NCBI RefSeq assembly: GCF_002968285.2
Contig: NZ_CP134400.1
Location: 3,968,001-4,032,000, forward strand
Source: Mycobacterium sp. ITM-2016-00318
Lineage (GTDB): Bacteria; Actinomycetota; Actinomycetes; Mycobacteriales; Mycobacteriaceae
Direction of reading: 5' to 3'
Length of the DNA: 64,000 nucleotides
The position numbers and the translations under genes are program-made. Position 1 is the stretch's first letter; each line of letters starts with the position of its first letter. The notes below the pieces were generated by a model, which saw only the letters and a list, made by a program, of their open reading frames with translations, searched no databases and was not told where the DNA came from. Positions 1-64,000 of this stretch are shown in pieces.

Positions 1-83
1 TCCTCGACCGGTAACCGGTCGCGATACGCCGCGATCAGACCGGGCCAGGGCCTGTACACGGGTTCGGCGCGGGTCGCGCTCAT
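1..83 (-). CDS. thrC: Threonine synthase, N-terminal fragment (partial at window edge)
   Basis: Only the first 27 codons lie in the window; the gene continues beyond base 1. The fragment contains RPWPGLIAAYRDRLPV, typical of the start of actinobacterial threonine synthase, which converts O-phosphohomoserine to threonine with PLP. The ATG at 83-81 overlaps the TGA of the homoserine dehydrogenase gene (ATGA), so the two are translationally coupled. The order hom-thrC after lysA is the usual mycobacterial arrangement. The call rests on this short stretch plus context. Confidence 0.85.
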   Translation of the reverse strand, partial: MSATRAEPVYRPWPGLIAAYRDRLPVE

Positions 84-1399
84 TCGGTTGTGCCCTCCAG
101 TCGAAGCACGCTGGTCACGTCCTGCACGACGTCGAGGTCGGCGAGTGCGGCAACCGTGTCGGACAGCGCGGCATCGGTCGCCTCGTGTGTGACGACGACG
201 ATCCGTGCCCCGCACCGCTGGCCGCCTTCGTCCACGACACCTTCCTGCCTGACTTCGGCGATGCTCACCTCTCGCTTGCCGAATTCGGCTGCGACAGCGG
301 ACAATACGCCGGGCCGGTCGGCGACGTTCATGCTGACGTAGTAACGGGTGGGAATGAAACCGATCGGCGAGATGGGCAGCTTGGCGTATTTCGACTCGCG
401 GGGGCCACGGCCGCCCTGTACCCGGTTGCGCGCAGCCATCACCAGATCGCCCATCACCGCCGACGCCGTCGGGGCGCCGCCTGCACCCTGGCCATAGAAC
501 ATCAGCCGCCCAGCCGCCTCAGCCTCGACGACCACCGCGTTGAACGCCCCGTTGACCGAAGCGAGGGGGTGGCTCAACGGCACGAGCGCCGGGTAGACGC
601 GAGCCGAAATCCGCTCCTGTCCTTCGTCATTGGTGAGGCGCTCACAGATCGACAGGAGCTTGATGGTGCAGCCGAGCGCACGTGCGGTCTTGAAGTCCGC
701 CGGCGTGACTTTCGTGATTCCCTCGCGGTAGACGTCGTCGGCGGTGACGCGAGTGTGGAACGCGATCGACGCGAGGATCGCGGCCTTGGCCGCCGCGTCG
801 TAACCCTCGACGTCGGCGGTGGGATCGGCTTCGGCGTAGCCGAGCGCGCTCGCATCAGCCAACGCGGCCGAGTAATCGGCGCCGGTGCTGTCCATCTCCG
901 AGAGGATGTAATTGGTGGTGCCGTTGACGATGCCGGCCACCCGCAGCACGGTGTCGCCGGCCAGCGACTGGGTGAGCGGCCGGATCACCGGGATGGCGCC
1001 GGCGACCGCCGCCTCGAAGTAGAGGTCGACGTGTGCGTGCTCGGCGGCTTGGGCCAGCTCGCCGGTGGACTGCGCCATCAGCGCCTTGTTGGCGGTGACA
1101 ACGGACTTGCCTTTTTCCAGGGCGGACAGGATCGCCTTGCGTGCGGGTTCAACTGGGCCCATCACCTCGACGACGACGTCGACATCGTCGCGCGAGACGA
1201 GTTCCTCGATGTCGCTGGTGAGCATGTCCTCCGGGACGCCGCGATCTTCGGCGACCCGCCGCACACCGACACCGCGCAGCACAAGCGGCGCACCGATGCG
1301 CGCAGTAAGGTCCTCGGCGCTCTCCTCGATGATGCGCACGACCTGGCTGCCGACGTTGCCGAGGCCCAATACCGCCACCCCGATGGGTTTTTCGTTCAT
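80..1399 (-). CDS. hom: Homoserine dehydrogenase
   Basis: A cytoplasmic enzyme of 439 residues that reduces aspartate semialdehyde to homoserine with NAD(P)H, the branch point to threonine and methionine. A Rossmann motif GLGNVG is at residues 12-17. The catalytic homoserine-dehydrogenase core follows, with the family signature region around AEADPTADVEGYDAAAK. A C-terminal ACT domain begins near YYVSMNVADRPGVL and suggests allosteric control by threonine. It lies 5 bp after lysA and overlaps thrC by 4 bp, so it is in the argS-lysA-hom-thrC operon. It is also called thrA in M. tuberculosis. Confidence 0.97.
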   Translation of the reverse strand: MNEKPIGVAVLGLGNVGSQVVRIIEESAEDLTARIGAPLVLRGVGVRRVAEDRGVPEDMLTSDIEELVSRDDVDVVVEVMGPVEPARKAILSALEKGKSVVTANKALMAQSTGELAQAAEHAHVDLYFEAAVAGAIPVIRPLTQSLAGDTVLRVAGIVNGTTNYILSEMDSTGADYSAALADASALGYAEADPTADVEGYDAAAKAAILASIAFHTRVTADDVYREGITKVTPADFKTARALGCTIKLLSICERLTNDEGQERISARVYPALVPLSHPLASVNGAFNAVVVEAEAAGRLMFYGQGAGGAPTASAVMGDLVMAARNRVQGGRGPRESKYAKLPISPIGFIPTRYYVSMNVADRPGVLSAVAAEFGKREVSIAEVRQEGVVDEGGQRCGARIVVVTHEATDAALSDTVAALADLDVVQDVTSVLRLEGTTE

Positions 1400-1404
1400 A
1401 GTTG

Positions 1405-2820
1405 TTACCTCACTTCCAGACTGAGCAGATCGTCGACCGTTTCCCGGCGCAGGATCAGGCGGGCCCGCCCGTCGCGCACGGCCACCACTGCGGGGCGGCC
1501 GATCAGGTTGTAACGGCTCGACATGGAATAGCAGTACGCGCCGGTGGCCGCCACACCCAGCAGATCACCGGGCTCGACGTCGTCGGACACCCATGCGTCG
1601 CGAACAACGATGTCGCCGCTTTCACAATGCTTTCCGACGATACGGCCGAGCGTCGGAGCGGCGTCGCTGGTTCGGGAGATCAGGCGTACGTCGTACTCGG
1701 CGCCGTAGAGCGAGGTCCTGATGTTGTCACTCATGCCGCCGTCGACGCTGACGTAGCGCCGGTGAGCGGTCGGGCTGACGGCAACGTCTTTGACGGTGCC
1801 GACCCGGTACAGCGTGATGGTGCCGGGACCCGCGATGGCGCGTCCCGGTTCGACGACGAGGCGCGGGGTGGGTAGGCCGACGGCCGCCGACTCGTGGCGC
1901 ACGATCGCGCCGAGCTTCGCGGCGAGGTCTTCGACCGGCGGCGGATCGTCCTGCGGCAGATAGGAAATGCCGAGCCCGCCGCCGAGGTCGACGGCGGCGA
2001 TCTGCGCGGTCTTGTCGACGCCGAACTCGGCGACCACGTCGCGCAGCAGCCCGATGACCCGGTGTGCGGCGAGCTCGAATCCGGCTACATCGAAGATCTG
2101 CGAACCGATGTGGCTGTGCAGCCCGACCAGTCGCAGGTGGTCGGTGTCGAACACTCGGCGCACCGCGGCCATGGCCGCTCCGCTCGCCAGCGACAGCCCG
2201 AACTTCTGGTCTTCGTGGGCGGTGGAGATGAACTCGTGGGTATGGGCCTCGACACCGACCGTGACCCGCACCAGCACGTCTTGCACGACGCCTGCGGCGC
2301 CGGCGATCTCATCGAGGCGCTCGATCTCGATCATCGAGTCGAGCACGATGTGCCCGACTCCGGCCTTGACCGCCGCGGTGAGCTCGTCGACGGATTTGTT
2401 GTTGCCGTGCAGAGCGATACGTTCGGCCGGAAAGTCGGCGTGCAGCGCGACGGCGAGTTCGCCACCGCTGGCCACGTCCAACGACAACCCTTCTTCGTCG
2501 ACCCAGCGCGCAACCTCGGTGCACAGAAACGCCTTGGCCGCGTACCGCACTTTGTCGCCGCCACCGAACGCCGCAGCGATCTCGCGACAGCGCGATCGGA
2601 AGTCGTCTTCGTCGATGACGAAGACCGGCGTGCCGAACTCCTCGGCGATGTGGATGACCGTCACGCCTGCGATCGACACCACACCGTCAGCCCCGCGAAC
2701 CGCGTTGCGCGGCCACACATTAGACGCCAGCGTCAGCAGCTGGCCAGGCGACTGCGGGCGCTGGGGTGTGCCGACGTGGTGGATCTCCTCGGCGTGGCGA
2801 GGACCGGCGGGATGGGCCAT
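1405..2820 (-). CDS. lysA: Diaminopimelate decarboxylase
   Basis: The last step of lysine synthesis: meso-diaminopimelate is decarboxylated to lysine by a PLP-dependent fold-type III enzyme. The PLP lysine is K96 in [10 protein letters not shown]. The phosphate-binding glycine motif [18 protein letters not shown] and the active-site CESGD motif are all present. At 471 residues it is slightly longer than usual; the first 25 or so residues are poorly conserved, so a start further inside is possible. The ATG overlaps the argS stop by one base (TAATG), implying coupling within the operon. Confidence 0.96.
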
Positions 2821-4472
2821 TACATTCGCTCCGGGGCGGTGACGCCGAGAATGCCGAGACCGTTGCCGATGACCTGGCGGGTGGCCTGGCAGAGCGCGAG
2901 TCGGGCGGTGTGCAGGTCGTTCGGCTCTTCGTCGCCGATCGGCAGCACGCGGCAGGAGTCGTAGAACCGATGATAGTCACCGGCGAGGTCTTCGAGGTAG
3001 CGCGACACCCGGTGCGGCTCGCGCAGCGCGGCTGCGGTCTTCAGCACGCGCGGGAACTCGCCGATGTTGCGGATCAGCGTGCCCTCTTTCTCGTGCGTGA
3101 GCAGCTCGAGATGCGAGGTGTCGGCGGTGAGCCCCAGCTCGGCCGCGTTTCGCGCCAGCGCCGAGAGCCGTGCGTGGGCGTATTGCACGTAGTAGACCGG
3201 GTTTTCGTTGGACGCCGATGACCACAACGCCAGGTCGATGTCGATCGGTGAATCGACCGACGAGCGGATCAGCGAGTACCGCGCGGCGTCGACGCCAATC
3301 GCCTCGACGAGGTCGTCGAGCGTGATGACCGTGCCCGCCCGCTTGCTCATCCGCACGGGTTGCCCGTCGCGGACCAGGTTCACCATCTGCCCGATCAAGA
3401 CTTCGACGGTGGCCGGGTCCTCCCCCAGCGACGACGCGATGGCCTTGAGCCGGGCGATGTAGCCGTGGTGGTCGGCACCGAGCATGTAGATGCACAGATA
3501 GGCGCCGCGCTCGCGCTTATCGAGGTAGTAGGCGATGTCGGCCGCGACATAGGCCGGCTTGCCGTCACTCTTGATGACGACACGGTCCTTGTCATCGCCG
3601 AAGTCGGTGGTGCGCAACCAGGTTGCGCCGTCCTTCTCGTAGATCTTGCCGACATCGCGGAGCCTGGTGATGGCCTCGTCGACCCGGCCGCTGGTGTGCA
3701 TCGAGTCTTCGTGGGTGTAGACGTCGAAGTCGGTGCCGAATTCGTGCAGAGACTCCTTGATGTGGGTGAACATCAGGTCGACCCCGATAGCGCGGAACGT
3801 CTCGTGCATTTCGGCGTCTGGCTGGTTCAGTGCGTCGGGCTCCTTGGCGATCACCTGGGCCGCGATGTCACCGATGTAGTCGCCCGCATAGCCGTCGTCG
3901 GGGGTTGGTTCCCCCTTGGCCGCCGCGATCAGCGAGTTGGTGAACCGGTCGATCTGTGCGCCGTGGTCATTGAAGTAGTACTCCCGGACCACCTCAGCGC
4001 CCTGTGTGGACAGCAGCCGGCCGAGCGCATCGCCGACAGCGGCCCAGCGGGTCCCGCCGATGTGGATGGGGCCCGTCGGGTTCGCCGAGACGAACTCGAG
4101 GTTGACGTTGGTGCCCTTGAGCTCGTCGGAGTGACCGTAGTTCTTGCCCGCCCCGATGACGTTGTCGACGATCATGTTCTGCGCACTGGCGTTGAGCCGG
4201 AGGTTGACGAAGCCGGGCCCTGCCACGTCGGCCGACGAGATGCCGCCGACGGCTGCGAGCGCCGTCGCCAGCCATCCGGCCAGCTCACGCGGGTTTGCGC
4301 CGACCTTCTTGCCGAGCTGAAGTGCCAGGTTGGTGGCGTAATCGCCGTGCTCGGGATTGCGGGGACGCTCGACAGTGACGGTCGCCGGCAGCGCCGAGGT
4401 ATCCAGGTCATGCTCGGTCAACACCGCGGCGGCGGTGGTCTTGAGCAGCTCAGCCAGGTCGGCGGGGGTCAC
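2820..4472 (-). CDS. argS: Arginyl-tRNA synthetase
   Basis: A class Ia aminoacyl-tRNA synthetase of 550 residues that charges tRNA-Arg in the cytoplasm. An N-terminal Add-1 tRNA-binding domain is followed by the HIGH-type motif HIGG at residues 137-140 and the KMSKS-type motif RMSKRAG. A DALR anticodon-binding domain ends the protein. It is the first gene of the minus-strand argS-lysA-hom-thrC operon. It is divergent from a tRNA-Arg gene 105 bp away, so an arginine tRNA and its synthetase gene share one intergenic region. Confidence 0.98.
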
Positions 4473-4577
4473 GAGGGTCCATCCTATGGTCTCCGGTGGT
4501 CAGGCCCCGAATCGATAAACCAGCCGCTCGATGCGCTAATCTGTGCACGCCCATTGGCGCAGCCAGTACTCCCATGC

Positions 4578-4650
4578 GCCCCCGTAGCTCAGGGGATAGA
4601 GCGTCTGCCTCCGGAGCAGAAGGCCGCAGGTTCGAATCCTGCCGGGGGCA
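4578..4650 (+). tRNA. tRNA-Arg (anticodon CCG)
   Basis: The acceptor stem GCCCCCG pairs with CGGGGGC, and the discriminator is A at 4650. The D-arm is GTAGCTCAGGGGATAGAGC. The anticodon stem TCTGC/GCAGA encloses the loop CTCCGGA, giving anticodon CCG, which reads CGG. The T-arm is GCAGGTTCGAATCCTGC. No CCA is encoded. The last 12 bases of the gene plus 7 downstream bases recur at 5956-5974. Confidence 0.97.
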
Positions 4651-4657
4651 CCCATGT
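4639..4657. repeat. Left copy of 19-bp direct repeat (tRNA-Arg 3' end)
   Basis: The sequence CTGCCGGGGGCACCCATGT covers the tRNA 3' end and 7 bases beyond it. An identical copy lies at 5956-5974. The two copies closely flank the IS481-like element. This is either an unusually long target-site duplication or an attachment-site-like duplication. Confidence 0.9.
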
Positions 4658-4681
4658 GATGTCTCAGGACATAGGAATAGT

Positions 4682-4715
4682 CCGAACCCTCGTTTAGGGT
4701 TCGGGCTTTTTCTTT
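4682..4715 (+). terminator. Intrinsic terminator downstream of tRNA-Arg
   Basis: CCGAACCCT (4682-4690) and AGGGTTCGG (4696-4704) form a perfect 9-bp stem with a 5-base loop, followed by a T-rich run CTTTTTCTTT. It would stop transcription from the tRNA before it runs antisense through the transposase. It lies inside the IS, over the last codons of the transposase, so it may serve to insulate the element. Confidence 0.75.
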
Positions 4716-5884
4716 GGGCGGCCGCAGGGCACGCCGCGGGGTTGGTAGTCCCTGGTCGGGTCCAAGGTTAGCTGGCGGATGAGTTGGCCGGTGGCGGCGT
4801 TGATGATGCGGATGTCGAGGGCTTGGACGAGCAAAAGGACGCGGGTGCCGGCGTGGGTTCGGCCGATGCCGATGTGGTGGAGGCGGCCGGCGACGCGCAG
4901 GGTGATGGTGCCGCTGGTGTCGACTCGGTCGGTGCGTACTCGGTTGTGGGTGTCGAGGCGTTCGCCGGGGGCGGCTTTGGGTCGGGCGGTGTATGCGGTG
5001 GCCGGGGTGGCGCGGTGGGGTAGTTCACGGTGTGGCCGGCGGTGGTTGTATTCGTCGACGAAGGCGTCGAGTTGGGTTTGTAGCTCGATGAGGGTGGCTG
5101 CTGCGGGTTGGTGGATGATCCACTTTTTGAGGGTTTGGTGGAAGCGTTCTACCTTGCCGCAGGTCGTCGGGTGTCCGGGGGTGGAGTTGATTTGGATGAT
5201 GCCCAGACGGTGCAGTTCGTTTTCCAATGCGTTGCGGCCACCTTTGCCGCCTGATAGGCGGGTGGTGAAAACCATGCCGTTGTCGGTGAGTGTTGACACC
5301 GGAATCCCGTGTGCTTCACAGGCTTTCTTGAAGCTGGTCACGACAATGGGTCCGGTGACTCGACGGTGGGCGGTGACCGAGAGCGCATAGCGGGCGTGGT
5401 CGTCGATCCAGTTGAGGATTTCCACATGGGTGTCGTCGGCGAGCCACCAGTGAGTGAAGTCGGCCTGCCAGCGTTCGTTGGGTTGCTCGGCGGCGAATCG
5501 GATGAACGACGACTTGGGCCGCTTCTGCGGTGCCGGGTCGATCAGCCCGGCCGCGCGCAGGTGGCGATGGATCGTCGCTGGCGATACCCGTAATCGGTGG
5601 TGGGTTTCCAAGTGCCAGGCGATGGTGTGCGGCCCGTGATCGAGCCCTTTGCCCGCCAGTGTGGCTCGCAACTCGACGATCAGATCGATCGTCGATTGCG
5701 GCAACCGGCTCGGGTGAGTGTGCGGGCGACGTGGCCGCGGCTGGAATGCGGCCTCGCCCTCGAGCTGGTAGCGCTTGACCAGCCGGCTGATCCAGCCCTG
5801 CGAGACGCCGTACCTCCGGGCGACTTCAGATTGGCTGCGGCCCTCAACGATGACAGCGGTAATGACTAGACGAGCCTTCGACAC
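4694..5884 (-). CDS. IS481-family transposase
   Basis: A DDE transposase of 396 residues that cuts and joins the ends of its IS. An N-terminal helix-turn-helix (SQSEVARRYGVSQGWISRLV, residues 17-36) is followed by an rve integrase core. The probable catalytic triad is D142 (WQADFTHWW), D201 (LTDNGMVF) and E246 (GKVERFHQT). The start is GTG. The reading frame is intact over the family's usual length, so the copy may still be active. It is antisense to the flanking tRNA. Confidence 0.95.
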   Translation of the reverse strand: MSKARLVITAVIVEGRSQSEVARRYGVSQGWISRLVKRYQLEGEAAFQPRPRRPHTHPSRLPQSTIDLIVELRATLAGKGLDHGPHTIAWHLETHHRLRVSPATIHRHLRAAGLIDPAPQKRPKSSFIRFAAEQPNERWQADFTHWWLADDTHVEILNWIDDHARYALSVTAHRRVTGPIVVTSFKKACEAHGIPVSTLTDNGMVFTTRLSGGKGGRNALENELHRLGIIQINSTPGHPTTCGKVERFHQTLKKWIIHQPAAATLIELQTQLDAFVDEYNHRRPHRELPHRATPATAYTARPKAAPGERLDTHNRVRTDRVDTSGTITLRVAGRLHHIGIGRTHAGTRVLLLVQALDIRIINAATGQLIRQLTLDPTRDYQPRGVPCGRPKKKPEP

Positions 5885-5955
5885 CCACCGACAGTCACGC
5901 CAACGCCTATTCGCATGTCTTGAGACACGCTATTCGCATGTCCTGAAACCAGACA

Positions 5956-5974
5956 CTGCCGGGGGCACCCATGT
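5956..5974. repeat. Right copy of 19-bp direct repeat
   Basis: This copy is identical to 4639-4657 and lies immediately outside the right end of the IS. It carries no tRNA body, only the 3' acceptor and T-arm edge sequence. Confidence 0.9.
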
Positions 5975-6199
5975 CGCTTCGGACGGAACGCATCGTTCGA
6001 ACCGTGGGCGCACTTGGCTTCGCCTGCGGTGTCAGCCTTCACCGAATCCTGCACATGATCGAATCAATTCAAATGATATTGATGTGCAAGGCTTTTCGAT
6101 TCGAGAATTTAATAGGAGGGAGCGGCTTGTCGCGTTTGTAGCTGTTTACGCCTGGGTAAATAGCTTTCAAGTTCGGCCCCTTAGAGGATCGAGAGCGCG
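5975..6199. other. Relatively AT-rich intergenic stretch upstream of the repeat protein
   Basis: Together with the IS right end this leaves about 315 bp without a gene. Around 6055-6125 it is clearly richer in A/T than its surroundings (for example AATTCAAATGATATTGATG). A ribosome-site-like AGGAGGG at 6114-6120 is followed by no usable open frame. It probably holds the promoter of the downstream repeat-protein gene; no certain -10/-35 pair can be assigned. Confidence 0.4.
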
Positions 6200-9100
6200 A
6201 TGAGTACAGCGTCGTCCAGTCGGCATTCTTGTAATCGGGCGGCTCGCCGTCGCGCTCGGCACCGCCGGGGTCGGGTCCCTGTCGGCTATGAAGTCAGTGT
6301 TCGAGACGGACGATTGGTGCGAAGCCAGAGCGCCGGGCAGGCGCGCACAGTACGAGATTCAGTCGCACTTGTCCCCATGCGGCAACGCCGCCGACACGGT
6401 GTTCACAGACGTTCGGCAAATCGTGGTTACGTCACTGCGGGAGTTGCAGCGCTTGGAGCGAGCGCACTGGTCGGCTCTCTGGTGTCGCCGGTCCCAGACG
6501 ACACTGGATCCACGGAAGTTCAGCTCACCGTGGCAGCAGCGCGCACGCCGATGCCCAATGAGCTGGTGGCAGCCCTCGTTGCGCGGGATGGCGTGAGTAC
6601 AGCGATTCCGGGCGCCTCAACACTGCGCAGTGCTTTGACCATGAGTGTATCGAGCACTGGTCAGGCGGTACGAGCCATCGCAGTGCAGGTCGAGAGAATC
6701 GCTGCTGCGATTAACACCGGCATCATCGACCCTGCGACCGGCGACCTCTCGGACGCGGATCTCGATTCAGCGGTTCTGGCCCTCGCCGCAGCGGTCGGCG
6801 GCTTGGCGTCAGGAGCTGAGATCGCTTTCGTTTTATGGGACACATTCCATATCGTCTTTGACACCCTGGTTACCGGCGTCGGCCTGTCGGGTGCCGAAGT
6901 AGCCGCAGGGCTCTTCAACGTACTTACCGGCACACTGCTGGATAGCATGAACGCGCTCGCTGCGAGCGGCGTGATCCCGGTTCCGGCAGCTGCGGCCGCT
7001 ACGGCAATGCTCGGGTTGTTCTCCACTGTGGTCAACACCGGCATCGCAGGCATCGGCACCGCGGTCGCGTTAGAGGCGAGCATTGACCTCGCTCTTGCCT
7101 TCGCCGTATCTACGTTGGGCAGAGGCGTCGTTGACACGCTGGCCGGTTTGGCAGGCGGTGAGTTCCCTGACCTGAGTTTGGCCGCCTTAGTGACGCTCCT
7201 TAACGACGTGCTGGCCCCATTCCCGGACTTCCCGGGCTTCCCGGGCGGCGAGTTCCCGACCCTCGACCTCGCGGCCCTGGTGGCACTGCTGCGCAATGCG
7301 CTGCCCGACTTCCCGGGCGGCGAGTTCCCGACCCTCGACCTCGCGGCCCTGGTGGCACTGCTGCGCAACGCGCTGCCCGACTTCCCGGGCTTGCCGGGTG
7401 GCGAGTTCCCGACCCTCGACCTCGCGGCCCTGGTGGCACTGCTGCGCAACGCGCTGCCCGACTTCCCGGGCTTGCCGGGTGGCGAGTTCCCGACCCTCGA
7501 CCTCGCGGCCCTGGTGGCACTGCTGCGCAACGCGCTGCCCGACTTCCCGGGCTTGCCGGGTGGCGAGCTCCCGACCCTCGACCTCGCGGCCCTGGTGGCA
7601 CTGCTGCGCAACGCCCTGCCCGACTTCCCGGGCTTGCCGGGTGGCGAGTTCCCGACCCTCGACCTCGCGGCCCTGGTGGCACCGCTGCGCAACGCCCTGC
7701 CCGACTTCCCGGGCTTGCCGGGTGGCGAGTTCCCGACCCTCGACCTCGCGGCCCTGGTGGCACTGCTGCGCAACGCCCTGCCCGACTTCCCGGGCTTGCC
7801 GGGTGGCGAGTTCCCGACCCTCGACCTCGCCGCCCTGGTGGCACTACTGCACAACGCACTGCCCGACTTCCCGGGCTTGCCGGGTGGCGAGTTCCCGACC
7901 CTCGACCTCGCCGCCCTGGTGGCACTACTGCACAACGCGCTGCCCGACTTCCCGGGCTTGCCGGGTGGCGAGCTCCCGACCCTCAACCTCGCCGCCCTGG
8001 TGGCACTACTGCACAACGCGCTGCCCGACTTCCCGGGCTTGCCGGGTGGCGAGCTCCCGACCCTCAACCTCGCCGCCCTGGTAGCACTACTGCACAACGC
8101 GCTGCCCGACTTCCCGGGCTTGCCGGGTGGCGAGCTCCCGACCCTCGACCTCGCCGCCCTGGTAGCACTACTGCACAACGCGCTGCCCGACCTCCCCGAC
8201 GGCGACTTCCCGACCCTCAACCTCGCCGCCCTGGTAGCACTGCTGCACAACGCGCTGCCCGACCTCCCCGACGGCGACTTCCCGACCCTCAACCTCGCCG
8301 CCCTGGTAGCACTGCTGCGCAACGCGCTGCCCGACTTCCCGGGCTTGCCGGGTGGCGAGCTCCCGATCCTCAACCTCGCCGCCCTGGTAGCACTACTGCA
8401 CAACGCCCTGCCCGACCTCCCCGACGGCGACTTCCCGACCCTCAACCTCGCCGCCCTGGTAGCACTACTGCACAACGCGCTGCCCGACATCCCCGACGGC
8501 GACTTCCCGACCCTCAACCTCGGCGAACTGCTCGCCCACCTAAGCGGACAGCTCCCCGACCATTCGGACATCGGGCTCGCGGGACTACTGGCCCATTTGA
8601 AATCGCAGTTGCCCGAGCTAACCGATCATTCGGACACACATCTGGAAGCGGTAATCGCACATTTGCGCAAGAATTTGCCGGACCTACCCGGCCAGGCAGA
8701 CGGGGACCTCGGGGCAGTCCTGACGTATCTGCGGGAGAAGTTGCCGGAGCTACCCGACCACCTGGATGGCGGTCTCGCAGCTTTGGTAACCCATCTCCAA
8801 GTGAAGGCGCCCGACCTACCTACCACCGCAGGCGGAGATCTGGCGGCCATCCTCGCCCATCTCCGAGGCAAGTTACCGGGGCTTCCGGACCACCCCGAGG
8901 ACATGCTCGCGGGGGCGCGAAGCGACATAGCGGGGTCGTCCGGACAAGGCCTGGTTGAGGACCTTCCCGACGCGCCACTTGCCGACACGGATCTTCAAAC
9001 AGTGCCTGAGCCGGTCGAGGCGCCACCCGCCGCCAAGCACGCACGACCGGATTGGCAGCAGGCGAGCGATACGGTCGCACCCAGCGATGCCCTCTCGGCG

Positions 9101-9451
9101 GATTCGCCGGCCGACGTCGCGAACAGGCCAAGGCATGCGCTGCCGGATTGGCATGAGCCCGAGGATTCACAGGGCCCCCGACATGCCCTCGAGGCGGACT
9201 CATCGGTTGACGCAGCGGCTGCGCCGAAGCATGCGCTGCCGGAGGAGTCGCAACGCCCCACGCCGCGGAGGCATTCGCTTCCGAATGCGGGCGTGGCGAG
9301 CCAGTCGGCACACACCCCGCGGAGTGGGTCGGCGGACGGTGCGGACAAGCGGGATTCCACTTCGCCGCGCAACGGCTCGAACTCGGCTTCACAGCACGAC
9401 AACGAAGGAGCGTCGGCATCGAATTCGAATGGAAATGACGGCAGCCGGTAA
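6200..9451 (+). CDS. Large tandem-repeat protein, probably exported
   Basis: A protein of 1083 residues that I cannot assign to a named family. Residues 1-75 are Arg-rich. Residues 77-97 (GYVTAGVAALGASALVGSL) form a hydrophobic segment like a signal peptide or anchor, and Met60 (nt 6377) would make a more normal signal peptide. Residues 110-349 are Ala/Leu-rich and helical. Residues 350-766 are 16 near-identical repeats of 24 or 27 residues, consensus GEFPTLDLAALVALLRNALP plus DFPGLPG or DLPD. Degenerate copies follow to about 893, then a Ser/Asp/Pro-rich tail with repeated [KR]HALPDW-like motifs. Its N-terminus resembles mycobacterial surface proteins. It converges on a mycolic-acid-type methyltransferase gene. 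An adhesin, scaffold or wall protein is possible. Confidence 0.85.
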   Translation: MSTASSSRHSCNRAARRRARHRRGRVPVGYEVSVRDGRLVRSQSAGQARTVRDSVALVPMRQRRRHGVHRRSANRGYVTAGVAALGASALVGSLVSPVPDDTGSTEVQLTVAAARTPMPNELVAALVARDGVSTAIPGASTLRSALTMSVSSTGQAVRAIAVQVERIAAAINTGIIDPATGDLSDADLDSAVLALAAAVGGLASGAEIAFVLWDTFHIVFDTLVTGVGLSGAEVAAGLFNVLTGTLLDSMNALAASGVIPVPAAAAATAMLGLFSTVVNTGIAGIGTAVALEASIDLALAFAVSTLGRGVVDTLAGLAGGEFPDLSLAALVTLLNDVLAPFPDFPGFPGGEFPTLDLAALVALLRNALPDFPGGEFPTLDLAALVALLRNALPDFPGLPGGEFPTLDLAALVALLRNALPDFPGLPGGEFPTLDLAALVALLRNALPDFPGLPGGELPTLDLAALVALLRNALPDFPGLPGGEFPTLDLAALVAPLRNALPDFPGLPGGEFPTLDLAALVALLRNALPDFPGLPGGEFPTLDLAALVALLHNALPDFPGLPGGEFPTLDLAALVALLHNALPDFPGLPGGELPTLNLAALVALLHNALPDFPGLPGGELPTLNLAALVALLHNALPDFPGLPGGELPTLDLAALVALLHNALPDLPDGDFPTLNLAALVALLHNALPDLPDGDFPTLNLAALVALLRNALPDFPGLPGGELPILNLAALVALLHNALPDLPDGDFPTLNLAALVALLHNALPDIPDGDFPTLNLGELLAHLSGQLPDHSDIGLAGLLAHLKSQLPELTDHSDTHLEAVIAHLRKNLPDLPGQADGDLGAVLTYLREKLPELPDHLDGGLAALVTHLQVKAPDLPTTAGGDLAAILAHLRGKLPGLPDHPEDMLAGARSDIAGSSGQGLVEDLPDAPLADTDLQTVPEPVEAPPAAKHARPDWQQASDTVAPSDALSADSPADVANRPRHALPDWHEPEDSQGPRHALEADSSVDAAAAPKHALPEESQRPTPRRHSLPNAGVASQSAHTPRSGSADGADKRDSTSPRNGSNSASQHDNEGASASNSNGNDGSR
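7247..8497 (+). repeat. In-frame tandem minisatellite, 16 units of 81 or 72 bp
   Basis: Units begin at GGC-GAG/GAC-TTC/CTC codons. Unit 1 is 72 bp, units 2-11 are 81 bp, units 12, 13, 15 and 16 are 72 bp, and unit 14 is 81 bp. All lengths are multiples of three, so copy-number change keeps the frame. Nearby units share silent variants (for example CTACTGCACAAC in later units, CTGCTGCGCAAC in earlier ones), showing recent duplication or homogenisation. Because of the repeats, other frames are also open, but they are not genes. Confidence 0.95.
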
Positions 9452-9468
9452 GCGAGATGCTCAGGGGC

Positions 9469-10347
9469 CTACCACGTGGCTTTCTCCATCGTAAACTGGT
9501 TGACGTCTAATTTCCTCTCGCAGAACAGGTCTCGACATCCGGTGAGGTACTTATCGAATCGCTCGTAGGCGTCCAGACCTTGCAACTCGATGGTCTCGCT
9601 CTTGTGATCGTGCAACGCTGTGGCCCAATCTTGGAGGGTGCGCGCGTAGTGCGGTTGCAGAGATTGTGTGCAGGTGATGTTCCAGCCGGACTTCGGTGCC
9701 AGCTCGCGAATCATCCTCTCCGACGGCAATTGCCCACCGGGGAAGATCTCGGTGATGATGAACTTGATGAACCGCATCAGCTCGAAAGTCAGCGGGATAC
9801 CGAGGCGTAGGTAGTCGTCGGGGTGGTAGGCGCAGATGGTGTGCAGCAGAACGATGCCGTCATCAGGCACCGTGTCGTAGCAAAAGTCGAAGTATGCCTC
9901 GTACTTCTCATGGCGGAAGTGCTCGAAGGATCCGATCGCGAGGATGCGGTCGACCTTCCCTTCGAACTCCTCCCAGCCCTGTACCCGGACCTCCCAGTTG
10001 CCGTGCCTGCCGTGCGGCATGACATGCGAAAGTCGCATCTCGGCGGCCGCCTGTTGCGCCTTGCTCAGCGTGAGGCCGATGACGTCGATATCATAGTTCT
10101 CCAGAGCACGCTGCATGCCTGCGCCCCAGCCGCAGCCGACGTCGAGCAGGGTCATGCCCGGCTCGAGTTTCAGCTTGTCCTGCGCTAGGTCGAACTTAGC
10201 GAGCTGCGCTTCGTCGCGCGTGGAGTTGGACTCTTTGTAATAACCGCACGTGTAGCCCATGGTAGGGCCGAGGAAGAGTTCGTAGAACTCGGTCGGGATA
10301 TCGTAGATAGACTGCAACAGTTCATAATTCGGTTCCAATTTGGCCAT
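9469..10347 (-). CDS. Mycolic acid / cyclopropane-fatty-acid synthase-family methyltransferase
   Basis: A SAM-dependent methyltransferase of 292 residues, the usual length of the CmaA/MmaA/UmaA family, which modifies double bonds of mycolic or other fatty acids at the membrane. The SAM-binding motif LLDVGCGWG is at about residues 67-75. YTCGYY near residue 33 and YARTLQDWATAL near the C-terminus are family hallmarks. The sequence is divergent enough that I cannot name the paralog. It converges on the repeat-protein gene with 17 bp between stops. Confidence 0.9.
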   Translation of the reverse strand: MAKLEPNYELLQSIYDIPTEFYELFLGPTMGYTCGYYKESNSTRDEAQLAKFDLAQDKLKLEPGMTLLDVGCGWGAGMQRALENYDIDVIGLTLSKAQQAAAEMRLSHVMPHGRHGNWEVRVQGWEEFEGKVDRILAIGSFEHFRHEKYEAYFDFCYDTVPDDGIVLLHTICAYHPDDYLRLGIPLTFELMRFIKFIITEIFPGGQLPSERMIRELAPKSGWNITCTQSLQPHYARTLQDWATALHDHKSETIELQGLDAYERFDKYLTGCRDLFCERKLDVNQFTMEKATW

Positions 10348-10588
10348 CGAGGATCCTGAGTTTGCTTATCATCGAGCGGGCAAACGGATTACGCCTCCGA
10401 CTGTACCTGCGCGCTTGCGCAGTCGTAAATACCGACTCGCCGAATCGACCTCACTTTCCCCCGTCAACGCGGAGCGACTCAGCACCGGCGGGACCATGCG
10501 CTGCGTCATCGACCGCTACAACAGCGTCACAGAAGTTCCGCGAGGTGTGAATCGGCCGAATGTCTTCGCGAAAACCCATGGCCGCGAC

Positions 10589-12058
10589 CTAACGCCGGAA
10601 CGGAACCCACGCGGGCGGATGACGGTCGGCCCACGGCGCCGCCGCCTCGAGCTGGGCCGCGAGTTGCAGCAGGATCGCCTCGTCGGGCGCGATCAGTTGC
10701 ACGCCGATCGGCTGCCCGTCGGCGGTGCTGGCGAGCGGTAGAGAGATCGCGGCCCAGCCGGTGACGTTCGCCAATGACGTCCATCCCGTCGTAGCGAATT
10801 CAACGTCGAAGAACGCGCGCGTGCTTTCACGGGGCTGGTCCAACAGCGCGTAGGACGGCGGGGACGTCAGCAAGGTCGGTACAAGGAGAACGTCGTATCC
10901 GGCCATGCTTGCCGCGAAGCGCCGCGTCTGGGCATGCACATCTGCGATGGCGCCCGCATATTGCGCCCCGGTCGTGGTGAAGCCTTCCCTCACCATCATC
11001 CATGTGCTCGGCTCGAATTCGTCTTCTTCCGGCTCGCGACCCAGGTGTTCGGTCGCCAGTGCGTGAAGCGCGACGTTGCTGACCGTGTGCAGGGTCGCGA
11101 TCGCATCGGCGACTACGTCGGGATCGATCGTCGGAGCACCCTGTTCGACGTTGTGTCCCAGGTCGGCAAGCAACCCGCCGGCCGCCTGGACCGCGCTGAC
11201 GACCGCGGGGGCTGTCGGCGGAGCCGAGAATGGCGAATTCGTCGCCATCAGGATGCGTTGCGCAGCAGGATCTTCGCCGATGGCGTCCAGGTAGGCGGTA
11301 GTGGGCGGCGCGGCGGAATACGGATCGCCGGGTGCGGTGCCCGCGATGACGTCGAGCAACGCGGCGCTGTCCCGCACGGTGCGGGTGAGCGCATGCGCGA
11401 CGGCCAGCCCTTCCAGCGAGTGCCCCGCGTCCGGCGCGAACGAGCTACGGCCACGCCGTGGTTTCAGGCCGACGAGTCCGCAGCACGATGAGGGCACCCG
11501 GATGGAGCCCGTGCCGTCGCCGCCCGACGCCGCAGGCACGACACCGGCGGCGACCGCAGCAGCCGATCCCCCGCTCGATCCACCCGGCGTGATCGAGGGT
11601 GACCAGGGGTTCATCGTCGGACCGAAAAGCGACGGCTCGGTGGTGCAGTGGTTGCCCCACTCCGGCGTGTTGGTCTTGCCGAAAACGACCAGGTCCGCTG
11701 TCAGGTAGCGGTCGACGGTCCACGAGTTCTCCCTCGCGACATAGGTGCGCAGCGCGCGGGATCCCATTGCCTCCGGCGCACCGGCAAGCGACGCGCCGAG
11801 ATCCTTGAGCAGGAACGGCACTGCAGCCAACGGACCCGACTCACCGCTCCTGGCACGGCCCGATGAGTCTAGTTGGGCCGCCTGTTCCCGCCCCCGGTCG
11901 AACAGGTCGAGGATGACCGCGTTCAGATCCCGCGCCTGCTCGAGCCTGATGATGGCGGCTTCGAGCAGTTCGAGCGCCGAGAGTTGACCGGTTGCGACGA
12001 GCGCGGCCTGGCCGATCGCATCGACGTCGGCCAGTTCGAAAGCTTGCGAGGAGTCCAT
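10589..12058 (-). CDS. Amidase (amidase-signature family)
   Basis: Hydrolyses an amide bond; the substrate is unknown. The protein has 489 residues from the ATG at 12058. An open frame extends 182 codons upstream, but that part is antisense to the transporter gene and is not protein-like. The Ser-cisSer-Lys triad is supported by the Lys in PFLLKDLGAS and by the signature GGSSGGSAAAVAAG, followed by GGDGTGSIRVPSS. It lies 47 bp downstream of the peptide-transporter gene on the same strand, so the two may be co-transcribed and used in peptide or amide scavenging. Confidence 0.93.
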   Translation of the reverse strand: MDSSQAFELADVDAIGQAALVATGQLSALELLEAAIIRLEQARDLNAVILDLFDRGREQAAQLDSSGRARSGESGPLAAVPFLLKDLGASLAGAPEAMGSRALRTYVARENSWTVDRYLTADLVVFGKTNTPEWGNHCTTEPSLFGPTMNPWSPSITPGGSSGGSAAAVAAGVVPAASGGDGTGSIRVPSSCCGLVGLKPRRGRSSFAPDAGHSLEGLAVAHALTRTVRDSAALLDVIAGTAPGDPYSAAPPTTAYLDAIGEDPAAQRILMATNSPFSAPPTAPAVVSAVQAAGGLLADLGHNVEQGAPTIDPDVVADAIATLHTVSNVALHALATEHLGREPEEDEFEPSTWMMVREGFTTTGAQYAGAIADVHAQTRRFAASMAGYDVLLVPTLLTSPPSYALLDQPRESTRAFFDVEFATTGWTSLANVTGWAAISLPLASTADGQPIGVQLIAPDEAILLQLAAQLEAAAPWADRHPPAWVPFRR

Positions 12059-12105
12059 CGATACAGAATCTTCCCTGTGCTCCCGACCGGCAACCGCGGC
12101 AGGCG

Positions 12106-13572
12106 CTAGTGCACGCCCTCCATCTCGCGGCTGATCCATGGCGCAAGGGCGAACACGATCACGCCTGCGACGATCGCCACCGCGCCGATGATCCCGAAGT
12201 AGGCGAACTCCCGGCTCGCGTCGTAGTACTTGGCGAGCACCCCCGACATCGATGTGCCAAGACCGACCGAGAAGAAGTACAGTGCCATCATCTGCGCCCG
12301 AAACGCTTCCGGCGCAAGCTTTGTCGTCACCGACAACCCGATCGGCGAGAGCAACAGCTCCGAGACCGCGAACACGGCGAGGACAGCGGCGACAAACAGA
12401 GCCGGGACCGTCTTGCCCTCCGTGCCTGCCATCGGCAGGAACAGCAGGAATGCGAGACCCATACCGATCACCCCGTACGCGAACTTGCGCGGTGTCGTCG
12501 GTGCGCGGTTGCCGAGCCTGGTCCACAAGATCGCGAACAGCGGCGAGAGCAGGATGATCCACACCGGTTCGACGGAACCGATCCAGCTCGACGGTGCGGT
12601 CCATCCGAAGATCGACCAGTTCATCCGCTCGTCGGAGTAAACCGCGAGCACGGTGAAGATCTGCTGGAACAGCGACCAGAACACCGCGTTGGCGATGAAA
12701 AGCGGAATGAAGGCGCGCACGCGCGTCCGCTCGACGGGTTCCACCTTCGAGCTGCTGAGCATCACCGCGAAGTAGGCGATCGACGCCACGATGATCACCC
12801 CTGTGGTGACCTGCGAGAGGTTCGCCAACTTGACAAGACCGGTGACGAACGCGACGACCACCACCACGACGACAACGATCACGGCCCCGACGATGACTTT
12901 GATTCCGCTGCGCGGCAACGGGTTCGGCACATGACGGCCGTGATCGCCGAGGTTCTTGCGGAAGAAGACGTACTGCGCGAGGCCGACTGCCATGCCGACC
13001 GCGGCGGCGCCGAAGCCCCAGTGGAAGCCGATTCGGGTCTGCAGCAGACCGGTGATCAGCGGCCCGATGAACGCGCCGAGGTTGATGCCGAGATAGAACA
13101 GCGTGAATCCGCCGTCACAGCGGGGGTCGCCTTTCTCGTAGAGCGTGCCGAGCAGCGACGACGCATTCGCCTTCAAGGCGCCCGAGCCGAGCGCGACCAA
13201 CACGAGGCCCACGGCGACGCCGGCCAAGTCGGGAATGACCGCGAGCGCGATGTGGCCACACATCACCACCACACCGCCGTAGAACACGGTGCGCTCCATG
13301 CCGAGCACCCGGTCGGCTACCCAGCCGCCCAGCACGGTGGACAGGTACACCAGTCCGCCGTAGGCGCCGACGATGCCCGTCGCGGTGGCTTTCGGCAGCT
13401 CGAGGCCGCCCTCGGTGACGGTGTAGTAGAGGTAGTAGCCGAGGATGGTGAGCATCCCGTAAAACGAAAAGCGCTCCCACAACTCGACGCCGAAGAGGTT
13501 GGCGAGACCGATCGGATGTCCGAACAGCGTGCGTCCGGGCGGCTTCTCGTCGGTCTGTCCCACGGTTGTCAT
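12106..13572 (-). CDS. Proton-coupled oligopeptide transporter (POT/PTR2 family)
   Basis: An inner-membrane di-/tripeptide:H+ symporter of 488 residues with about 14 predicted membrane segments. The N-terminal region carries the POT signature ELWERFSFYGM, whose ExxER motif couples protons, and GGWVADRVLG. The start is set at the ATG of MTTVGQTDEK; 38 further in-frame codons upstream are compositionally unlike protein. It is followed on the same strand by the amidase gene. Confidence 0.92.
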   Translation of the reverse strand: MTTVGQTDEKPPGRTLFGHPIGLANLFGVELWERFSFYGMLTILGYYLYYTVTEGGLELPKATATGIVGAYGGLVYLSTVLGGWVADRVLGMERTVFYGGVVVMCGHIALAVIPDLAGVAVGLVLVALGSGALKANASSLLGTLYEKGDPRCDGGFTLFYLGINLGAFIGPLITGLLQTRIGFHWGFGAAAVGMAVGLAQYVFFRKNLGDHGRHVPNPLPRSGIKVIVGAVIVVVVVVVVAFVTGLVKLANLSQVTTGVIIVASIAYFAVMLSSSKVEPVERTRVRAFIPLFIANAVFWSLFQQIFTVLAVYSDERMNWSIFGWTAPSSWIGSVEPVWIILLSPLFAILWTRLGNRAPTTPRKFAYGVIGMGLAFLLFLPMAGTEGKTVPALFVAAVLAVFAVSELLLSPIGLSVTTKLAPEAFRAQMMALYFFSVGLGTSMSGVLAKYYDASREFAYFGIIGAVAIVAGVIVFALAPWISREMEGVH

Positions 13573-13675
13573 GTGGGCCAGCTTTACCACCCCCAACCGC
13601 GCGCCGGAAGGTGTTTCTGAGGCATCGCAGGTAGGCCGTCCGACGCTGTCGCCCCGTCGTGGAAGGCTGGCGGCC

Positions 13676-13756
13676 ATGGCGTTCAAGGTGCATTTCCGTG
13701 GGCAGGCGCAGCCGCAGGAGTTCGGCGACGACGATTACGAAACCGACGAAGACTAG
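13676..13756 (+). CDS. Candidate 26-residue small protein
   Basis: An ATG with GGAAGG nine bases upstream opens a frame encoding a basic, hydrophobic start (MAFKVHFRG) and a very acidic end (DDDYETDED), closed by TAG. It is divergent from the transporter gene and overlaps the stop of the next minus-strand gene by 4 bp. The amino-acid pattern and ribosome site favour a real small protein, but no homology can be claimed from here. Confidence 0.45.
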   Translation: MAFKVHFRGQAQPQEFGDDDYETDED

Positions 13757-13968
13757 TTCGACCGCCGCTTCCGCCGCTTGCGATGGCTGGCGACGAACTC
13801 GGCATCGTAGAAGGGTGACGAGGTCGGCGCTTCGGCTCTGGCGCGCTTCTGGGTGCGGCGCTGCAGCAGTTCGATCAGCTCAACGGGCTTGACCCACTCC
13901 ACCGGCTCGGCCGGGGAGACTGCCCGATTCTCGTCGGTCGTCGAATCGCGTTCGTGGTCGCTAGTCAT
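13753..13968 (-). CDS. Hypothetical 71-residue protein, basic C-terminus
   Basis: A small soluble protein with an acidic N-terminal half and a strongly basic tail (RKRRKRRS). The middle contains EWVKPVELIELLQRRTQKRA, a likely amphipathic helix. The start is the ATG at 13968. There is no recognisable domain. It could be a small nucleic-acid-binding or accessory protein, but that is inference from charge only. It overlaps the 26-codon candidate gene tail-to-tail. Confidence 0.55.
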   Translation of the reverse strand: MTSDHERDSTTDENRAVSPAEPVEWVKPVELIELLQRRTQKRARAEAPTSSPFYDAEFVASHRKRRKRRSN

Positions 13969-14163
13969 ACTCGACGCCGCGCGGCGGCTGGGCGGTCAGA
14001 CCGACGCCAGATAACAAATCAACACAACGCTTGCCGGCGATGCGGAAGAACCTTGTCCAACGCAAACTTCCTGATCAACCTCTCTGCATGACCGTCGTGG
14101 CGAACCGACTAGCTAATCATAATTGACACCTGCGAAGATTTCTAATTCTCCGGATGGATGTGG

Positions 14164-14835
14164 TCAGTACGAGTCGTGCAGCCGCATCCACTCGTATGGC
14201 GGTTGCTGCGGCCAACCCTCGGGTGAGTCCTCCCAAATCTCCTGGCGCCCGTACGGGGTGAGGTCGAGCAGGTCGAACACCAGCATGAACGGCTCCTCAC
14301 CTCGCGCGGACGTCGACCAGGTGTGAAAAAGGCGCTCACCGTCGCGAAGGAACACGCTGATTACCTGCCGCTCGTCGCCGTCCACAGTCGCCCGAAAGTC
14401 CTCGTTGAACGTCGGCTTCGACGACACCCACGGCAGCGTCCACCCCATCCGATCGCGGAAGGTCAGCAGCTTGCGCAGCGGCGCCCGCGAAATCAGCACG
14501 AACGACGTGTCTTTCGCGTTGAGGTGCGACAGCGGAGGGATGGAGTCGGCCATCATCGAACAACCGTCACAGCCCTCCTCCCAATCGGGTCCGAACATGA
14601 AGTGCTGAACGATGAGTTGCCTGCGGCCCTCGAACAGTTCGAGCAGCGACTTCGGCCCCTCCTCCGAATCGAAGAAGTACTGCTGCGTGATCTCAACCAT
14701 CGGCAGCCGTCGACGCGCCGCGCTTACCGCGTCCTTCAGTCGGGTGAGTGCCTTCTCCTTCACTAGCAGTTCCGCGCGCGCCTTCTCCCATTCGGTGCGC
14801 GACACGATCGGCGGCATGCAGGCGTCATCGGTCAT
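14164..14835 (-). CDS. DUF899 family thioredoxin-like protein
   Basis: A protein of 223 residues matching the DUF899 family of thioredoxin-fold proteins of unknown function. Family features are the region around residue 80 (QHFMFGPDWEEGCDGCSMMAD, with a CDGC Cys pair) and VFLRDGERLFHTWSTSARG. The CxxC could be redox-active. It is a single gene, head-to-head with a START-like gene 46 bp away. It looks complete and intact. Confidence 0.88.
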   Translation of the reverse strand: MTDDACMPPIVSRTEWEKARAELLVKEKALTRLKDAVSAARRRLPMVEITQQYFFDSEEGPKSLLELFEGRRQLIVQHFMFGPDWEEGCDGCSMMADSIPPLSHLNAKDTSFVLISRAPLRKLLTFRDRMGWTLPWVSSKPTFNEDFRATVDGDERQVISVFLRDGERLFHTWSTSARGEEPFMLVFDLLDLTPYGRQEIWEDSPEGWPQQPPYEWMRLHDSY

Positions 14836-14881
14836 GTCTGCAGCCTGCCATTCGGACGTCAGCCGCTGATACGTTCAGGCC

Positions 14882-15340
14882 GTGCGAACCAGGTTCGACT
14901 TCGACTTCGTGACAACCGCGACCCCAGATCAGGTCGTCGAGTTGATGACGGATTTCTCCGCCGACCGGCCGCTGCGCTGGCCAGCGTCATCGGAGGCGGC
15001 GTTCGAGGTGTATCGCGTCGGTGACACGGATGCGGAAATCCGTGAAGGGCAGGACTTTCCGAAGCTATGGGCACGATGGCACTACGACTGGGCGCAACCC
15101 GGGACAGTCACGCTGACGATCGTGGAGGCCGAAGCCTTGCATCCCGGCGGCTTCATGTCCTTGACGGCGACGCCGCGGTCCGAGGGTGGCAGCGCCGTGC
15201 ACGCGGTGTGGGATCAGTCGTCGAGGAACCTTCGCGGGCTGGTGGCGGTGGCGACGATGCGCCTGATCGGTCGCCGCTTTCTGTCGTCGTACTACAGGAG
15301 GGTGTACGACAACTACACCGCACCTAGCGCAAGTCCTTGA
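14882..15340 (+). CDS. SRPBCC/START-like protein
   Basis: A small cytoplasmic protein of 152 residues with the alternating strand/helix pattern of the SRPBCC (polyketide cyclase/START) fold, which binds hydrophobic ligands. The evidence is the opening FDFDFVTTATPDQVVELMTD, the middle of GTVTLTIVEAEALHPGG, and the closing long helix. The ligand is unknown. The start is GTG. The 3' end overlaps the convergent oxidoreductase gene by 17 bp. Confidence 0.75.
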   Translation: MRTRFDFDFVTTATPDQVVELMTDFSADRPLRWPASSEAAFEVYRVGDTDAEIREGQDFPKLWARWHYDWAQPGTVTLTIVEAEALHPGGFMSLTATPRSEGGSAVHAVWDQSSRNLRGLVAVATMRLIGRRFLSSYYRRVYDNYTAPSASP

Positions 15341-16217
15341 TGACGTCGGCGACCCTTCGCACCTGTTCGACGTCGGAGGTCGTCGGGATGAGGTGAACCT
15401 CGTCGGTGCCGATGTCGTCGAATTTCTTCAGCACGGCCAGCAACTCGTCCTCGTCGCCCGCCCACCCGGTAGTGGGCGCCATGGCGTCGACGTACTCGGC
15501 CGGTATCCAGTTCATGTAGCGGCGAAGGTGCCGGTGAACCTGCGCGCGGGCTTCTTCACCGTCGCCGAGTGCGAACCAGAACGACGTCGCCAGAAGCGGC
15601 TTGGGCTTCCCGGCCTGCGCCCAGGCGCTCCGGGCCACGTCGTACAGCTCGTTCTGTTTGGCGGTGTCGAGGTCGAGGGTCGTGCCCGCGAGGCCGTCTG
15701 CCCAGGACGCCGCCGACTGCACGGTCTTCGGGCCCATCGTCCCGACGAGCAGCGGCGGCCCCGGCCTCTGCACCGGTGAAGGCCCGACCGGTATCACCGA
15801 ATCAGCCACCTTCTCACCTGCCCAGACACGCTTCATCACCGCAACCAGGTGTGCCATCCCCCGCATCGTCTGAGTCGCCGGGTCAGCGCCGACCGCGTCG
15901 TAATCCTCGCGGCGGCCGCCGATTCCAAGGCCGAGGGTGAGCCTGCCACCGCTGAGCATGTCGCCGGTCGCGATCGCTTTCGCCAGCATCACCGGGTCGT
16001 GCAACTGCGGCACGATCACCGTCGTCACCAGTCGAACGCGGTCGGTCCAGGCTGCCAGCGCGCCGAGCAGGGTGATCGCCTCCGGGTTGTCGAACGCGAT
16101 CCGCTCGCCCCAGCACAGCGACGAGAACGGCCCGTCGTCGATGGTCCTGGCCCACGTCTCGAGGAAACCGGCGTCGAGATCGGGCTCCATCACCGGCATC
16201 GTCATCCCTACCTGCAC
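15324..16217 (-). CDS. LLM-class F420-dependent oxidoreductase
   Basis: A luciferase-like monooxygenase-fold enzyme of 297 residues. Such enzymes in mycobacteria usually use coenzyme F420. Family features are the N-terminal MQVGMTMPVMEP, WGERIAFDNPE, the RVRLVTTVIVPQLHDPVMLAK segment and SGGRLTLGLGIGGR. The substrate cannot be told. The gene is complete and intact; its 5' end faces a VOC-family gene. Confidence 0.9.
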   Translation of the reverse strand: MQVGMTMPVMEPDLDAGFLETWARTIDDGPFSSLCWGERIAFDNPEAITLLGALAAWTDRVRLVTTVIVPQLHDPVMLAKAIATGDMLSGGRLTLGLGIGGRREDYDAVGADPATQTMRGMAHLVAVMKRVWAGEKVADSVIPVGPSPVQRPGPPLLVGTMGPKTVQSAASWADGLAGTTLDLDTAKQNELYDVARSAWAQAGKPKPLLATSFWFALGDGEEARAQVHRHLRRYMNWIPAEYVDAMAPTTGWAGDEDELLAVLKKFDDIGTDEVHLIPTTSDVEQVRRVADVIKDLR

Positions 16218-16309
16218 GACGGCGATTGTGACACGTCTCGCACGCCGCCGGGTTCGCGCACGAGCTCCGGCATTCGGAACGCTTCTCCGTGTGCTGGCAG
16301 CATGGGGTC

Positions 16310-16723
16310 ATGGCAATAAACACGACGTCCATCCAGCACGTCAGGCTGACCGTCACCGACATCGCGCGATCACGCAAGTTCTACGACAGCGTCTTCGGCT
16401 GGCCCGTCATGCTGGAGGTGCCCGACGATGCCGACGCCGAAACGCTGGAGAAGCTGTGGTTCCTGTTCGGCGGCGTCATCTACCGCACGGGCGACATCTT
16501 GATCGGCCTGCGGCCGGTGGGAGACGGCAGCTTCGACGAGGACCGCGTCGGCCTCGACCACCTGGCCTTCGGATTGAACACCAAGGACGAACTAGAAGCG
16601 GCCGCAGCGCATCTCGACGATCTCGGTATTCCCCACGAGCGGATCAAGGACATCGGCATCTCACACATCCTCGAGTTCCGCGATCCTGACAACATCGCGC
16701 TGGAACTCATCGCCCTCAAATAG
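16310..16723 (+). CDS. VOC-family (glyoxalase/dioxygenase-fold) protein
   Basis: A protein of 137 residues with two beta-alpha-beta-beta-beta modules of the vicinal-oxygen-chelate fold: HVRLTVTDIARSRKFYDSVF at the start and a second module from GLDHLAFGL. Potential metal ligands are the His near the start, the His of LDHL and the Glu of NIALELIAL. The start is the ATG of MAINTTS; a longer frame adds only 7 residues. The substrate is unknown. Confidence 0.88.
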   Translation: MAINTTSIQHVRLTVTDIARSRKFYDSVFGWPVMLEVPDDADAETLEKLWFLFGGVIYRTGDILIGLRPVGDGSFDEDRVGLDHLAFGLNTKDELEAAAAHLDDLGIPHERIKDIGISHILEFRDPDNIALELIALK

Positions 16724-16730
16724 CGGTTTA

Positions 16731-16767
16731 GGCGCGTTTGGTCACGCTGAGCGTGACTGCGCGCGCC
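16731..16767. repeat. Palindromic element, possible bidirectional terminator
   Basis: The core GTCACGC-TGA-GCGTGAC forms a 7-bp stem, and the flanking GGCGCG/CGCGCC adds an outer stem. It begins 8 bp after the stop of the VOC gene. A half-like copy (GATTTCGGCGCG) occurs at 19735-19746, after the DUF4097 gene, so this looks like a dispersed mycobacterial intergenic palindrome that may act as a terminator. Confidence 0.6.
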
Positions 16768-16855
16768 GAAATCGCCCGGTGTGGGGGTTATCCCCCGCGA
16801 TGGTCTCGGGAAAACGCCATGTTGCTCGGCGCGCGATCTCCCTAGGTTGGTAGAC

Positions 16856-18178
16856 ATGGTTGCAGTCACCTCCCCTCCAGCGCCGCCAACCACGGTCGAT
16901 GTGCCGGATACGGCCGTCACCGCCCCGAGACCGGCCCGACACATCGGCGTGGTCCCGACGGCGTCGATGATCACCGGCGCCGCGATCGCGGTGGTGTGGC
17001 TGTGGATCCCGTTGACGATTCTTGTCGTCGGCATCTCGTCCATCCCGTCCGTCGTCGGCTTCGCGATCGCCGTCGTCGTGTTCGTCTACCTGATGCGCGG
17101 GGTGGAGTGGCTGGAACGGCTTCGCAGTGAAGCCGTGTTCGGCATGGGGATCTCCGTCCCGCACCGCAACATGTCGCACTACACCGGTTTTCAGCGGTGG
17201 CTACTCCAACTGTGGTTGGACGTCAGCAGCGCCAGGTTCTGGAAGGGGGCCGGGCACCACCTTCTGCGGGCAATCTACGACGCCGCGGCGACCGGTCTCG
17301 CGTTCGCGCTGATGGTCTTCGCGTTCATCGGACCTGCCGCGGCGATCGCGGTCCGGCAGAGTGACGACGACGCCGGGCTGACGTTCCTCTCGCCGCCGCT
17401 CGCCTTCGCGCTCGCGGTGATCGCACTGCTCGCGGCGGCGGCGATCCTGGTGCTCGCGCCCGCGCTGGACGCCGCCATTGACCGATGGCTGCTTTCGCCG
17501 TCTCCGACGGCAGCGCTGAAATTCCAGGTCAGCGCCCTATCCCAGGCACGCCAGGGCGCGGTGTCGTCCGCGCAGACCGAGCGGCACCGGATCGAGCGGG
17601 ATCTGCATGACAGCGTGCAGCCGCGGCTGGTGTCGCTGGCGATGACCATCGGTCTCGCGCAGACCAAGCTCGACGGCGATCTGCCGCAGGCCAAGAAGCT
17701 GATCGCCGAAGCGCACGAGGACGCCAAGAGCGCACTCGTCGAGCTTCGCAACGTGGTGCGGGGCATCGCACCCACCATCCTCGCCGACCGCGGACTCGAC
17801 GCCGCCCTGTCATCGGTGGTCCAGCGAGCCGAAACCCTCGGCGTGCCGGCCACTCTCGATATTCACCTGCCGCACCGGCTGCCCGATGAGACGGAGTCGG
17901 TCGCCTACTTCGTCGTCGCCGAGGCGCTGACGAACGTCGCCAAGCACGCGCAGGCCACACAGGCCATCGTCACCGTGCGACTCGACGAGGCCGCCGGCCA
18001 GTTGCACGTCTCGGTGTTCGACAACGGCCGAGGCGGCGCGGCGATCGCGACGAACGAGGACGCAACCGGCCTGCGCGGGCTCGAGGAGCGGGTGCGGGCA
18101 GCCGGCGGCAGCTTCTCCGTCGCCAGCCCCGCGACCGGTCCCACCATCGTGACGGCGGTTCTGCCATGCGCATCGTGA
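16856..18178 (+). CDS. Sensor histidine kinase (NarL-type, HisKA_3)
   Basis: A membrane histidine kinase of 440 residues. Residues about 40-220 form a sensor region with membrane segments and a conserved putative-sensor domain (EAVFGMGISVPHRNMSHYTG). The HisKA_3 box contains the phospho-accepting His in ERDLHDSVQPRLVSLAM, followed by a HATPase domain (VAEALTNVAKHAQA; DNGRGG; GLRGLEERV). The start is the ATG at 16856. Its 3' end overlaps the response-regulator gene by 13 bp, so the pair is co-expressed. The signal is unknown; the module continues into a DUF4097 gene. Confidence 0.93.
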   Translation: MVAVTSPPAPPTTVDVPDTAVTAPRPARHIGVVPTASMITGAAIAVVWLWIPLTILVVGISSIPSVVGFAIAVVVFVYLMRGVEWLERLRSEAVFGMGISVPHRNMSHYTGFQRWLLQLWLDVSSARFWKGAGHHLLRAIYDAAATGLAFALMVFAFIGPAAAIAVRQSDDDAGLTFLSPPLAFALAVIALLAAAAILVLAPALDAAIDRWLLSPSPTAALKFQVSALSQARQGAVSSAQTERHRIERDLHDSVQPRLVSLAMTIGLAQTKLDGDLPQAKKLIAEAHEDAKSALVELRNVVRGIAPTILADRGLDAALSSVVQRAETLGVPATLDIHLPHRLPDETESVAYFVVAEALTNVAKHAQATQAIVTVRLDEAAGQLHVSVFDNGRGGAAIATNEDATGLRGLEERVRAAGGSFSVASPATGPTIVTAVLPCAS

Positions 18179-18810
18179 TCGCCGAAGACTCCGCGCTGCT
18201 GCGCGCGGGCATCGAGCGCATCCTCACCGATGCCGGCCACGACGTCATCGCCGGTGTGCCCGACGCGACCAATCTTCTTCGGCTGGTCAACGACAGCAGG
18301 CCGGATCTGGCTATCGTGGACGTGCGGATGCCGCCGATATTCACCGACGAAGGCATCCGCGCCGCCGCGCTGTTGCGCAGCCAGAACCCCGAATCCCCGG
18401 TGTTGGTGCTCTCGCACTACGTCGAGGAGCGCTATGCCGCTGACTTGATCGCTTCCGACACAAAGGGATTCGGCTATCTGCTGAAGGATCGCGTGGCCGA
18501 CGTGCCCGCCTTCCTCGACGCGGTCGCCGTCGTCGGCGGCGGTGGCACCGTCCTCGATCCCGAGGTGGTGTCACAGATCCTGGTGCGTTCCCATCGACGG
18601 GCGGTACTCGACCAGCTCACGCCACGCGAACACGAGGTGCTGCAGCTGATGGCGGAGGGTAAGACCAACTCCGCGATCGCCGCTGCCCTGCACATGTCGA
18701 CGGGCTCCGCTGAGAAACACATCGCCTCGATTTTCACCAAGTTGGATCTCGCCCCCGACGAAAGCGAGAACCGCCGAGTGCTCGCGGTTCTGCGCTACCT
18801 CGAATCCTGA
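18166..18810 (+). CDS. LuxR/NarL-family response regulator
   Basis: A DNA-binding response regulator of 214 residues. The receiver domain has the acidic pair ED near residue 7, the phospho-acceptor Asp in LAIVDVRMPP and the Lys in YLLKDRV. The C-terminal LuxR helix-turn-helix runs LTPREHEVLQLMAEGKTNSA and onward. It overlaps the upstream kinase gene and is followed 21 bp later by the DUF4097 gene, a likely target or partner. Confidence 0.95.
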   Translation: MRIVIAEDSALLRAGIERILTDAGHDVIAGVPDATNLLRLVNDSRPDLAIVDVRMPPIFTDEGIRAAALLRSQNPESPVLVLSHYVEERYAADLIASDTKGFGYLLKDRVADVPAFLDAVAVVGGGGTVLDPEVVSQILVRSHRRAVLDQLTPREHEVLQLMAEGKTNSAIAAALHMSTGSAEKHIASIFTKLDLAPDESENRRVLAVLRYLES

Positions 18811-18831
18811 TCCAGCAGAAAGGTTTTCACC

Positions 18832-19731
18832 GTGACGACCATCGCTCCTCCTCCTGCGCCGCCGGTCACCCCACAGCCCGCGTCACCGCCGCCGCTTTCC
18901 GCAGGCGGGCGCACGGCGATCAGGGTGCTGCTCATCGGCGCCGCCGCCGTGCTCGTGCTGGGCAGTCTCGGCACTCTTTCAGTCGCGGCGCTGGGGCTGT
19001 CGACGTTCCGTGTGATCACCGACAGCAAGAGTCTGCCGTCGGCGATGCGCTCGTTGGTCATCGACACAGGCCGGCTGCCGATGGCGGTCCGCATCACGAC
19101 CGACCGTGCTGCCACTGAACCCCGCGCCGATATGCGCATGATCAATTCGACACGGGCGGGAGAACATCCGCTCACCGTGACCGCTGACGGTGCAGACACC
19201 CGCATCGCCATCAGCGGCGAGCCCTCACCGTTCCTGCAGTGGGGGCGGGCCGGCGAGATCAAGGTGGTGCTCCCGCCCGAGCTTGCGCGCAGGCTCGCTG
19301 TCACCAGCCGCCAGGAGAACGGGGTGCTGATGGCCCAGGCCGACATCGACCAGTTGACCGCGCATACGGAGAACGGGGCGATACTGCTCAGCGGGTCGGC
19401 CCGCCGTGTCGAGGCGCACACCGACAACGGCGACGTGATCACGCGGTCCGCGATCGCGGTCACCGATTCGTTCAGCGCGACGACCGACAACGGCGACGTG
19501 GAAGTGGACTTCACGGATGCCGCGCCGCGGACAGTGGAGGCGACCTCCGACAACGGCGACATTCGGATCGGGCTGCCGCCGCGCGGGCCCTACCTGGTCA
19601 ACGCCAACACCGGGAACGAGCGGGGTTCGACGGTCGTGCGGGTTCCTCGAACGACGAACAGCGAAGCCGCGGCCGCGGTGATCACGGCGCGAACGGGAAA
19701 CGGCGACATCGTCGTCGACGATCTCCGCTAG
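18832..19731 (+). CDS. DUF4097-type beta-repeat membrane-anchored protein
   Basis: A protein of 299 residues. A Pro-rich cytoplasmic start is followed by one membrane segment (IRVLLIGAAAVLVLGSLGTL), then an outside domain built of short beta repeats with recurring TENGAI, TDNGDV, TDNGDV, SDNGDI and TGNGDI motifs. This is the DUF4097 (adhesin-like beta-solenoid) pattern. The GTG start has AGAAAGG upstream. It is transcribed with the kinase and regulator, as seen in other Actinobacteria, so it may be a sensor accessory or output of envelope stress signalling. Confidence 0.85.
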   Translation: MTTIAPPPAPPVTPQPASPPPLSAGGRTAIRVLLIGAAAVLVLGSLGTLSVAALGLSTFRVITDSKSLPSAMRSLVIDTGRLPMAVRITTDRAATEPRADMRMINSTRAGEHPLTVTADGADTRIAISGEPSPFLQWGRAGEIKVVLPPELARRLAVTSRQENGVLMAQADIDQLTAHTENGAILLSGSARRVEAHTDNGDVITRSAIAVTDSFSATTDNGDVEVDFTDAAPRTVEATSDNGDIRIGLPPRGPYLVNANTGNERGSTVVRVPRTTNSEAAAAVITARTGNGDIVVDDLR

Positions 19732-19752
19732 GTGATTTCGGCGCGTTACCCG

Positions 19753-20775
19753 CTAGGTGAGCGATCCCATGAGCTCGGCCACCGAACCGGTCCGGATCGA
19801 TTTGAAGCCGGTTCCGGCCCACACGTTGGTGGCGTGCGGATCACCTGCGCGCACCGACCCGGCGCGCAACGGCCCGGTGAGGTAGTGGATCTCTGGATAG
19901 CCGAACGGCGCCTGTGCTTCGTGGTCATCGATGAAGCGGTTGCGGAGCCCGCGGGCGTAGCGGCCGGAGAAGGATCTGGTCACAGCGGTTTCGGTGAATT
20001 GCGAATCCTGCAGAGCCTTGCGATGCACCCGGCTGCTACCTGCCTCCTCGGCGAGCAGGAAGGCGGTACCCAGTTGCGCGGCGACCGCACCTGCGTCGAT
20101 GACCGCGCTGACGTCCTCGGCGCTAATCAGGCCACCGGCTGCGATGACGGGCCCGCCGAACCGCCCGATGACGGCGGCGAGCAGGTCGTTCAACGGCTGC
20201 GGATTCGGTTCGGCCACCGGGTCGAAGGTGCCGCGGTGCCCGCCCGCTGCCGGGCCCTGCACCGCGATCGCATCCACCCCGCAGTCGATCGCGGCCTCCG
20301 CTTCACCGACTGACGTCACGGTGCCGACCGTGGCGATGCCCGCCTCACGCAGGCGCCTGCATTCCTCGCCGCTCGGCAGCCCGAACGTGAACGAGGCCAC
20401 CTCGGGCCGAAGGTCGAGCAGCACCTCCACCTTGGCCGCCCAGTCGTCGTCGGTGTACACCGGATCGCCCAGCGTGACCCCGTATCGCTCGGCATCCGGT
20501 GCCAGCGCCGCGGCGTACGCTTCGATCGCTTCAGACGTGGCCGCGCTGGGTTGCGGCACGAACAGGTTGATTCCGAGCGGTCCCGTCGTCAGATCGCGCG
20601 CGGCGACGACCCGTTCTGCGAGCGCATCGGCGCTCAGGTAGCCGGCCGCGACGAAGCCGAGTCCTCCAGCGTTGCCAGCGGCGGCGGCCAGTTCGGGCGT
20701 CGACGGGCCGCCCGCCATCGGTGCGACGATCACCGGGACCGCAAGGTCCCGAGTGTCAAAGCGGTTCGACATCAT
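19753..20775 (-). CDS. Nitronate monooxygenase (class I-like)
   Basis: An FMN-dependent TIM-barrel enzyme of 340 residues that oxidises alkyl nitronates. Family motifs are VIVAPMAGGPSTPELAAA near the start, IAVQGPAAGGHRG, the phosphate-binding region GGPVIAAGGLISAEDV and AQLGTAFLLAEEAG. It looks complete. Its stop lies 22 bp from the convergent DUF4097 gene; in that gap CGCTAGGTGA occurs twice. Confidence 0.93.
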   Translation of the reverse strand: MMSNRFDTRDLAVPVIVAPMAGGPSTPELAAAAGNAGGLGFVAAGYLSADALAERVVAARDLTTGPLGINLFVPQPSAATSEAIEAYAAALAPDAERYGVTLGDPVYTDDDWAAKVEVLLDLRPEVASFTFGLPSGEECRRLREAGIATVGTVTSVGEAEAAIDCGVDAIAVQGPAAGGHRGTFDPVAEPNPQPLNDLLAAVIGRFGGPVIAAGGLISAEDVSAVIDAGAVAAQLGTAFLLAEEAGSSRVHRKALQDSQFTETAVTRSFSGRYARGLRNRFIDDHEAQAPFGYPEIHYLTGPLRAGSVRAGDPHATNVWAGTGFKSIRTGSVAELMGSLT

Positions 20776-20825
20776 CGCCTCCGATCATTCGAGGGATCAT
20801 TCGTATCACGCCGAACTGCCGCCGG

Positions 20826-21224
20826 TCAGGAGACGACCGCCTGGCCGAACTGCAGGACATCTTGCGGTTCTCTGCCCAGATTCGGAAACACGGTATGCCG
20901 CACCAACCTTCCCTCCAACGACAATCCCGCCCGTGACAGCACCCGCGCCGACCGCGTGTTGTCGACATGGCAAATCGCTGATAGCCGGCGCACCATCGGA
21001 TCGCTCGTCATTTCGGCGAGCAGCAGGTCTACCACCTCGGCGATCAGCCGCTGCCCCCCACCGGCGGGCCAGTACATAGCCGAACTCCGGCGCGTCTCCT
21101 CGACGTCGGGATGCAGAGTCCAGGTGACGTAGCGCGTGACCTCGGGGTCCGAGGCGACGGAGGCGAACAATTCCTCGGCGTCGTCTAGCCGCGGCGCGCG
21201 CAGTGTCACTCGCGGTCCCTCCAT
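20826..21224 (-). pseudogene. GNAT-family acetyltransferase with internal deletion
   Basis: The start (PRVTLRAPRLDDAEELFASV) and end (ICHVDNTRSARVLSRAGLSL) are those of a RimJ-like N-acetyltransferase, usually about 170-180 residues, but only 132 codons remain. Around nt 21080-21100 the frame passes from VEETRR into nonsense (SSAMYWPAGGG). The alternative frame there reads EFGYVLARRW, the expected strand before the acetyl-CoA loop, and the original frame resumes at GQRLIAEVV. This fits a deletion of about 40 codons plus a compensating small indel in the GGTGGGGGG run. The acetyl-CoA site is damaged, so it is probably inactive. Confidence 0.75.
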
Positions 21225-21297
21225 GACTCCGACGTCGAAAATGACGCCGATCTTCCATGAGGCCGTGGATCGAACGAAAGTGGTTTACTGGCAATAC

Positions 21298-21687
21298 ATG
21301 AGCGTCAAGTTGAACCACACCATCGTCGCCGCGAAGAACAAGAAGCAGTCGGCGACCTTTCTCACCGAGCTGTTCGACCTTCCCGATGCGCAGCCCTTCG
21401 GCCACTTTCTCGTGGTGAACGTCGCCAACGACGTCAGCCTCGACTACGCCGAGGTGTCCGACGGCGAGGAGATCCGCCCACAGCATTACGCGTTCCTGGT
21501 GTCGGAGGACGAGTTCGACTCGATCTACCGCAAGATCAGCCGCCGCGGCATCGAGCACTGGGCCGACCCACGAGGGAGCAGACCCGGCGAGATCAACCAC
21601 AACGACGGCGGCCGCGGCGTCTACTTCCGGGACCCTGCAGGCCACTACCTGGAGATCATCACCCGCCCGTACGGGTCGGGCGGCTGA
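21298..21687 (+). CDS. VOC-family (glyoxalase-like) protein
   Basis: A protein of 129 residues: LNHTIVAAKNKKQSATFLTE opens the first VOC module, HYAFLV the second, and the end GRGVYFRDPAGHYLEIITRP is a classic VOC C-terminus with a metal-binding Glu. Metal ligand candidates are the His in LNHT, the His in QHYAF and the Glu in YLEII. The start is set at MSVKLNH. The gene overlaps the convergent MDMPI-like gene by 29 bp. Confidence 0.9.
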   Translation: MSVKLNHTIVAAKNKKQSATFLTELFDLPDAQPFGHFLVVNVANDVSLDYAEVSDGEEIRPQHYAFLVSEDEFDSIYRKISRRGIEHWADPRGSRPGEINHNDGGRGVYFRDPAGHYLEIITRPYGSGG

Positions 21688-22315
21688 GCCTGGACTCGAG
21701 GACAACAACCCCCTCGCCCCGTAGCCGTTCCAGCATGTGTGGCCGACTGCCCAGGACGGATACCAGCTCCGCGGCGCGACCTTCCACGACGGGTCCGTGC
21801 TCGCCATGACGCCAGGCGGCATCTGTCGTTCGTAACCGCAGACCCCTCGCGTTACCAAAGGCCGGTACGAACGGATTGGGCACACTCACTTGGGTATTGA
21901 GAACCGCGATAAGGGCGTCGTGCGCGATGTCGGGATTCCGGCCCAGCGCGAAGATGATATCGAGCTCGTGAGTGACGTGATCGCCGAGAAACAACCGCGA
22001 CGGAAAGTAGCGGCCGAGACCCCTTGGGCGTCGGCTCAGCCGCTCGAAATCATCGAGCAGGTCGGCCGCCGACCGGCGAGCGGCCATCGCTATCGCCATC
22101 TCGGCGTTCGCATTGTCGAATATGCCTCGATGGTGCACAAGGGCGGCGGCCATGTTTCCCGGCGCTGCGCTCAGACCGACCACCAGATGAGCGAGCACCT
22201 CCTGGTTGGTCCAGGCGTCACACAGGCTCGGACGGGTCCAGTCGTCGGCGCTGAGAACGCGCGCGTGCGCGCAGAACCTCTCGTCGTTGTATCGAAGCAG
22301 CTCACGCACCGACAT
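21659..22315 (-). CDS. Maleylpyruvate-isomerase-family (DinB-like) protein
   Basis: A protein of 218 residues with the DinB/MDMPI N-terminal fold: RELLRYNDERFCAHARVLSA, then WTNQEVLAHLVVGL with the usual metal-binding His, and a second His in LGDHVTHELDI. Members in mycobacteria are mostly thiol-dependent enzymes of unknown substrate. The ATG at 22315 overlaps the upstream hydrolase gene by 14 bp, so the two form an operon. The open frame continues upstream only as an antisense shadow. Confidence 0.82.
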   Translation of the reverse strand: MSVRELLRYNDERFCAHARVLSADDWTRPSLCDAWTNQEVLAHLVVGLSAAPGNMAAALVHHRGIFDNANAEMAIAMAARRSAADLLDDFERLSRRPRGLGRYFPSRLFLGDHVTHELDIIFALGRNPDIAHDALIAVLNTQVSVPNPFVPAFGNARGLRLRTTDAAWRHGEHGPVVEGRAAELVSVLGSRPHMLERLRGEGVVVLESRLSRPTRTGG

Positions 22316-23204
22316 CGAGATGCTCCCGCAGGAAGGCGGTCTGATCGGCGAGGACCTGCTCGACCAGCGGCGGATGATAGATCTCGAAATGGTCGGAGTC
22401 GTAGTGACGCGCGATGCCGCGGGGTGCCCTGCGCGCCGTCTCCTCAACGTATTTCGGGTCGATGAGCGTCTCACGGTCGCAGACGCAGACCAGTAGCGGC
22501 GCGGTGATCGTGGCCGCGTGCCGCAGCGCTGACGCGACGACGAGACCGAGGACGTCGGCGGCGGCAACCCTGTTCTCGAAGTGACCGCCGGCAGGCACAG
22601 TCGAATTCCAGCCCTGCTGGGCGCCGGCGATCGTCACCATCGCCGTACTTCCCGGCGGCCCGACTATCGGCACATACCAACGGCCCCGACGCGCCAGGGC
22701 CCGTGCCGCGTCAACGGCGATGTGCGGTGTGAGGCGCAGCGCGGGTGCAACGCCGAGCCTGCGTACGGCCGCGGGCCCGTGGACCATCGGACATTGGACG
22801 ATCGCAGCCGCGACATCGTCGCGCTTCGCCGCGACGCGCAGCACGCTCATCCCACCGAGACTGGTTCCCCACAGGGCTACGCGTGCTTTGTCGATCACCG
22901 GGTGAGCTCCGATGAAATCCAGCGCGGCGTCCACATCGTCACGTTGAGCCCGCAACGAAATATGTTGGCGTGGTCTGCCATCCGACTCGCCGGTGTTGCG
23001 GTAGTCGAACGCCAGCGTCGCAATGCCGGATGCGGCGAAGCGCTGCTCGTACTGCGCGAGCATCATCTCATGTGTTGCTCCGAAACCGTGCACGAGCACG
23101 ACGGCCGAGTGCGGTGCGTCGCCCGGCGGCAACGTCAGCCAGGCGGCGCATCTGGTGCCGCTGGACGAAAAATCGACGCGTTGGGTGGGAATGGTGGCAG
23201 GCAT
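22302..23204 (-). CDS. Alpha/beta hydrolase
   Basis: A hydrolase of 300 residues. The oxyanion region is VVLVHGFGATHEMM, the nucleophile elbow is GTSLGG, and the late DSDHFEIYHPP holds the catalytic His; an Asp is expected in CVCDRETLIDP. The start is fixed by AAGGAG seven bases before the ATG at 23204. It is transcribed divergently from the TetR gene across a strong palindromic operator, so the substrate is probably linked to the TetR ligand. It is followed by the MDMPI-like gene. Confidence 0.9.
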   Translation of the reverse strand: MPATIPTQRVDFSSSGTRCAAWLTLPPGDAPHSAVVLVHGFGATHEMMLAQYEQRFAASGIATLAFDYRNTGESDGRPRQHISLRAQRDDVDAALDFIGAHPVIDKARVALWGTSLGGMSVLRVAAKRDDVAAAIVQCPMVHGPAAVRRLGVAPALRLTPHIAVDAARALARRGRWYVPIVGPPGSTAMVTIAGAQQGWNSTVPAGGHFENRVAAADVLGLVVASALRHAATITAPLLVCVCDRETLIDPKYVEETARRAPRGIARHYDSDHFEIYHPPLVEQVLADQTAFLREHLDVGA

Positions 23205-23218
23205 GTCGAACTCCTTAT

Positions 23219-23265
23219 AAGTACGGTGTACGTATCGCTTACACTCCTTCACGTACGCTGTACTT
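23219..23265. promoter_or_regulatory. TetR operator pair between hydrolase and regulator genes
   Basis: AAGTACGGTGTACGT (23219-23233) and ACGTACGCTGTACTT (23251-23265) are inverted copies of one 15-bp box, with two mismatches. Each box is itself GTAC-n3-GTAC. The sites lie in the 76-bp gap between divergent genes and should be bound by the adjacent TetR protein to repress both. Confidence 0.85.
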
Positions 23266-23280
23266 GTCAAGAGGAGCGAG

Positions 23281-23898
23281 ATGCGGGCACGATTCACCAC
23301 CGATGAGATCGCCGCTGCGGCGCTACGGATCGTCGACACCTCGGGAGTGGCGGCACTGAGCATGCGGTCGCTGGCGGCGACGCTCGGAACAGGGCCGATG
23401 ACGCTCTACAACTACGTCGCGGACAAGGAGGGCCTCGAAGAACTCGTCGTTGCAGCGATCGTTGCCGAGGTGAGCCTGCCTGCGGCGACAGCCGATTGGC
23501 AGCACGACGCGCACGCCGTCGCCACCGCGATGTGGCGGGGCATCCGCGCCCATCCGGCGGCGATTCCCCTGGTGTTGACGCGCCGAATGGCCTCATCGAC
23601 CGGCTTCGGGGCGGCCGACGCGCTCATCTCGGCGTTGGACAGGGCCGACCTGGCCGATCAAGATCGCCTGGCGGCATTCCACTCACTGCTGGCCCTGGTG
23701 ACCGGCTCGGCGCAGGCCGATCTCGCGGGACCGTTGGTCGCTGCCCGCATCGGGTCGGTGGCGGGCGCGGACTACCCCAATGTGGAGGCGTTGTCGAAGG
23801 TCGCGGTGGAGTCAACCGCCGAGGACGACTTCGACCGTGGACTGCGAATGTTGCTCGACGGCATCGCATCTCGACGACGAACGCGCCGCCGTGGCTAG
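23281..23898 (+). CDS. TetR-family transcriptional regulator
   Basis: A repressor of 205 residues. The N-terminal helix-turn-helix spans about residues 5-50 ([36 protein letters not shown]), and a larger ligand-binding domain follows. The start is fixed by GAGGAG just before the ATG. It is divergent from the hydrolase operon and probably controls it and itself through the palindromes at 23219-23265. The ligand is unknown. The 3' end overlaps the Rrf2 gene stop by 4 bp. Confidence 0.94.
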
Positions 23899-24404
23899 CG
23901 GACGGTGCGCGGTTTGATGTCGCCGGCCTTGCGGCTCCGGTGGCCACGGTCCTTCTCCTGACCGCGGTAGTCGTCGGCGAAGGTCGCCACATGAGGCGGA
24001 AGCGCGCTGTTCGCCACGTCGGCCAGGCTGGTTTCCTCCAGCACCGATCGCATGCTCGCCCGCAGCGCCCGCCAGACATCGGTCAGGGACGCCGTCGGCC
24101 CGGAGTACGGCAGGTCGCCGAGACCGATGTCGCGCACGCTGGCCAGCGGGCCGTCGATGCACCGCAAGACGTCGGCGATGCTGATCTCGGCCGCGGGCCG
24201 GGCCAGTTCATAGCCGCCCTCACGGCCGCGGCGGCTGCGCACCAGGCGGTCGGTGCGCAGGTCAGACAGGATGTCGACCAGAAACTGCGGTGGAATCGAC
24301 TGCGCCTTGGCCAGGTCGTCGGTCTTGACCACCGAACCCTCTTCGGCTGCGGCCAACTGGACCATCGCCCGGACGGCGTACTCCGCCTTGGCCGACATCC
24401 GCAT
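23895..24404 (-). CDS. Rrf2-family transcriptional regulator (Rv1287-like)
   Basis: A winged-helix regulator of 169 residues. The N-terminal helix-turn-helix [18 protein letters not shown] and the segment [15 protein letters not shown] are Rrf2 hallmarks. There is no CysX(n)Cys cluster for an Fe-S centre, so it is more like CymR (sulfur sensing) than IscR. In M. tuberculosis the equivalent gene follows cysD-cysN, and here it lies 3' of the cys operon with some genes between; control of sulfate assimilation is a reasonable inference. Confidence 0.93.
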
Positions 24405-24464
24405 GAATTGAATTCTGCCATCGACAGGGGTGCAAACCGGGCACTAATGCACGACCATCAACGA

Positions 24465-25292
24465 ATGACCACCCGCGTCGCCTGCGCTCAAATACCGCTC
24501 TGCATCGGAGATGCCGCAGGAAGCCGCACGACCTGCAGCGCTGCCGTCGAATCGGCCGCCCGCGACGGCGCGCAGATCGTCGTATTACCCGAACTGGCGT
24601 CGTCGGGTTACGTCTTCGCCGACCGCGGCGAGCTGTCCTCGCTGGCTGAACACCGCGACGGACCTGCCATCTCGGAGTGGGCCGATCTGGCCCTGGCGTT
24701 CGGGCTCACCATCGTCGGCGGATTCCCCGAGGCAGCTGGCGACGCGATCTACAACAGCGCCGCCGTCGTCGATGGAAGCGGGCTGAGAGGCGTCTACCGC
24801 AAAGCTCACCTGTGGGACAGCGAGAACGCCGTATTCGACCGCGGCGACGATCTTCCCCTCGTGGTCGACACCGATCACGGGCGCGTTGGAGTCATGCTCT
24901 GTTACGACGTCGAGTTCCCGGAATGGGTTCGCGCCGTTGCTCTTTCGGGCGCTGACCTGTTATGCGCCCCGGTGAACTGGCCACTGCTGCCGCGGCCGGA
25001 GGGCGAGCGGCCGACCGAGATGGTGCGTGCGCTGGCAGGAGCGGGCATGAACCGGATGCCGATTGCGGTGTGCGACCGTGTCGGCACCGAACGCGGCCAG
25101 GACTGGATCGGTGGCAGCGTGATCACCGACGCAGACGGTTATCCGATCGCCATGGCCCAATTCGGAAAGGCGGATCTGGTCATCGCCGACGTCGACCTCG
25201 CGGCGTCGCGGACCAAGCGGATCAACAGCCACAACGACGTGCACGGCGACCGCCGCACGGACCTCTACCGCCGCACCGCGTTACTGGACTGA
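24465..25292 (+). CDS. Carbon-nitrogen hydrolase (nitrilase superfamily)
   Basis: A hydrolase of 275 residues with the superfamily triad: Glu in VVLPELASSGY, Lys in GVYRKAHLW and Cys in VMLCYDVEFPEW. It probably hydrolyses an amide; the substrate is unknown. The start is set at MTTRVACAQ; an ATG 18 bp earlier is also possible. The long frame upstream of it is antisense to the Rrf2 gene. It is divergent from the Rrf2 gene and overlaps the next gene tail-to-tail by 12 bp. Confidence 0.92.
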   Translation: MTTRVACAQIPLCIGDAAGSRTTCSAAVESAARDGAQIVVLPELASSGYVFADRGELSSLAEHRDGPAISEWADLALAFGLTIVGGFPEAAGDAIYNSAAVVDGSGLRGVYRKAHLWDSENAVFDRGDDLPLVVDTDHGRVGVMLCYDVEFPEWVRAVALSGADLLCAPVNWPLLPRPEGERPTEMVRALAGAGMNRMPIAVCDRVGTERGQDWIGGSVITDADGYPIAMAQFGKADLVIADVDLAASRTKRINSHNDVHGDRRTDLYRRTALLD

Positions 25293-25940
25293 CGGCGGCG
25301 CACCCGTCATCGCCCGCACCGACTCCGGCACCGGGATGCCGGACCGCAGGTCGGGTGCGGGAAGCGGCGCACCGTAGGCCACCGACATCGGCACGACGCC
25401 CGCCCAGGCGCCGCCCGCGATGTCCTCCTCGGGATCATCCGGCCAGCCGTCGCTGACCTTCAGCGACCAGTTGTCCGTCCCGATCGCCAGCCGCAGCGGC
25501 AACGTCGCCGCGAGTTCCTTGCGGGTGCTGGCCCGTAGCTCGGCGGTCCGGCCGGGAATGAACGCCTCGGTCAGCCGGTCCAAATAATGGCCCTTCTCGG
25601 TATCTCCTACCGGCTCGAACACCCCGAAGACAACGGCGCTGCGATAGCGGAACGAGGACTCGAAACCGCTGCGCGCCACGACGATCCCGTCCAAGCCTGT
25701 GACCGAGACGGCCGCCGACGCGCCCGCGGCAAGCGCACGCATCCACGGCGAGCCCGTCGAGCCGTGGATCACGAGTGCGTCATCCACCCTGGCGAAGCCG
25801 GTGGGGAAGATCACCGGGTGTCCTTCGCGGACGAGCGCCACGCTGGCAAGCGGTGTGCTGTCGAGGAGGTCGTCGAGCTGATTTCGCGAGGTGGTCTGTT
25901 TCTCGCTGAGCCTGCTGACCTTCGTCGATGGTGTCGTCAT
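25281..25940 (-). CDS. Pyridoxamine 5'-phosphate oxidase-fold flavin/heme protein
   Basis: A protein of 219 residues with the split-barrel fold: ASVALVREGHPVIFPTGFARVDDALVIHGSTG, then SSFRYRSAVVFGVFEPV. Such proteins in Actinobacteria bind FMN, F420 or heme; the cofactor cannot be told. The start is the ATG at 25940. The isochorismatase gene ends 11 bp upstream on the same strand, so they are probably co-transcribed. Confidence 0.85.
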   Translation of the reverse strand: MTTPSTKVSRLSEKQTTSRNQLDDLLDSTPLASVALVREGHPVIFPTGFARVDDALVIHGSTGSPWMRALAAGASAAVSVTGLDGIVVARSGFESSFRYRSAVVFGVFEPVGDTEKGHYLDRLTEAFIPGRTAELRASTRKELAATLPLRLAIGTDNWSLKVSDGWPDDPEEDIAGGAWAGVVPMSVAYGAPLPAPDLRSGIPVPESVRAMTGAPPSVQ

Positions 25941-25951
25941 CTCTGCTTCGC

Positions 25952-26551
25952 TCAGTTCGGGATCTTCGAGGCGTCGGGCACGACGACAGCGAACAGGTCG
26001 GCGATCGCGGCCAGACTCGCAGAATGCAGCACCGAGGCGGGCACCGGGTCGCCACCGACTCCCGGCAGCGCCCTGGTGGCCGTCGCGGCGGCCACCACCG
26101 TCGGCGCATAGCCCAGGTTGAAGGCTCCGCGGGCCGTCGAGTTGACGCACATGTGCGTCATGAATCCGGCAAGAACGAGATTCGATGCGTTCGCGGCCTT
26201 CAGACGCTCATCCAGATCGGTCTGTACGAACGAGTTCGGATAATTTTTGACCACCACCGGTTCGCCCTCTCGCGGCGCGACACGGTCGACGATCGCGCCG
26301 CTTTCACCGTCGATGTCGTACAGCGAACCGGGTCCGTCGGAGTGCTGTATGTGAATGATCGGGATGCCAGCCGACCGCGCCCGGTCGAGCAGGGCGGCTG
26401 CCTCGTCGAGCGCCGTCTGGACGCCCTCGAGTTCCATCACGCCGCGGGTATAGGTGTTCTGGCAGTCGATCATGATGAGCGTGGAGTCGGCCAGGCCGGC
26501 GGGCGACTGAGGCAGGTCGGCCAGGGCACGCAGGGTTTGTGGTTCGGGCAC
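25952..26551 (-). CDS. Isochorismatase-family cysteine hydrolase
   Basis: A protein of 199 residues from a GTG start (VPEPQTL); a longer frame adds 19 basic residues unlike the family. The Asp-Lys-Cys triad is present: Asp in TLIMIDCQNTY, Lys in VVVKNYPNSF and Cys in FMTHMCVN. It hydrolyses an amide- or ester-type substrate that cannot be named. It precedes the PNPOx-fold gene. Confidence 0.9.
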   Translation of the reverse strand: MPEPQTLRALADLPQSPAGLADSTLIMIDCQNTYTRGVMELEGVQTALDEAAALLDRARSAGIPIIHIQHSDGPGSLYDIDGESGAIVDRVAPREGEPVVVKNYPNSFVQTDLDERLKAANASNLVLAGFMTHMCVNSTARGAFNLGYAPTVVAAATATRALPGVGGDPVPASVLHSASLAAIADLFAVVVPDASKIPN

Positions 26552-26725
26552 GCGCCGAGCGTAAGCACAGTGCCGCCGTCTCGGAAGCGTACTGCGCAAC
26601 ACCGCCAAATCCGTTGCGCCTGCGCCTACGGCACACCGTTGATGCCCGGGTGCCGGCCCGGCGGCACGTTGGGGGCCAGGATCGACGTGACACCCGAGGT
26701 TGCCCCTGTCGGGTTGACGTCTGCG

Positions 26726-27463
26726 CTATCGGGTAACGCTCAGAACGGCCTCGGCGAGCTCGGGTCGGCACACGATGAGATCCGGCAGCAGCGGATCGCG
26801 CCTGTTGTACTCGAGCGGTGCGCCATCGAGGCGAGACGTGTGCAGCCCGGCGGCGCGAGCCACCGCGACCGGTGCAGCCGAGTCCCATTCATACTGTCCA
26901 CCGGCATGCACGTAGACGTCGGAGAGACCCTGCACGACGGACGCGACTTTGGCTCCGGCCGAGCCCATCTCGACGAGCACACCGTCGAGGGCGTCACTGA
27001 CTTCCAGAGCGATTGCGGGAGGCCGGGTCCTCGAGACCACGATGCGGGGCGTGGCCGGTGCCTGCGGCGGTGCGGCGACGTCCGGAGTGGCGAGCGTGAT
27101 GCCCTGCGCCGGTAAAGCCACCGCGCCGGCGATCAGTTCGCCGTTGCGCCAGAGCGCGACATGCACCGCCCAGTCGTCGCGGCCGAGTTCGGAGAACTCG
27201 CGGGTGCCGTCGAGCGGATCGACGATCCACACCCGGTCGGAGCTCAACCTGACGGGGTCGTCAGCGCCCTCCTCGGACAGCACCGCGTCAGCGGGTCGGT
27301 CGGATGTCAGCGCCTCCATGAGGAAGTCATGAGACCGCTTGTCCCCCGCCGCTTTACGTTCGGCGGCACTCGCGTCGGCGAGCTCCTCGCGCACACCGAG
27401 AAGCAGCTTGCCGGCCTCGGTGGCCAGCCGAGCGGCGACTTCGTCGTCGCTGCGGTCGGTCAC
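26726..27463 (-). CDS. cysQ: 3'(2'),5'-bisphosphate nucleotidase / inositol-monophosphatase-family
   Basis: A Mg-dependent phosphatase of 245 residues. Family motifs are LSEEGADD, WIVDPLDGTREF and the C-terminal YEWDSAAPVAVARAAG. CysQ removes the 3'-phosphate of PAP, the by-product when PAPS is used. Its ATG overlaps the cysNC stop (ATGA), tying it to sulfate activation. In M. tuberculosis cysQ is, from memory, elsewhere (Rv2131c), so this linkage is a notable difference and strengthens the assignment. Confidence 0.92.
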   Translation of the reverse strand: MTDRSDDEVAARLATEAGKLLLGVREELADASAAERKAAGDKRSHDFLMEALTSDRPADAVLSEEGADDPVRLSSDRVWIVDPLDGTREFSELGRDDWAVHVALWRNGELIAGAVALPAQGITLATPDVAAPPQAPATPRIVVSRTRPPAIALEVSDALDGVLVEMGSAGAKVASVVQGLSDVYVHAGGQYEWDSAAPVAVARAAGLHTSRLDGAPLEYNRRDPLLPDLIVCRPELAEAVLSVTR

Positions 27464-29304
27464 GGACGGCTCTCCAGCAGCTCGACGACGAGATCGGCGA
27501 GTTCCTCGGGCGAGCGGTCGGGCGTCAGCCGCAGGTCGGGCTTCTTCGGGCGCTGGTAGGGGCTGTCGATGCCGGTGAAGTGAGTGATCTCACCGGCGCG
27601 GGCTTTCGCGTACAACCCCTTCGGGTCGCGGCGTTCACAGTCCTCGAGCGGGGTATCGCAGAACACCTCGAAGAACTCGAGGCCTGAATCGTTGGTGACC
27701 TTGCGCGCCAGCGCCCGATGCTCCTCGAGCGGGCTGATGGCAGGCACCAGGACGATCTGACCGGAGTCGGCGAGGATCGCGGCGATGTGGGCCAGCCTGC
27801 GCTGGTTCTCGGCCCGGTCGGCCATCGAGAAGCCGAGGTCGGCGTTCAAACCGTGGCGCAGGTTGTCACCGTCGAGAACATAAGCGGGACGGCCCTTCTC
27901 GAGAAGCTTCTGCTCGACGAGCATCGCCACCGATGACTTGCCCGATCCGGACAGCCCGGTGAACCAGACCGTGCGGCCCTTGGACAGCCGATCCTCGGAG
28001 GTGCACAGTGACTCGTGGCGCACGGTGTTCGGGCTCGCCGTGCGCGCGGTGACGTAGGGCAGAATCATGCCCGCTGCGACGGTGCCGTTGGTGTTCGGGT
28101 CGATCAGGATGAACGAACCGGTTGCCGCGTTGCGGCTGTACTCGTCGAGCAGCAGCGGCACCTGCGAGCGCAGCGAGATGCGGCCCAGCTCATTGAGTTT
28201 GAGCGCGGTTGCAGTTTTGTCGCGGTGCAGCGTGTTGACATCGAGGCGGTAGTCGAGCGCGCTCACCCTTACCCGTGTGGTGCGGGTGGTGTGCTTGATG
28301 ATGTAGTCACGACCCGGTTCCAGGGCGGCTTCGTCGGCCATCCAGCACACCGTGGCGTCGAAGTCCTGCGCCACCCGCGGCTGGTTGTTCGGCCGCGCGA
28401 TCAGGTCGCCGCGCGAAATGTCGATGTCGTCGGCGAGGCTGATCGAGACGGCCATCGGAGGGAACGCCTCGGAGACGGGCCCTGTCGGTCCCTCGATCGA
28501 CGTGATGCGGCTCGCCTTGCCGGTGGGCAGCACGACGATCTCGTCGCCGGGACGCATGACGCCGCTGGCGACGGTGCCCGCGTAGCTGCGGTGGTCGGCG
28601 TGGTCGTGGGTCTGCGGCCGGATCACGTACTGGACCGGGAAGCGCACGTCGACCAGGTTGCGGTCGCCCGCGATGTAGACCTCTTCGAGATGGGACAGCA
28701 GCGACGGCCCGTCGTACCACGGGGTGTTCTCCGACTTCGTCACCACGTTGTCGCCCTGCAGAGCCGACAGTGGAATCGTCGTCACGTCCTGCACGTCGAG
28801 GCGGGCGGCGAACTCGTAAAAGTCGTCACGGATCTTCTCGAATTGCTCGCGGTCCCAGTTGACCAGGTCCATCTTGTTGACGGCGAGCACGATATGCCGG
28901 ATGCCCAACAGCGACGCAAGAAAGGCATGCCTGCGCGACTGTTCGAGAAGCCCGTGGCGTGCGTCGACCAGGACGATCGCCAGCTGCGCGGTCGAGGTGC
29001 CCGTGACCATGTTGCGCGTGTACTGGATGTGGCCCGGCGTGTCGGCGATGATGAATTTCCGCTTGGCCGTTGCGAAGTAGCGGTATGCGACATCGATGGT
29101 GATGCCCTGCTCGCGTTCGGCCCGCAGGCCGTCGGTCACCAGGGCCAGATCGGTGTAGTCGTGCCCGCGTTCCTTGGAGGTGCGCTCGACGGCGGCAAGC
29201 TGGTCCTCCATCACGGCCTTGCTGTCGAAGAGCAGGCGGCCGATCAGCGTCGACTTGCCGTCGTCCACCGAGCCCGCGGTCGCGATGCGAAGCAACGTCG
29301 CCAT
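27460..29304 (-). CDS. cysN: Bifunctional sulfate adenylyltransferase large subunit / APS kinase
   Basis: A fusion protein of 614 residues. Residues 1 to about 430 are the GTPase subunit of ATP sulfurylase: P-loop AGSVDDGKST near residue 10, DTPGH and NKMD motifs, then EF-Tu-like barrels. From about residue 443 comes APS kinase (CysC), with P-loop TGLSGSGKSS and DGDNLRHGL. It makes APS with CysD and phosphorylates it to PAPS. Its ATG shares one base with the cysD stop. It is in the operon cysD-cysNC-cysQ. Confidence 0.97.
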   Translation of the reverse strand: MATLLRIATAGSVDDGKSTLIGRLLFDSKAVMEDQLAAVERTSKERGHDYTDLALVTDGLRAEREQGITIDVAYRYFATAKRKFIIADTPGHIQYTRNMVTGTSTAQLAIVLVDARHGLLEQSRRHAFLASLLGIRHIVLAVNKMDLVNWDREQFEKIRDDFYEFAARLDVQDVTTIPLSALQGDNVVTKSENTPWYDGPSLLSHLEEVYIAGDRNLVDVRFPVQYVIRPQTHDHADHRSYAGTVASGVMRPGDEIVVLPTGKASRITSIEGPTGPVSEAFPPMAVSISLADDIDISRGDLIARPNNQPRVAQDFDATVCWMADEAALEPGRDYIIKHTTRTTRVRVSALDYRLDVNTLHRDKTATALKLNELGRISLRSQVPLLLDEYSRNAATGSFILIDPNTNGTVAAGMILPYVTARTASPNTVRHESLCTSEDRLSKGRTVWFTGLSGSGKSSVAMLVEQKLLEKGRPAYVLDGDNLRHGLNADLGFSMADRAENQRRLAHIAAILADSGQIVLVPAISPLEEHRALARKVTNDSGLEFFEVFCDTPLEDCERRDPKGLYAKARAGEITHFTGIDSPYQRPKKPDLRLTPDRSPEELADLVVELLESRP

Positions 29305-30233
29305 CAGAAGTAGCCCTCTCGCTTGCGGTCTTCCATGCCTGCCTCGGAGATCCGGTCGTCGGCGCGGGTGGCGCCGCGTTCGGTGAGCCGCGACACCGCG
29401 GTCTCGGCGATCACCTCGGAGACCGTGCCTGCAAGCGACTCCACGCAGCCGGTGCAGGTGACGTCACCGACGGTGCGGAAGCGCACCGTCTTCTCGATCA
29501 CCTTCTCGTCCTTGCGCGGCTGCAGGTACTTGTGCACGGCCAGCAGCATGCCGTCACGCTCGAAGACCTGACGCTGATGTGCGTAGTAGATCAACGGAAG
29601 CTTGATCTTCTCGGCGCCGATATAGGACCAGATGTCGAACTCGGTCCAGTTGGACAGCGGGAAGACGCGGATGTGCTCGCCCTTGTGGTGACGGCCGTTG
29701 TACAGGTTCCACAGTTCGGGCCGCTGCGCCTTGGGGTCCCACTGCCCGAACTCGTCACGAAAGCTGAACACCCGCTCCTTCGCGCGCGCCTTCTCCTCGT
29801 CGCGGCGGGCACCGCCGAATGCGGCGTCGAACTTGTTCTCGCGGATGGCCCGCAACAGCGTGAAGGTCTGCATGGGGTTGCGCGACGGGATGGTCTCGAC
29901 CACACGTCCGGCGTCGATGTCGTCCTGCACCTTGGCGACGACCAACCTGACACCGAACTGTGCGACGAGTTCGTCGCGGGTCTGCAGGACCTCGTCGAAG
30001 TTGTGGCCGGTGTCGACGTGCATGACCGGGAACGGCAGCCGTCCCGGCGCAAACGCCTTGATCGCCAGGTGCAGCATGACGATGGAGTCCTTGCCGCCGG
30101 AGAACAGCAGCACCGGCCGCTCGAATTCGGCGGCCACCTCGCGGATGATGTGGATCGCCTCGGCTTCGAGCGCCCGCAGATGGCTCAACTCGTAGCGCCC
30201 GGCAGCCTGCTTGGGCTTGTGCGCGGTCGTCAT
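29304..30233 (-). CDS. cysD: Sulfate adenylyltransferase small subunit
   Basis: The ATP-pyrophosphatase-fold subunit of ATP sulfurylase, 309 residues. The PP-loop SGGKDS is at residues 45-50. MHVDTGHNF and FGGARRDEEKARAKER are conserved family motifs. It adenylates sulfate, driven by GTP hydrolysis in CysN. It is the first gene of the cys operon; an AT-rich promoter region lies upstream. Confidence 0.98.
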   Translation of the reverse strand: MTTAHKPKQAAGRYELSHLRALEAEAIHIIREVAAEFERPVLLFSGGKDSIVMLHLAIKAFAPGRLPFPVMHVDTGHNFDEVLQTRDELVAQFGVRLVVAKVQDDIDAGRVVETIPSRNPMQTFTLLRAIRENKFDAAFGGARRDEEKARAKERVFSFRDEFGQWDPKAQRPELWNLYNGRHHKGEHIRVFPLSNWTEFDIWSYIGAEKIKLPLIYYAHQRQVFERDGMLLAVHKYLQPRKDEKVIEKTVRFRTVGDVTCTGCVESLAGTVSEVIAETAVSRLTERGATRADDRISEAGMEDRKREGYF

Positions 30234-30253
30234 CCATTCCTCTTTAAGTTGGT

Positions 30254-30300
30254 AGGTTTGACCATATTAATGAGTATAGTTGTCTATGAAACCAGGCCTG
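30254..30300 (-). promoter_or_regulatory. AT-rich promoter/operator region of the cys operon
   Basis: On the minus strand this reads CATAGACAACTATACTCATT followed by AATATGGTC. TATACT is a good -10-like hexamer. ACTATACTCATTAATATGGT is an imperfect palindrome (14 of 20 positions match), a possible operator for the nearby Rrf2 regulator or another sulfur regulator. This is sequence pattern only. Confidence 0.4.
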
Positions 30301-30466
30301 GGCAGGCGATGTCAACGCTCGATGCACCGCGCCGAACGCAGACCGCCGACGTACGCGGCGTGTCGGACGCAGCACGGTCGCTCGCCGCGCGAAGGCCCTA
30401 CCTGCGCAGGGGAGGGGCTACCTCGGGGGTAATTGATCTGCCGTCGGCGGTGCCGATACTGAATGC

Positions 30467-30888
30467 ATGTCACTTGCTGATGCGCGGACCGGAACCGACG
30501 TCATGGCGCAATTCATCCCGGCCTGTCCCCTGGCGGCCAAGCTCGGCATCGTCGCCGAGGAACTCTCGGGCGACGAGATCCGGTTGCGGATGCCGTTCGA
30601 CCCCACCAACACCACGCTCGGCGACACGGTGCACGGCGGGGCGATCGCCACGCTCGCCGACATGACGGTGATGGCCGCCGCATGGGTGGGCGCCGAGGTT
30701 CCCGACGCTCTGCGTGGCGTCCCACGTCGCTGTCGATGCAGTTTCTCGCGCCGGCGCAGGGCACCGACCTGATCGGCATCGGCAGGGTACTGCGACGCGG
30801 CAGGACCCTGGTCAACTGCGATGTCGACGTCGTCACGCCCGATGGAGTGGCGGTGGCGAAGGCGATCGCCACCTACAAGGTCGGGTAG
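30467..30888 (+). pseudogene. PaaI-type acyl-CoA thioesterase, frameshifted
   Basis: The first part encodes a hotdog-fold thioesterase start with GDTVHGGAIATLADMTVMAAA, the PaaI active-site region, up to about PDALRGV near nt 30720. The rest of the domain continues in another frame (TSLSMQFLAPAQGTDLIG ... KAIATYKVG), which needs one more base between GTC and CCACG. A one-base deletion therefore splits a gene of about 140 codons. Without correction the protein stops at 30772 with a nonsense tail. A sequencing error cannot be excluded. Confidence 0.8.
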
Positions 30889-31011
30889 GCCGCATCCCAC
30901 CAGTCGAGCACTCGCGTCCATGGCTGCCCGCCGGGTCGCCTCGGGGCCTTCGAAGTCGAAGCCGGCGGGAAAAATGGCGTCGGCGACCATGGCCCCGACT
31001 TCAGCCAGGCG

Positions 31012-31503
31012 TCAGGTCGTGACCTCGTTCAGCTTGCCCGTGGCTACGTCGAAAACGAAGCCGCGCAACGACTCGTGCTTGGTGACGAAGGGGCTCGCCT
31101 CGATCCGGCGGATCGACTGACGCACGTCCTCGTCGATATCGGGAAACGCTTCGGCGGCCCACTCCGGCTTGATCCCGGTCTCGTCCTGGATGGCTTTCTT
31201 GAAGTCGTCGTCGGTGAACGTCAGCATCCCGCAGTCGGTGTGGTGGATGAGGATGATCTCCTTGGTGCCCAGCAGCCGTTGACTGATAGCCAGCGAGCGG
31301 ATCTCGTCATCGGTCACCACGCCGCCCGCGTTGCGGATGACGTGCGCCTCGCCCTCATTCAGGCCGAGGACCCGGTACACGTCGAGCCGGGCGTCCATGC
31401 AGGCCACCACTGCGACGTGCTTGGCGGGCGGCAGCGGCAACGGACCCGAGAAGTTCTTCGCATACTCCTCGTTGTTCTTTAGGTACTCGTCCGTCACGGT
31501 CAT
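31012..31503 (-). CDS. canA: Beta-carbonic anhydrase (Rv1284 type)
   Basis: A Zn enzyme of 163 residues that interconverts CO2 and bicarbonate. The ligands C35, H88 and C91 and the dyad D37/R39 are in ACMDARLD and HHTDCGM. Length and sequence fit M. tuberculosis Rv1284. The start is fixed by AAGGAGG eight bases before the ATG at 31503. In the M. tuberculosis order it precedes cysD, and here only the broken thioesterase lies between. Confidence 0.96.
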   Translation of the reverse strand: MTVTDEYLKNNEEYAKNFSGPLPLPPAKHVAVVACMDARLDVYRVLGLNEGEAHVIRNAGGVVTDDEIRSLAISQRLLGTKEIILIHHTDCGMLTFTDDDFKKAIQDETGIKPEWAAEAFPDIDEDVRQSIRRIEASPFVTKHESLRGFVFDVATGKLNEVTT

Positions 31504-31602
31504 ATCGACCTCCTTGTCGGCTCGCAAGCGAGAACACGATAACAACACGGCGCCGAGCCGCCACGAGTCAGAATCACCGCGATTCCTCCGCGCGTGTTGA
31601 GG

Positions 31603-31973
31603 TCAGGTGGCGGGCACGCCTTCGAGCGCCTGCGGGGCAAGCACGCTCCACGAGTTGAGCCCGAAGAAGCGCACCAAACGTCCATCACCCATAGCGCCGC
31701 GGGCGTCTTGTCCACGGTGATCGCGTTCGCGGCATCGCTCGAGCCGAACAGCATCGCCGTCCAGTTGTCCGCACCGGCCTGCTCGGCAGCCGAGTAGAAG
31801 CTGTTCGCCCATCCGCTCGCCGACAGTTTCCACAGATACAGCGCGGCGGTGCCGACCAGCAGGGCGCTCAGTCCTGCCCGCGAGAAGACGGAAAAGTACC
31901 CACGTTCGGCCGTTTTGGGGCACTTTTGCGTCTGCTCAGCAGAAGAAGGCGCGGCAGGGAGAACGAGGGTCAC
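31603..31973 (-). pseudogene. Remnant of ArnT/PMT-like glycosyltransferase, N-terminal part
   Basis: From a GTG at 31973 the frame encodes a first membrane helix (ALLVGTAALYLWKLSASGW) and the family motif NSFYSAAEQAGADNW ... DAANAITVDKTPAALWVM, typical of the start of mycobacterial ArnT-like membrane mannosyl/aminoarabinosyl transferases of over 600 residues. After WVMD the frame shifts: the continuation FFGLNSWSVLAPQALEGV is in another frame and stops at 31603. Only about 100 codons remain. A palindromic repeat (31877-31940) makes up the stretch just before the first helix. Confidence 0.8.
31877..31940. repeat. Dispersed 60-bp palindromic repeat, copy B (inside dead gene)
   Basis: On the minus strand it reads GAGCAGACGCAAAAGTGCCC, a short loop, then GGGTACTTTTCCGTCTTCTC. 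It matches the copy at 58212-58272 closely, with a diverged loop. It sits within the N-terminal codons of the glycosyltransferase remnant and keeps that frame open, coding for AEQTQKCPKTAERGYFSVF. Confidence 0.8.
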
Positions 31974-31996
31974 CGACGCGATCGTCGGCTGCCCGG

Positions 31997-33622
31997 TTAG
32001 GTCCCGGTTTTGGCCTCGCTGTGGCTTGACTGTGAATTGAGGGGCAGTTTCACCACGAATTCGGTCCTACCGGGCACGCTCTGCACGTCGATGGTGCCGT
32101 TGTGCGCCCTGACCACCGCGGCGACGATGGCAAGTCCGAGTCCGGTGCTGCCCTCTCGGCGCGACCGTGACGAGTCGCCGCGGGCGAACCGCTCGAAGAC
32201 CTCCGGCTGCAACCACACCGGGATGCCGGGACCGTCGTCGGTCACGGTGAGGATCGCGTGCCCGCCGTCGACCGCCAGCGCGGTGGTCACCGATGTCCCC
32301 GCCGGGGTGTGGGTCCGCGCGTTGGCCAGCAGATTGGCCAGCACCTGATGCAGCCGCGCCTCGTCGCCCCTAACCACGACCGGTTCCTCCGGCAGGTCGA
32401 GCGACCACGTGTGGTCCGGCCCCGCGATGTGAGCGTCGCTGGCGGCGTCGACCACAAGGCGGGTCAGATCCACCTGTTCGCGCTGCAGCGGTCGCCCGGT
32501 ATCGAGGCGCGCCAGCAACAGCATGTCCTCGACCAGGTGGGTCATCCTCTCGGTCTCGGACTCCACCCGGTTCATCGCGTGCGCGACGTCGTCGGGCAGG
32601 ACGTCCTGTTTACGTTGTGCCAGTTCGGTGTAGCCGCGAATCGCCGCGAGGGGGGTGCGCAGTTCATGGCTGGCGTCGGCGACGAACTGGCGGACCCGCA
32701 TCTCGCTGGCATGCCGCGCGGACAGTGCGCCGGAGATGCGGTCGAGCATGCGGTTCAGCGCCGAGCCGAGCTGGCCGATCTCGGTGTGCGCGCTCGCCGG
32801 GTCGACCTTGACGATGGGCGTGGGCAGTCGAACCTCTCCGCGGTCGAGCTCGAGGTCGGCCACCTGCCGGGCTGCGGCGGAAACCGTTGACAGCGGGCGG
32901 AATTGACGCCTGATGATCAGGATGCCCGCCGTCGTCGCTGCAATGAGCGCGATGACGCCGACGATGCAGAACATCACCAGTACCCACAGCAGAGTGTCGT
33001 CGACATCGGAGGTCGGCAGACCGACGACGATTGTCTCCTCCGGGCCACGGGAGTGGTTGCCCACCACACGATAGCGGCCGAGACCGTCCAGGTCGACCGT
33101 CGTCGGGGAGCGGTTCGGCGCGATCTGTGCGAGCTGTTTCGTTGCGGCGGAGCTGAATTCGGCCCGGGCGCCGTCGGCGGTGATCATCCCGGCGTCGACC
33201 GGTACGCCCTCGGCGATGACGGCGCCGACCATTCGGGCGGCCTGACCCGGGGCATTCAGAAACTCAGGTCCCGGACCTTCGTCTTCCCGGATGATGATCC
33301 GCCGCATACGGTCTCGAGGCGGCGGCTCCCTTGGCCCAGCGAACGGTGGCCCGTGCATCGGTCTCGGCGGGCCGAATCCCGGTGGCGGCGGTCCGAACGC
33401 GGAGATGGCTGCCGACCGGCGGCCCGCTTCGATCAGTTGCTGATCCAGCTGATGTGTCAGGAAGCGTTGCAGCGCGAACTCGGTTGCGATGCCGATGCCC
33501 GCGCACACCACCGCGAGCAGCGCCACCTGAGTGACCAGCAGGCGCGCCCGTAGCGACCATGTTCGCGGAGACCGGATCCGAGTCAGCGCTCCTGGTGGGT
33601 CAACGCGCGGGCTTGAGGACAT
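31997..33622 (-). CDS. Sensor histidine kinase (HAMP, HisKA)
   Basis: A membrane kinase of 541 residues. The first membrane helix (LLVTQVALLAVVCAGIGIA) is followed by an outside domain with a Pro/Gly-rich stretch (FGPPPPGFGPPRPMHGPP). A second helix (VLVMFCIVGVIALIAATTAG) is followed by a HAMP domain. HisKA has the phospho-His in ASHELRTPLAAIRGY; HATPase motifs are LLANARTH, DDGPGIP and GSTGLGLAIV. It overlaps the regulator gene upstream by 23 bp. It is similar in type to TrcS/PhoR kinases, but the exact ortholog is not certain. Confidence 0.94.
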   Translation of the reverse strand: MSSSPRVDPPGALTRIRSPRTWSLRARLLVTQVALLAVVCAGIGIATEFALQRFLTHQLDQQLIEAGRRSAAISAFGPPPPGFGPPRPMHGPPFAGPREPPPRDRMRRIIIREDEGPGPEFLNAPGQAARMVGAVIAEGVPVDAGMITADGARAEFSSAATKQLAQIAPNRSPTTVDLDGLGRYRVVGNHSRGPEETIVVGLPTSDVDDTLLWVLVMFCIVGVIALIAATTAGILIIRRQFRPLSTVSAAARQVADLELDRGEVRLPTPIVKVDPASAHTEIGQLGSALNRMLDRISGALSARHASEMRVRQFVADASHELRTPLAAIRGYTELAQRKQDVLPDDVAHAMNRVESETERMTHLVEDMLLLARLDTGRPLQREQVDLTRLVVDAASDAHIAGPDHTWSLDLPEEPVVVRGDEARLHQVLANLLANARTHTPAGTSVTTALAVDGGHAILTVTDDGPGIPVWLQPEVFERFARGDSSRSRREGSTGLGLAIVAAVVRAHNGTIDVQSVPGRTEFVVKLPLNSQSSHSEAKTGT

Positions 33623-34340
33623 ACCCCGCCCCGCGCAGCGTGTGGATCATCGGTTCGCGGCCGGTGTCGATCTTCTTTCGGAGATACGACACGTACAGCT
33701 CAACGATGTTGGACCGCCCACCGAAGTCGTAACTCCACACCCGGTCGAGGATCTGCGCCTTGGACAACACCCGCTTCGAGTTCCGCATCATGAAGCGAAG
33801 AAGTTCGAACTCGGTTGCGGTCAAGGAGATCGGCTCGCCTGCGCGCGTTACCTCGTGGCTGTCCTCGTCGAGGGCCAGGTCGCCGACGACGATCTTGGCG
33901 CCCCCTGCCTCGCTCGTCACGCCGGTACGCCGCAGGAGCGCGCGCAGCCGCAGCACCACCTCTTCGAGGCTGAACGGTTTGGTCACATAGTCGTCGCCGC
34001 CCGCGGTCAGCCCGGCGATGCGGTCCTCGACAGAATCCTTGGCGGTCAACAGCAGCAGCGGCAGATGCGGGATCCGCTCACGCAGCTTGCGCAGAACATC
34101 GAGGCCGCTCATGTCCGGCAGCATCACGTCGAGCACCACGACATCGGGCGGATTCTCTTTGGCGAGCGAGATCGCTGTCGCGCCGTCACCAGCGGTTTGA
34201 ATCTCCCAGCCCTCGTACCGAAGCGCCATCGACACGAGTTCGGCGAGCACGGGCTCGTCGTCGACGACGAGCACGTTGATGGGTTTGCCGTCGGCGCGAC
34301 GCATCACGGTGCGTTCAGGGTCGTTGGCGTTAGCGCTCAC
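33600..34340 (-). CDS. OmpR/PhoP-family response regulator
   Basis: A regulator of 246 residues with a GTG start. The receiver domain has DDEP, the phospho-Asp in VVVLDVMLPDMSG, and KPFSLEEVVLRLRALLRR. The winged-helix output domain runs from LTATEFELLRFMM to HTLRGAGYVLKPAR. It resembles PhoP and TrcR. It is the first gene of an operon with the kinase. Three 11-bp-spaced CTGTG boxes 57-83 bp upstream suggest self-regulation. Confidence 0.95.
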   Translation of the reverse strand: MSANANDPERTVMRRADGKPINVLVVDDEPVLAELVSMALRYEGWEIQTAGDGATAISLAKENPPDVVVLDVMLPDMSGLDVLRKLRERIPHLPLLLLTAKDSVEDRIAGLTAGGDDYVTKPFSLEEVVLRLRALLRRTGVTSEAGGAKIVVGDLALDEDSHEVTRAGEPISLTATEFELLRFMMRNSKRVLSKAQILDRVWSYDFGGRSNIVELYVSYLRKKIDTGREPMIHTLRGAGYVLKPAR

Positions 34341-34396
34341 ACAGATCCATTCGGGTACGCACGACGTCCATTATTCGCCGGTGGCGTTAGCGGACG

Positions 34397-34423
34397 CTGT
34401 GCCGCTTCTGTGTGCGCACTGTG
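34397..34423. promoter_or_regulatory. Three 11-bp-phased direct repeats, candidate response-regulator boxes
   Basis: CTGTG occurs at 34397, 34408 and 34419, exactly one helical turn (11 bp) apart; on the other strand these are CACAG boxes. PhoP-type regulators bind 11-bp-spaced TCACAG-like repeats. The site lies between the divergent regulator gene and the frameshifted secreted-protein gene and could control both. Confidence 0.65.
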
Positions 34424-34495
34424 AACGTCGATCCACCCATGCGGTACCGACGGCGCCCTCAGCCGGTTCGCATCTAGGCGCTGCACAGTGGCCCC

Positions 34496-35003
34496 GTGAC
34501 GTCCGACGATGCAGAACAGCCGACACCACGGCGCTGGGCCGGGCGTCAGGCGCTCGCGGCGGTCGCGGTTGCAGGGGTCATCGGAGGGCTGGGAGGGGCC
34601 GCAATCTATGCGGCGACCCAGGGGTCGCCTCACGCGCCGGCCAGCGGGCCGCGGGGCCCGGCGCATTCGCCGCCGCCGCGACCCGACGCGATTCCACCTG
34701 CACAAACCCCAACTGACGCTGCGGGCGTACTGCACAGCGAGTACGTGGGTCTCCGACGGACACGGCGGCTATACCACGAAAATGACGCAGACGGGCGTCG
34801 TCGACGAACTCACGTTGTCTCAGATCGTGATCCGCAGCGACGACAGGTTCACGCAGATCTACGAGTTTCCCTCAGCGTCGGTCGTGCCCGACAAGTCCGT
34901 CGCCGCCAAGGACACGGTCACCGTCGAAGCCACCCGCACCGGGCCGACGCCGACGCTGACCCTCGACCGAATCGGAGAGGGTCGACCGCCGACCGGGAAC
35001 TGA
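34496..35003 (+). pseudogene. Secreted-protein gene with +1 frameshift
   Basis: From a GTG the first frame encodes a membrane/signal segment (QALAAVAVAGVIGGLGGAAIYA), a Gly/Pro-rich linker and LHSEYV. The conserved body (VSDGHGGYTTKMTQTG ... VPDKSVAAKDTVTVEATRTG) is in the next frame and ends at 35003. Removing one G from the GGG at 34747-34749 joins EYV directly to VSDGHGGY, restoring a protein of about 168 residues with an outside beta domain. Either a real frameshift or a sequencing error; slippage at GGG is less likely. It is divergent from the two-component operon and may be its target. Confidence 0.75.
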
Positions 35004-35020
35004 CCGGCGCCACTTCGGGA

Positions 35021-35254
35021 TTACGGACCAAAGCCCTCAGGCGGCTCGGCAACCACCTCGGGGACCGCGACCGATGTCTCGACCTCGGTAGCAGCCTTTT
35101 CGATCGTGCTCGTCTCGCCGAGCGTCATCTGGGTGCTGGACACGACGGTCGCTGATCCGGGTTCCTCGCTCAGCCCCGCTGTCAACGCGCCCATGGCGAC
35201 CACAGCACTCGCACCTACAGTCGCCGAAGCCAGTTTCATCTTCCGCGAAATCAT
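35021..35254 (-). CDS. Small secreted protein, paralog of the next gene
   Basis: A protein of 77 residues: basic start, one hydrophobic segment (SATVGASAVVAMGALTAGL) and a Thr/Val/Glu-rich mature part. It looks like an exported or anchored peptide with no known domain. It aligns with the 80-residue protein 160 bp upstream, sharing SAVV-MGAL, MT, VE and AVP positions. Function is unknown; the adjacent envelope-sensing two-component system suggests a stress-regulated surface peptide. Confidence 0.7.
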   Translation of the reverse strand: MISRKMKLASATVGASAVVAMGALTAGLSEEPGSATVVSSTQMTLGETSTIEKAATEVETSVAVPEVVAEPPEGFGP

Positions 35255-35414
35255 CTTCTGACCACTCCAATTCAGTTACTGGTCAGCCGTCCCATCCAGC
35301 CAGGACGGCCGGTCGAACTGTTCTTCGAGAGGTCCGCGACGACCCCTCCGGCACGTTGGGTAACCGGAAGGGTGAAAGGTGAAACGTTGCCCGGATGACA
35401 GCCGAGGACGGGCG

Positions 35415-35657
35415 TTAGTCGGCGGGTAGCGGCGCCGGGCCCTTGATCACCGGCACGGCCATCGACGTGGCCTCGACGGTGTCGTCCTTGCCCGAGGCGG
35501 TCGTTGTCGCCGCCATGGTCATCTTGCCGACGGCGACGTTCTCCGCGCCCATCGTGTGCTGATGAACGCTCATCGCCAGCGCACCCATCGTCACCACTGC
35601 GCTCCCGCCGATCGCCGCGGCCAGCAGTTTCACCGTGCCCGTCTTCTTTGAATCCAT
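35415..35657 (-). CDS. Small secreted protein, paralog of the previous gene
   Basis: A protein of 80 residues: MDSKKTGTVKLL then a hydrophobic segment (AAAIGGSAVVTMGALAMS), a His/Met stretch (HQHTMG) and a Thr/Ala-rich mature part. AGGGA precedes the ATG at 35657 by eight bases; an upstream in-frame ATG (MKGNTT) is also possible. It forms a tandem pair with the 77-residue gene. No domain is recognised. Confidence 0.7.
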   Translation of the reverse strand: MDSKKTGTVKLLAAAIGGSAVVTMGALAMSVHQHTMGAENVAVGKMTMAATTTASGKDDTVEATSMAVPVIKGPAPLPAD

Positions 35658-35866
35658 TGTCGTATTCCCTTTCATGGCCGTTGCCGACTCAACCCCTGCG
35701 GCGCGGCGAACCGGGAAAAGTGCAGGTGACAACCAGTGAACTCGCGTTTTCTGAAGCCTCGCTTAAGACCGGGTGGGAATTGGCTAGCCGCGCCGCAGCC
35801 AGGGGTATCGGCCTCACAGCCCGCGATCTCCTACCCTGTGCGCATGCCTGCTGCCGGACGTCGCCG

Positions 35867-36844
35867 ATGACGCGGTTTCTCGCGCGGCGGCTGCTCAACT
35901 ACGTCCTGCTACTTATCCTCGCGTCATTCCTCACGTTCACGCTGACCTCCACGTCGTTCAGGCCGCTGGACAGCCTCGAGTCACGCAATCCGAGGCCGCC
36001 GCAGACGGTCATCGACGCGAAGGCCGCCGAGTTGAACCTGGACCGCCCGATCCCCATCCGGTACGCACGCTGGGCATCGGGCGCCGTGACCGGCGACTTC
36101 GGCACGACGATCACGGGCCAGCCGATCTCTGCTGAGCTGGGCCGCCGCGTCGGGGTCAGCTTGCGGCTGCTGGTCATCGGCGCGCTGCTCGGCACGTTCA
36201 TCGGTGTCGTGGTCGGCGCCTGGGGTGCGATCCGGCAGTACCACCTGAGCGACCGCGTCATCACTGCGGTGTCCCTGCTGTTGTTGAGCACACCGGTGTT
36301 CGTCACCGCCTATCTGCTGATCCTCGCCGCGAACGGGGCCAACTCGGTTGTCGGAGTGCAATTGTTCGAGTACATCGGAGAGACGTCGCCCGAGGCCGTC
36401 AGCGGTGGGTGGAACCAGTTCGTCGACCGGGTCCAGCATCTTGTGCTGCCGACATTCACGCTCGCCCTGCTGGGCACCGCCGGCTACAGCCGGTACCAGC
36501 GCAACGCGATGTTGGATGTGCTCGGGCAGGACTTCATCCGCACCGCGCGCGCCAAGGGACTGACCCGGCGGCAGGCACTGTTCAAGCATGGCCTGCGCAC
36601 CGCGCTGATACCGATGGCGACGCTGTTCGCCTACGGCATAAGCGGTTTGGTCACTGGAGCGGTGTTCACCGAGAAGATTTTCGGCTGGCACGGCATGGGC
36701 GAATGGGTGGTGCAGGGCATCGCCACCCAGGACACCAACATCATCGCCGCGGTAACGGTGTTCACCGGTGCCGCCGTACTTTTCGCCGGTCTGCTCTCCG
36801 ACGTCATCTATGCTGCGCTGGATCCGAGGGTGCGTGTGGCATGA
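35867..36844 (+). CDS. oppB: Oligopeptide ABC transporter permease
   Basis: A membrane permease of 325 residues (same length as I recall for M. tuberculosis OppB) with six predicted helices and the N-terminal FLARRLLNYVLLLILASFL of DppB/OppB proteins. The EAA loop that contacts the ATPase is DFIRTARAKGLTRRQALFKHGL. The start is the ATG at 35867; the longer frame is a shadow. Its stop overlaps oppC (ATGA). It is the first gene of oppBCDA. Confidence 0.95.
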   Translation: MTRFLARRLLNYVLLLILASFLTFTLTSTSFRPLDSLESRNPRPPQTVIDAKAAELNLDRPIPIRYARWASGAVTGDFGTTITGQPISAELGRRVGVSLRLLVIGALLGTFIGVVVGAWGAIRQYHLSDRVITAVSLLLLSTPVFVTAYLLILAANGANSVVGVQLFEYIGETSPEAVSGGWNQFVDRVQHLVLPTFTLALLGTAGYSRYQRNAMLDVLGQDFIRTARAKGLTRRQALFKHGLRTALIPMATLFAYGISGLVTGAVFTEKIFGWHGMGEWVVQGIATQDTNIIAAVTVFTGAAVLFAGLLSDVIYAALDPRVRVA

Positions 36845-37770
36845 GTGAGCCGGTGACGACGGAGACGGCGACGACCGCGCAGTCGGGTCTCGATGCGCAC
36901 CGGTTCGCCTCGCGGCGGACACTCGTCCGGCGCAGATTCTTACGCAACAAGCCCGCCGTCGTCTCCCTTGTTCTGCTCGTACTGTTCTTCGTCGGCTGTT
37001 ATGCGCTGCCTCCGCTGCTGCCCTACAGCTATACCGATCTGGACTACTACGCGTTGCAGCAGCCACCCAGCGCCGACCACTGGTTCGGCACGAATGCACT
37101 CGGGCAGGATCTGTTCGCGCTGACGCTTCGCGGAATGCAGAAGTCGATGCTGATCGGCGTCTGCGTAGCTCTCATCTCGACGATCCTGGCCGCAACGGTC
37201 GGGGCGATCGCCGGTTACTTCGGCGGATGGCGCGATCGCCGCCTGATGTGGCTGGTCGACCTGTTGCTCGTGGTGCCGAGCTTCATCGTGATCGCGATCG
37301 TCACACCGCGACTGGGGTCAGCCGATCGTGTCTTCTGGTTGATCCTCTTGTTCTCTGTGTTCGGCTGGATGATCAGCTCACGCATCGTCCGCGGTATGAC
37401 GATGAGTCTCCGCGAACGCGAATACGTCGTGGCCGCACGGTACATGGGGGTGCCGAATTGGCGGATCATCGTTCGCCACATCCTGCCCAATGTGGCGTCC
37501 CTGCTGATCATCGACACCACGCTCAACGTCGGTACTGCGATCATCGGCGAAACCGGATTGAGCTTCCTCGGTTTCGGTATCCAGCCGCCCGACGTGTCGC
37601 TCGGCACCCTCATCGCCGACGGCTCCAGTTCCGCCACGATATTTCCGTGGGTCTTCCTGTTCCCCGCGGGTATCCTGGTGCTGATCGTGTTGTGCACCAA
37701 CCTCATCGGTGACGGTCTACGCGACGCGCTCGATCCCGGCTCGAGGCCGCTGCGGAGGCGACGCAGATGA
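36841..37770 (+). CDS. oppC: Oligopeptide ABC transporter permease
   Basis: The second permease, 309 residues. The N-terminal OppC domain [19 protein letters not shown] comes before the first helix. [16 protein letters not shown] and the EAA loop [20 protein letters not shown] are typical. It pairs with OppB to form the channel. The ATG overlaps the oppB stop, and its own stop overlaps the oppD start (ATGA at both ends), so stoichiometry is probably coupled. Confidence 0.95.
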
Positions 37771-39605
37771 GTCTGCTCGAGGTGCGTGGCCTCACCGTGA
37801 ACTTCCCGACGGAATCCGAACGCGTCGCAGCCGTTCGCGGGATGAACTATCACGTCGATTCCGGTGAGGTCGTCGCGCTGGTCGGCGAATCCGGCGCGGG
37901 CAAGTCGGCGAGCGCGATGGCCGTGGTCGGATTGCTTCCGGAGTACGCCGAGGTGACGGGGTCCGTCCGCATGCACGGTGACGAACTGCTCGGGCGCTCC
38001 GACCAGGGCATGTCCCGGGTGCGGGGAAAGTCCATCGGGACGGTGTTCCAGGATCCGATGTCGGCCCTGACGCCCGTGTACACCATCGGCGACCAGATCG
38101 CCGAGGCGATCGAGGTGCACAACAGCGACGTCACCCGCAAGGCAGCGCGCGCCCGCGCCGTCGAACTACTGGAATTGGTGGGCATAGCGCAGCCCGAAAG
38201 GCGTGCGAGGGCATTCCCGCACGAGCTGTCCGGTGGCGAACGCCAGCGCGTCGTCATCGCCATCGCCATCGCCAACGACCCCGATCTGCTGATCTGCGAC
38301 GAGCCGACCACCGCGCTGGATGTGACCGTGCAGGCGCAGATCCTCGAAGTGCTGAAGACTGCGCGCGACGTCACCGGTGCCGGTGTGCTGATCATCACCC
38401 ACGACCTCGGCGTCGTCGCCGAGTTCGCCGACCGCGCCCTCGTCATGTACGCGGGGCGTGCCGTCGAGGTCGCATCGGTCGGCCAGCTCTACCGCGATCG
38501 CCGGATGCCCTACACCGCAGGCCTTCTCGGTTCGGTGCCGCGACTCGACGCGCCGCAGGGTGCGCGGCTTGTGCCCATTCCCGGTGCACCGCCGTCACTG
38601 GCGTCGCTGCCGCAGGGCTGTACGTTCGCACCACGGTGCCCGCTTGCCATCGACGACTGCCGTGCCGCAGAACCGGAGCTGATCACCGTCGGCACCGGCC
38701 ACAGCGCAGCCTGCATCCGAACCGAGGAGGTCGCAGGCCGCAGCGCCGCCGACATCTACGGCATCTCGACCGAACCGGATACGGCCGACCGCATTGACGC
38801 AGACGGCCCCGTCGTCCTGCGTGTCGAAAACCTCGCCAAGACATACAAACTCACCAAGGGAGTGGTGTTGCGGCGCACGATCGGCGAGGTACGTGCCGTC
38901 GACGGCGTCAGCTTCGAACTGCAGCAGGGTCGCACATTGGGCATCGTCGGAGAGTCCGGATCGGGCAAATCGACGACGTTGCATCAAATCTTGGACCTGA
39001 CCGCGCCGCAGGCAGGCTCCATCGAAGTGCTCGGCGCCGACGTCGCGTCCTTGGACGCGAAGGGCCGACGGGCACTGCGGGGCGATCTGCAGGTGGTGTT
39101 TCAGGATCCGGTGGCCTCCCTGGATCCACGGCTCCCGGTCTTCGAGGTGCTCGCCGAACCGTTGACCGCCAACGGTTTCGACAAGAAGCGCATTGACGAC
39201 CGGATCTCCGAACTGTTGGAGATCGTGGGCATGCGCAGGGTCGACGCCGATCGCTACCCGGCCGAATTCTCCGGCGGCCAGAAGCAGCGCATCGGTATCG
39301 CACGCGCGTTGGCGCTGCAACCGAAGATCCTTGCGCTCGACGAACCGGTGTCTGCGCTCGACGTCTCGATTCAGGCCGGCATCATCAACCTGCTGCTCGA
39401 CCTGCAGGACAGGTTCGGCCTCGCCTATCTGTTCGTCTCTCACGACCTGTCGGTGGTGAAGCACCTCGCGCATCACGTGGCGGTGATGTGCAAGGGCAGG
39501 ATTGTCGAGCACGGCGAGGCTGATCAGGTCTTCGCCAACCCCACCGCCGAATACACAGCCAAGTTGCTGGCCGCGGTTCCTCAACCCGAGCCGGACCGCG
39601 GCTAG
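37767..39605 (+). CDS. oppD: Oligopeptide ABC transporter, fused dual ATPase
   Basis: A protein of 612 residues with two ABC ATPase domains (OppD+OppF fused). Domain 1: Walker A GESGAGKS, signature LSGGERQRV, Walker [13 protein letters not shown], and a C-terminal Cys-rich oligopeptide-transporter motif ([14 protein letters not shown]), which in this family can bind an Fe-S cluster. Domain 2: [31 protein letters not shown]. It powers OppBC. It overlaps oppC by 4 bp. Confidence 0.96.
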
Positions 39606-39615
39606 AGTCGTTCGG

Positions 39616-41283
39616 ATGAAGCTCCGACGCTTAGCTGCGGCCCTGTTGGTCGCCGGTCTCACGATCACCGGCTGTTCGGGCGGCGACAAGGAGGCACCGC
39701 CTGCCGGAGGCAACGCCGAGGTCGGCAAGACCAGCGACATCAACCCGCAGGACCCGGCCACATTGCGCCAAGGCGGCAATCTGCGACTGGCGTTGAGCGG
39801 TTACCCCTCGAACTTCAACAGCCTTCACATCGACGGCAACGAAGCCGACACCGGCTCGATGCTGCGGACCACCATGCCGCGCGCCTTCCGCGTCGCCTCC
39901 GATGGCACGACGACGGTCAACACCGACTACTTCACCGACGTCAAGCTGACCAGTGAAAACCCGCAGGTCGCCACATACACGATCAACCCCAAAGCGGTCT
40001 GGAGCGACGGCGCCCCGATCACCTGGGAAGACATCGCGTCCCAAATCAACGCGACCAGCGGCAAGAACAAAGAGTTCCGCGTCGCCAGTCCCAACGGTGC
40101 CGACCGCGTAGAAAAAGTGACCCGCGGCGTTGACGACCGGCAAGCGGTCGTCACCTTCGCAAAGCCGTTCTCGGAGTGGCGAGGAATGTTCGCAGGCAAC
40201 ACGATGCTGCTACCCAGAAGCATGACCGCCGACCCGGAGGTGTTCAACAAAGGACAACTCGACCGGCCCGGCCCATCCGCGGGACCGTTCATCGTCACCG
40301 ATCTCGACCGCACCTCGCAGCGAATCACGTTGAAACGCAACCCGGAATGGTGGGGCACACCGCCGCTGCTCGACAGCATCACATATCTGGTGCTCGACGA
40401 CAAAGCGCGTATTCCCGCTCTGCAGAACAACACCATCGATGCCACCGCTGTCGCCTCGCTGCCCGAGTTGACCACGGCGCGCAACACCGCCGGCATCTCG
40501 ATTCGGCGAGCACCCGGCGCCAGCTGGTATCACTTCACGTTCAACGGCGCACCCGGATCGATCCTCTCCGACAAGGCGCTGCGCCTCGCGGTGGCCAAGG
40601 GCATCGACAGGCAGGCCATCGCCAACGTCAGCCAGCGCGGCCTCGTCGACAAGCCGACACCGCTGAACAACCACATCTTCGTAGCGGGCCAGGATGGCTA
40701 CCAGGACAACAGCGGACCCGTCGCCTACGACCCCGAAAAGGCCAAGCAGGAACTCGACGCCCTCGGCTGGCGGATGAACGGCCAATTCCGAGAGAAGGAC
40801 GGCCGCCAGCTGGTGATCCGCGATGTGCTCTTCGACGCCGACACGACGAAGCAGATCGGCCAGATCGCCCAGAACAGCCTGGCTCAGATCGGGGTGAAGC
40901 TCGAGCTCGACACCAAGGGCGGCACCGGGTTCTTCAGCAACTACATCATCCCGGGCGACTTCGACATCGCACAGTTCAGCTGGGTCGGTGACGCATTCTC
41001 GCTCTGCTGCCTCAACCAGATCTACACGACCAACGCGGAGAGCAACTTCGGCAAGATCAGCAGCCAGGAGATCGACGCGAAAGCCGAGGCGACCTTCGAC
41101 GAACTCGACCCCGCCAAGGCCCGCAAGCTGGCCAACGACCTCGACAAGATGATCTTCGACATCGGCTTCAGCCTGCCGCTGTTTCAATCGGCAGGCAACG
41201 TCGCAGTGCGAAGCAGCTTGGCGAACTTCGGTCCGGCCGGCATCGGCGACCTGGACTACACCAAGATCGGCTTCGTGAAGTAA
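39616..41283 (+). CDS. oppA: Oligopeptide-binding lipoprotein
   Basis: A substrate-binding protein of 555 residues (SBP_bac_5 family) on the outer face of the membrane. A signal peptide ends in the lipobox LTITGCSG, so Cys20 is lipidated. The mature part has the family's SGYPSNFNSLHIDG and WYHFTFNGAPGSILSDKALRLAV regions. It delivers peptides (glutathione is reported for the M. tuberculosis system) to OppBCD. The start is the ATG 10 bp after oppD. Confidence 0.94.
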   Translation: MKLRRLAAALLVAGLTITGCSGGDKEAPPAGGNAEVGKTSDINPQDPATLRQGGNLRLALSGYPSNFNSLHIDGNEADTGSMLRTTMPRAFRVASDGTTTVNTDYFTDVKLTSENPQVATYTINPKAVWSDGAPITWEDIASQINATSGKNKEFRVASPNGADRVEKVTRGVDDRQAVVTFAKPFSEWRGMFAGNTMLLPRSMTADPEVFNKGQLDRPGPSAGPFIVTDLDRTSQRITLKRNPEWWGTPPLLDSITYLVLDDKARIPALQNNTIDATAVASLPELTTARNTAGISIRRAPGASWYHFTFNGAPGSILSDKALRLAVAKGIDRQAIANVSQRGLVDKPTPLNNHIFVAGQDGYQDNSGPVAYDPEKAKQELDALGWRMNGQFREKDGRQLVIRDVLFDADTTKQIGQIAQNSLAQIGVKLELDTKGGTGFFSNYIIPGDFDIAQFSWVGDAFSLCCLNQIYTTNAESNFGKISSQEIDAKAEATFDELDPAKARKLANDLDKMIFDIGFSLPLFQSAGNVAVRSSLANFGPAGIGDLDYTKIGFVK

Positions 41284-41299
41284 CCCGTCGCGGATTACC

Positions 41300-42658
41300 T
41301 CACTGCGGCTTCGGGCCCAGCGTGCGGGCGCGTTGCACCCATGGGTCGGCAAGCATCGCGGTGAAGAAGTTCACGATCTCTGCACGAGGGCTGCGGTAGG
41401 TGTCCAGCCGCCGCACGACGATCTCGATGCGCTGCAGAAACCCGCGGAATGCGTCTGCGGCATCCTCGGCGTAGGCGGCGGTTTCCTCGTTGCGGTGCAC
41501 CACGTCTGTGCCGTCTTTCGCTTCGTCGCACAGGTAGATCGCGTGCTCGTGCACAACCCGCGCCAACGTCTGCATGATGTCGACATCGACCGGGATATCG
41601 TCGTCGCCTTCATCGGCCATGCCGACTTCCAGCATGTAGTCGATCTGGTGCAGCGCGTTGAGTGCATTCTCGATATGTGCTGTCTCCGAACGAAAGTCAA
41701 GCGGAGGAACCGGCATCGACAACGTGCGCGTCGCGCGCGCCTGTGCCTTTCGGACAGCCTCGTCGGCAGTCGCGTAGGCACGCGCCACCTCGGCCTCCGC
41801 CGCCTCCCGCACGGCTGCCGCCTCGCCCGCGGCCCACCCGCGCGCCGCGGCGATCTCGGCGTCGGCCTCGGCGCGCAGCCGCTTGAGCTCACCGCGGAGC
41901 TGCTGTGCCGTCTGCTCGGCGGCTTCCGTTGCCGCCGTGCGCTCTGCGGCTCGCTGCTGGGCACGGGCCTCGGCAGCCGTCGCCCGCTCACGGGCCGCGG
42001 TGACCACGGCATCGGAATCGGCGCGGACCTGTTCCAGCTCGGCGCGCACATGCTGAACCGTTTTTTCGGCCGCCTCGCTGGCGGCTGTGCGCTCGCTGGT
42101 GCGCTGCTCGGCACGAGATTCCGCGGCGGCCGCCTTCTCATGCGCCGCCGCGATGTCGGCTGCAGCATCGGCGCGAACATTCTCGAGCTCGACGCGCACC
42201 TGCTGCAGCGCGCGTTCGTGCGCCTCCGTGGCGGCCGCCCGCTCGGCCGCCCGTTCCATGTCCTTCTCGGCGACGTGCTGCTGCGCCGTGCGCAACTGCG
42301 CACGCGCGGCGTCGGCTGTACGGGACGACTCGTCGGCCTCGACTCGCGCCGCCGCCGCGGCGGCCTCGGCATCCAGCTTGTCCTGATGTGCAGTCTGTGC
42401 GCGCTCCTCGGCGATCCGGCGCAGGTGATCGGCCTCGACCAGCGCCATGACCGGCGAAAGCCGTTGTCTGGCCGGGCCGTTGCGCGTGCGACGGTCGAGG
42501 AGCTGGTCCTCGGTCATCGTGGCGACCGCAACCAGCGCCGCAGGTGGCGTCTTCCCGCGGCGCTTCGCGGCCTCAACGGCCTCTGCCGCGGTGCGACGGG
42601 TCAGCGAGGCCCACTCGTCAACCCCGAGGTCGGAGATATGGCTCTGTAGCGACGTCAT
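41300..42658 (-). CDS. Ala/Glu/Arg-rich long coiled-coil protein
   Basis: A protein of 452 residues with no named family. Residues 1-75 are globular (MTSLQSHISDLGVDEWASLTR). About residues 80-310 form a coiled coil that contains three tandem units of about 50 residues, each with ERTAATEAAEKT, a QxVRxELExxRADADA stretch and ARERATAAEARAQQR. The C-terminal 140 residues are helical and mixed, ending in PWVQRARTLG. It overlaps the membrane gene upstream (ATGA), so the two probably work together. A structural or DNA/membrane tether role is possible but unproven. Confidence 0.75.
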   Translation of the reverse strand: MTSLQSHISDLGVDEWASLTRRTAAEAVEAAKRRGKTPPAALVAVATMTEDQLLDRRTRNGPARQRLSPVMALVEADHLRRIAEERAQTAHQDKLDAEAAAAAARVEADESSRTADAARAQLRTAQQHVAEKDMERAAERAAATEAHERALQQVRVELENVRADAAADIAAAHEKAAAAESRAEQRTSERTAASEAAEKTVQHVRAELEQVRADSDAVVTAARERATAAEARAQQRAAERTAATEAAEQTAQQLRGELKRLRAEADAEIAAARGWAAGEAAAVREAAEAEVARAYATADEAVRKAQARATRTLSMPVPPLDFRSETAHIENALNALHQIDYMLEVGMADEGDDDIPVDVDIMQTLARVVHEHAIYLCDEAKDGTDVVHRNEETAAYAEDAADAFRGFLQRIEIVVRRLDTYRSPRAEIVNFFTAMLADPWVQRARTLGPKPQ

Positions 42659-43254
42659 CGTCGGTGTCGCCGTCCGTCGCCGGCCATTTCGGTGGCCGCC
42701 GTCGCGGTGTCGTCGGGTGCGGGCGTCTTGTCCGGCTGGTCTTCCGCGGCCCTGGCAGCCGGCTGCTCCTTGGCGGCCGCCTGCGGCTTGCGCGTTCTTT
42801 CTTTCTGCGGCGGCGGGGGTGTGCGTCCCGCGAGCTCGGCAAGCGGGCCACCCTGCTGGGCCAAAACCAGAGCCAACTGATTCTGGTAAGCGGTCACGGC
42901 GTCGGCGAGGGTTTCGTCCTCGAGCCGCTCGGCATCGCGAAGCAGGCCTCGAAGGGTCGCCATGGCCAGTTCAGGGCCGAGGCCGAGGGTCGCCCCCTCA
43001 CCGGCCGCGGGTTCGACGCCTGCCGTGTCCACCAGCCACGTGAACGTCTGCCAGCACTGCGCAGAACTCTTCGCTTGCTGCTCGGCGTCGCGCGCCGCCT
43101 GGTGGTGTCGCTCGCGCTGCTCGAGGTCCTTATCGTGCCGTTTGCCCGCCCGCCGGATCGAGAAGAGAACAGCACAGAGCACGATGAACGCCGCGACCAC
43201 TGCCGCCACGCCGACGAAACCGGGCGAGACGAGGAAATCACGCAGCGGCACCAT
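42655..43254 (-). CDS. Single-span membrane protein with helical cytoplasmic domain
   Basis: A protein of 199 residues. One membrane segment near the start (VGVAAVVAAFIVLCAVLF) is followed by a charged helix (RAGKRHDKDLEQRERHHQAA), a globular middle (WLVDTAGVEPAAGEG ... LRDAERLEDETLADAVTAY) and a Lys/Pro/Ala-rich disordered tail. The start could also be five codons upstream. It is translationally coupled to the coiled-coil gene, suggesting that it anchors that protein at the membrane. No family is recognised. Confidence 0.7.
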   Translation of the reverse strand: MVPLRDFLVSPGFVGVAAVVAAFIVLCAVLFSIRRAGKRHDKDLEQRERHHQAARDAEQQAKSSAQCWQTFTWLVDTAGVEPAAGEGATLGLGPELAMATLRGLLRDAERLEDETLADAVTAYQNQLALVLAQQGGPLAELAGRTPPPPQKERTRKPQAAAKEQPAARAAEDQPDKTPAPDDTATAATEMAGDGRRHRR

Positions 43255-43332
43255 TGCCTCCCATCGCATGCGGATAAGCCGTCATCCGCACCATTCTGCC
43301 GTATGGGCCAACTCGGCCACCGCACGATCCGG

Positions 43333-44586
43333 TTACGAAGTCACCCGTCGAATTGCACGCGGAATCGCAGCGGGCAACGCGGATTCGACGACTGCGGCAG
43401 CACCGAGCGCCCCCACCAACAGCCGGATACCCAAACTCGCCGGCACCGCATCCAGTTCTTTCCCGCGCGTGGAAAGCGGTGAGATGTCGCCGTCGTAGAC
43501 CGCTTCGACGATATCGAGCGCGGTGCGTTCACGGGCGTCGATGACGCTGTGGCCAGCGGTCGGCAGGTCGACGAGAACGGAATCGGGGACGAGCGCAACG
43601 ATCTCCTCGGCGACCGCCCGCGGCGTGATCAGATCGCGTCCACCCGAGATGACGATCGTCGGCCAACCGAATGTCGGCATCAGCGCAGCGAGGTCGTACG
43701 GCTCGGTCTCGAAATCCTCATGCGCAGCGGCCAATTCCTGGAAGGCGGCGGCCGGATCCAACGGTCTGCCGTCCGGCGCCGCACCATAGTTGAGTTCTCG
43801 AAAACCGATGCGCCCGACCAGATCCGGTTCGTTGCGATACGGCGCCTTGCGTTCGAACAGATACCGCGACGCCTGATCCAGCACGGTCCACAGGCCGCGC
43901 CTGTCCTGCAACAGCAGGTCGAGTTGACGCATCAGCACCGCGGGCCCCGCGAGTCCGTAGACGGCTGCTGTGAGCTGTCCGTCAGCGGGTGTCAGCACCC
44001 CCTCGTCGACGAGCTTTCGCACCTTGGGCGCAAGCGTGGCGGTGTCGGGATCGTCACCGTCCCACAGCACCCGACGTGTTTCGTCGCGCGCGGCGTCGAT
44101 GTCGTCGGCCGACAGCAACGGCGAGTCGAGCACCATGGCATGCACACGATCGGGGTGGCGCACACCGACTCCCGCAGCGACATACGTGCCGTACGAGGTG
44201 CCGTAGATGACCGCCTTGCCGACCTTGGCGTCGTCGAGAACCGCGGCGATGTCGTTGACCGCCTGGTCGATGGTGAGCGCCTCGGGCGGCAGGTCAGCGC
44301 CCTGGTCGTCGTGGCGCGACATTCCGACCCCGCGGTGGTCGACCATGATCACGTCGAGACCCCTTGCCGCCGCGTGTCTGCGCAGACCGCGGTACAGCGC
44401 GATCGAAGCCGCACCCGGCCCGCCGGGGATGATCACCAGTGGGGTCGTCGACTTCTTGCCGGTGCGGACGTAGAAGAGGTCGAACTCGCCGTCGCCGTCG
44501 GGTGTCACCGGCCGCCGCACAGGACGCACGCCCGGCATCGCGGCCAGCTTGTCGTGCGCACGCCGACGTTTGGCGTTCATCGTCAT
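43333..44586 (-). CDS. Alpha/beta hydrolase, proline-iminopeptidase-like
   Basis: A hydrolase of 417 residues. The oxyanion motif is PLVIIPGGPGAAS, the nucleophile elbow YGTSYGTYVAAG, an Asp in SGGRDLITP and the His in PTAGHSVIDA. HDDQGADLPPEAL is a lid segment as in prolyl aminopeptidases and TAP-like enzymes. The start is the ATG ACG ATG at 44586. There is no signal peptide, so it is cytoplasmic. The ends look intact. Confidence 0.9.
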   Translation of the reverse strand: MTMNAKRRRAHDKLAAMPGVRPVRRPVTPDGDGEFDLFYVRTGKKSTTPLVIIPGGPGAASIALYRGLRRHAAARGLDVIMVDHRGVGMSRHDDQGADLPPEALTIDQAVNDIAAVLDDAKVGKAVIYGTSYGTYVAAGVGVRHPDRVHAMVLDSPLLSADDIDAARDETRRVLWDGDDPDTATLAPKVRKLVDEGVLTPADGQLTAAVYGLAGPAVLMRQLDLLLQDRRGLWTVLDQASRYLFERKAPYRNEPDLVGRIGFRELNYGAAPDGRPLDPAAAFQELAAAHEDFETEPYDLAALMPTFGWPTIVISGGRDLITPRAVAEEIVALVPDSVLVDLPTAGHSVIDARERTALDIVEAVYDGDISPLSTRGKELDAVPASLGIRLLVGALGAAAVVESALPAAIPRAIRRVTS

Positions 44587-44659
44587 CGCCAACCATTCTG
44601 CCTCCGGCGGAAATCCGGCGGTAATAGAGTCGCAGGACGTATCGACGACGGGGACGCGG

Positions 44660-45064
44660 GTGGTGTTGGAACAGTTCTTCGAACGGGCCACGCAGGCGTT
44701 CGAGGTGTTGGGCGTCTCATCGATGGTGTTGGGCACCGGCTACGCCATCGGCCTCGCCCTGGTGACATGGCGGCGAACCGACGGCGCACGCGCCTTCAAG
44801 ACGCTGCGCAACGCGATCGGCGGCGCGATACTTCTCGGCCTCGAATTGCTCGTCGCCGCCGACATCGTCAAGACCGTCACGTCCAAGCCGTCGCTGGAAG
44901 ACGCTGCGATCCTCGGGTTGATCGTGCTGATCCGCACGGTGCTGAGCTTCACCATCGAGGTCGAGATCGACGGCGTCGCACCGTGGCGAAAGGCCTTGAG
45001 GTCTGGTCCCGAAGTGCTGGCCAGAACAACGCGCGAGGCGCGACCGCAGCCAAACGAACCCTGA
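44660..45064 (+). CDS. DUF1622 family membrane protein
   Basis: A protein of 134 residues with three predicted membrane segments (LGVSSMVLGTGYAIGLALVTW; AIGGAILLGLELLVAADIV; AAILGLIVLIRTVLSFTIEVE). EVEIDGVAPWRKA at the end is characteristic of DUF1622. The start is GTG at 44660 or 44663. Function is unknown. It is divergent from the hydrolase gene and converges on the GMC remnant. Confidence 0.85.
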   Translation: MVLEQFFERATQAFEVLGVSSMVLGTGYAIGLALVTWRRTDGARAFKTLRNAIGGAILLGLELLVAADIVKTVTSKPSLEDAAILGLIVLIRTVLSFTIEVEIDGVAPWRKALRSGPEVLARTTREARPQPNEP

Positions 45065-45078
45065 CGGACGTTCCTTTT

Positions 45079-46461
45079 TCAGCGGGCCCGGATGAGATCA
45101 GCGGCCTTCTCCCCGATCAGCACGCTCGGGGCGTGGGTGTGACCACGCACGATGGCAGGCATCACCGATGCGTCGGCTACCCGCAGCCCCTCGACGCCGC
45201 GCACCCGCAGCTGCGGATCGACCACGCTCGCCTCATCGCTGCCCATCCGGCAGGTTCCCACCGGGTGATACAGCGTCTGCGAGCACTCGTTGATCGCCCG
45301 CTCGAAGGTCTCGCCGTCGAGCCTCGTCGCACCGACCGGGCGGGCGATTCCGCCGAACAGCCCACTCAATGCGGGCGATTGAGCGATCCGCGCGGTCATC
45401 TGCAATCCCGAGATCAAAGCGGCGCGGTCGGCGCCCGCATCGTCGCTGAGGTACTGCGGATCAATGATCGGCTTGTCCAGCGGATCGGATGACTTCAAGG
45501 TGACGTGGCCACGGCTGCGCGGCTTCACCAGGATCGGCCCCGTCGCCACCGCGTGCCTCTCGTAGGGCTCGCCGATGCCCTCCTCGAAGAACGGCGCGGG
45601 AGCGAATATCAGCTCCAGATCAGGGACTTCGAGCTCCGGCCTGCTGCGGACGAACCCGTATGCCTCGCCGACATTCGATGTGAGCATGCCCCTGCGGCGG
45701 AACAGGTAGTTCAGCAACTGCAGCGGCTTCTCGGCGCCCAACAGCGAATCGCTTGGCACGTCGAAGCCGAGCGGCACCGCGAGGTGGTCCATCATGTTCT
45801 TGCCCACCTCGGGCGCATCGGCCACCACATCGATGCCGTGGCTGGACAGCTGTTCGCGGTCTCCGATACCGGACAGCATCAACAGCTGCGGACTGTTCAC
45901 CGCGCCGCCCGACAGCACCACCTCACGGCGCGCCCGCACGACGCGGCGCTGACCGAGCTGGTTGTACTCGACTCCGACCGCACGCCTGCCCTCGAACAGC
46001 ACCCTGGTGGCCGTGGCCTCGGTCTGCAAGGTCAGGTTCGACCTGCGCAGTGCGGGTTTGAGGTATGCATCCGCCGCACTCCACCGTGCACCCTTGCGCT
46101 GAGTGACGACGGTTTGACAGAACCCTTCGGGCGCATCGCAATTGGGATCTTCGACGTCATAGCCGCATTCGCGCACGGCCGTGAGCCAGGCCGCCGTCGA
46201 GCTCCGCGGGCTGCGTTGCGGCGAGACGACCAGCGGTCCGGCTTCGATCTTCGCGAAGTACTCCGCCACGTGCGCGAAGTCCCACTCCTCGCCTGCGAGG
46301 GCACCCCATTCGTCGTAATCGGCCGCGAAACCACGTACCCACATCATCGCGTTCATCGACGAACAACCGCCGAGCATTTTGCCGCGGGGCCAGTAGATTT
46401 CACGCCCGTCGAGCTGCTTCTGCGGTTCCGTCAAATAATTCCAGTCGACCTCGATCCGCCG
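45079..46461 (-). pseudogene. GMC oxidoreductase, 5'-truncated and internally shortened
   Basis: The body is a GMC flavin oxidoreductase (choline-dehydrogenase-like, Rv1279 relative) with [38 protein letters not shown] and the C-terminal [20 protein letters not shown]. The N-terminal FAD-binding GxGxxG strand and about 70 residues are missing: homology runs back only to [11 protein letters not shown] (near 46452) and meets the end of the MFS gene. The only start is a TTG at 46434. After EYFAKIE another stretch of about 20-25 residues is missing. It cannot bind FAD normally and is probably dead. Confidence 0.8.
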
Positions 46462-46465
46462 GAGT

Positions 46466-48052
46466 TTAAGAGGTGGGGCCGTCCTTCGTAGCGAGTTCTC
46501 CCTCCCGCGCAGGCGACGAGGCTGCGGTCAGGTCCTCGCGTGCGGGAAGCAGGACGGCCACCACGGCCGCTGCGCCGAGCGCGATTCCCGCACACACGAG
46601 GGAGCCGACCTGAAGCCCGTCCAGGAAGGCGCTATCGACGGCGTCGCGAACCGAGGGAATCGAGCCGGCCGACAGTTCCGCGACAACCTGCTGAGCTGCC
46701 GCCATAGAGCGCTCCATCGTGGCGCCCAGTTCATCGGGCAGCGCCGCAATCACGGGATCGGCCGCGAGCCGACTCGAGTACATCGACGCGAACACGCTCC
46801 CGACGATCGCGACCCCCAGCGTGCCGCCGAGTTCGCGCGTGGTGTCGTTGATGGCCGAGCCGACGCCTGCCTTATCCGGCGGCAGGGCACCCATGATCGC
46901 CTCGGTGGCCGGCGCGGTGGTCAGGCCAAGCCCCCCGCCGAGCAGAACCATCTGCGCCGCGATCACCAGGTACGGCGTGGCGGCGTCCACGGTGGACGCC
47001 CATGCAAGTCCCGCGGAGAACATCACAAGACCTCCGCTGACGACAACGGTGGTGCCGATCCGCTCGACGATGCGGGGCCCGAAGCCGCTGCCGACAGCGA
47101 TCGAAACGGCGACCGGGAGCAACCGCACGCCTGTCTCGAATGCGCTGTAGGACTTGATGAATTGGAAATACTGGGTGATTACGAAGATGAAGCCGAACAA
47201 GGTGAGAAAGCCAGCGGTGACCGCGAGGCTACCGCCGGAGAAACGACGGTTGGCGAACACTGATACATCCAGCATCGGATGGGCGCGCTGGCGTTCCCAC
47301 ACCCCGAACACCCCCAGAACGGCCGCGGCCACGGCGAACCCGACGACGGACTTCACGGTGTCCCACCCCCAGTTCGGCGCTTCGATGACGGTGTAGACCA
47401 GGACGGTCACCCCGAGCGAGGAGAGGATCAAACCGCCGACGTCGACCGGAGGGGTGGCCGGGTCGCGGGACGTCGGAACGAAGAGGTATCCGCCGATGAT
47501 CGCCACGGCGACGACAGGAACGTTGACCCAGAAGATCGCACCCCATGCGAAGTGCTCGAGCAGCCAGCCACCGGTGATCGGGCCGACCGCCACACCGACG
47601 CCAACCATCGCGGCCCACAGTCCGATGGCCTTGGCGCGGGCGACGGGATCGCCGAAGATGTTGGTGATGAGGGCCAGCGTTGTGGGGAAGATGACGGCGG
47701 CCCCGACACCCATTGCGGCACGCGCGGCGATCAAACCGTCGGCCGTGCTGGTCTGGGCCGCGACGGCGGACGTGAGAGCGAACATGATCAGGCCGGCCGC
47801 GAGCCATCCGCGTCTGCCGTAGCGATCGCTCAGGCTGCCCGCCGACAGCAGCAAGCCGGCCATGACCAGGGTGTAGGCGTCGACTATCCATTGCAGCTGC
47901 GCGGTGTCGGCGTCGAGCTCCCGCGACAGCGCGGGTATCGCGACGTTGACGATTGTGGCGTCGACGCTGATGACGAAGACGCTCAGGCAGATGACGAGCA
48001 ACGCGGCGGCTGGACGGTTGCGGAAAAGGGGGAAGCGAGGTGACTCAGGCAT
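46466..48052 (-). CDS. MFS drug-efflux transporter, DHA2 (EmrB/QacA) family
   Basis: A drug:H+ antiporter of 528 residues with 14 predicted helices. DHA2 motifs are [14 protein letters not shown] in helix 1, the loop motif [16 protein letters not shown], and the helix-5 antiporter motif [12 protein letters not shown]. The start is the ATG at 48052. It is divergent from an HxlR regulator with a palindromic operator between, so it is a self-contained regulated efflux cassette. Its 3' end abuts the truncated GMC gene, suggesting the cassette replaced that gene's 5' part. Confidence 0.94.
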
Positions 48053-48087
48053 GCACAAGAAACTAAACCTACTAGACAGATTTTTCA

Positions 48088-48118
48088 AGCAGTTAGACGC
48101 TTTTCGCGTGTAACTGCT
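48088..48118. promoter_or_regulatory. Candidate HxlR operator
   Basis: AGCAGTTA (48088-48095) and TAACTGCT (48111-48118) are a perfect 8-bp inverted repeat with a 15-bp spacer. It lies in the 77-bp gap between the divergent efflux and HxlR genes, 11 bp before the regulator's start codon, as expected for autorepression. Confidence 0.7.
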
Positions 48119-48129
48119 AGAGTGGCGTC

Positions 48130-48798
48130 GTGGCCGCCCGGAAGAGCTACAACCAGAATTGCCCGATCGCACGGGGTGTCGATGTGATCGGCGAACGATG
48201 GACTCTGCTCGTACTGCGCGAGCTGATCGGCGGTGCGCGCCGGTACAGCGACCTGCGCGCTGCGCTGCCTGGAATCGCCACCAACCTGCTTGCCGACCGA
48301 CTCCGTGAACTGGAAGACGCAGGTCTGGTGGACCGCACCGAACTGCCCGCGCCGATCGCGCGCACCGTGTACACACTGAGTCAGACCGGATGGCGCAAAG
48401 TTCCGCCCGTCATTCAGGCAGTGGCCAGATTCGGCCTCGACCTCGTCGTCCAGGATGACAGTGCGCTGACACCGTTGAACGGCTTCCTCGCAGGCATCCT
48501 GTTGGCGTTCGACCCTGCTCGCGCCGACGCGTTGGACGCGACCTACCGCGTCGATATCGACGGTCGCCGTTTCGATTTCGCGGTCAAGAACGGAACTCTC
48601 AGCGCTGGCAATACCGAACCCGCGGTCACAGTGACGGCTGCAGCGCGCGATGTGATCACAGCCCGCATCGGATCGACTGCCGCACAACGCAAAGCGGCAT
48701 TGCGACGGTTGACGTTCGTCGGTGACGGCGGCGACGTTGCTGCGATGCGAACCGCTTTTCACCTTGCGGGCGACCCGCAGCTCGCTGTCAGCGGCTAA
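48130..48798 (+). CDS. HxlR-family regulator with SCP2-like C-terminal domain
   Basis: A protein of 222 residues from a GTG. Residues 1-110 are the HxlR winged helix (NCPIARGVDVIGERWTLLVLREL; LPGIATNLLADRLRELEDAGLV). Residues about 115-222 look like an SCP2/sterol-carrier-like domain (FDFAVKNGTLSAGN), a common addition in actinobacterial HxlR proteins that may bind a hydrophobic effector. It is divergent from the efflux gene it probably represses. Confidence 0.92.
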   Translation: MAARKSYNQNCPIARGVDVIGERWTLLVLRELIGGARRYSDLRAALPGIATNLLADRLRELEDAGLVDRTELPAPIARTVYTLSQTGWRKVPPVIQAVARFGLDLVVQDDSALTPLNGFLAGILLAFDPARADALDATYRVDIDGRRFDFAVKNGTLSAGNTEPAVTVTAAARDVITARIGSTAAQRKAALRRLTFVGDGGDVAAMRTAFHLAGDPQLAVSG

Positions 48799-51422
48799 GC
48801 GGACAGTTCGATGTGGTGGGCGGCACCGACGCTCTCGTATCGCTGCGGACTGCAGGTGAGCACGATGACCTGGCCGTCGCCACCGACGGCGTCGAACACC
48901 GCGCCCATCTTGACCAATCGCGCCGCGTCGGTGAAGCCGAGCGCATCGTCGATGACGACGGGGACGCTGTCCTCCTTGGCCACCAGCGCCGCGCCGGCCA
49001 GCCTCGCGACGATGCCCAGCTGCTCCTTGGCACCGCCGGACAACGACTCGTAGGGAACCGTGCGCCCGGACAGCGTGCGGCTGCAGATTCGCAGCTGGCT
49101 GTCGATCTCGACTTCGAACGTCTCTCCGAAGACGATGCGGCCCAGCCGCTCGACCTGGCCACGGAACGGATCGACATAGCGCAACCGGGTGGCGTCCCGG
49201 TGCCGAGCCATCACCGACCGGAGCAGCTCGGCAGCCCTGGCCCGCCGGTGCACCCGCAGGTACTCGGCCTCGGCGTGCTCGCGCTCGGTTTCGGCGGCGT
49301 CGAGCCGGCACTTGCGTCCCTCGGTGCCGTACACCTTCAACTGCGCCGTCACCAGGCGAAGGGCATCGGAGGTCCCGTCATGACGGTCCCTCAACGCATC
49401 GACGTGCCGCATCACCTCATCGAGCGCGGCGGCGACGGCGCTGGGAGCGCAGCGCGCCAGCTCGCCATCCAGATCGGCGACGAGCCCGGTGGCGCGCCGC
49501 GCCTTCTCCTTGTCGGCTTCGGCCTTGACGAGAAGTTCGTCGTCGGTCACGGTGGCGCGCTGTTGGGCGAGGCGATCCCGCCCCACCGTCAGCTCGGCGA
49601 GGCACGCGGTCAGCTTTTCCTGGGCGACGCTGGCCTGTGTCGCCCTCTCCCCGAGGCGTTTCACAGCGACCTCGGCGACCTTGCGGTGCGTCTCGCATTC
49701 CGCGATGGCCTTCTCCTGCGCGGCGGTCGCTTCGGTGAGTTCGGTACGAGCACTTGCCGAGTCCGCCGAGCCGGTCGCCTCGGCGGTGTTCGGGTTTGCA
49801 GTGTCGGACAGTTCGGCGAGTCGAACACGAAGCGCGTCGACCTCGTCCTCGCCGAGCAGGCCGTTGACGGTCGCAGTCGACCTGTCGCGACCGGCCACCA
49901 GCTCCCGACGCCGCTGATCCAGGACACGCGCGCTCGCGACATCGCCGACCTTGGCGGCCGACAAGGCGTGCGCGAGAACCCGTTGTGCGGCATCGAGTTC
50001 GTCTTGCGTATCGGAGGCGGGGGCGCCGGGAACGATCCGCGCGGTCAACACGCCCGGCACATCGATCTCGGTGGCCGTGGTGGCGTTCGTCGACCATTCG
50101 CCGCCCGCTGTGAGCCGGACGAATTCGCCGCCCACCAGAAGCTCGATATCGCGCGCGGCGGTGAGCTCGATGTGCGCCGATACCAACTCGGCCTGACCCG
50201 CCGCGCGTTCCACGGCGGAAGCGGCCGTTTCGATGTCGCGCATCAGGGCATCGGTGAGCGCGATCGGCGCGAGTTCACGCTCCGCGTCCCCGAGCTCGGC
50301 GAGCGCCGCGTCGATTCTGGCCAGCCTGCCCGAAAGCCGTTGCGCCTCATCTCGATCCGACTGCCGGTCGAGGGCGCGGCGGGCCGCCTCCACGCGGACC
50401 TGGCTGCTCTGTACCGCAACGCGCGCCTCGTCGGCGGCCGCCTCCGCCGCCTCCTGCACTTCGCGGGCGGTGAGCTCGTCCTCGTGCGCCCGCGCGGCGG
50501 CCTTCTCCAACTCGGCGACCGCACCGGCCCGATCCGTGACGTCGGCCGCCAGCCTGCGCCGCTCGGTCAGCGCCGAGAGCGACGCCTCGAGCGTGGCATC
50601 AGCGGCGGTTGCGACCACCTCGGCCTGTTTGAGCTGCTCGCGCAGAACGGCCACCTCTTCTGCCGCGGTGCGCGCGGTCGCCAGCCGTTTGGCCGCTTCG
50701 GCGCACTCGCCGGAGAGCCGCTCGAGTTCGGCGGCGAGAGTCGCGTGAGTGCGTACGGCATTGTCGACCTCGGCGACCGCGGCCGCACACCGGGCCACCT
50801 CGTCGTCGGCGTCGCGCATGCGCTTGTTTGCGGCGGCCCACTCGCCGGTCGGCCTGCCGGTGGGCGTGAAGTACCGGAGGTACTCGGCGTCGATACGGTC
50901 GATCAGTAGCGGCTCGGCGCCCGACAACTGCACGGCCTCACCCGCAGCGACGTCGAGCGCTCGAGAGAGCGCATCGCACCCCGAGAGGTCCACCGCCGCC
51001 GTCGACGTGGACTGCAGCACCCGTTGCGCCCGCCAGAGCTGTACGTCGACGGTCTCGTCGAGGATCGCCCGCACCCGGTCGTGAGCCTCGTCGCCGGTGA
51101 GCTGCTCGCGACGTGGCGCCAGCACCGTCAGAGCGGTCTCGGCCCGCTTGTGGAAACGCTTGCGATAGACGAACCGGTAAGGGCCCGTGCTGATCTCGGC
51201 GGTGATCTCGGCGCCGACGTCGGCGTGCGTCGGCTTGACCTGTTTGACTTCCTTCTTCGTCGACCGGTCCTTGGACTCCAGCAGCAGGTCGAGAGCCTCG
51301 ATCATCGACGACTTGCCGATCTCGTTGGCGCCGCAGACGACGACCACGCCGTTGTCGGGAAACTCGATCTCGCGATGAGTGATGCCGCGGTAGTTGGTGA
51401 GCACCAACCTGTGTAACTTCAC
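48795..51422 (-). CDS. SMC/Rad50-like AAA ATPase (Rv1278 type)
   Basis: An ATPase of 875 residues. N-terminal Walker A is VVVCGANEIGKSSMIEAL (about residues 29-46), followed by a long coiled coil. The C-terminal part has the ABC signature LSGGAKEQLGIVARLAGAAL and Walker B VPVVIDDALGFTD. I see no CxxC, so the Rad50 zinc hook is absent. The ATG overlaps the stop of the Mre11-like gene (ATGA). By context it is the ATPase of an SbcCD/Mre11-Rad50-like complex acting on DNA ends, but the missing hook makes the assembly non-standard. Confidence 0.9.
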   Translation of the reverse strand: MKLHRLVLTNYRGITHREIEFPDNGVVVVCGANEIGKSSMIEALDLLLESKDRSTKKEVKQVKPTHADVGAEITAEISTGPYRFVYRKRFHKRAETALTVLAPRREQLTGDEAHDRVRAILDETVDVQLWRAQRVLQSTSTAAVDLSGCDALSRALDVAAGEAVQLSGAEPLLIDRIDAEYLRYFTPTGRPTGEWAAANKRMRDADDEVARCAAAVAEVDNAVRTHATLAAELERLSGECAEAAKRLATARTAAEEVAVLREQLKQAEVVATAADATLEASLSALTERRRLAADVTDRAGAVAELEKAAARAHEDELTAREVQEAAEAAADEARVAVQSSQVRVEAARRALDRQSDRDEAQRLSGRLARIDAALAELGDAERELAPIALTDALMRDIETAASAVERAAGQAELVSAHIELTAARDIELLVGGEFVRLTAGGEWSTNATTATEIDVPGVLTARIVPGAPASDTQDELDAAQRVLAHALSAAKVGDVASARVLDQRRRELVAGRDRSTATVNGLLGEDEVDALRVRLAELSDTANPNTAEATGSADSASARTELTEATAAQEKAIAECETHRKVAEVAVKRLGERATQASVAQEKLTACLAELTVGRDRLAQQRATVTDDELLVKAEADKEKARRATGLVADLDGELARCAPSAVAAALDEVMRHVDALRDRHDGTSDALRLVTAQLKVYGTEGRKCRLDAAETEREHAEAEYLRVHRRARAAELLRSVMARHRDATRLRYVDPFRGQVERLGRIVFGETFEVEIDSQLRICSRTLSGRTVPYESLSGGAKEQLGIVARLAGAALVAKEDSVPVVIDDALGFTDAARLVKMGAVFDAVGGDGQVIVLTCSPQRYESVGAAHHIELSA

Positions 51423-52576
51423 GCGATCCCCCTGTCGCCCTTGTCGACCAACCGCAGGAGCAGAGACAAGGCGGTCCTTGCATCGTCGGCGTCGTCACCG
51501 TCGGAACGGGCCGTGGCAACCAGTTCGTCGACAGCGGCGGCGGCGAACCCGCCGATACCGAGGTCGTCGAACTCTCCGTCGGCGGGAATGACCGCGATCT
51601 CGGACCGCCGTTCCCACAGCCCGAGCGCCGCGAACACCCGCGCGTACTTGTCGAGGCAGGCGTCCAGTGCGGCCTTGTCGGTGACGGTCAGCGATCCGGT
51701 GAGCGCCAACCGAATGACGGTGCGTTCTTTGTCGGACAGCAGGTCGAGGTTGATGTCGAGATCGGCGATGTCGCGACTGGTGTCAACGCCGTGGTGCAGC
51801 GTCACGAAGCGCCAGCGACCCACTTGGCGCGGCTCGACGTTCACCGCCCTGCTGTTGTCGGTCTCATCCAGATCGACCACGAGCACGTGGCCGGGATCGG
51901 GTTCGATGTCGTCGTAGTTGGTGACCTCGGGCGAGCCGGAGTACCAGATCCGGCCGGACGCGCCGACCTGCATGCGAGAGTGCTTGTCGCCCAAGGCCAC
52001 ATAGTGCACCGCGCCGCGGGCGATCGCCGCCTCCACCTCCTCGAGCTGTATCAGCGAAGGCCGGTCCTTGTCCGGGACGAAGATGTCCACCGCGCCGTGA
52101 CCCACCACGATGCGGGTCGTCCCGTCGGCGGGTAGATCGTCGATGACCCGCGCGACGAGGTCGGTGGTGGGCGCCTTCGACGTCCATGGTGCGGCGACGA
52201 TCTCCAACCCCGGCCGTACCTCGTGAACACCGGCGCCGTCGAGAACCCTGACGTTGTCCGGACATTCGGCGGTGAACAGGGCGCTGGTGTACACCGACGA
52301 CGCGTCGAGCGGATCGTGATTGCCCGGCAGCAGATAAACCGGAACGCCGACTGCCCGCATCGCCTCGAGCGACTGGCTGACCACGCGTGGCATCAGCTGG
52401 TTGTGCTCGAACACGTCGCCCGCCACCACAACGAACTCCGCCCCTGTCTCATCGGCCAGGGCGCCAAGCCCCGCCACCGCGTCGCGTCGCGCAGCCGAAT
52501 ACCGGGCCTGGGCCTCACCGTTGAGGAAGTACCGGGTCATTCCGAGCTGCCAGTCGGCGGTGTGCACGAATCGCAT
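51419..52576 (-). CDS. Mre11/SbcD-like metallophosphoesterase (Rv1277 type)
   Basis: A protein of 385 residues with a calcineurin-like nuclease core: HTADWQLG, VVAGDVFEHNQL, LPGNHDPLD, VVGHGAVD and VALGDKHSRM. Two family positions are altered: DxH is DWQ, and GHxH is GDKH. The C-terminal 130 residues are a capping region. GAAGGAGGG before the ATG at 52576 fixes the start. It is translationally coupled to the SMC-like ATPase. It is a putative DNA exo/endonuclease, but the altered motif may change metal use or activity. Confidence 0.9.
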   Translation of the reverse strand: MRFVHTADWQLGMTRYFLNGEAQARYSAARRDAVAGLGALADETGAEFVVVAGDVFEHNQLMPRVVSQSLEAMRAVGVPVYLLPGNHDPLDASSVYTSALFTAECPDNVRVLDGAGVHEVRPGLEIVAAPWTSKAPTTDLVARVIDDLPADGTTRIVVGHGAVDIFVPDKDRPSLIQLEEVEAAIARGAVHYVALGDKHSRMQVGASGRIWYSGSPEVTNYDDIEPDPGHVLVVDLDETDNSRAVNVEPRQVGRWRFVTLHHGVDTSRDIADLDINLDLLSDKERTVIRLALTGSLTVTDKAALDACLDKYARVFAALGLWERRSEIAVIPADGEFDDLGIGGFAAAAVDELVATARSDGDDADDARTALSLLLRLVDKGDRGIA

Positions 52577-52796
52577 TTCGACCCTCCTTCCTTGCCATGT
52601 TTGCCAGGTGTGGCGAGTGTAGGACCGGTCGCCGACAAGTCGTCGGACCTCGTCCGGCATGTGGGCCCCCAAACCACGTCGGGTCGGCCCGCGTCGTGCC
52701 GCGATCGGTGAGTCGCGCAGACGCTCTGCAGTATCGGCAGCGGGGTTCACCGCCGAACGCTACTTCGCCGGTCTTCGCTGCCCTAGCGTGGGAGCG

Positions 52797-53303
52797 GTGA
52801 CGAACCAATTCCGGACGCTGCTGCTGATGCGGCACGCCAAGTCGGACTATCCCACCGGCGTGCCCGACCATCAGCGTCCACTGGCGCCGCGTGGACAACG
52901 GGAGGCAGGCCTGGCCGGAGACTGGTTACGCGCGCACACGCCGTCGGTCGATGCGGTGCTGTGCTCCACCGCAACCCGCACCCGCGAGACGCTGGCCCGG
53001 ACCAGGATAGAAGCGCCCGTCAGCTACACCGACCGGTTGTACGACGCGACGACGGGCGCGGTGATCGGCGAGATCAACGGCGTCGACTCCGACGTGGCGA
53101 CGCTGTTGGTGATTGGCCACGAGCCCGCGATGTCATCGGTGGCGCTCGGCCTCGCAACTGGAGACGGCAGCAACAAGACTGCGGCCGATCACATCTCGAC
53201 GAAGTTCCCGACCTCGGCCATCGCGGTGTTGCGGACCGCGGAGCCGTGGGAGGCGCTGACGCTCAGCAGCGCCGCGCTGGTCACCTTCCACGTGCCGCGT
53301 TAG
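52797..53303 (+). CDS. Phosphohistidine phosphatase SixA-like (Rv1276c type)
   Basis: A histidine phosphatase of 168 residues. The catalytic RHG-type motif is LLMRHAKSDYP with the nucleophile His; a second Arg is in RTRETLARTR and the other His in VIGHEPAM. It removes phosphate from phosphohistidine or small phosphoesters. The start is the GTG at 52797. The 3' end overlaps the lprC gene by 4 bp in convergent orientation. Confidence 0.9.
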   Translation: MTNQFRTLLLMRHAKSDYPTGVPDHQRPLAPRGQREAGLAGDWLRAHTPSVDAVLCSTATRTRETLARTRIEAPVSYTDRLYDATTGAVIGEINGVDSDVATLLVIGHEPAMSSVALGLATGDGSNKTAADHISTKFPTSAIAVLRTAEPWEALTLSSAALVTFHVPR

Positions 53304-53857
53304 GAGCTGGTGGCCAGCGTCAGCTCCATCAGTTTGATCGCCATCCCGCAGGCGTCGATGCCCGGCTGCTGCGGATTGACCCACCAACCGACCACACCGC
53401 CCGCATCGCTGGCGACACCGCACGCCCCGTTGGGGTCGTTGGGACGCATGACGATCGACGGAACGCCGGCGATCGCGCGGCTCTCCACCTTGTACTCGAG
53501 TTGATCGGCGGTCTTTCGTTCGTTGTCCAGGCTGCCCTGCTCGAACCAGAAGCGGGTGATGTCGACGAGCCCGGCCGGGTTGGCGGCCTGCCAACGGCAC
53601 ACCGCTCCGACGAACGTGCTCTGGATGTCCAGCGGATCGGCTCCGACGGTCTTGGCCAGGATGTCCTCGGTGAGGACGTCGCACTCTTTGAGCAGGTTCG
53701 GATACTGCTTCTCGGAGTTGTCGTTGCGTGGCACATCACCGGATCCGGCCTTGGCCGCCGTGCCTTCGACGGTCCGCGAGCAGCCCACCGACATCGTCAC
53801 CGCCGCCAACACGGCGACGATTGCCGCACCGACCCGGTGTACAGAACCGCCGGTCAT
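53300..53857 (-). CDS. lprC: DUF3558 lipoprotein
   Basis: A cell-envelope lipoprotein of 185 residues. The signal peptide (VGAAIVAVLAAVTMSVGCS) ends in a lipobox with Cys26. The mature DUF3558 domain includes KECDVLTEDILAKTVG, CRWQA and a C-terminal ACGMAIKLMELTL; four Cys are placed as in the family. Its position next to lprB and sixA matches M. tuberculosis Rv1275. The ATG overlaps the lprB stop by 4 bp. Function is unknown. Confidence 0.88.
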   Translation of the reverse strand: MTGGSVHRVGAAIVAVLAAVTMSVGCSRTVEGTAAKAGSGDVPRNDNSEKQYPNLLKECDVLTEDILAKTVGADPLDIQSTFVGAVCRWQAANPAGLVDITRFWFEQGSLDNERKTADQLEYKVESRAIAGVPSIVMRPNDPNGACGVASDAGGVVGWWVNPQQPGIDACGMAIKLMELTLATSS

Positions 53858-54414
53858 TTCGCGTTCACAATCGTCTGACGGGTCAACTCCTTGGCGATGT
53901 CACAAGGATCGGGGAACGGCTTCTCCGCGAAGCTGATCGACCACTCGATGAAGTCGTCGTCGTACTGGATGCCGATCTCGCACAGGTTGTTGCCGAGCGT
54001 CGGGTCCTCGCCGACCGCGATGAAGCCGTCGTGACCCTCGATGTTGATGTCCTCGACGCTGGCGCGCGACAGTTCCTCGGTCTTGCGTTCGCGTCCGATC
54101 GGGCTGCCGCGATACAGGGTGATCGAGAAGTGCGGGCCGAGGATGCCGCCTCCGGCCAGCCACTGGCATCCGACGGAGTTCTTGGCCGTGTTGACCAGTC
54201 CGGACACTCGGGTCTGCTCGGCCATCGTCTCGTCGGTGACGCCGCCGCACTGAGGGAAGAACGGCCCGTGCTTGATGCCCTGTGCGGTCGGCGGGGCCGA
54301 CGGGTCGTCGGTCGACGTCGAATCGGAGCCCGAGGAACACGCCGCCAACACCGGAATCAGGACGACCATGGCGACGGCCAGCCGTTTCAGGTTGCTGGGG
54401 ATCACAGCGCACAC
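53854..54414 (-). CDS. lprB: DUF3558 lipoprotein
   Basis: A lipoprotein of 186 residues, paralogous to the next gene. The signal peptide (LAVAMVVLIPVLAACSSG) has lipobox LAAC. The mature DUF3558 part has PQCGGVTDETMAE, GCQWLAGGG, LCEIGIQYDD and DPCDIAKELTRQ. The start is GTG at 54414; a start at the Met near AVAM is unlikely. It is coupled to lprC and divergent from the ABC exporter genes. Confidence 0.88.
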   Translation of the reverse strand: MCAVIPSNLKRLAVAMVVLIPVLAACSSGSDSTSTDDPSAPPTAQGIKHGPFFPQCGGVTDETMAEQTRVSGLVNTAKNSVGCQWLAGGGILGPHFSITLYRGSPIGRERKTEELSRASVEDINIEGHDGFIAVGEDPTLGNNLCEIGIQYDDDFIEWSISFAEKPFPDPCDIAKELTRQTIVNAK

Positions 54415-54529
54415 TGTAGCGGCAGCCGCCCAAGGCGAACCTGAGAGACACGCTGACCTGCTCTTTCATTGCGTGAAACGGGCGTCGGTCAATCCGCTGT
54501 CCTACAGGTCGGTATGCGAAAGTAGCGAG

Positions 54530-56272
54530 ATGCTCCTGGCCCTGCTGCGTTGGTACGTGCGGCCGTATCGTGGGCCGCTCGCTGCCGTCGCGGTGCTTCA
54601 GGTCATCAGCAACATGGCTTCGCTGTACCTGCCGACGGTCAACGCGGCGATCATCGACGACGGCGTGGCCAAGGGCGATATCGGGACCATCGTCGAACTC
54701 GGCATGGTCATGCTGGCCGTCACCGGGCTGCAGGTGCTGTGTGCCGTCGGTGCGGTGTACTACGGTTCGCGCGCCGCGACGGGCGTCGGGCGCGATCTGC
54801 GGTCGGCGATCTTCCACCACGTGACCGGCTTCTCGGCCGCGGAAACGGCGCGCTTCGGGGCACCGTCCCTGCTGACTCGCACCACCAACGACGTCCAGCA
54901 GGTCCAGTTGCTGGTCCAGTTGACCGCCACCATGCTGATCACCGCACCGATCATGTCGATCGGCGGCATCTTCATGGCGGTGCACCAGGACGCCGGCCTG
55001 TCGTGGCTGCTGCTGGTCAGCGTGCCTGTGCTGGCACTCGCCAACTACTGGATCGTGCGGCACCTGCTGCCGATCTTCCGCGTCGTGCAGCGGCTCATCG
55101 ACGGCATCAACAGGGTGATGCGCGAGCAGCTGTCAGGCATCCGCGTCATTCGGGCGTTCGCCCGGGAGCCATTCGAGCGCAACCGGTTCGCCGAGGCCAA
55201 CCAGGCGCTGTCGGATACCGCGCTGACGGCGGGCCGCTGGCAGGCCCTGATGCTGCCGGTGACCACGCTGGTGATCAACGTCTCCAGCGTCGCGTTGATC
55301 TGGTTCGGTGGAATGCGTATCGATGCCGGCCAGATGCAGGTGGGTTCGCTCATCGCGTTCCTGTCCTATTTCATGCAGATCCTGATGGCGGTGCTGCTCG
55401 CGACGTTCATCCTCGTCCTCATTCCCCGGGCGACCGCGTGCGCCGAGCGGATCACCGAGGTGCTGTCCACCGAGCCGGCGATCACCAGCCCGGCCGAACC
55501 CGTGCGGCCAGAGTCGGTCGACGGTGCGATCGCCCTGCGCGAGGCAACGTTCTGCTACCCCGGCGCTGAACGACCGGTGCTCCAAAATGTTTCGCTGACG
55601 GCGAAGCCGGGGACCACCACCGCGATCGTCGGGTCCACGGGATCGGGCAAGTCGACATTGGTTTCGCTGATCTGCCGGATGTACGACGTCACGTCCGGAG
55701 TCGTGCAGGTCGACGACATCGACGTGCGGGACTACGACACCGAGCAGCTGTGGTCGGAGGTCGGCCTTGTGCCGCAACGGGGTTACCTGTTCTCCGGCAC
55801 CGTCGCCGACAACCTGCGCTACGGCAAGGCCGATGCGACGGAAGACGAGATGTGGGAGGCCTTGCGGGTGGCGTCGGCGGACGGTTTCGTGCGCTCGCAC
55901 GGCGATGGCCTCGACATGCGCGTCGCCCAGGGCGGCATCAACTTCTCGGGTGGGCAGCGTCAGCGCCTGGCCATCGCACGCGCCGTCATCCGCAAGCCGG
56001 CGATCTATCTGTTCGACGACGCCTTTTCGGCGCTCGATGTGCACACCGACGCCAGGGTGCGCGCCGCACTGGGCGAGGTGTCCGCCGGCGCCACGGTTGT
56101 CATCGTCTCGCAACGGATTTCAACGGTTTCCACGGCGGACCAGATCGTCGTGATCGATGACGGCAGGATGGTCGGCACCGGGACCCACGAGTCGCTGCTG
56201 GCCGACTGCCCCACCTATGCCGAGTTCGCCGATTCGCAGTCCGTCGGTGCAGGCGTCGGGGGTGACCGGTGA
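54530..56272 (+). CDS. ABC exporter half-transporter with degenerate Walker B (Rv1273c type)
   Basis: A half-transporter of 580 residues: six membrane helices (residues about 15-300), then an ATPase with Walker [10 protein letters not shown], signature [14 protein letters not shown] and Walker [13 protein letters not shown]. The catalytic Glu is replaced by Asp (FDD). It pairs with the next gene, whose start overlaps its stop (GTGA), to form a heterodimer exporting lipids, peptides or drugs; the substrate is unknown. The start is the ATG at 54530, since the upstream frame is not protein-like. Confidence 0.93.
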
Positions 56273-58206
56273 CCCAACCAATGGAACGTCCGATCCGCGG
56301 CATCGTCCAGGCGCCGACGGAGCGCTCCAGGGACTTCAAGGGCGCCGCGATCCGCCTCGTGAGGCGATTGACGCCGCAGCGCGGGCCGACCGCCGCGGTG
56401 ATTGCGATCGGGATCGCCGGCATCGCGATCGGCGTGATCGGCCCGCGAATCCTCGGGCACGCCACAGATCTGTTGTTCAACGGAGTGATCGGCCGCGAGT
56501 TGCCCGCAGGGCTGACCAAGGACCAGGCCATCGCTGCCGCCCGGGCTCGCGGCGACACAACCTTCGCGGACCTGCTGTCGGGGATGAACGTCGTTCCGGG
56601 CCGCGGAGTCGACTTCGCGGCGGTCGGGCGCACGCTTCTGCTCGCACTCGGCCTGTATCTGATTGCCGCTCTGTTGATCTGGCTGCAAGCCCGGTTGCTG
56701 AACGTGGTCGTGCAAAGGACGATGGTGTCACTGCGGTCGGACGTCGAGGACAAGCTGCACCGCCTGCCGCTGGCGTACTTCGACACCCGACAGCGCGGTG
56801 AGGTGCTCAGCCGCGTCACCAACGACATCGACAACATCTCGACGTCGGTGTCGATGACGATCAGCCAGCTGTTGACATCCCTGCTGACGGTTTTCGCCGT
56901 CCTGGTGATGATGCTGACGATTTCGCCGCTGCTGACTCTGCTCACGGTCGTCACCGTGCCGCTGTCGCTGTACGTGACCCGGGCGATCGCGCGTCGTTCG
57001 CAGCGGCTCTTCGTTGCGCAGTGGACCAACACCGGACGGCTCAACGCCCATATCGAGGAGACCTACAGCGGCTTCACCCTGGTCAAGACGTTCGGCCACC
57101 GCGAGCTCGCCGAGGAGCAGTTCCGCGAACGCAACGCCGACGTCTACCACGCCAGCCGCGGCGCGCAGTTCTTCTCCGGGCTGGTCGGACCCGCCACCAC
57201 ATTCATCGGGAACCTCAGCTACGTCGCGGTGGCAGTGGTCGGCGGCATCCAGGTGGCCACCGGGCAGATCACCCTCGGCAGCATCCAGGCCTTCATCCAA
57301 TACGTGCGCCAGTTCAACCAGCCGCTGACCCAGGTCGCGGGCATGTACAACACGCTGCAGTCGGGGGTGGCCAGCGCGGAGCGGGTCTTCGACCTGCTCG
57401 ACGCGGACGAAGAGCCGGCCGACCCCTCACAAACGTTCCTTACCGCACGAGAGACAGCGGAGAAGTCGAGCGGTGGGGAGCGTTCGCGTGGCGTGCGGGT
57501 CGAGTTCGAGCGCGTGAACTTCGCCTACCGGGAGGACACCCCGGTGATCGAGGACCTGTCGCTGGACGCGCAGCCCGGCAGCACCGTGGCGATCGTCGGC
57601 CCGACGGGCGCGGGTAAGACCACCCTGGTCAACCTGCTGATGCGGTTCTACGACGTGGATTCAGGGCGAATCCTCGTCGACGGCGTCGACATCGCGACGA
57701 TCAGCAGGGAGTCGCTGCGGTCGCGGGTCGGCATGGTGCTGCAGGATACCTGGCTGTTCGGCGGCACCATCTTCGACAACATCGCCTACGGCAGACCCGA
57801 CGCGCACGAGGACGAGGTCATCGAGGCGGCCCGGGCGGCCTACGTCGACCGCTTCGTGCACACGCTGCCCGACGGCTATGACACCCGCGTGAGCGACGAC
57901 GGCGGCAACATCAGCGCAGGCGAGAAGCAGTTGATCACCATCGCGCGGGCATTCCTCGCCCGCCCGCAGCTGCTGATCCTCGACGAGGCGACAAGTTCGG
58001 TGGACACCCGAACCGAACTGCTGATCCAACACGCGATGGTGGAACTGCGCCGCGACCGGACCAGCTTCATCATCGCCCACCGGCTCTCGACGATCCGCGA
58101 AGCCGACCAGATCCTGGTGCTGGAGGAAGGCAGAATCGTCGAGCGCGGCAGCCACGCCGAACTGCTGGCGCGGCGGGGTGAGTACTGGGCGATGGCGCAG
58201 GCGTAG
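56269..58206 (+). CDS. ABC exporter half-transporter with degenerate signature (Rv1272c type)
   Basis: A half-transporter of 645 residues with a GTG start. The membrane domain spans about residues 40-350 with an added loop after helix 1. The ATPase has Walker [10 protein letters not shown], a non-consensus signature [14 protein letters not shown] and a complete Walker [13 protein letters not shown]. It complements its partner: this protein's Walker B with the partner's FSGGQ makes one active site, and its SAGEK with the partner's FDD makes a weak one. Confidence 0.94.
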
Positions 58207-58211
58207 AAAGC

Positions 58212-58272
58212 GCGAGCAGACGCAAAAGTGCCCTGAAGCGGCTTTCTGGGTACTTTTGCGTCTGCTCGCGGG
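58212..58272. repeat. Dispersed 60-bp palindromic repeat, copy A (likely terminator)
   Basis: GCGAGCAGACGCAAAAGTGC (58212-58231) and GGTACTTTTGCGTCTGCTCG form a long stem of about 20 bp with a short loop. It begins 6 bp after the ABC exporter stop and would terminate that operon. A degenerate copy lies at 31877-31940. Confidence 0.8.
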
Positions 58273-58330
58273 AGAAAAGCGTTGTGCTTAACGACGTCGG
58301 GGACGGGTCCTGGTCGGGCACTATGTCCAC

Positions 58331-60496
58331 ATGGAGGCCAGAACGGTGTACACGTTCTGCCGATACTGCTCGGCGGCGTGCGGCATCGAAGTGACCGTCG
58401 AGGGCAATCGCGCGACGAAAATCTCGGCCGACAAGGAGAATCCGCACAGCTGGCACGACTTCTGCGCCAAGGGCCGTACCGCCAACCAACTCGTCGAACA
58501 TCCGCGCCGAATCGTGAACCCGATGCGACGCGTCGGCGACACCTATGTGGAGGCCACCTGGGACGAGGCCATCACCGACATCGCCGCCCGGATGAACGCG
58601 CTGATCGCAGCCGATGGACCCGACGCGGTCGGGCTGTATTACGGGAATCCAACTGGCTTCTCGGCCTCCAATGTCCTGTTCATGATGGCCTGGCTGGATG
58701 CCGTAGGCACCCAGAACCGATACGCCGTCGGGTCGGTCGATCAGAACGCGATGCACGTCGTCGCCGACGCGATGTACGGATCGATCGTGATGGCGCCAGT
58801 ATCCGACGTCGACAACTGTGATTATTTCCTGCTGGTCGGCGCGAATCCGGCCATCAGCGCATGGAATTGGCTTGAGACCGTGCCGGGTGGATGGCGACGC
58901 GCACTCGATCGGCAGAAGGACGGCGCGACGATCGTCGTCGTCGACCCGCTGCGCACGGAGACTGCCGACAAGGCGGATGTGCACCTCGCCGTGCGCCCCG
59001 GCCAGGATTGGGCCCTGTTGCTCGCGATGGTCAAGGTCATCCTCGACGAGGGGCTGGAGCACAAGCAGGACTGCGCCGAGCTCGCGACGGGCATACCCGA
59101 ACTGCGGACGCTCGTCGCCGAAGCAGACCTCGACGATCTCGCATCCCGCTGCGATGTGTCGCGTGAGCAGATCGCAAGGGTCGCACATGATTTCGCAGCT
59201 GCACGGCGGGCGATGGTGGTCACGCGCACAGGCGTGTCGTTGCATGTGACAGGCACGATCGGCGAATGGTTGGGGCACGTGCTCAACGTGGTTACCGGCC
59301 GGATGGACCGTCCCGGTGGCCGCAGGTTCGAACCCGGCTACGTCGATGTGTTGAAACTGTCGGGCCTGGCCAAACCGCCAGCGCACACCAGTCGGATTCA
59401 GAAGCGGGAACTGGTGGCGGGCGCTCATGCGCTTGCCGAGCTGCCGGATGAGATCACCACACCCGGGCCCGGGCAGATCCGCGGAATGGTGATCAACTGC
59501 GGCAATCCGGTGGTGTCGGGGCCCGATGGAGTCAAGCTCGACAAGGCGCTCGCCGAGCTGGACCTGTTGGTGGCGATCGATCTGGTGCAGCGCGAGAGCC
59601 ATCGGCATGCACATTGGCTGCTGCCCGCCGTGCACTGGTTGGAGCGCGACGATCTGCTGGCGTTGACGAGCAACCTGCACGACGAACCGTATGTCCAGTA
59701 CGGACGGCGGGCCGTAGATCCGCCTTCGGGGGCGCGCGAGGAGTGGCGCATCTTCGTAGACCTGGCGATTGCAATGCGCAGGCCGCTGTTTGGCGCCACT
59801 GGCATCAACGGGTTCGTCAGGGCCACCAGGGCGATGGCGCGCATTACCGGTAGACCTGCTCTCGAGTTCAGCCCCCGCTGGCTGAATCGGCTTCTGATCG
59901 CCACCAGCCGTAAAGTGAACGGTCACAAGGTGACTTGGCGTGAACTCATGGCCAACCCGCACGGCTTGGTGTTGGGACCGCGGCAGTTCGGCCACTTCAA
60001 GGACGCGCTGCGGACCGACGACAAGAAGGTGCACGCCGCGCCACCCGAGTTCGTCCAGCGCACGCACGAGTTGCTCGCCGAACCGCATCCGGTCGCGCCG
60101 GACGGTTACCCGTTTCAGCTGGCGAACCGGCGGCACCGACACTCGATGAACTCGTGGCTCAACGAACTGCCCGGTCTGCATCCGTCGGGCAAGAAGAACG
60201 AGGTCCTGATCAACCCTGACGACGCAGCAGGTCTGGGCATCGGCGACGGTGACCGGGTGAGGGTGTTCTCCCCCGTCGGGGAAATCGAGCTGCCCGCGGC
60301 GATCGACAAGGTAACGCGGCCCGGCGTGATCGTCGTCGATCACGGTTGGGGCTCAAGAATTTTCGATCCCCGCGGCGGTCAGGCACCTGAGTCGTTCGGC
60401 GTCAACCGGAATCTCCTCGTCGACGGCGGTCCAGTCGATCCGCTGTCGCAGACCTCGGCGCTGAGCTCGTCCTACGTCGGCATCGAACGCATCTAG
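58331..60496 (+). CDS. Molybdopterin oxidoreductase (DMSO-reductase family)
   Basis: An enzyme of 721 residues with no signal peptide, so cytoplasmic. An N-terminal [4Fe-4S] motif CRYCSAACGI ... FCAKGR (C-x2-C-x3-C-xn-C) is followed by the Mo-bis-MGD domain (VGLYYGNPTGFSASN; LLVGANPAISAWNWL; DPLRTETADKADVHLAV) and the C-terminal molydopterin dinucleotide-binding domain (QLANRRHRHSMNSWLNELPG). The Mo ligand is not certain; the GSVDQN region is the likely site. The reaction is unknown; a formate/nitrate-type redox role is possible. Confidence 0.9.
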   Translation: MEARTVYTFCRYCSAACGIEVTVEGNRATKISADKENPHSWHDFCAKGRTANQLVEHPRRIVNPMRRVGDTYVEATWDEAITDIAARMNALIAADGPDAVGLYYGNPTGFSASNVLFMMAWLDAVGTQNRYAVGSVDQNAMHVVADAMYGSIVMAPVSDVDNCDYFLLVGANPAISAWNWLETVPGGWRRALDRQKDGATIVVVDPLRTETADKADVHLAVRPGQDWALLLAMVKVILDEGLEHKQDCAELATGIPELRTLVAEADLDDLASRCDVSREQIARVAHDFAAARRAMVVTRTGVSLHVTGTIGEWLGHVLNVVTGRMDRPGGRRFEPGYVDVLKLSGLAKPPAHTSRIQKRELVAGAHALAELPDEITTPGPGQIRGMVINCGNPVVSGPDGVKLDKALAELDLLVAIDLVQRESHRHAHWLLPAVHWLERDDLLALTSNLHDEPYVQYGRRAVDPPSGAREEWRIFVDLAIAMRRPLFGATGINGFVRATRAMARITGRPALEFSPRWLNRLLIATSRKVNGHKVTWRELMANPHGLVLGPRQFGHFKDALRTDDKKVHAAPPEFVQRTHELLAEPHPVAPDGYPFQLANRRHRHSMNSWLNELPGLHPSGKKNEVLINPDDAAGLGIGDGDRVRVFSPVGEIELPAAIDKVTRPGVIVVDHGWGSRIFDPRGGQAPESFGVNRNLLVDGGPVDPLSQTSALSSSYVGIERI

Positions 60497-60590
60497 CACC
60501 ACGTCAGCAAAGACACAGCGCGTTACTGCCAGGCAGGCGCGCAGTGGGGAAATCGGCACGTCGGCGGACCGGTCGTACTACGGTTGGCGG

Positions 60591-62117
60591 ATGGGGGCGC
60601 CTGACACCCGCTATGCCAAGAAGGGCGAGATCAGCATCGCCTATCAGGTCGTCGGCGACGGCCCGATCAACCTTGTCCTCGTCAATGGGATCGTCTCGCA
60701 CATGGCCCTGATGTGGAGCGACCCGCAAGCCAACGCGATGCTGCGGCGCCTCACGTCTTTCGCCCGACTGATCATGTTCGACAAGCCCGGAACCGGCTTG
60801 TCGGACCCGGTCGCCGGGCCGCCGTCGGTCGAGCAGCGGGTCGAGGACATCACCGCCGTGATGGATGCCGTGGGCGTCGAACGGGCCTGGCTGCTCGGCT
60901 ACTCCGAGGGGGGCACACCATCTGTGCTCTTTGCGGCAATCCATCCACAGCGATGTGACGGACTTGTCCTGATGGAAACCGCCGCAAAGTGGCTGTCGGA
61001 GCCGGACTACCTCCCCGAGTACAGCAGTCTCTTTCAAGGTATGTGGACTCAAATGCTCGGCGAGGCAACGGAATGGGGCGCCGGCAAAGTGTTTGCGCTC
61101 TGGGCTCCTAGCGCAGTTTCCGTTCCGGGATCGACGCAGGTTTTTGGAAGCGCCGAGCGAATCTGCGCCAGCCCGGGGATGGCCATCGCTCTGCTGAAAT
61201 CGACGACGCACATGGACGTTCGGTCGGTTCTGCCAAGGATTTCGGCGCCGACTCTCGTCGTGAACCGCGAAGACAGTTTCGTGCGGGTGGAATTAGGCCG
61301 GTACCTGGCCGAGCAGATACCGCGGGCTAGGCACGCCGTTTTTCCGGGTGCCGATCATCTCGTCTGGGTCGGCGACTGGGAGCCCATCGTCGACGAGATC
61401 GAGGAGTTCCTGACAGGCGCTCGCCATCGGTCTGATCCCGACCGCGCGCTGGTGACGATCTTGTTCACGGACATCGTGTCGTCCACCGAGCACACATCCG
61501 AGATGGGTGACGAGCGCTGGCGCGCCCTCGTCGAGCGCCACGACGACGTCGTCCGGGCGGAGATCGCACGGTACGGAGGTCGGACGGTCAAAACGCTCGG
61601 CGACGGGATACTCGCCGTGTTCGACGGGCCCGCGAAGGCAATCCGTGCCGCACGCGCCATGAACGAGGCCGTTCGTGGTCTGGGGATCGAGATAAGAGCC
61701 GGCGTCCATACCGGTGAGTGCGATCGTCGTGGTGAGGATCTCGCCGGCATCGCCGTGAATGTCGCGGCCCGGATCGTCTCATACGCCGGCGCGGGCGAGA
61801 TCTTCGCGTCGAGCACGGTCAGGGAGCTTGTACTCGGGTCGGGCCTCGAGTTCGTCGAGCGCGGCACCTACACGCTGAAGGGCGTGCCGGACGAATGGCA
61901 CCTCTTCGCCGTGACCGGCGATGGACGAACCGACTCCCGTCCGGTGAATGAGGTCGATCCGTCGGTTGCCGCCCTCACCCCCGGCCCGATGCAGACGCTT
62001 CGCCCCCGCGACCGTCTCTTGCTCACAGCGGCACATCGCGTCCCCGGCGTGTTGCGCAAAGCAGGCCGCCCGCTGCTCTACCCCAAACGCCCGTGGACAC
62101 GGTCGAAACTCAGCTGA
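60591..62117 (+). CDS. Alpha/beta hydrolase fused to class III adenylate cyclase
   Basis: A protein of 508 residues. Residues 1 to about 275 are an alpha/beta hydrolase with nucleophile elbow LLGYSEGGTPS and a His in PGADHLVWVG. Residues about 285-445 are a class III nucleotide cyclase: metal Asp in TILFTDIVSST and in KTLGDGILAVF, and the transition-state Asn and Arg in GIAVNVAARIV. All key residues seem present, so cAMP synthesis gated by a small molecule is likely. Mycobacteria carry several such fusions. A short copy of the upstream gene's 3' end directly follows its stop. Confidence 0.92.
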   Translation: MGAPDTRYAKKGEISIAYQVVGDGPINLVLVNGIVSHMALMWSDPQANAMLRRLTSFARLIMFDKPGTGLSDPVAGPPSVEQRVEDITAVMDAVGVERAWLLGYSEGGTPSVLFAAIHPQRCDGLVLMETAAKWLSEPDYLPEYSSLFQGMWTQMLGEATEWGAGKVFALWAPSAVSVPGSTQVFGSAERICASPGMAIALLKSTTHMDVRSVLPRISAPTLVVNREDSFVRVELGRYLAEQIPRARHAVFPGADHLVWVGDWEPIVDEIEEFLTGARHRSDPDRALVTILFTDIVSSTEHTSEMGDERWRALVERHDDVVRAEIARYGGRTVKTLGDGILAVFDGPAKAIRAARAMNEAVRGLGIEIRAGVHTGECDRRGEDLAGIAVNVAARIVSYAGAGEIFASSTVRELVLGSGLEFVERGTYTLKGVPDEWHLFAVTGDGRTDSRPVNEVDPSVAALTPGPMQTLRPRDRLLLTAAHRVPGVLRKAGRPLLYPKRPWTRSKLS

Positions 62118-62123
62118 GCGCGC

Positions 62124-62156
62124 TCGTCCTACGTCGGCATCGAGCGCGTCGGCTGA
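62124..62156 (+). pseudogene. Duplicated 3' end of molybdopterin oxidoreductase
   Basis: These 33 bases encode SSYVGIERVG and a stop, matching SSYVGIERI at the end of the oxidoreductase (60466-60496). The flanking sequence GCTGAGC before it also matches, with a 4-bp insertion. It is in frame with, and two codons after, the cyclase stop. It has no start of its own and is a relic of duplication or insertion. Confidence 0.75.
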
Positions 62157-62726
62157 TCAGACCTGCGGGCCCTCCGACCTGAGGTCGTCGACATTGCGCA
62201 TTGCGTCGCGGAGTTTCGTGAGCCACTCCTCGGTGTGCTCACCGACCAACTTGACCGACCACGCAAGCGCGTCCGACCGCGACCGAGCGACGCCGGCGTC
62301 GACGAGGGTGTCGAGTACCTGACGCTCGGGTTGGCGCAGCCGTGTCATCACCGGAACGGCGATGTGGGTGAACAGGATTCGCTCCGTCGAATCGGCGCCG
62401 GCGGCCCCGATTTCCACGCCCCACGACACCTTGCGGCCGTATTTGTCCTGCGCCTCGTCGGCGATCCGCATGCGCTCCTGTCTGGTCTCCTCCCGGAACC
62501 GGGAGGCGCGGCCGGATGCCCGGGCCTCGCTCTCGCCTTCGGGGTCGGGCAGCCTTCCGATGACGGTGATCTCCTCGCGGTCGACCACGACTTCCGGGTC
62601 GCCGTCGAACCAGTCGGGCAAGCGGCCGGCGAACCATTCGGCTGCGTCGCCTGCGTCGGGTTGATTGGCCTGCTGCCAGCCGCCTGGGCGGCCCGCGCGT
62701 CGGCCGTGTGCGTGATGATATCTCAT
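62157..62726 (-). CDS. Conserved hypothetical protein
   Basis: A protein of 189 residues from the ATG at 62726 (eight more codons upstream are possible). Charged and soluble; the middle has VVVDREEITVIGRLPDPEGE and a basic helix (SRFREETRQERMRIADEAQD), and the C-terminus forms a helix-turn-helix-like stretch (RQPERQVLDTLVDAGVARSRSDALAW). It has no named domain. The DNA-binding look of the C-terminus is inference. The AT-rich upstream stretch (ATTACATAATTACACC) may hold its promoter. Confidence 0.72.
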   Translation of the reverse strand: MRYHHAHGRRAGRPGGWQQANQPDAGDAAEWFAGRLPDWFDGDPEVVVDREEITVIGRLPDPEGESEARASGRASRFREETRQERMRIADEAQDKYGRKVSWGVEIGAAGADSTERILFTHIAVPVMTRLRQPERQVLDTLVDAGVARSRSDALAWSVKLVGEHTEEWLTKLRDAMRNVDDLRSEGPQV

Positions 62727-62906
62727 GATTACATAATTACACCGTTGCACGGCAGATGAGGCGGCGTTCTCCCACGGCGAACAGGTGAAGCCTTCTCGAA
62801 GCGTCGAGCGAGATCTGCGCGTCGAGAATGCGCTGACGGTGACGCTTACTCGAACTTCTTCGCCACTACCGCAGTCTCAGCGGAGCCCGCGCACGGCCCG
62901 GCGCTA

Positions 62907-63107
62907 TCAGCGTTTCATCAACACGGCGGCTCCCCCGCCGAGCACCATCCCGATCAGCAGGAGCGCGGCCCAGCCGACGCCGAAGAACCACCACACCCCA
63001 GCCAGCGCTATGACGGCGGGCGACACGGCGAACAGCACCATGCCGGGGTGCTGCCTGATGACCCAGAGGGCGCTCTGCGCACGCACTCGATCGATTTCCT
63101 TTGCCAT
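62907..63107 (-). CDS. Small two-span membrane protein
   Basis: A protein of 66 residues: a charged start (MAKEIDRVRAQSALWV), two membrane segments (MVLFAVSPAVIALAGVWWFF and WAALLLIGMVLGGGAAVL) and a KR end. Function is unknown. The ATG at 63107 is the only good start. It is divergent from the AIM24-family gene 72 bp away. Confidence 0.65.
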   Translation of the reverse strand: MAKEIDRVRAQSALWVIRQHPGMVLFAVSPAVIALAGVWWFFGVGWAALLLIGMVLGGGAAVLMKR

Positions 63108-63178
63108 CTAATAAGCATGCCAGCGTCGCGCGAACCACGGCATAGTGTCTTCGAAAGCCCGACGCAGAGGAGCGAATC

Positions 63179-64000
63179 GTGACCGGACCTCAAGCCGGCA
63201 GTTGGCAACCAGATCCCGAGGGCCGCTACGAGTACCGCTGGTGGGATGGGCAACGCTGGACGGATCAGGTGTCGCAGCGGGGTCAGGTCAGCCGCGCGCC
63301 GATGGGCGGCGCACCCGCACCGGGCGGCGCGCCGAGCCCGCCAGGCGGACAGCCGCAGGCGCAGGTTCAGCAGGGCGGGCCGCCGCAGGGCGGCCATGCC
63401 CCGGCCGGCGACGGGTTCGCGGGCATCACCGGCGAGCTCGTCGACGGACGGTTCAGCGAGAAAGAAGCCAAGCCGATCGCGAACCAGAACTCGAAACTTC
63501 TGCGCGTGCGCCTCGGCGAACCGTTCATGGCGCGTCAGGGCGCCATGGTTGCCTATCAGGGCAACGTGGACTTCGCGTTCGAGGGCGGCGGCGCCGGGCG
63601 CTTCATCAAGAAGGCCCTGACCGGTGAGGGGCTGCCGCTGATGCGCTGCCAGGGTCAGGGCGATGTATTTCTGGCCGAGCGGGCCTACGACGTCCATCTG
63701 TTGAACATCAACGACTCCGGACTGTCGATCAGCGGCAAGAACGTGCTGGCCTTCTCGTCGAGCCTGGACTGGAACATCGAGCGGGTGAAGGGTGGCAGCA
63801 TCGCGACTGGCGGGCTGTTCAACACGACGTTGCGCGGCACCGGGTGGGTGGCGTTGACGACCGACGGCCCGCCGGTGGTGCTCAACGCCGCGGAGGCGCC
63901 GACGTTCGCGGACACCAACGCTGTGGTGGCGTGGTCGGCGAACCTGCAGACGCAGCTGAAGACGAGCTTCAAGGCGGGTGCGCTGATCGGGCGCGGGTCC
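63179..64000 (+). CDS. AIM24-family protein with N-terminal DUF2510 (partial)
   Basis: A GTG start with AGAGGAG upstream; the frame stays open for 274 codons to the window edge. Residues about 5-35 (GSWQPDPEGRYEYRWWDGQRWTDQV) form a DUF2510 module, followed by a Gly/Pro/Gln-rich linker, then the AIM24 domain: LRVRLGEPFMARQGAMVAY, GEGLPLMRCQGQGDVFLAE, LSISGKNVLAFSSSLDW. Its role in bacteria is unclear; a membrane-associated or tubulin-like scaffold role has been proposed for relatives. The C-terminus is outside the window. Confidence 0.88.
   Translation, partial: MTGPQAGSWQPDPEGRYEYRWWDGQRWTDQVSQRGQVSRAPMGGAPAPGGAPSPPGGQPQAQVQQGGPPQGGHAPAGDGFAGITGELVDGRFSEKEAKPIANQNSKLLRVRLGEPFMARQGAMVAYQGNVDFAFEGGGAGRFIKKALTGEGLPLMRCQGQGDVFLAERAYDVHLLNINDSGLSISGKNVLAFSSSLDWNIERVKGGSIATGGLFNTTLRGTGWVALTTDGPPVVLNAAEAPTFADTNAVVAWSANLQTQLKTSFKAGALIGRGS

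Follow-up and report, generated by a model that had tools for sequence, protein, structure and literature searches.

Genomic setting and layout of the repeat gene

The window analysed here, a 64,000-nucleotide stretch of the Mycobacterium sp. ITM-2016-00318 genome (positions 3968001-4032000 of a single contig of 5,458,722 bases), carries an ATG-initiated open reading frame for a repeat protein of 1083 aa, located downstream of a tRNA-Arg gene and an insertion element (Table 1).

Table 1. Features of the locus and segments of the repeat protein, in window coordinates
Feature	Position	Strand	Basis or remark
tRNA-Arg (anticodon CCG)	4578-4652	+	tRNA prediction
Insertion element at the tRNA 3' end	4639-5974		19-bp direct repeats, imperfect inverted ends, transposase gene
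19-bp direct repeats	4639-4657 and 5956-5974		left copy covers the tRNA 3' end
Imperfect inverted ends	4661-4680 and 5930-5949
Transposase gene	4694-5884	-	rve and HTH domains
Repeat-protein CDS (stop included)	6200-9451	+	ORF listing; start moderately backed by alignment with P0002
Residues 1-75, Arg-rich N-terminal extension	6200-6424	+	composition; P0002; relatives likewise have Arg-rich extensions
Residues 72-114, segment of the mycobacterial leader type (presumed to be an export signal or a signal anchor)	6413-6541	+	leader profiles, hydropathy
Residues 117-319, Ala/Val/Leu-rich, predicted all-helical domain	6548-7156	+	relatives P0001, L042, L043, L045, L052, L054, L059, L065; model
Unit 1 (30 aa), diverged	7157-7246	+	at the position of the relatives' interdomain proline-plus-helix segment
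Units 2-17, sixteen near-identical units (residues 350-766)	7247-8497	+	TRF, unit parsing
Unit 18 (24 aa), diverged (residues 767-790)	8498-8569	+	unit parsing
Units 19-23, 22 aa each and all five diverged, e.g. GDLGAVLTYLREKLPELPDHLD (residues 791-900)	8570-8899	+	unit parsing
Residues 901-1083, Ala/Ser/Pro/Asp-rich tail	8900-9448	+	composition; model without secondary structure
Convergent gene of the mycolic acid cyclopropane synthetase family, 17 bp away from the stop of the repeat gene	9469-10347	-	PF02353, E = 2.4e-91

The original prediction had placed the gene in a tRNA/IS-flanked position. The tRNA and the transposase gene do adjoin it, but the element lies wholly to its left, the right direct repeat ending 225 bases before the start codon, and does not flank both sides; carriage of the gene by the element is not established. 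The tRNA-plus-transposase stretch aligns at 76% in genomes G009 and G031. Also to the left of the repeat gene lies a gene that we take to be argS. Its neighbours differ in all four relatives with listed genes (L036, L037, L038 and L040), and the site therefore varies; neither the repeat gene nor the cyclopropane synthetase gene was found beside argS in the six loci compared. As to a mobile origin, a comparison with 72,556 plasmid and 50,697 phage records gave no match at E<=1e-5.

Within the protein, residues 1-95 carry a net charge of +18, and the hydrophobic stretch of the leader-type segment spans residues 77-96. Low-complexity tails such as that of residues 901-1083 are also present in several other leader-bearing proteins. 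The ATG start is moderately supported by P0002, a 230-aa protein fragment that aligns from residue 1, its own predicted start lying 13 residues further upstream.

The repeat array is a recent expansion

The array comprises 23 units, of which 18 begin with G[ED][FL]P and five are of the 22-aa type. Unit 1 corresponds to residues 320-349. The sixteen near-identical units of 24 or 27 residues described in the original prediction were confirmed (27 aa in 11 and 24 aa in five); the five diverged 22-aa units had been omitted from that earlier listing. The core consensus is approximately G[ED][FL]PTL[DN]LAALVALL[RH]NALPD, followed in units 2-17 by the linker FPGLPG (n=11), LPD (n=3), FPG (n=1) or IPD (n=1). 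TRF reported 15.0 copies of period 81 (94% matches, score 1789, 7309-8493) and 2.9 copies of period 72 (8354-8560). Identity at lag 81 over a 400-base span peaks at 0.99 (position 7321), whereas the window median is 0.31 and the 99th percentile beyond the array 0.38; the periodicity is far from chance. Because all unit lengths (90, 72, 81 or 66 bp) are whole codons, a change in copy number keeps the reading frame, as had been proposed for the 72/81-bp units.

Divergence between the 16 core units grows with their distance. Over the first 21 codons, base differences average 2.00 between adjacent units and 6.06 between units separated by 8 or more positions; the corresponding silent differences average 0.73 and 3.03. 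Divergence correlates with distance at 0.67 when all bases are counted and at 0.68 for silent changes alone, values each reached in 0 of 10000 permutations; for amino-acid changes the correlation is 0.52, and 2 of 10000 permutations were as high. This graded divergence, with silent changes shared among neighbours, identifies the array as recently expanded, in agreement with the original prediction. Averaged over all pairs, units differ by 2.11 silent and 2.07 amino-acid changes, nearly the same raw number of each. Scaled per site, silent differences are more frequent by a factor of 2.4, and pN/pS is 0.41 over 120 unit pairs, a ratio that is a description and not a test since pairs are not independent, and that omits seven two-base codon comparisons. 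GC3 is 0.89 at residues 320-790, compared with 0.64 before and 0.70 after. The diverged edge units retain the leucine and proline pattern. The array is thus a recent expansion, with the pattern expected of local duplication and drifting edges, and with some constraint on the protein.

An antisense open reading frame of 636 aa (6661-8571) overlaps the repeats and is regarded as a by-product of them; an antisense self-match also turned up in the genus-wide search with the repeat region.

The units are predicted to be helical and lack the leucine-rich-repeat register

Two AlphaFold2 models were examined. The first, built from the protein's own units in shifted copies, contained helices and no strands at a pLDDT of 41.5; the second, built from an alignment with eight relatives, contained 23 helices for 23 units and no strands at a pLDDT of 40.5. 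In both, confidence within the repeat region is highest in the 22-aa units, in blocks of up to 76. The helix-loop character first proposed for the units is supported by these models, one helix per unit, at low confidence. With a mean pLDDT of ~41 in both, the core units may instead be disordered. A fold search with the repeat model (pLDDT 41.5) gave a best E of 0.33 and nothing at E<=0.001, and is regarded as meaningless.

The original prediction also spoke of leucine-rich repeats, and a phmmer search against the PDB did match LRR chains, the best being 5a5c_A at E = 3.7e-16. These matches arise because the units share with LRR proteins a 24-residue period, the N-x-L letters and an LPxGxF motif (LPDG.F). 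The LRR core consensus is LxxLxLxxNxL. Read from F to N, the unit is F-xx-L-x-L-xx-L-xx-L-xx-N, which places two leucines out of register and lacks the LxL strand before the asparagine. A Pfam profile search of the protein returned no LRR model at E<=1 (HMMER filters discard most matches above about 0.1), its sole listing being a sub-cut-off YopR match. On the leucine register, the absent Pfam match and two strand-free, low-confidence models, membership in the beta-alpha LRR class was set aside; the protein is probably not an LRR protein.

The N-terminal part links the protein to a mycobacterial leader group

Residues 72-114 match a mycobacterial leader profile built without the repeat protein at E = 1.9e-8. 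This value is flattered, as the profile rows had themselves been found with the repeat protein as query. An independently seeded profile gave E = 1.9e-5 at rank 61 of 67 matches, with 0 of 500 shuffles at E<=1; its first pass gave E = 0.024, and the repeat protein ranked 60th-61st of 63-68 matches, which marks it as an outlier. By these profiles the repeat protein would be an outlying member of a widespread, uncurated mycobacterial leader group, and the export-type leader of the original prediction is supported at the level of sequence. The protein is therefore probably exported, although the leader lies 71 residues in and may act as an uncleaved anchor. No PE, PPE or PE-PPE domain was detected in the Pfam search, and no NCBIfam or Pfam model scored above its cut-off for the protein.

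Several other leader proteins also contain long internal repeats, unrelated to the units described here. L078, from genome G073, is a 1611-aa frame in which the leader is followed by a long array of 14-aa units resembling LLxxLGLGDxTLxG, with a hydrophobic-position correlation of 0.61 at lag 14. Four others (L123, L125, L126 and L127; 1284-1422 aa) are Ala/Leu-rich and broken by FPxP, with best lags of 11, 61, 79 and 75, respectively. In a scan of 60 leader proteins, 11 (the repeat protein among them) showed self-similarity at z>=8 relative to shuffles and most showed none; seven of the 60 had been fetched for their long frames, and when these are left out, 6 of 53 remain. The scan covered lags 8-130 only, at which the large-domain repeats of L042-type proteins escape detection. 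Two of the 11, L087 and L102, repeat at lags 123-128, which reflects a domain and not a short unit. Another leader protein, L129, carries PF08237.

Relatives of the domain that follows the leader were sought in a set of 5.8 billion proteins, in searches that each scored only the ~8000 candidates sharing most words. Three such searches returned, respectively, the domain match P0001 (E = 2.9e-5), nothing at E<=0.001 (with residues 40-335 as query) and the fragment P0002. In the local ORF set, the domain matched L042 (E = 6.5e-15), L043 (5e-9) and L045 (6.1e-5), with L052, L054, L059 and L065 as further relatives. By these matches the helical domain is related to the P0001/L042 domain family. P0002 shares 68% identity with residues 1 to 217 of the protein and ends there, before the repeats, and an orthologous gene, as judged from this alignment, exists elsewhere; the searches described here brought up no full-length orthologue. 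Among genus genomes, the N-terminal query found matches in 8 of 198 and a shorter query in 14 of 376, both counts including the protein's own genome, in a set with one genome per species, and including some leader-only or chance matches. The C-terminal part was found in its own genome only (1 of 198), as was the repeat region (1 of 376, with no relative in the 375 others). The earlier statement that the protein matches no known family thus needs dividing: the N-terminal part does have relatives in the genus, and no curated family covers it.

Three candidate relationships were set aside. A 237-aa ORF of L048 (E = 7.8e-7 to the N-terminal query) looks like a different protein with an Arg-rich N-terminus. 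A Candidatus Omnitrophota match (L019, 25% identity, query residues 344-625) was judged compositional. Finally, an origin of the unit in the interdomain segment found in relatives fits the position of unit 1, but the profile test was weak and a common origin is not established. On tiled units, profile B, made from 8 DFAASV-type segments, had a score of 4.0 bits, which 2 of 1000 residue shuffles and 0 of 1000 unit permutations matched or exceeded; the corresponding figures were -2.5 bits (449 and 130 of 1000) for profile A, made from 10 DG.DV-type segments, and 1.5 bits (35 and 15 of 1000) for the joint A+B profile.

Proposed role and alternative explanations

We propose that the repeat protein is exported and envelope-associated, a peripheral member of the leader-bearing group with a helix-linker rod lengthened by tandem duplication, and give this reading a probability of roughly one half. 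The Arg-rich N-terminus and hydrophobic leader would take the chain across the membrane; beyond it would follow the ~200-residue helical domain, the rod of 23 helix-plus-proline-linker units and a hydrophilic, presumably disordered tail. The rod would have been built by tandem duplication of DNA, through unequal exchange or slippage of 72/81-bp units, a process expected to homogenise the middle units while those at the edges drift. The short leucine-rich helices may pack on each other or on lipid, and the rod would most likely serve in the outer envelope as a spacer or scaffold of adjustable length, a role that is speculative.

Selfish or neutral repeat expansion, in which a dispensable gene beside an insertion site has acquired a functionless rod, is possible but unlikely. 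It would account for the restriction of the repeat region to a single genome among the 376 of the genus, for the other genes found after argS in four relatives and for the near equality of raw silent and amino-acid differences, and slippage alone yields such arrays. The lower per-site frequency of amino-acid differences (among pairs that are not independent) argues the other way, as do the leucine/proline pattern kept in the diverged edge units and the conservation of the N-terminal part in P0002.

We find it doubtful that the rod is an amphipathic, lipid-binding one, in which proline-punctuated units of 22-27 residues would bind the lipids of the envelope, like exchangeable apolipoproteins, and form a lipid scaffold or carrier. 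The unit length and the prolines between helices fit such a role, and two long leader proteins have sub-cut-off Pfam Apolipoprotein matches (L123, E = 3.6e-9; L126, E = 5e-5), which may nevertheless be driven by composition. The adjoining mycolic acid cyclopropane synthetase gene would suit it too, but could be coincidental, as it was not found beside argS in the six compared loci. The repeat protein itself has no apolipoprotein match at E<=1 (Pfam, PF01442). Its core helix shows only mild amphipathicity (a moment of 0.29-0.32 at 100 degrees and a mean hydrophobicity of 0.36-0.53; the helix moment ranges over 0.19-0.41 at 100 degrees in the comparison with apolipoprotein amphipathicity), and the rod is strongly acidic, with a net charge of -46 over residues 321-790.

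That the protein is a surface adhesin or variable antigen, among the functions first suggested, and that its copy number tunes exposure appears quite unlikely. The export-type leader, the recently expanded array and the hydrophilic tail are in line with it, but Pfam and NCBIfam gave no adhesin family match, the searches of 5.8 billion proteins (~8000 candidates scored each) yielded no second isolate with which to compare lengths, and in our judgement the rod, with 27% Leu and 14% Ala, is rather hydrophobic for an exposed antigen. A true beta-alpha solenoid of 24-residue LRR units is very improbable, since despite its PDB matches the protein lacks the leucine register and a Pfam LRR match at E<=1, shows no strand in either low-confidence model, and has 27 residues in 11 of its 16 core units.

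Returning to the exported envelope rod, the protein is a so far undescribed variant within an uncurated mycobacterial leader group; among the literature matches listed, in a search with most subscription journals outside its scope, no paper dealt with either. The catalogue of mycobacterial outer-envelope proteins is poor, and a leader shared by many uncurated proteins, several of them with long internal repeats, would offer a handle for finding them. With its near-identical units, this gene also lends itself readily to the question of whether the number of repeats determines reach or packing in the envelope, and such arrays may break short-read assemblies and hence be under-recorded. More tentatively, one mycobacterial export leader could be a platform to which different lineages, each on its own, have added rods of short helical repeats (of 24/27 aa here, 14 aa in G073 and roughly 60-80 aa elsewhere), constituting an uncharted group of mycomembrane envelope scaffolds or lipid-handling proteins with lengths tuned by tandem duplication.

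Comparison with known systems

With LRR proteins (5a5c, variable lymphocyte receptors, repebodies), the repeat protein has spacing and motif letters in common, but not the leucine register, the strand (in the models) or a Pfam match. Exchangeable apolipoproteins (PF01442) consist of proline-punctuated helical units of about 22 residues, close in size to the units here; the repeat protein differs from them in its mild amphipathicity and in having no profile match. GjpA, named after Gordonia jacobaea, is modelled in NCBIfam as 'outer membrane porin GjpA' (NF033942) and has sub-cut-off matches in the leader proteins L078 (66 of 100 bits), L084, L130, L082 and others. The repeat protein has no NF033942 match at E<=10 (cut-off 100 bits), and the porin claim cannot be transferred to it. 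The Gordonia jacobaea genome paper mentions a pore-forming protein, without the name GjpA (PMC4559739).

The closest likenesses lie within the leader group. The eight P0001/L042-type proteins compared, also uncurated, share the Arg-rich N-terminus, the hydrophobic leader, the related helical domain and a hydrophilic tail, acidic in their case. P0001, L042, L043 and L045 repeat the large helical domain, with linker segments 135-146 residues apart, whereas the repeat protein has one copy of it followed by short units, and none of the eight contains 24/27-aa units. In L078, too, the leader is followed by a non-repetitive part and, after it, by long tandem leucine-rich units, but its 14-aa Leu/Gly units differ in sequence and length from the 24/27-aa units described here.

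Other leader-bearing proteins and flanking elements

The mycobacterial export-type leader of the repeat protein also heads other proteins in the fetched loci. At locus L130, the ends of two tandem leader genes overlap by 5 bases, and both products are Leu-rich. Their self-repetition z (score against shuffles, lags 8-130) is 3.2 for the first gene and 14.5 for the second; the first matches the NCBIfam model for the outer membrane porin GjpA (NF033942) with an E of 7.2e-9, below the cut-off. The L078 frame has the leader too, together with 14-aa Leu/Gly units repeated in a very long array, and scores 66 bits against the same model (cut-off 100). Four further leader proteins (L123, L125, L126 and L127; 1284-1422 aa) are Ala/Leu-rich with FPxP interruptions, and Pfam Apolipoprotein matches in L123 and L126 both fall below the cut-off. 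The L129 protein additionally matches an acyltransferase PE model, below the cut-off.

Coordinates of leader genes and of the IS-like element
Feature	Position	Strand	Remark
L130 leader gene, first of tandem pair	690-3161	(-)	
L130 leader gene, second of tandem pair	3157-5466	(-)	
L078 leader frame, 1611 aa	2147-6982	(-)	genome G073
L129 leader protein gene	272-2671		leader then PE-PPE domain (PF08237, E 9.5e-27)
IS-like element, rve/HTH transposase	window 4639-5974		3' end of tRNA-Arg(CCG)

The 19-bp direct repeats of the IS-like element take in the tRNA end, and its inverted ends are imperfect. Genomes G009 and G031 also align with this tRNA-plus-transposase stretch. Near the three relatives of the helical domain behind the leader (L042, L043 and L045, in three genomes) lies a putative threonyl-tRNA-synthetase-like gene, so named from its sequence.
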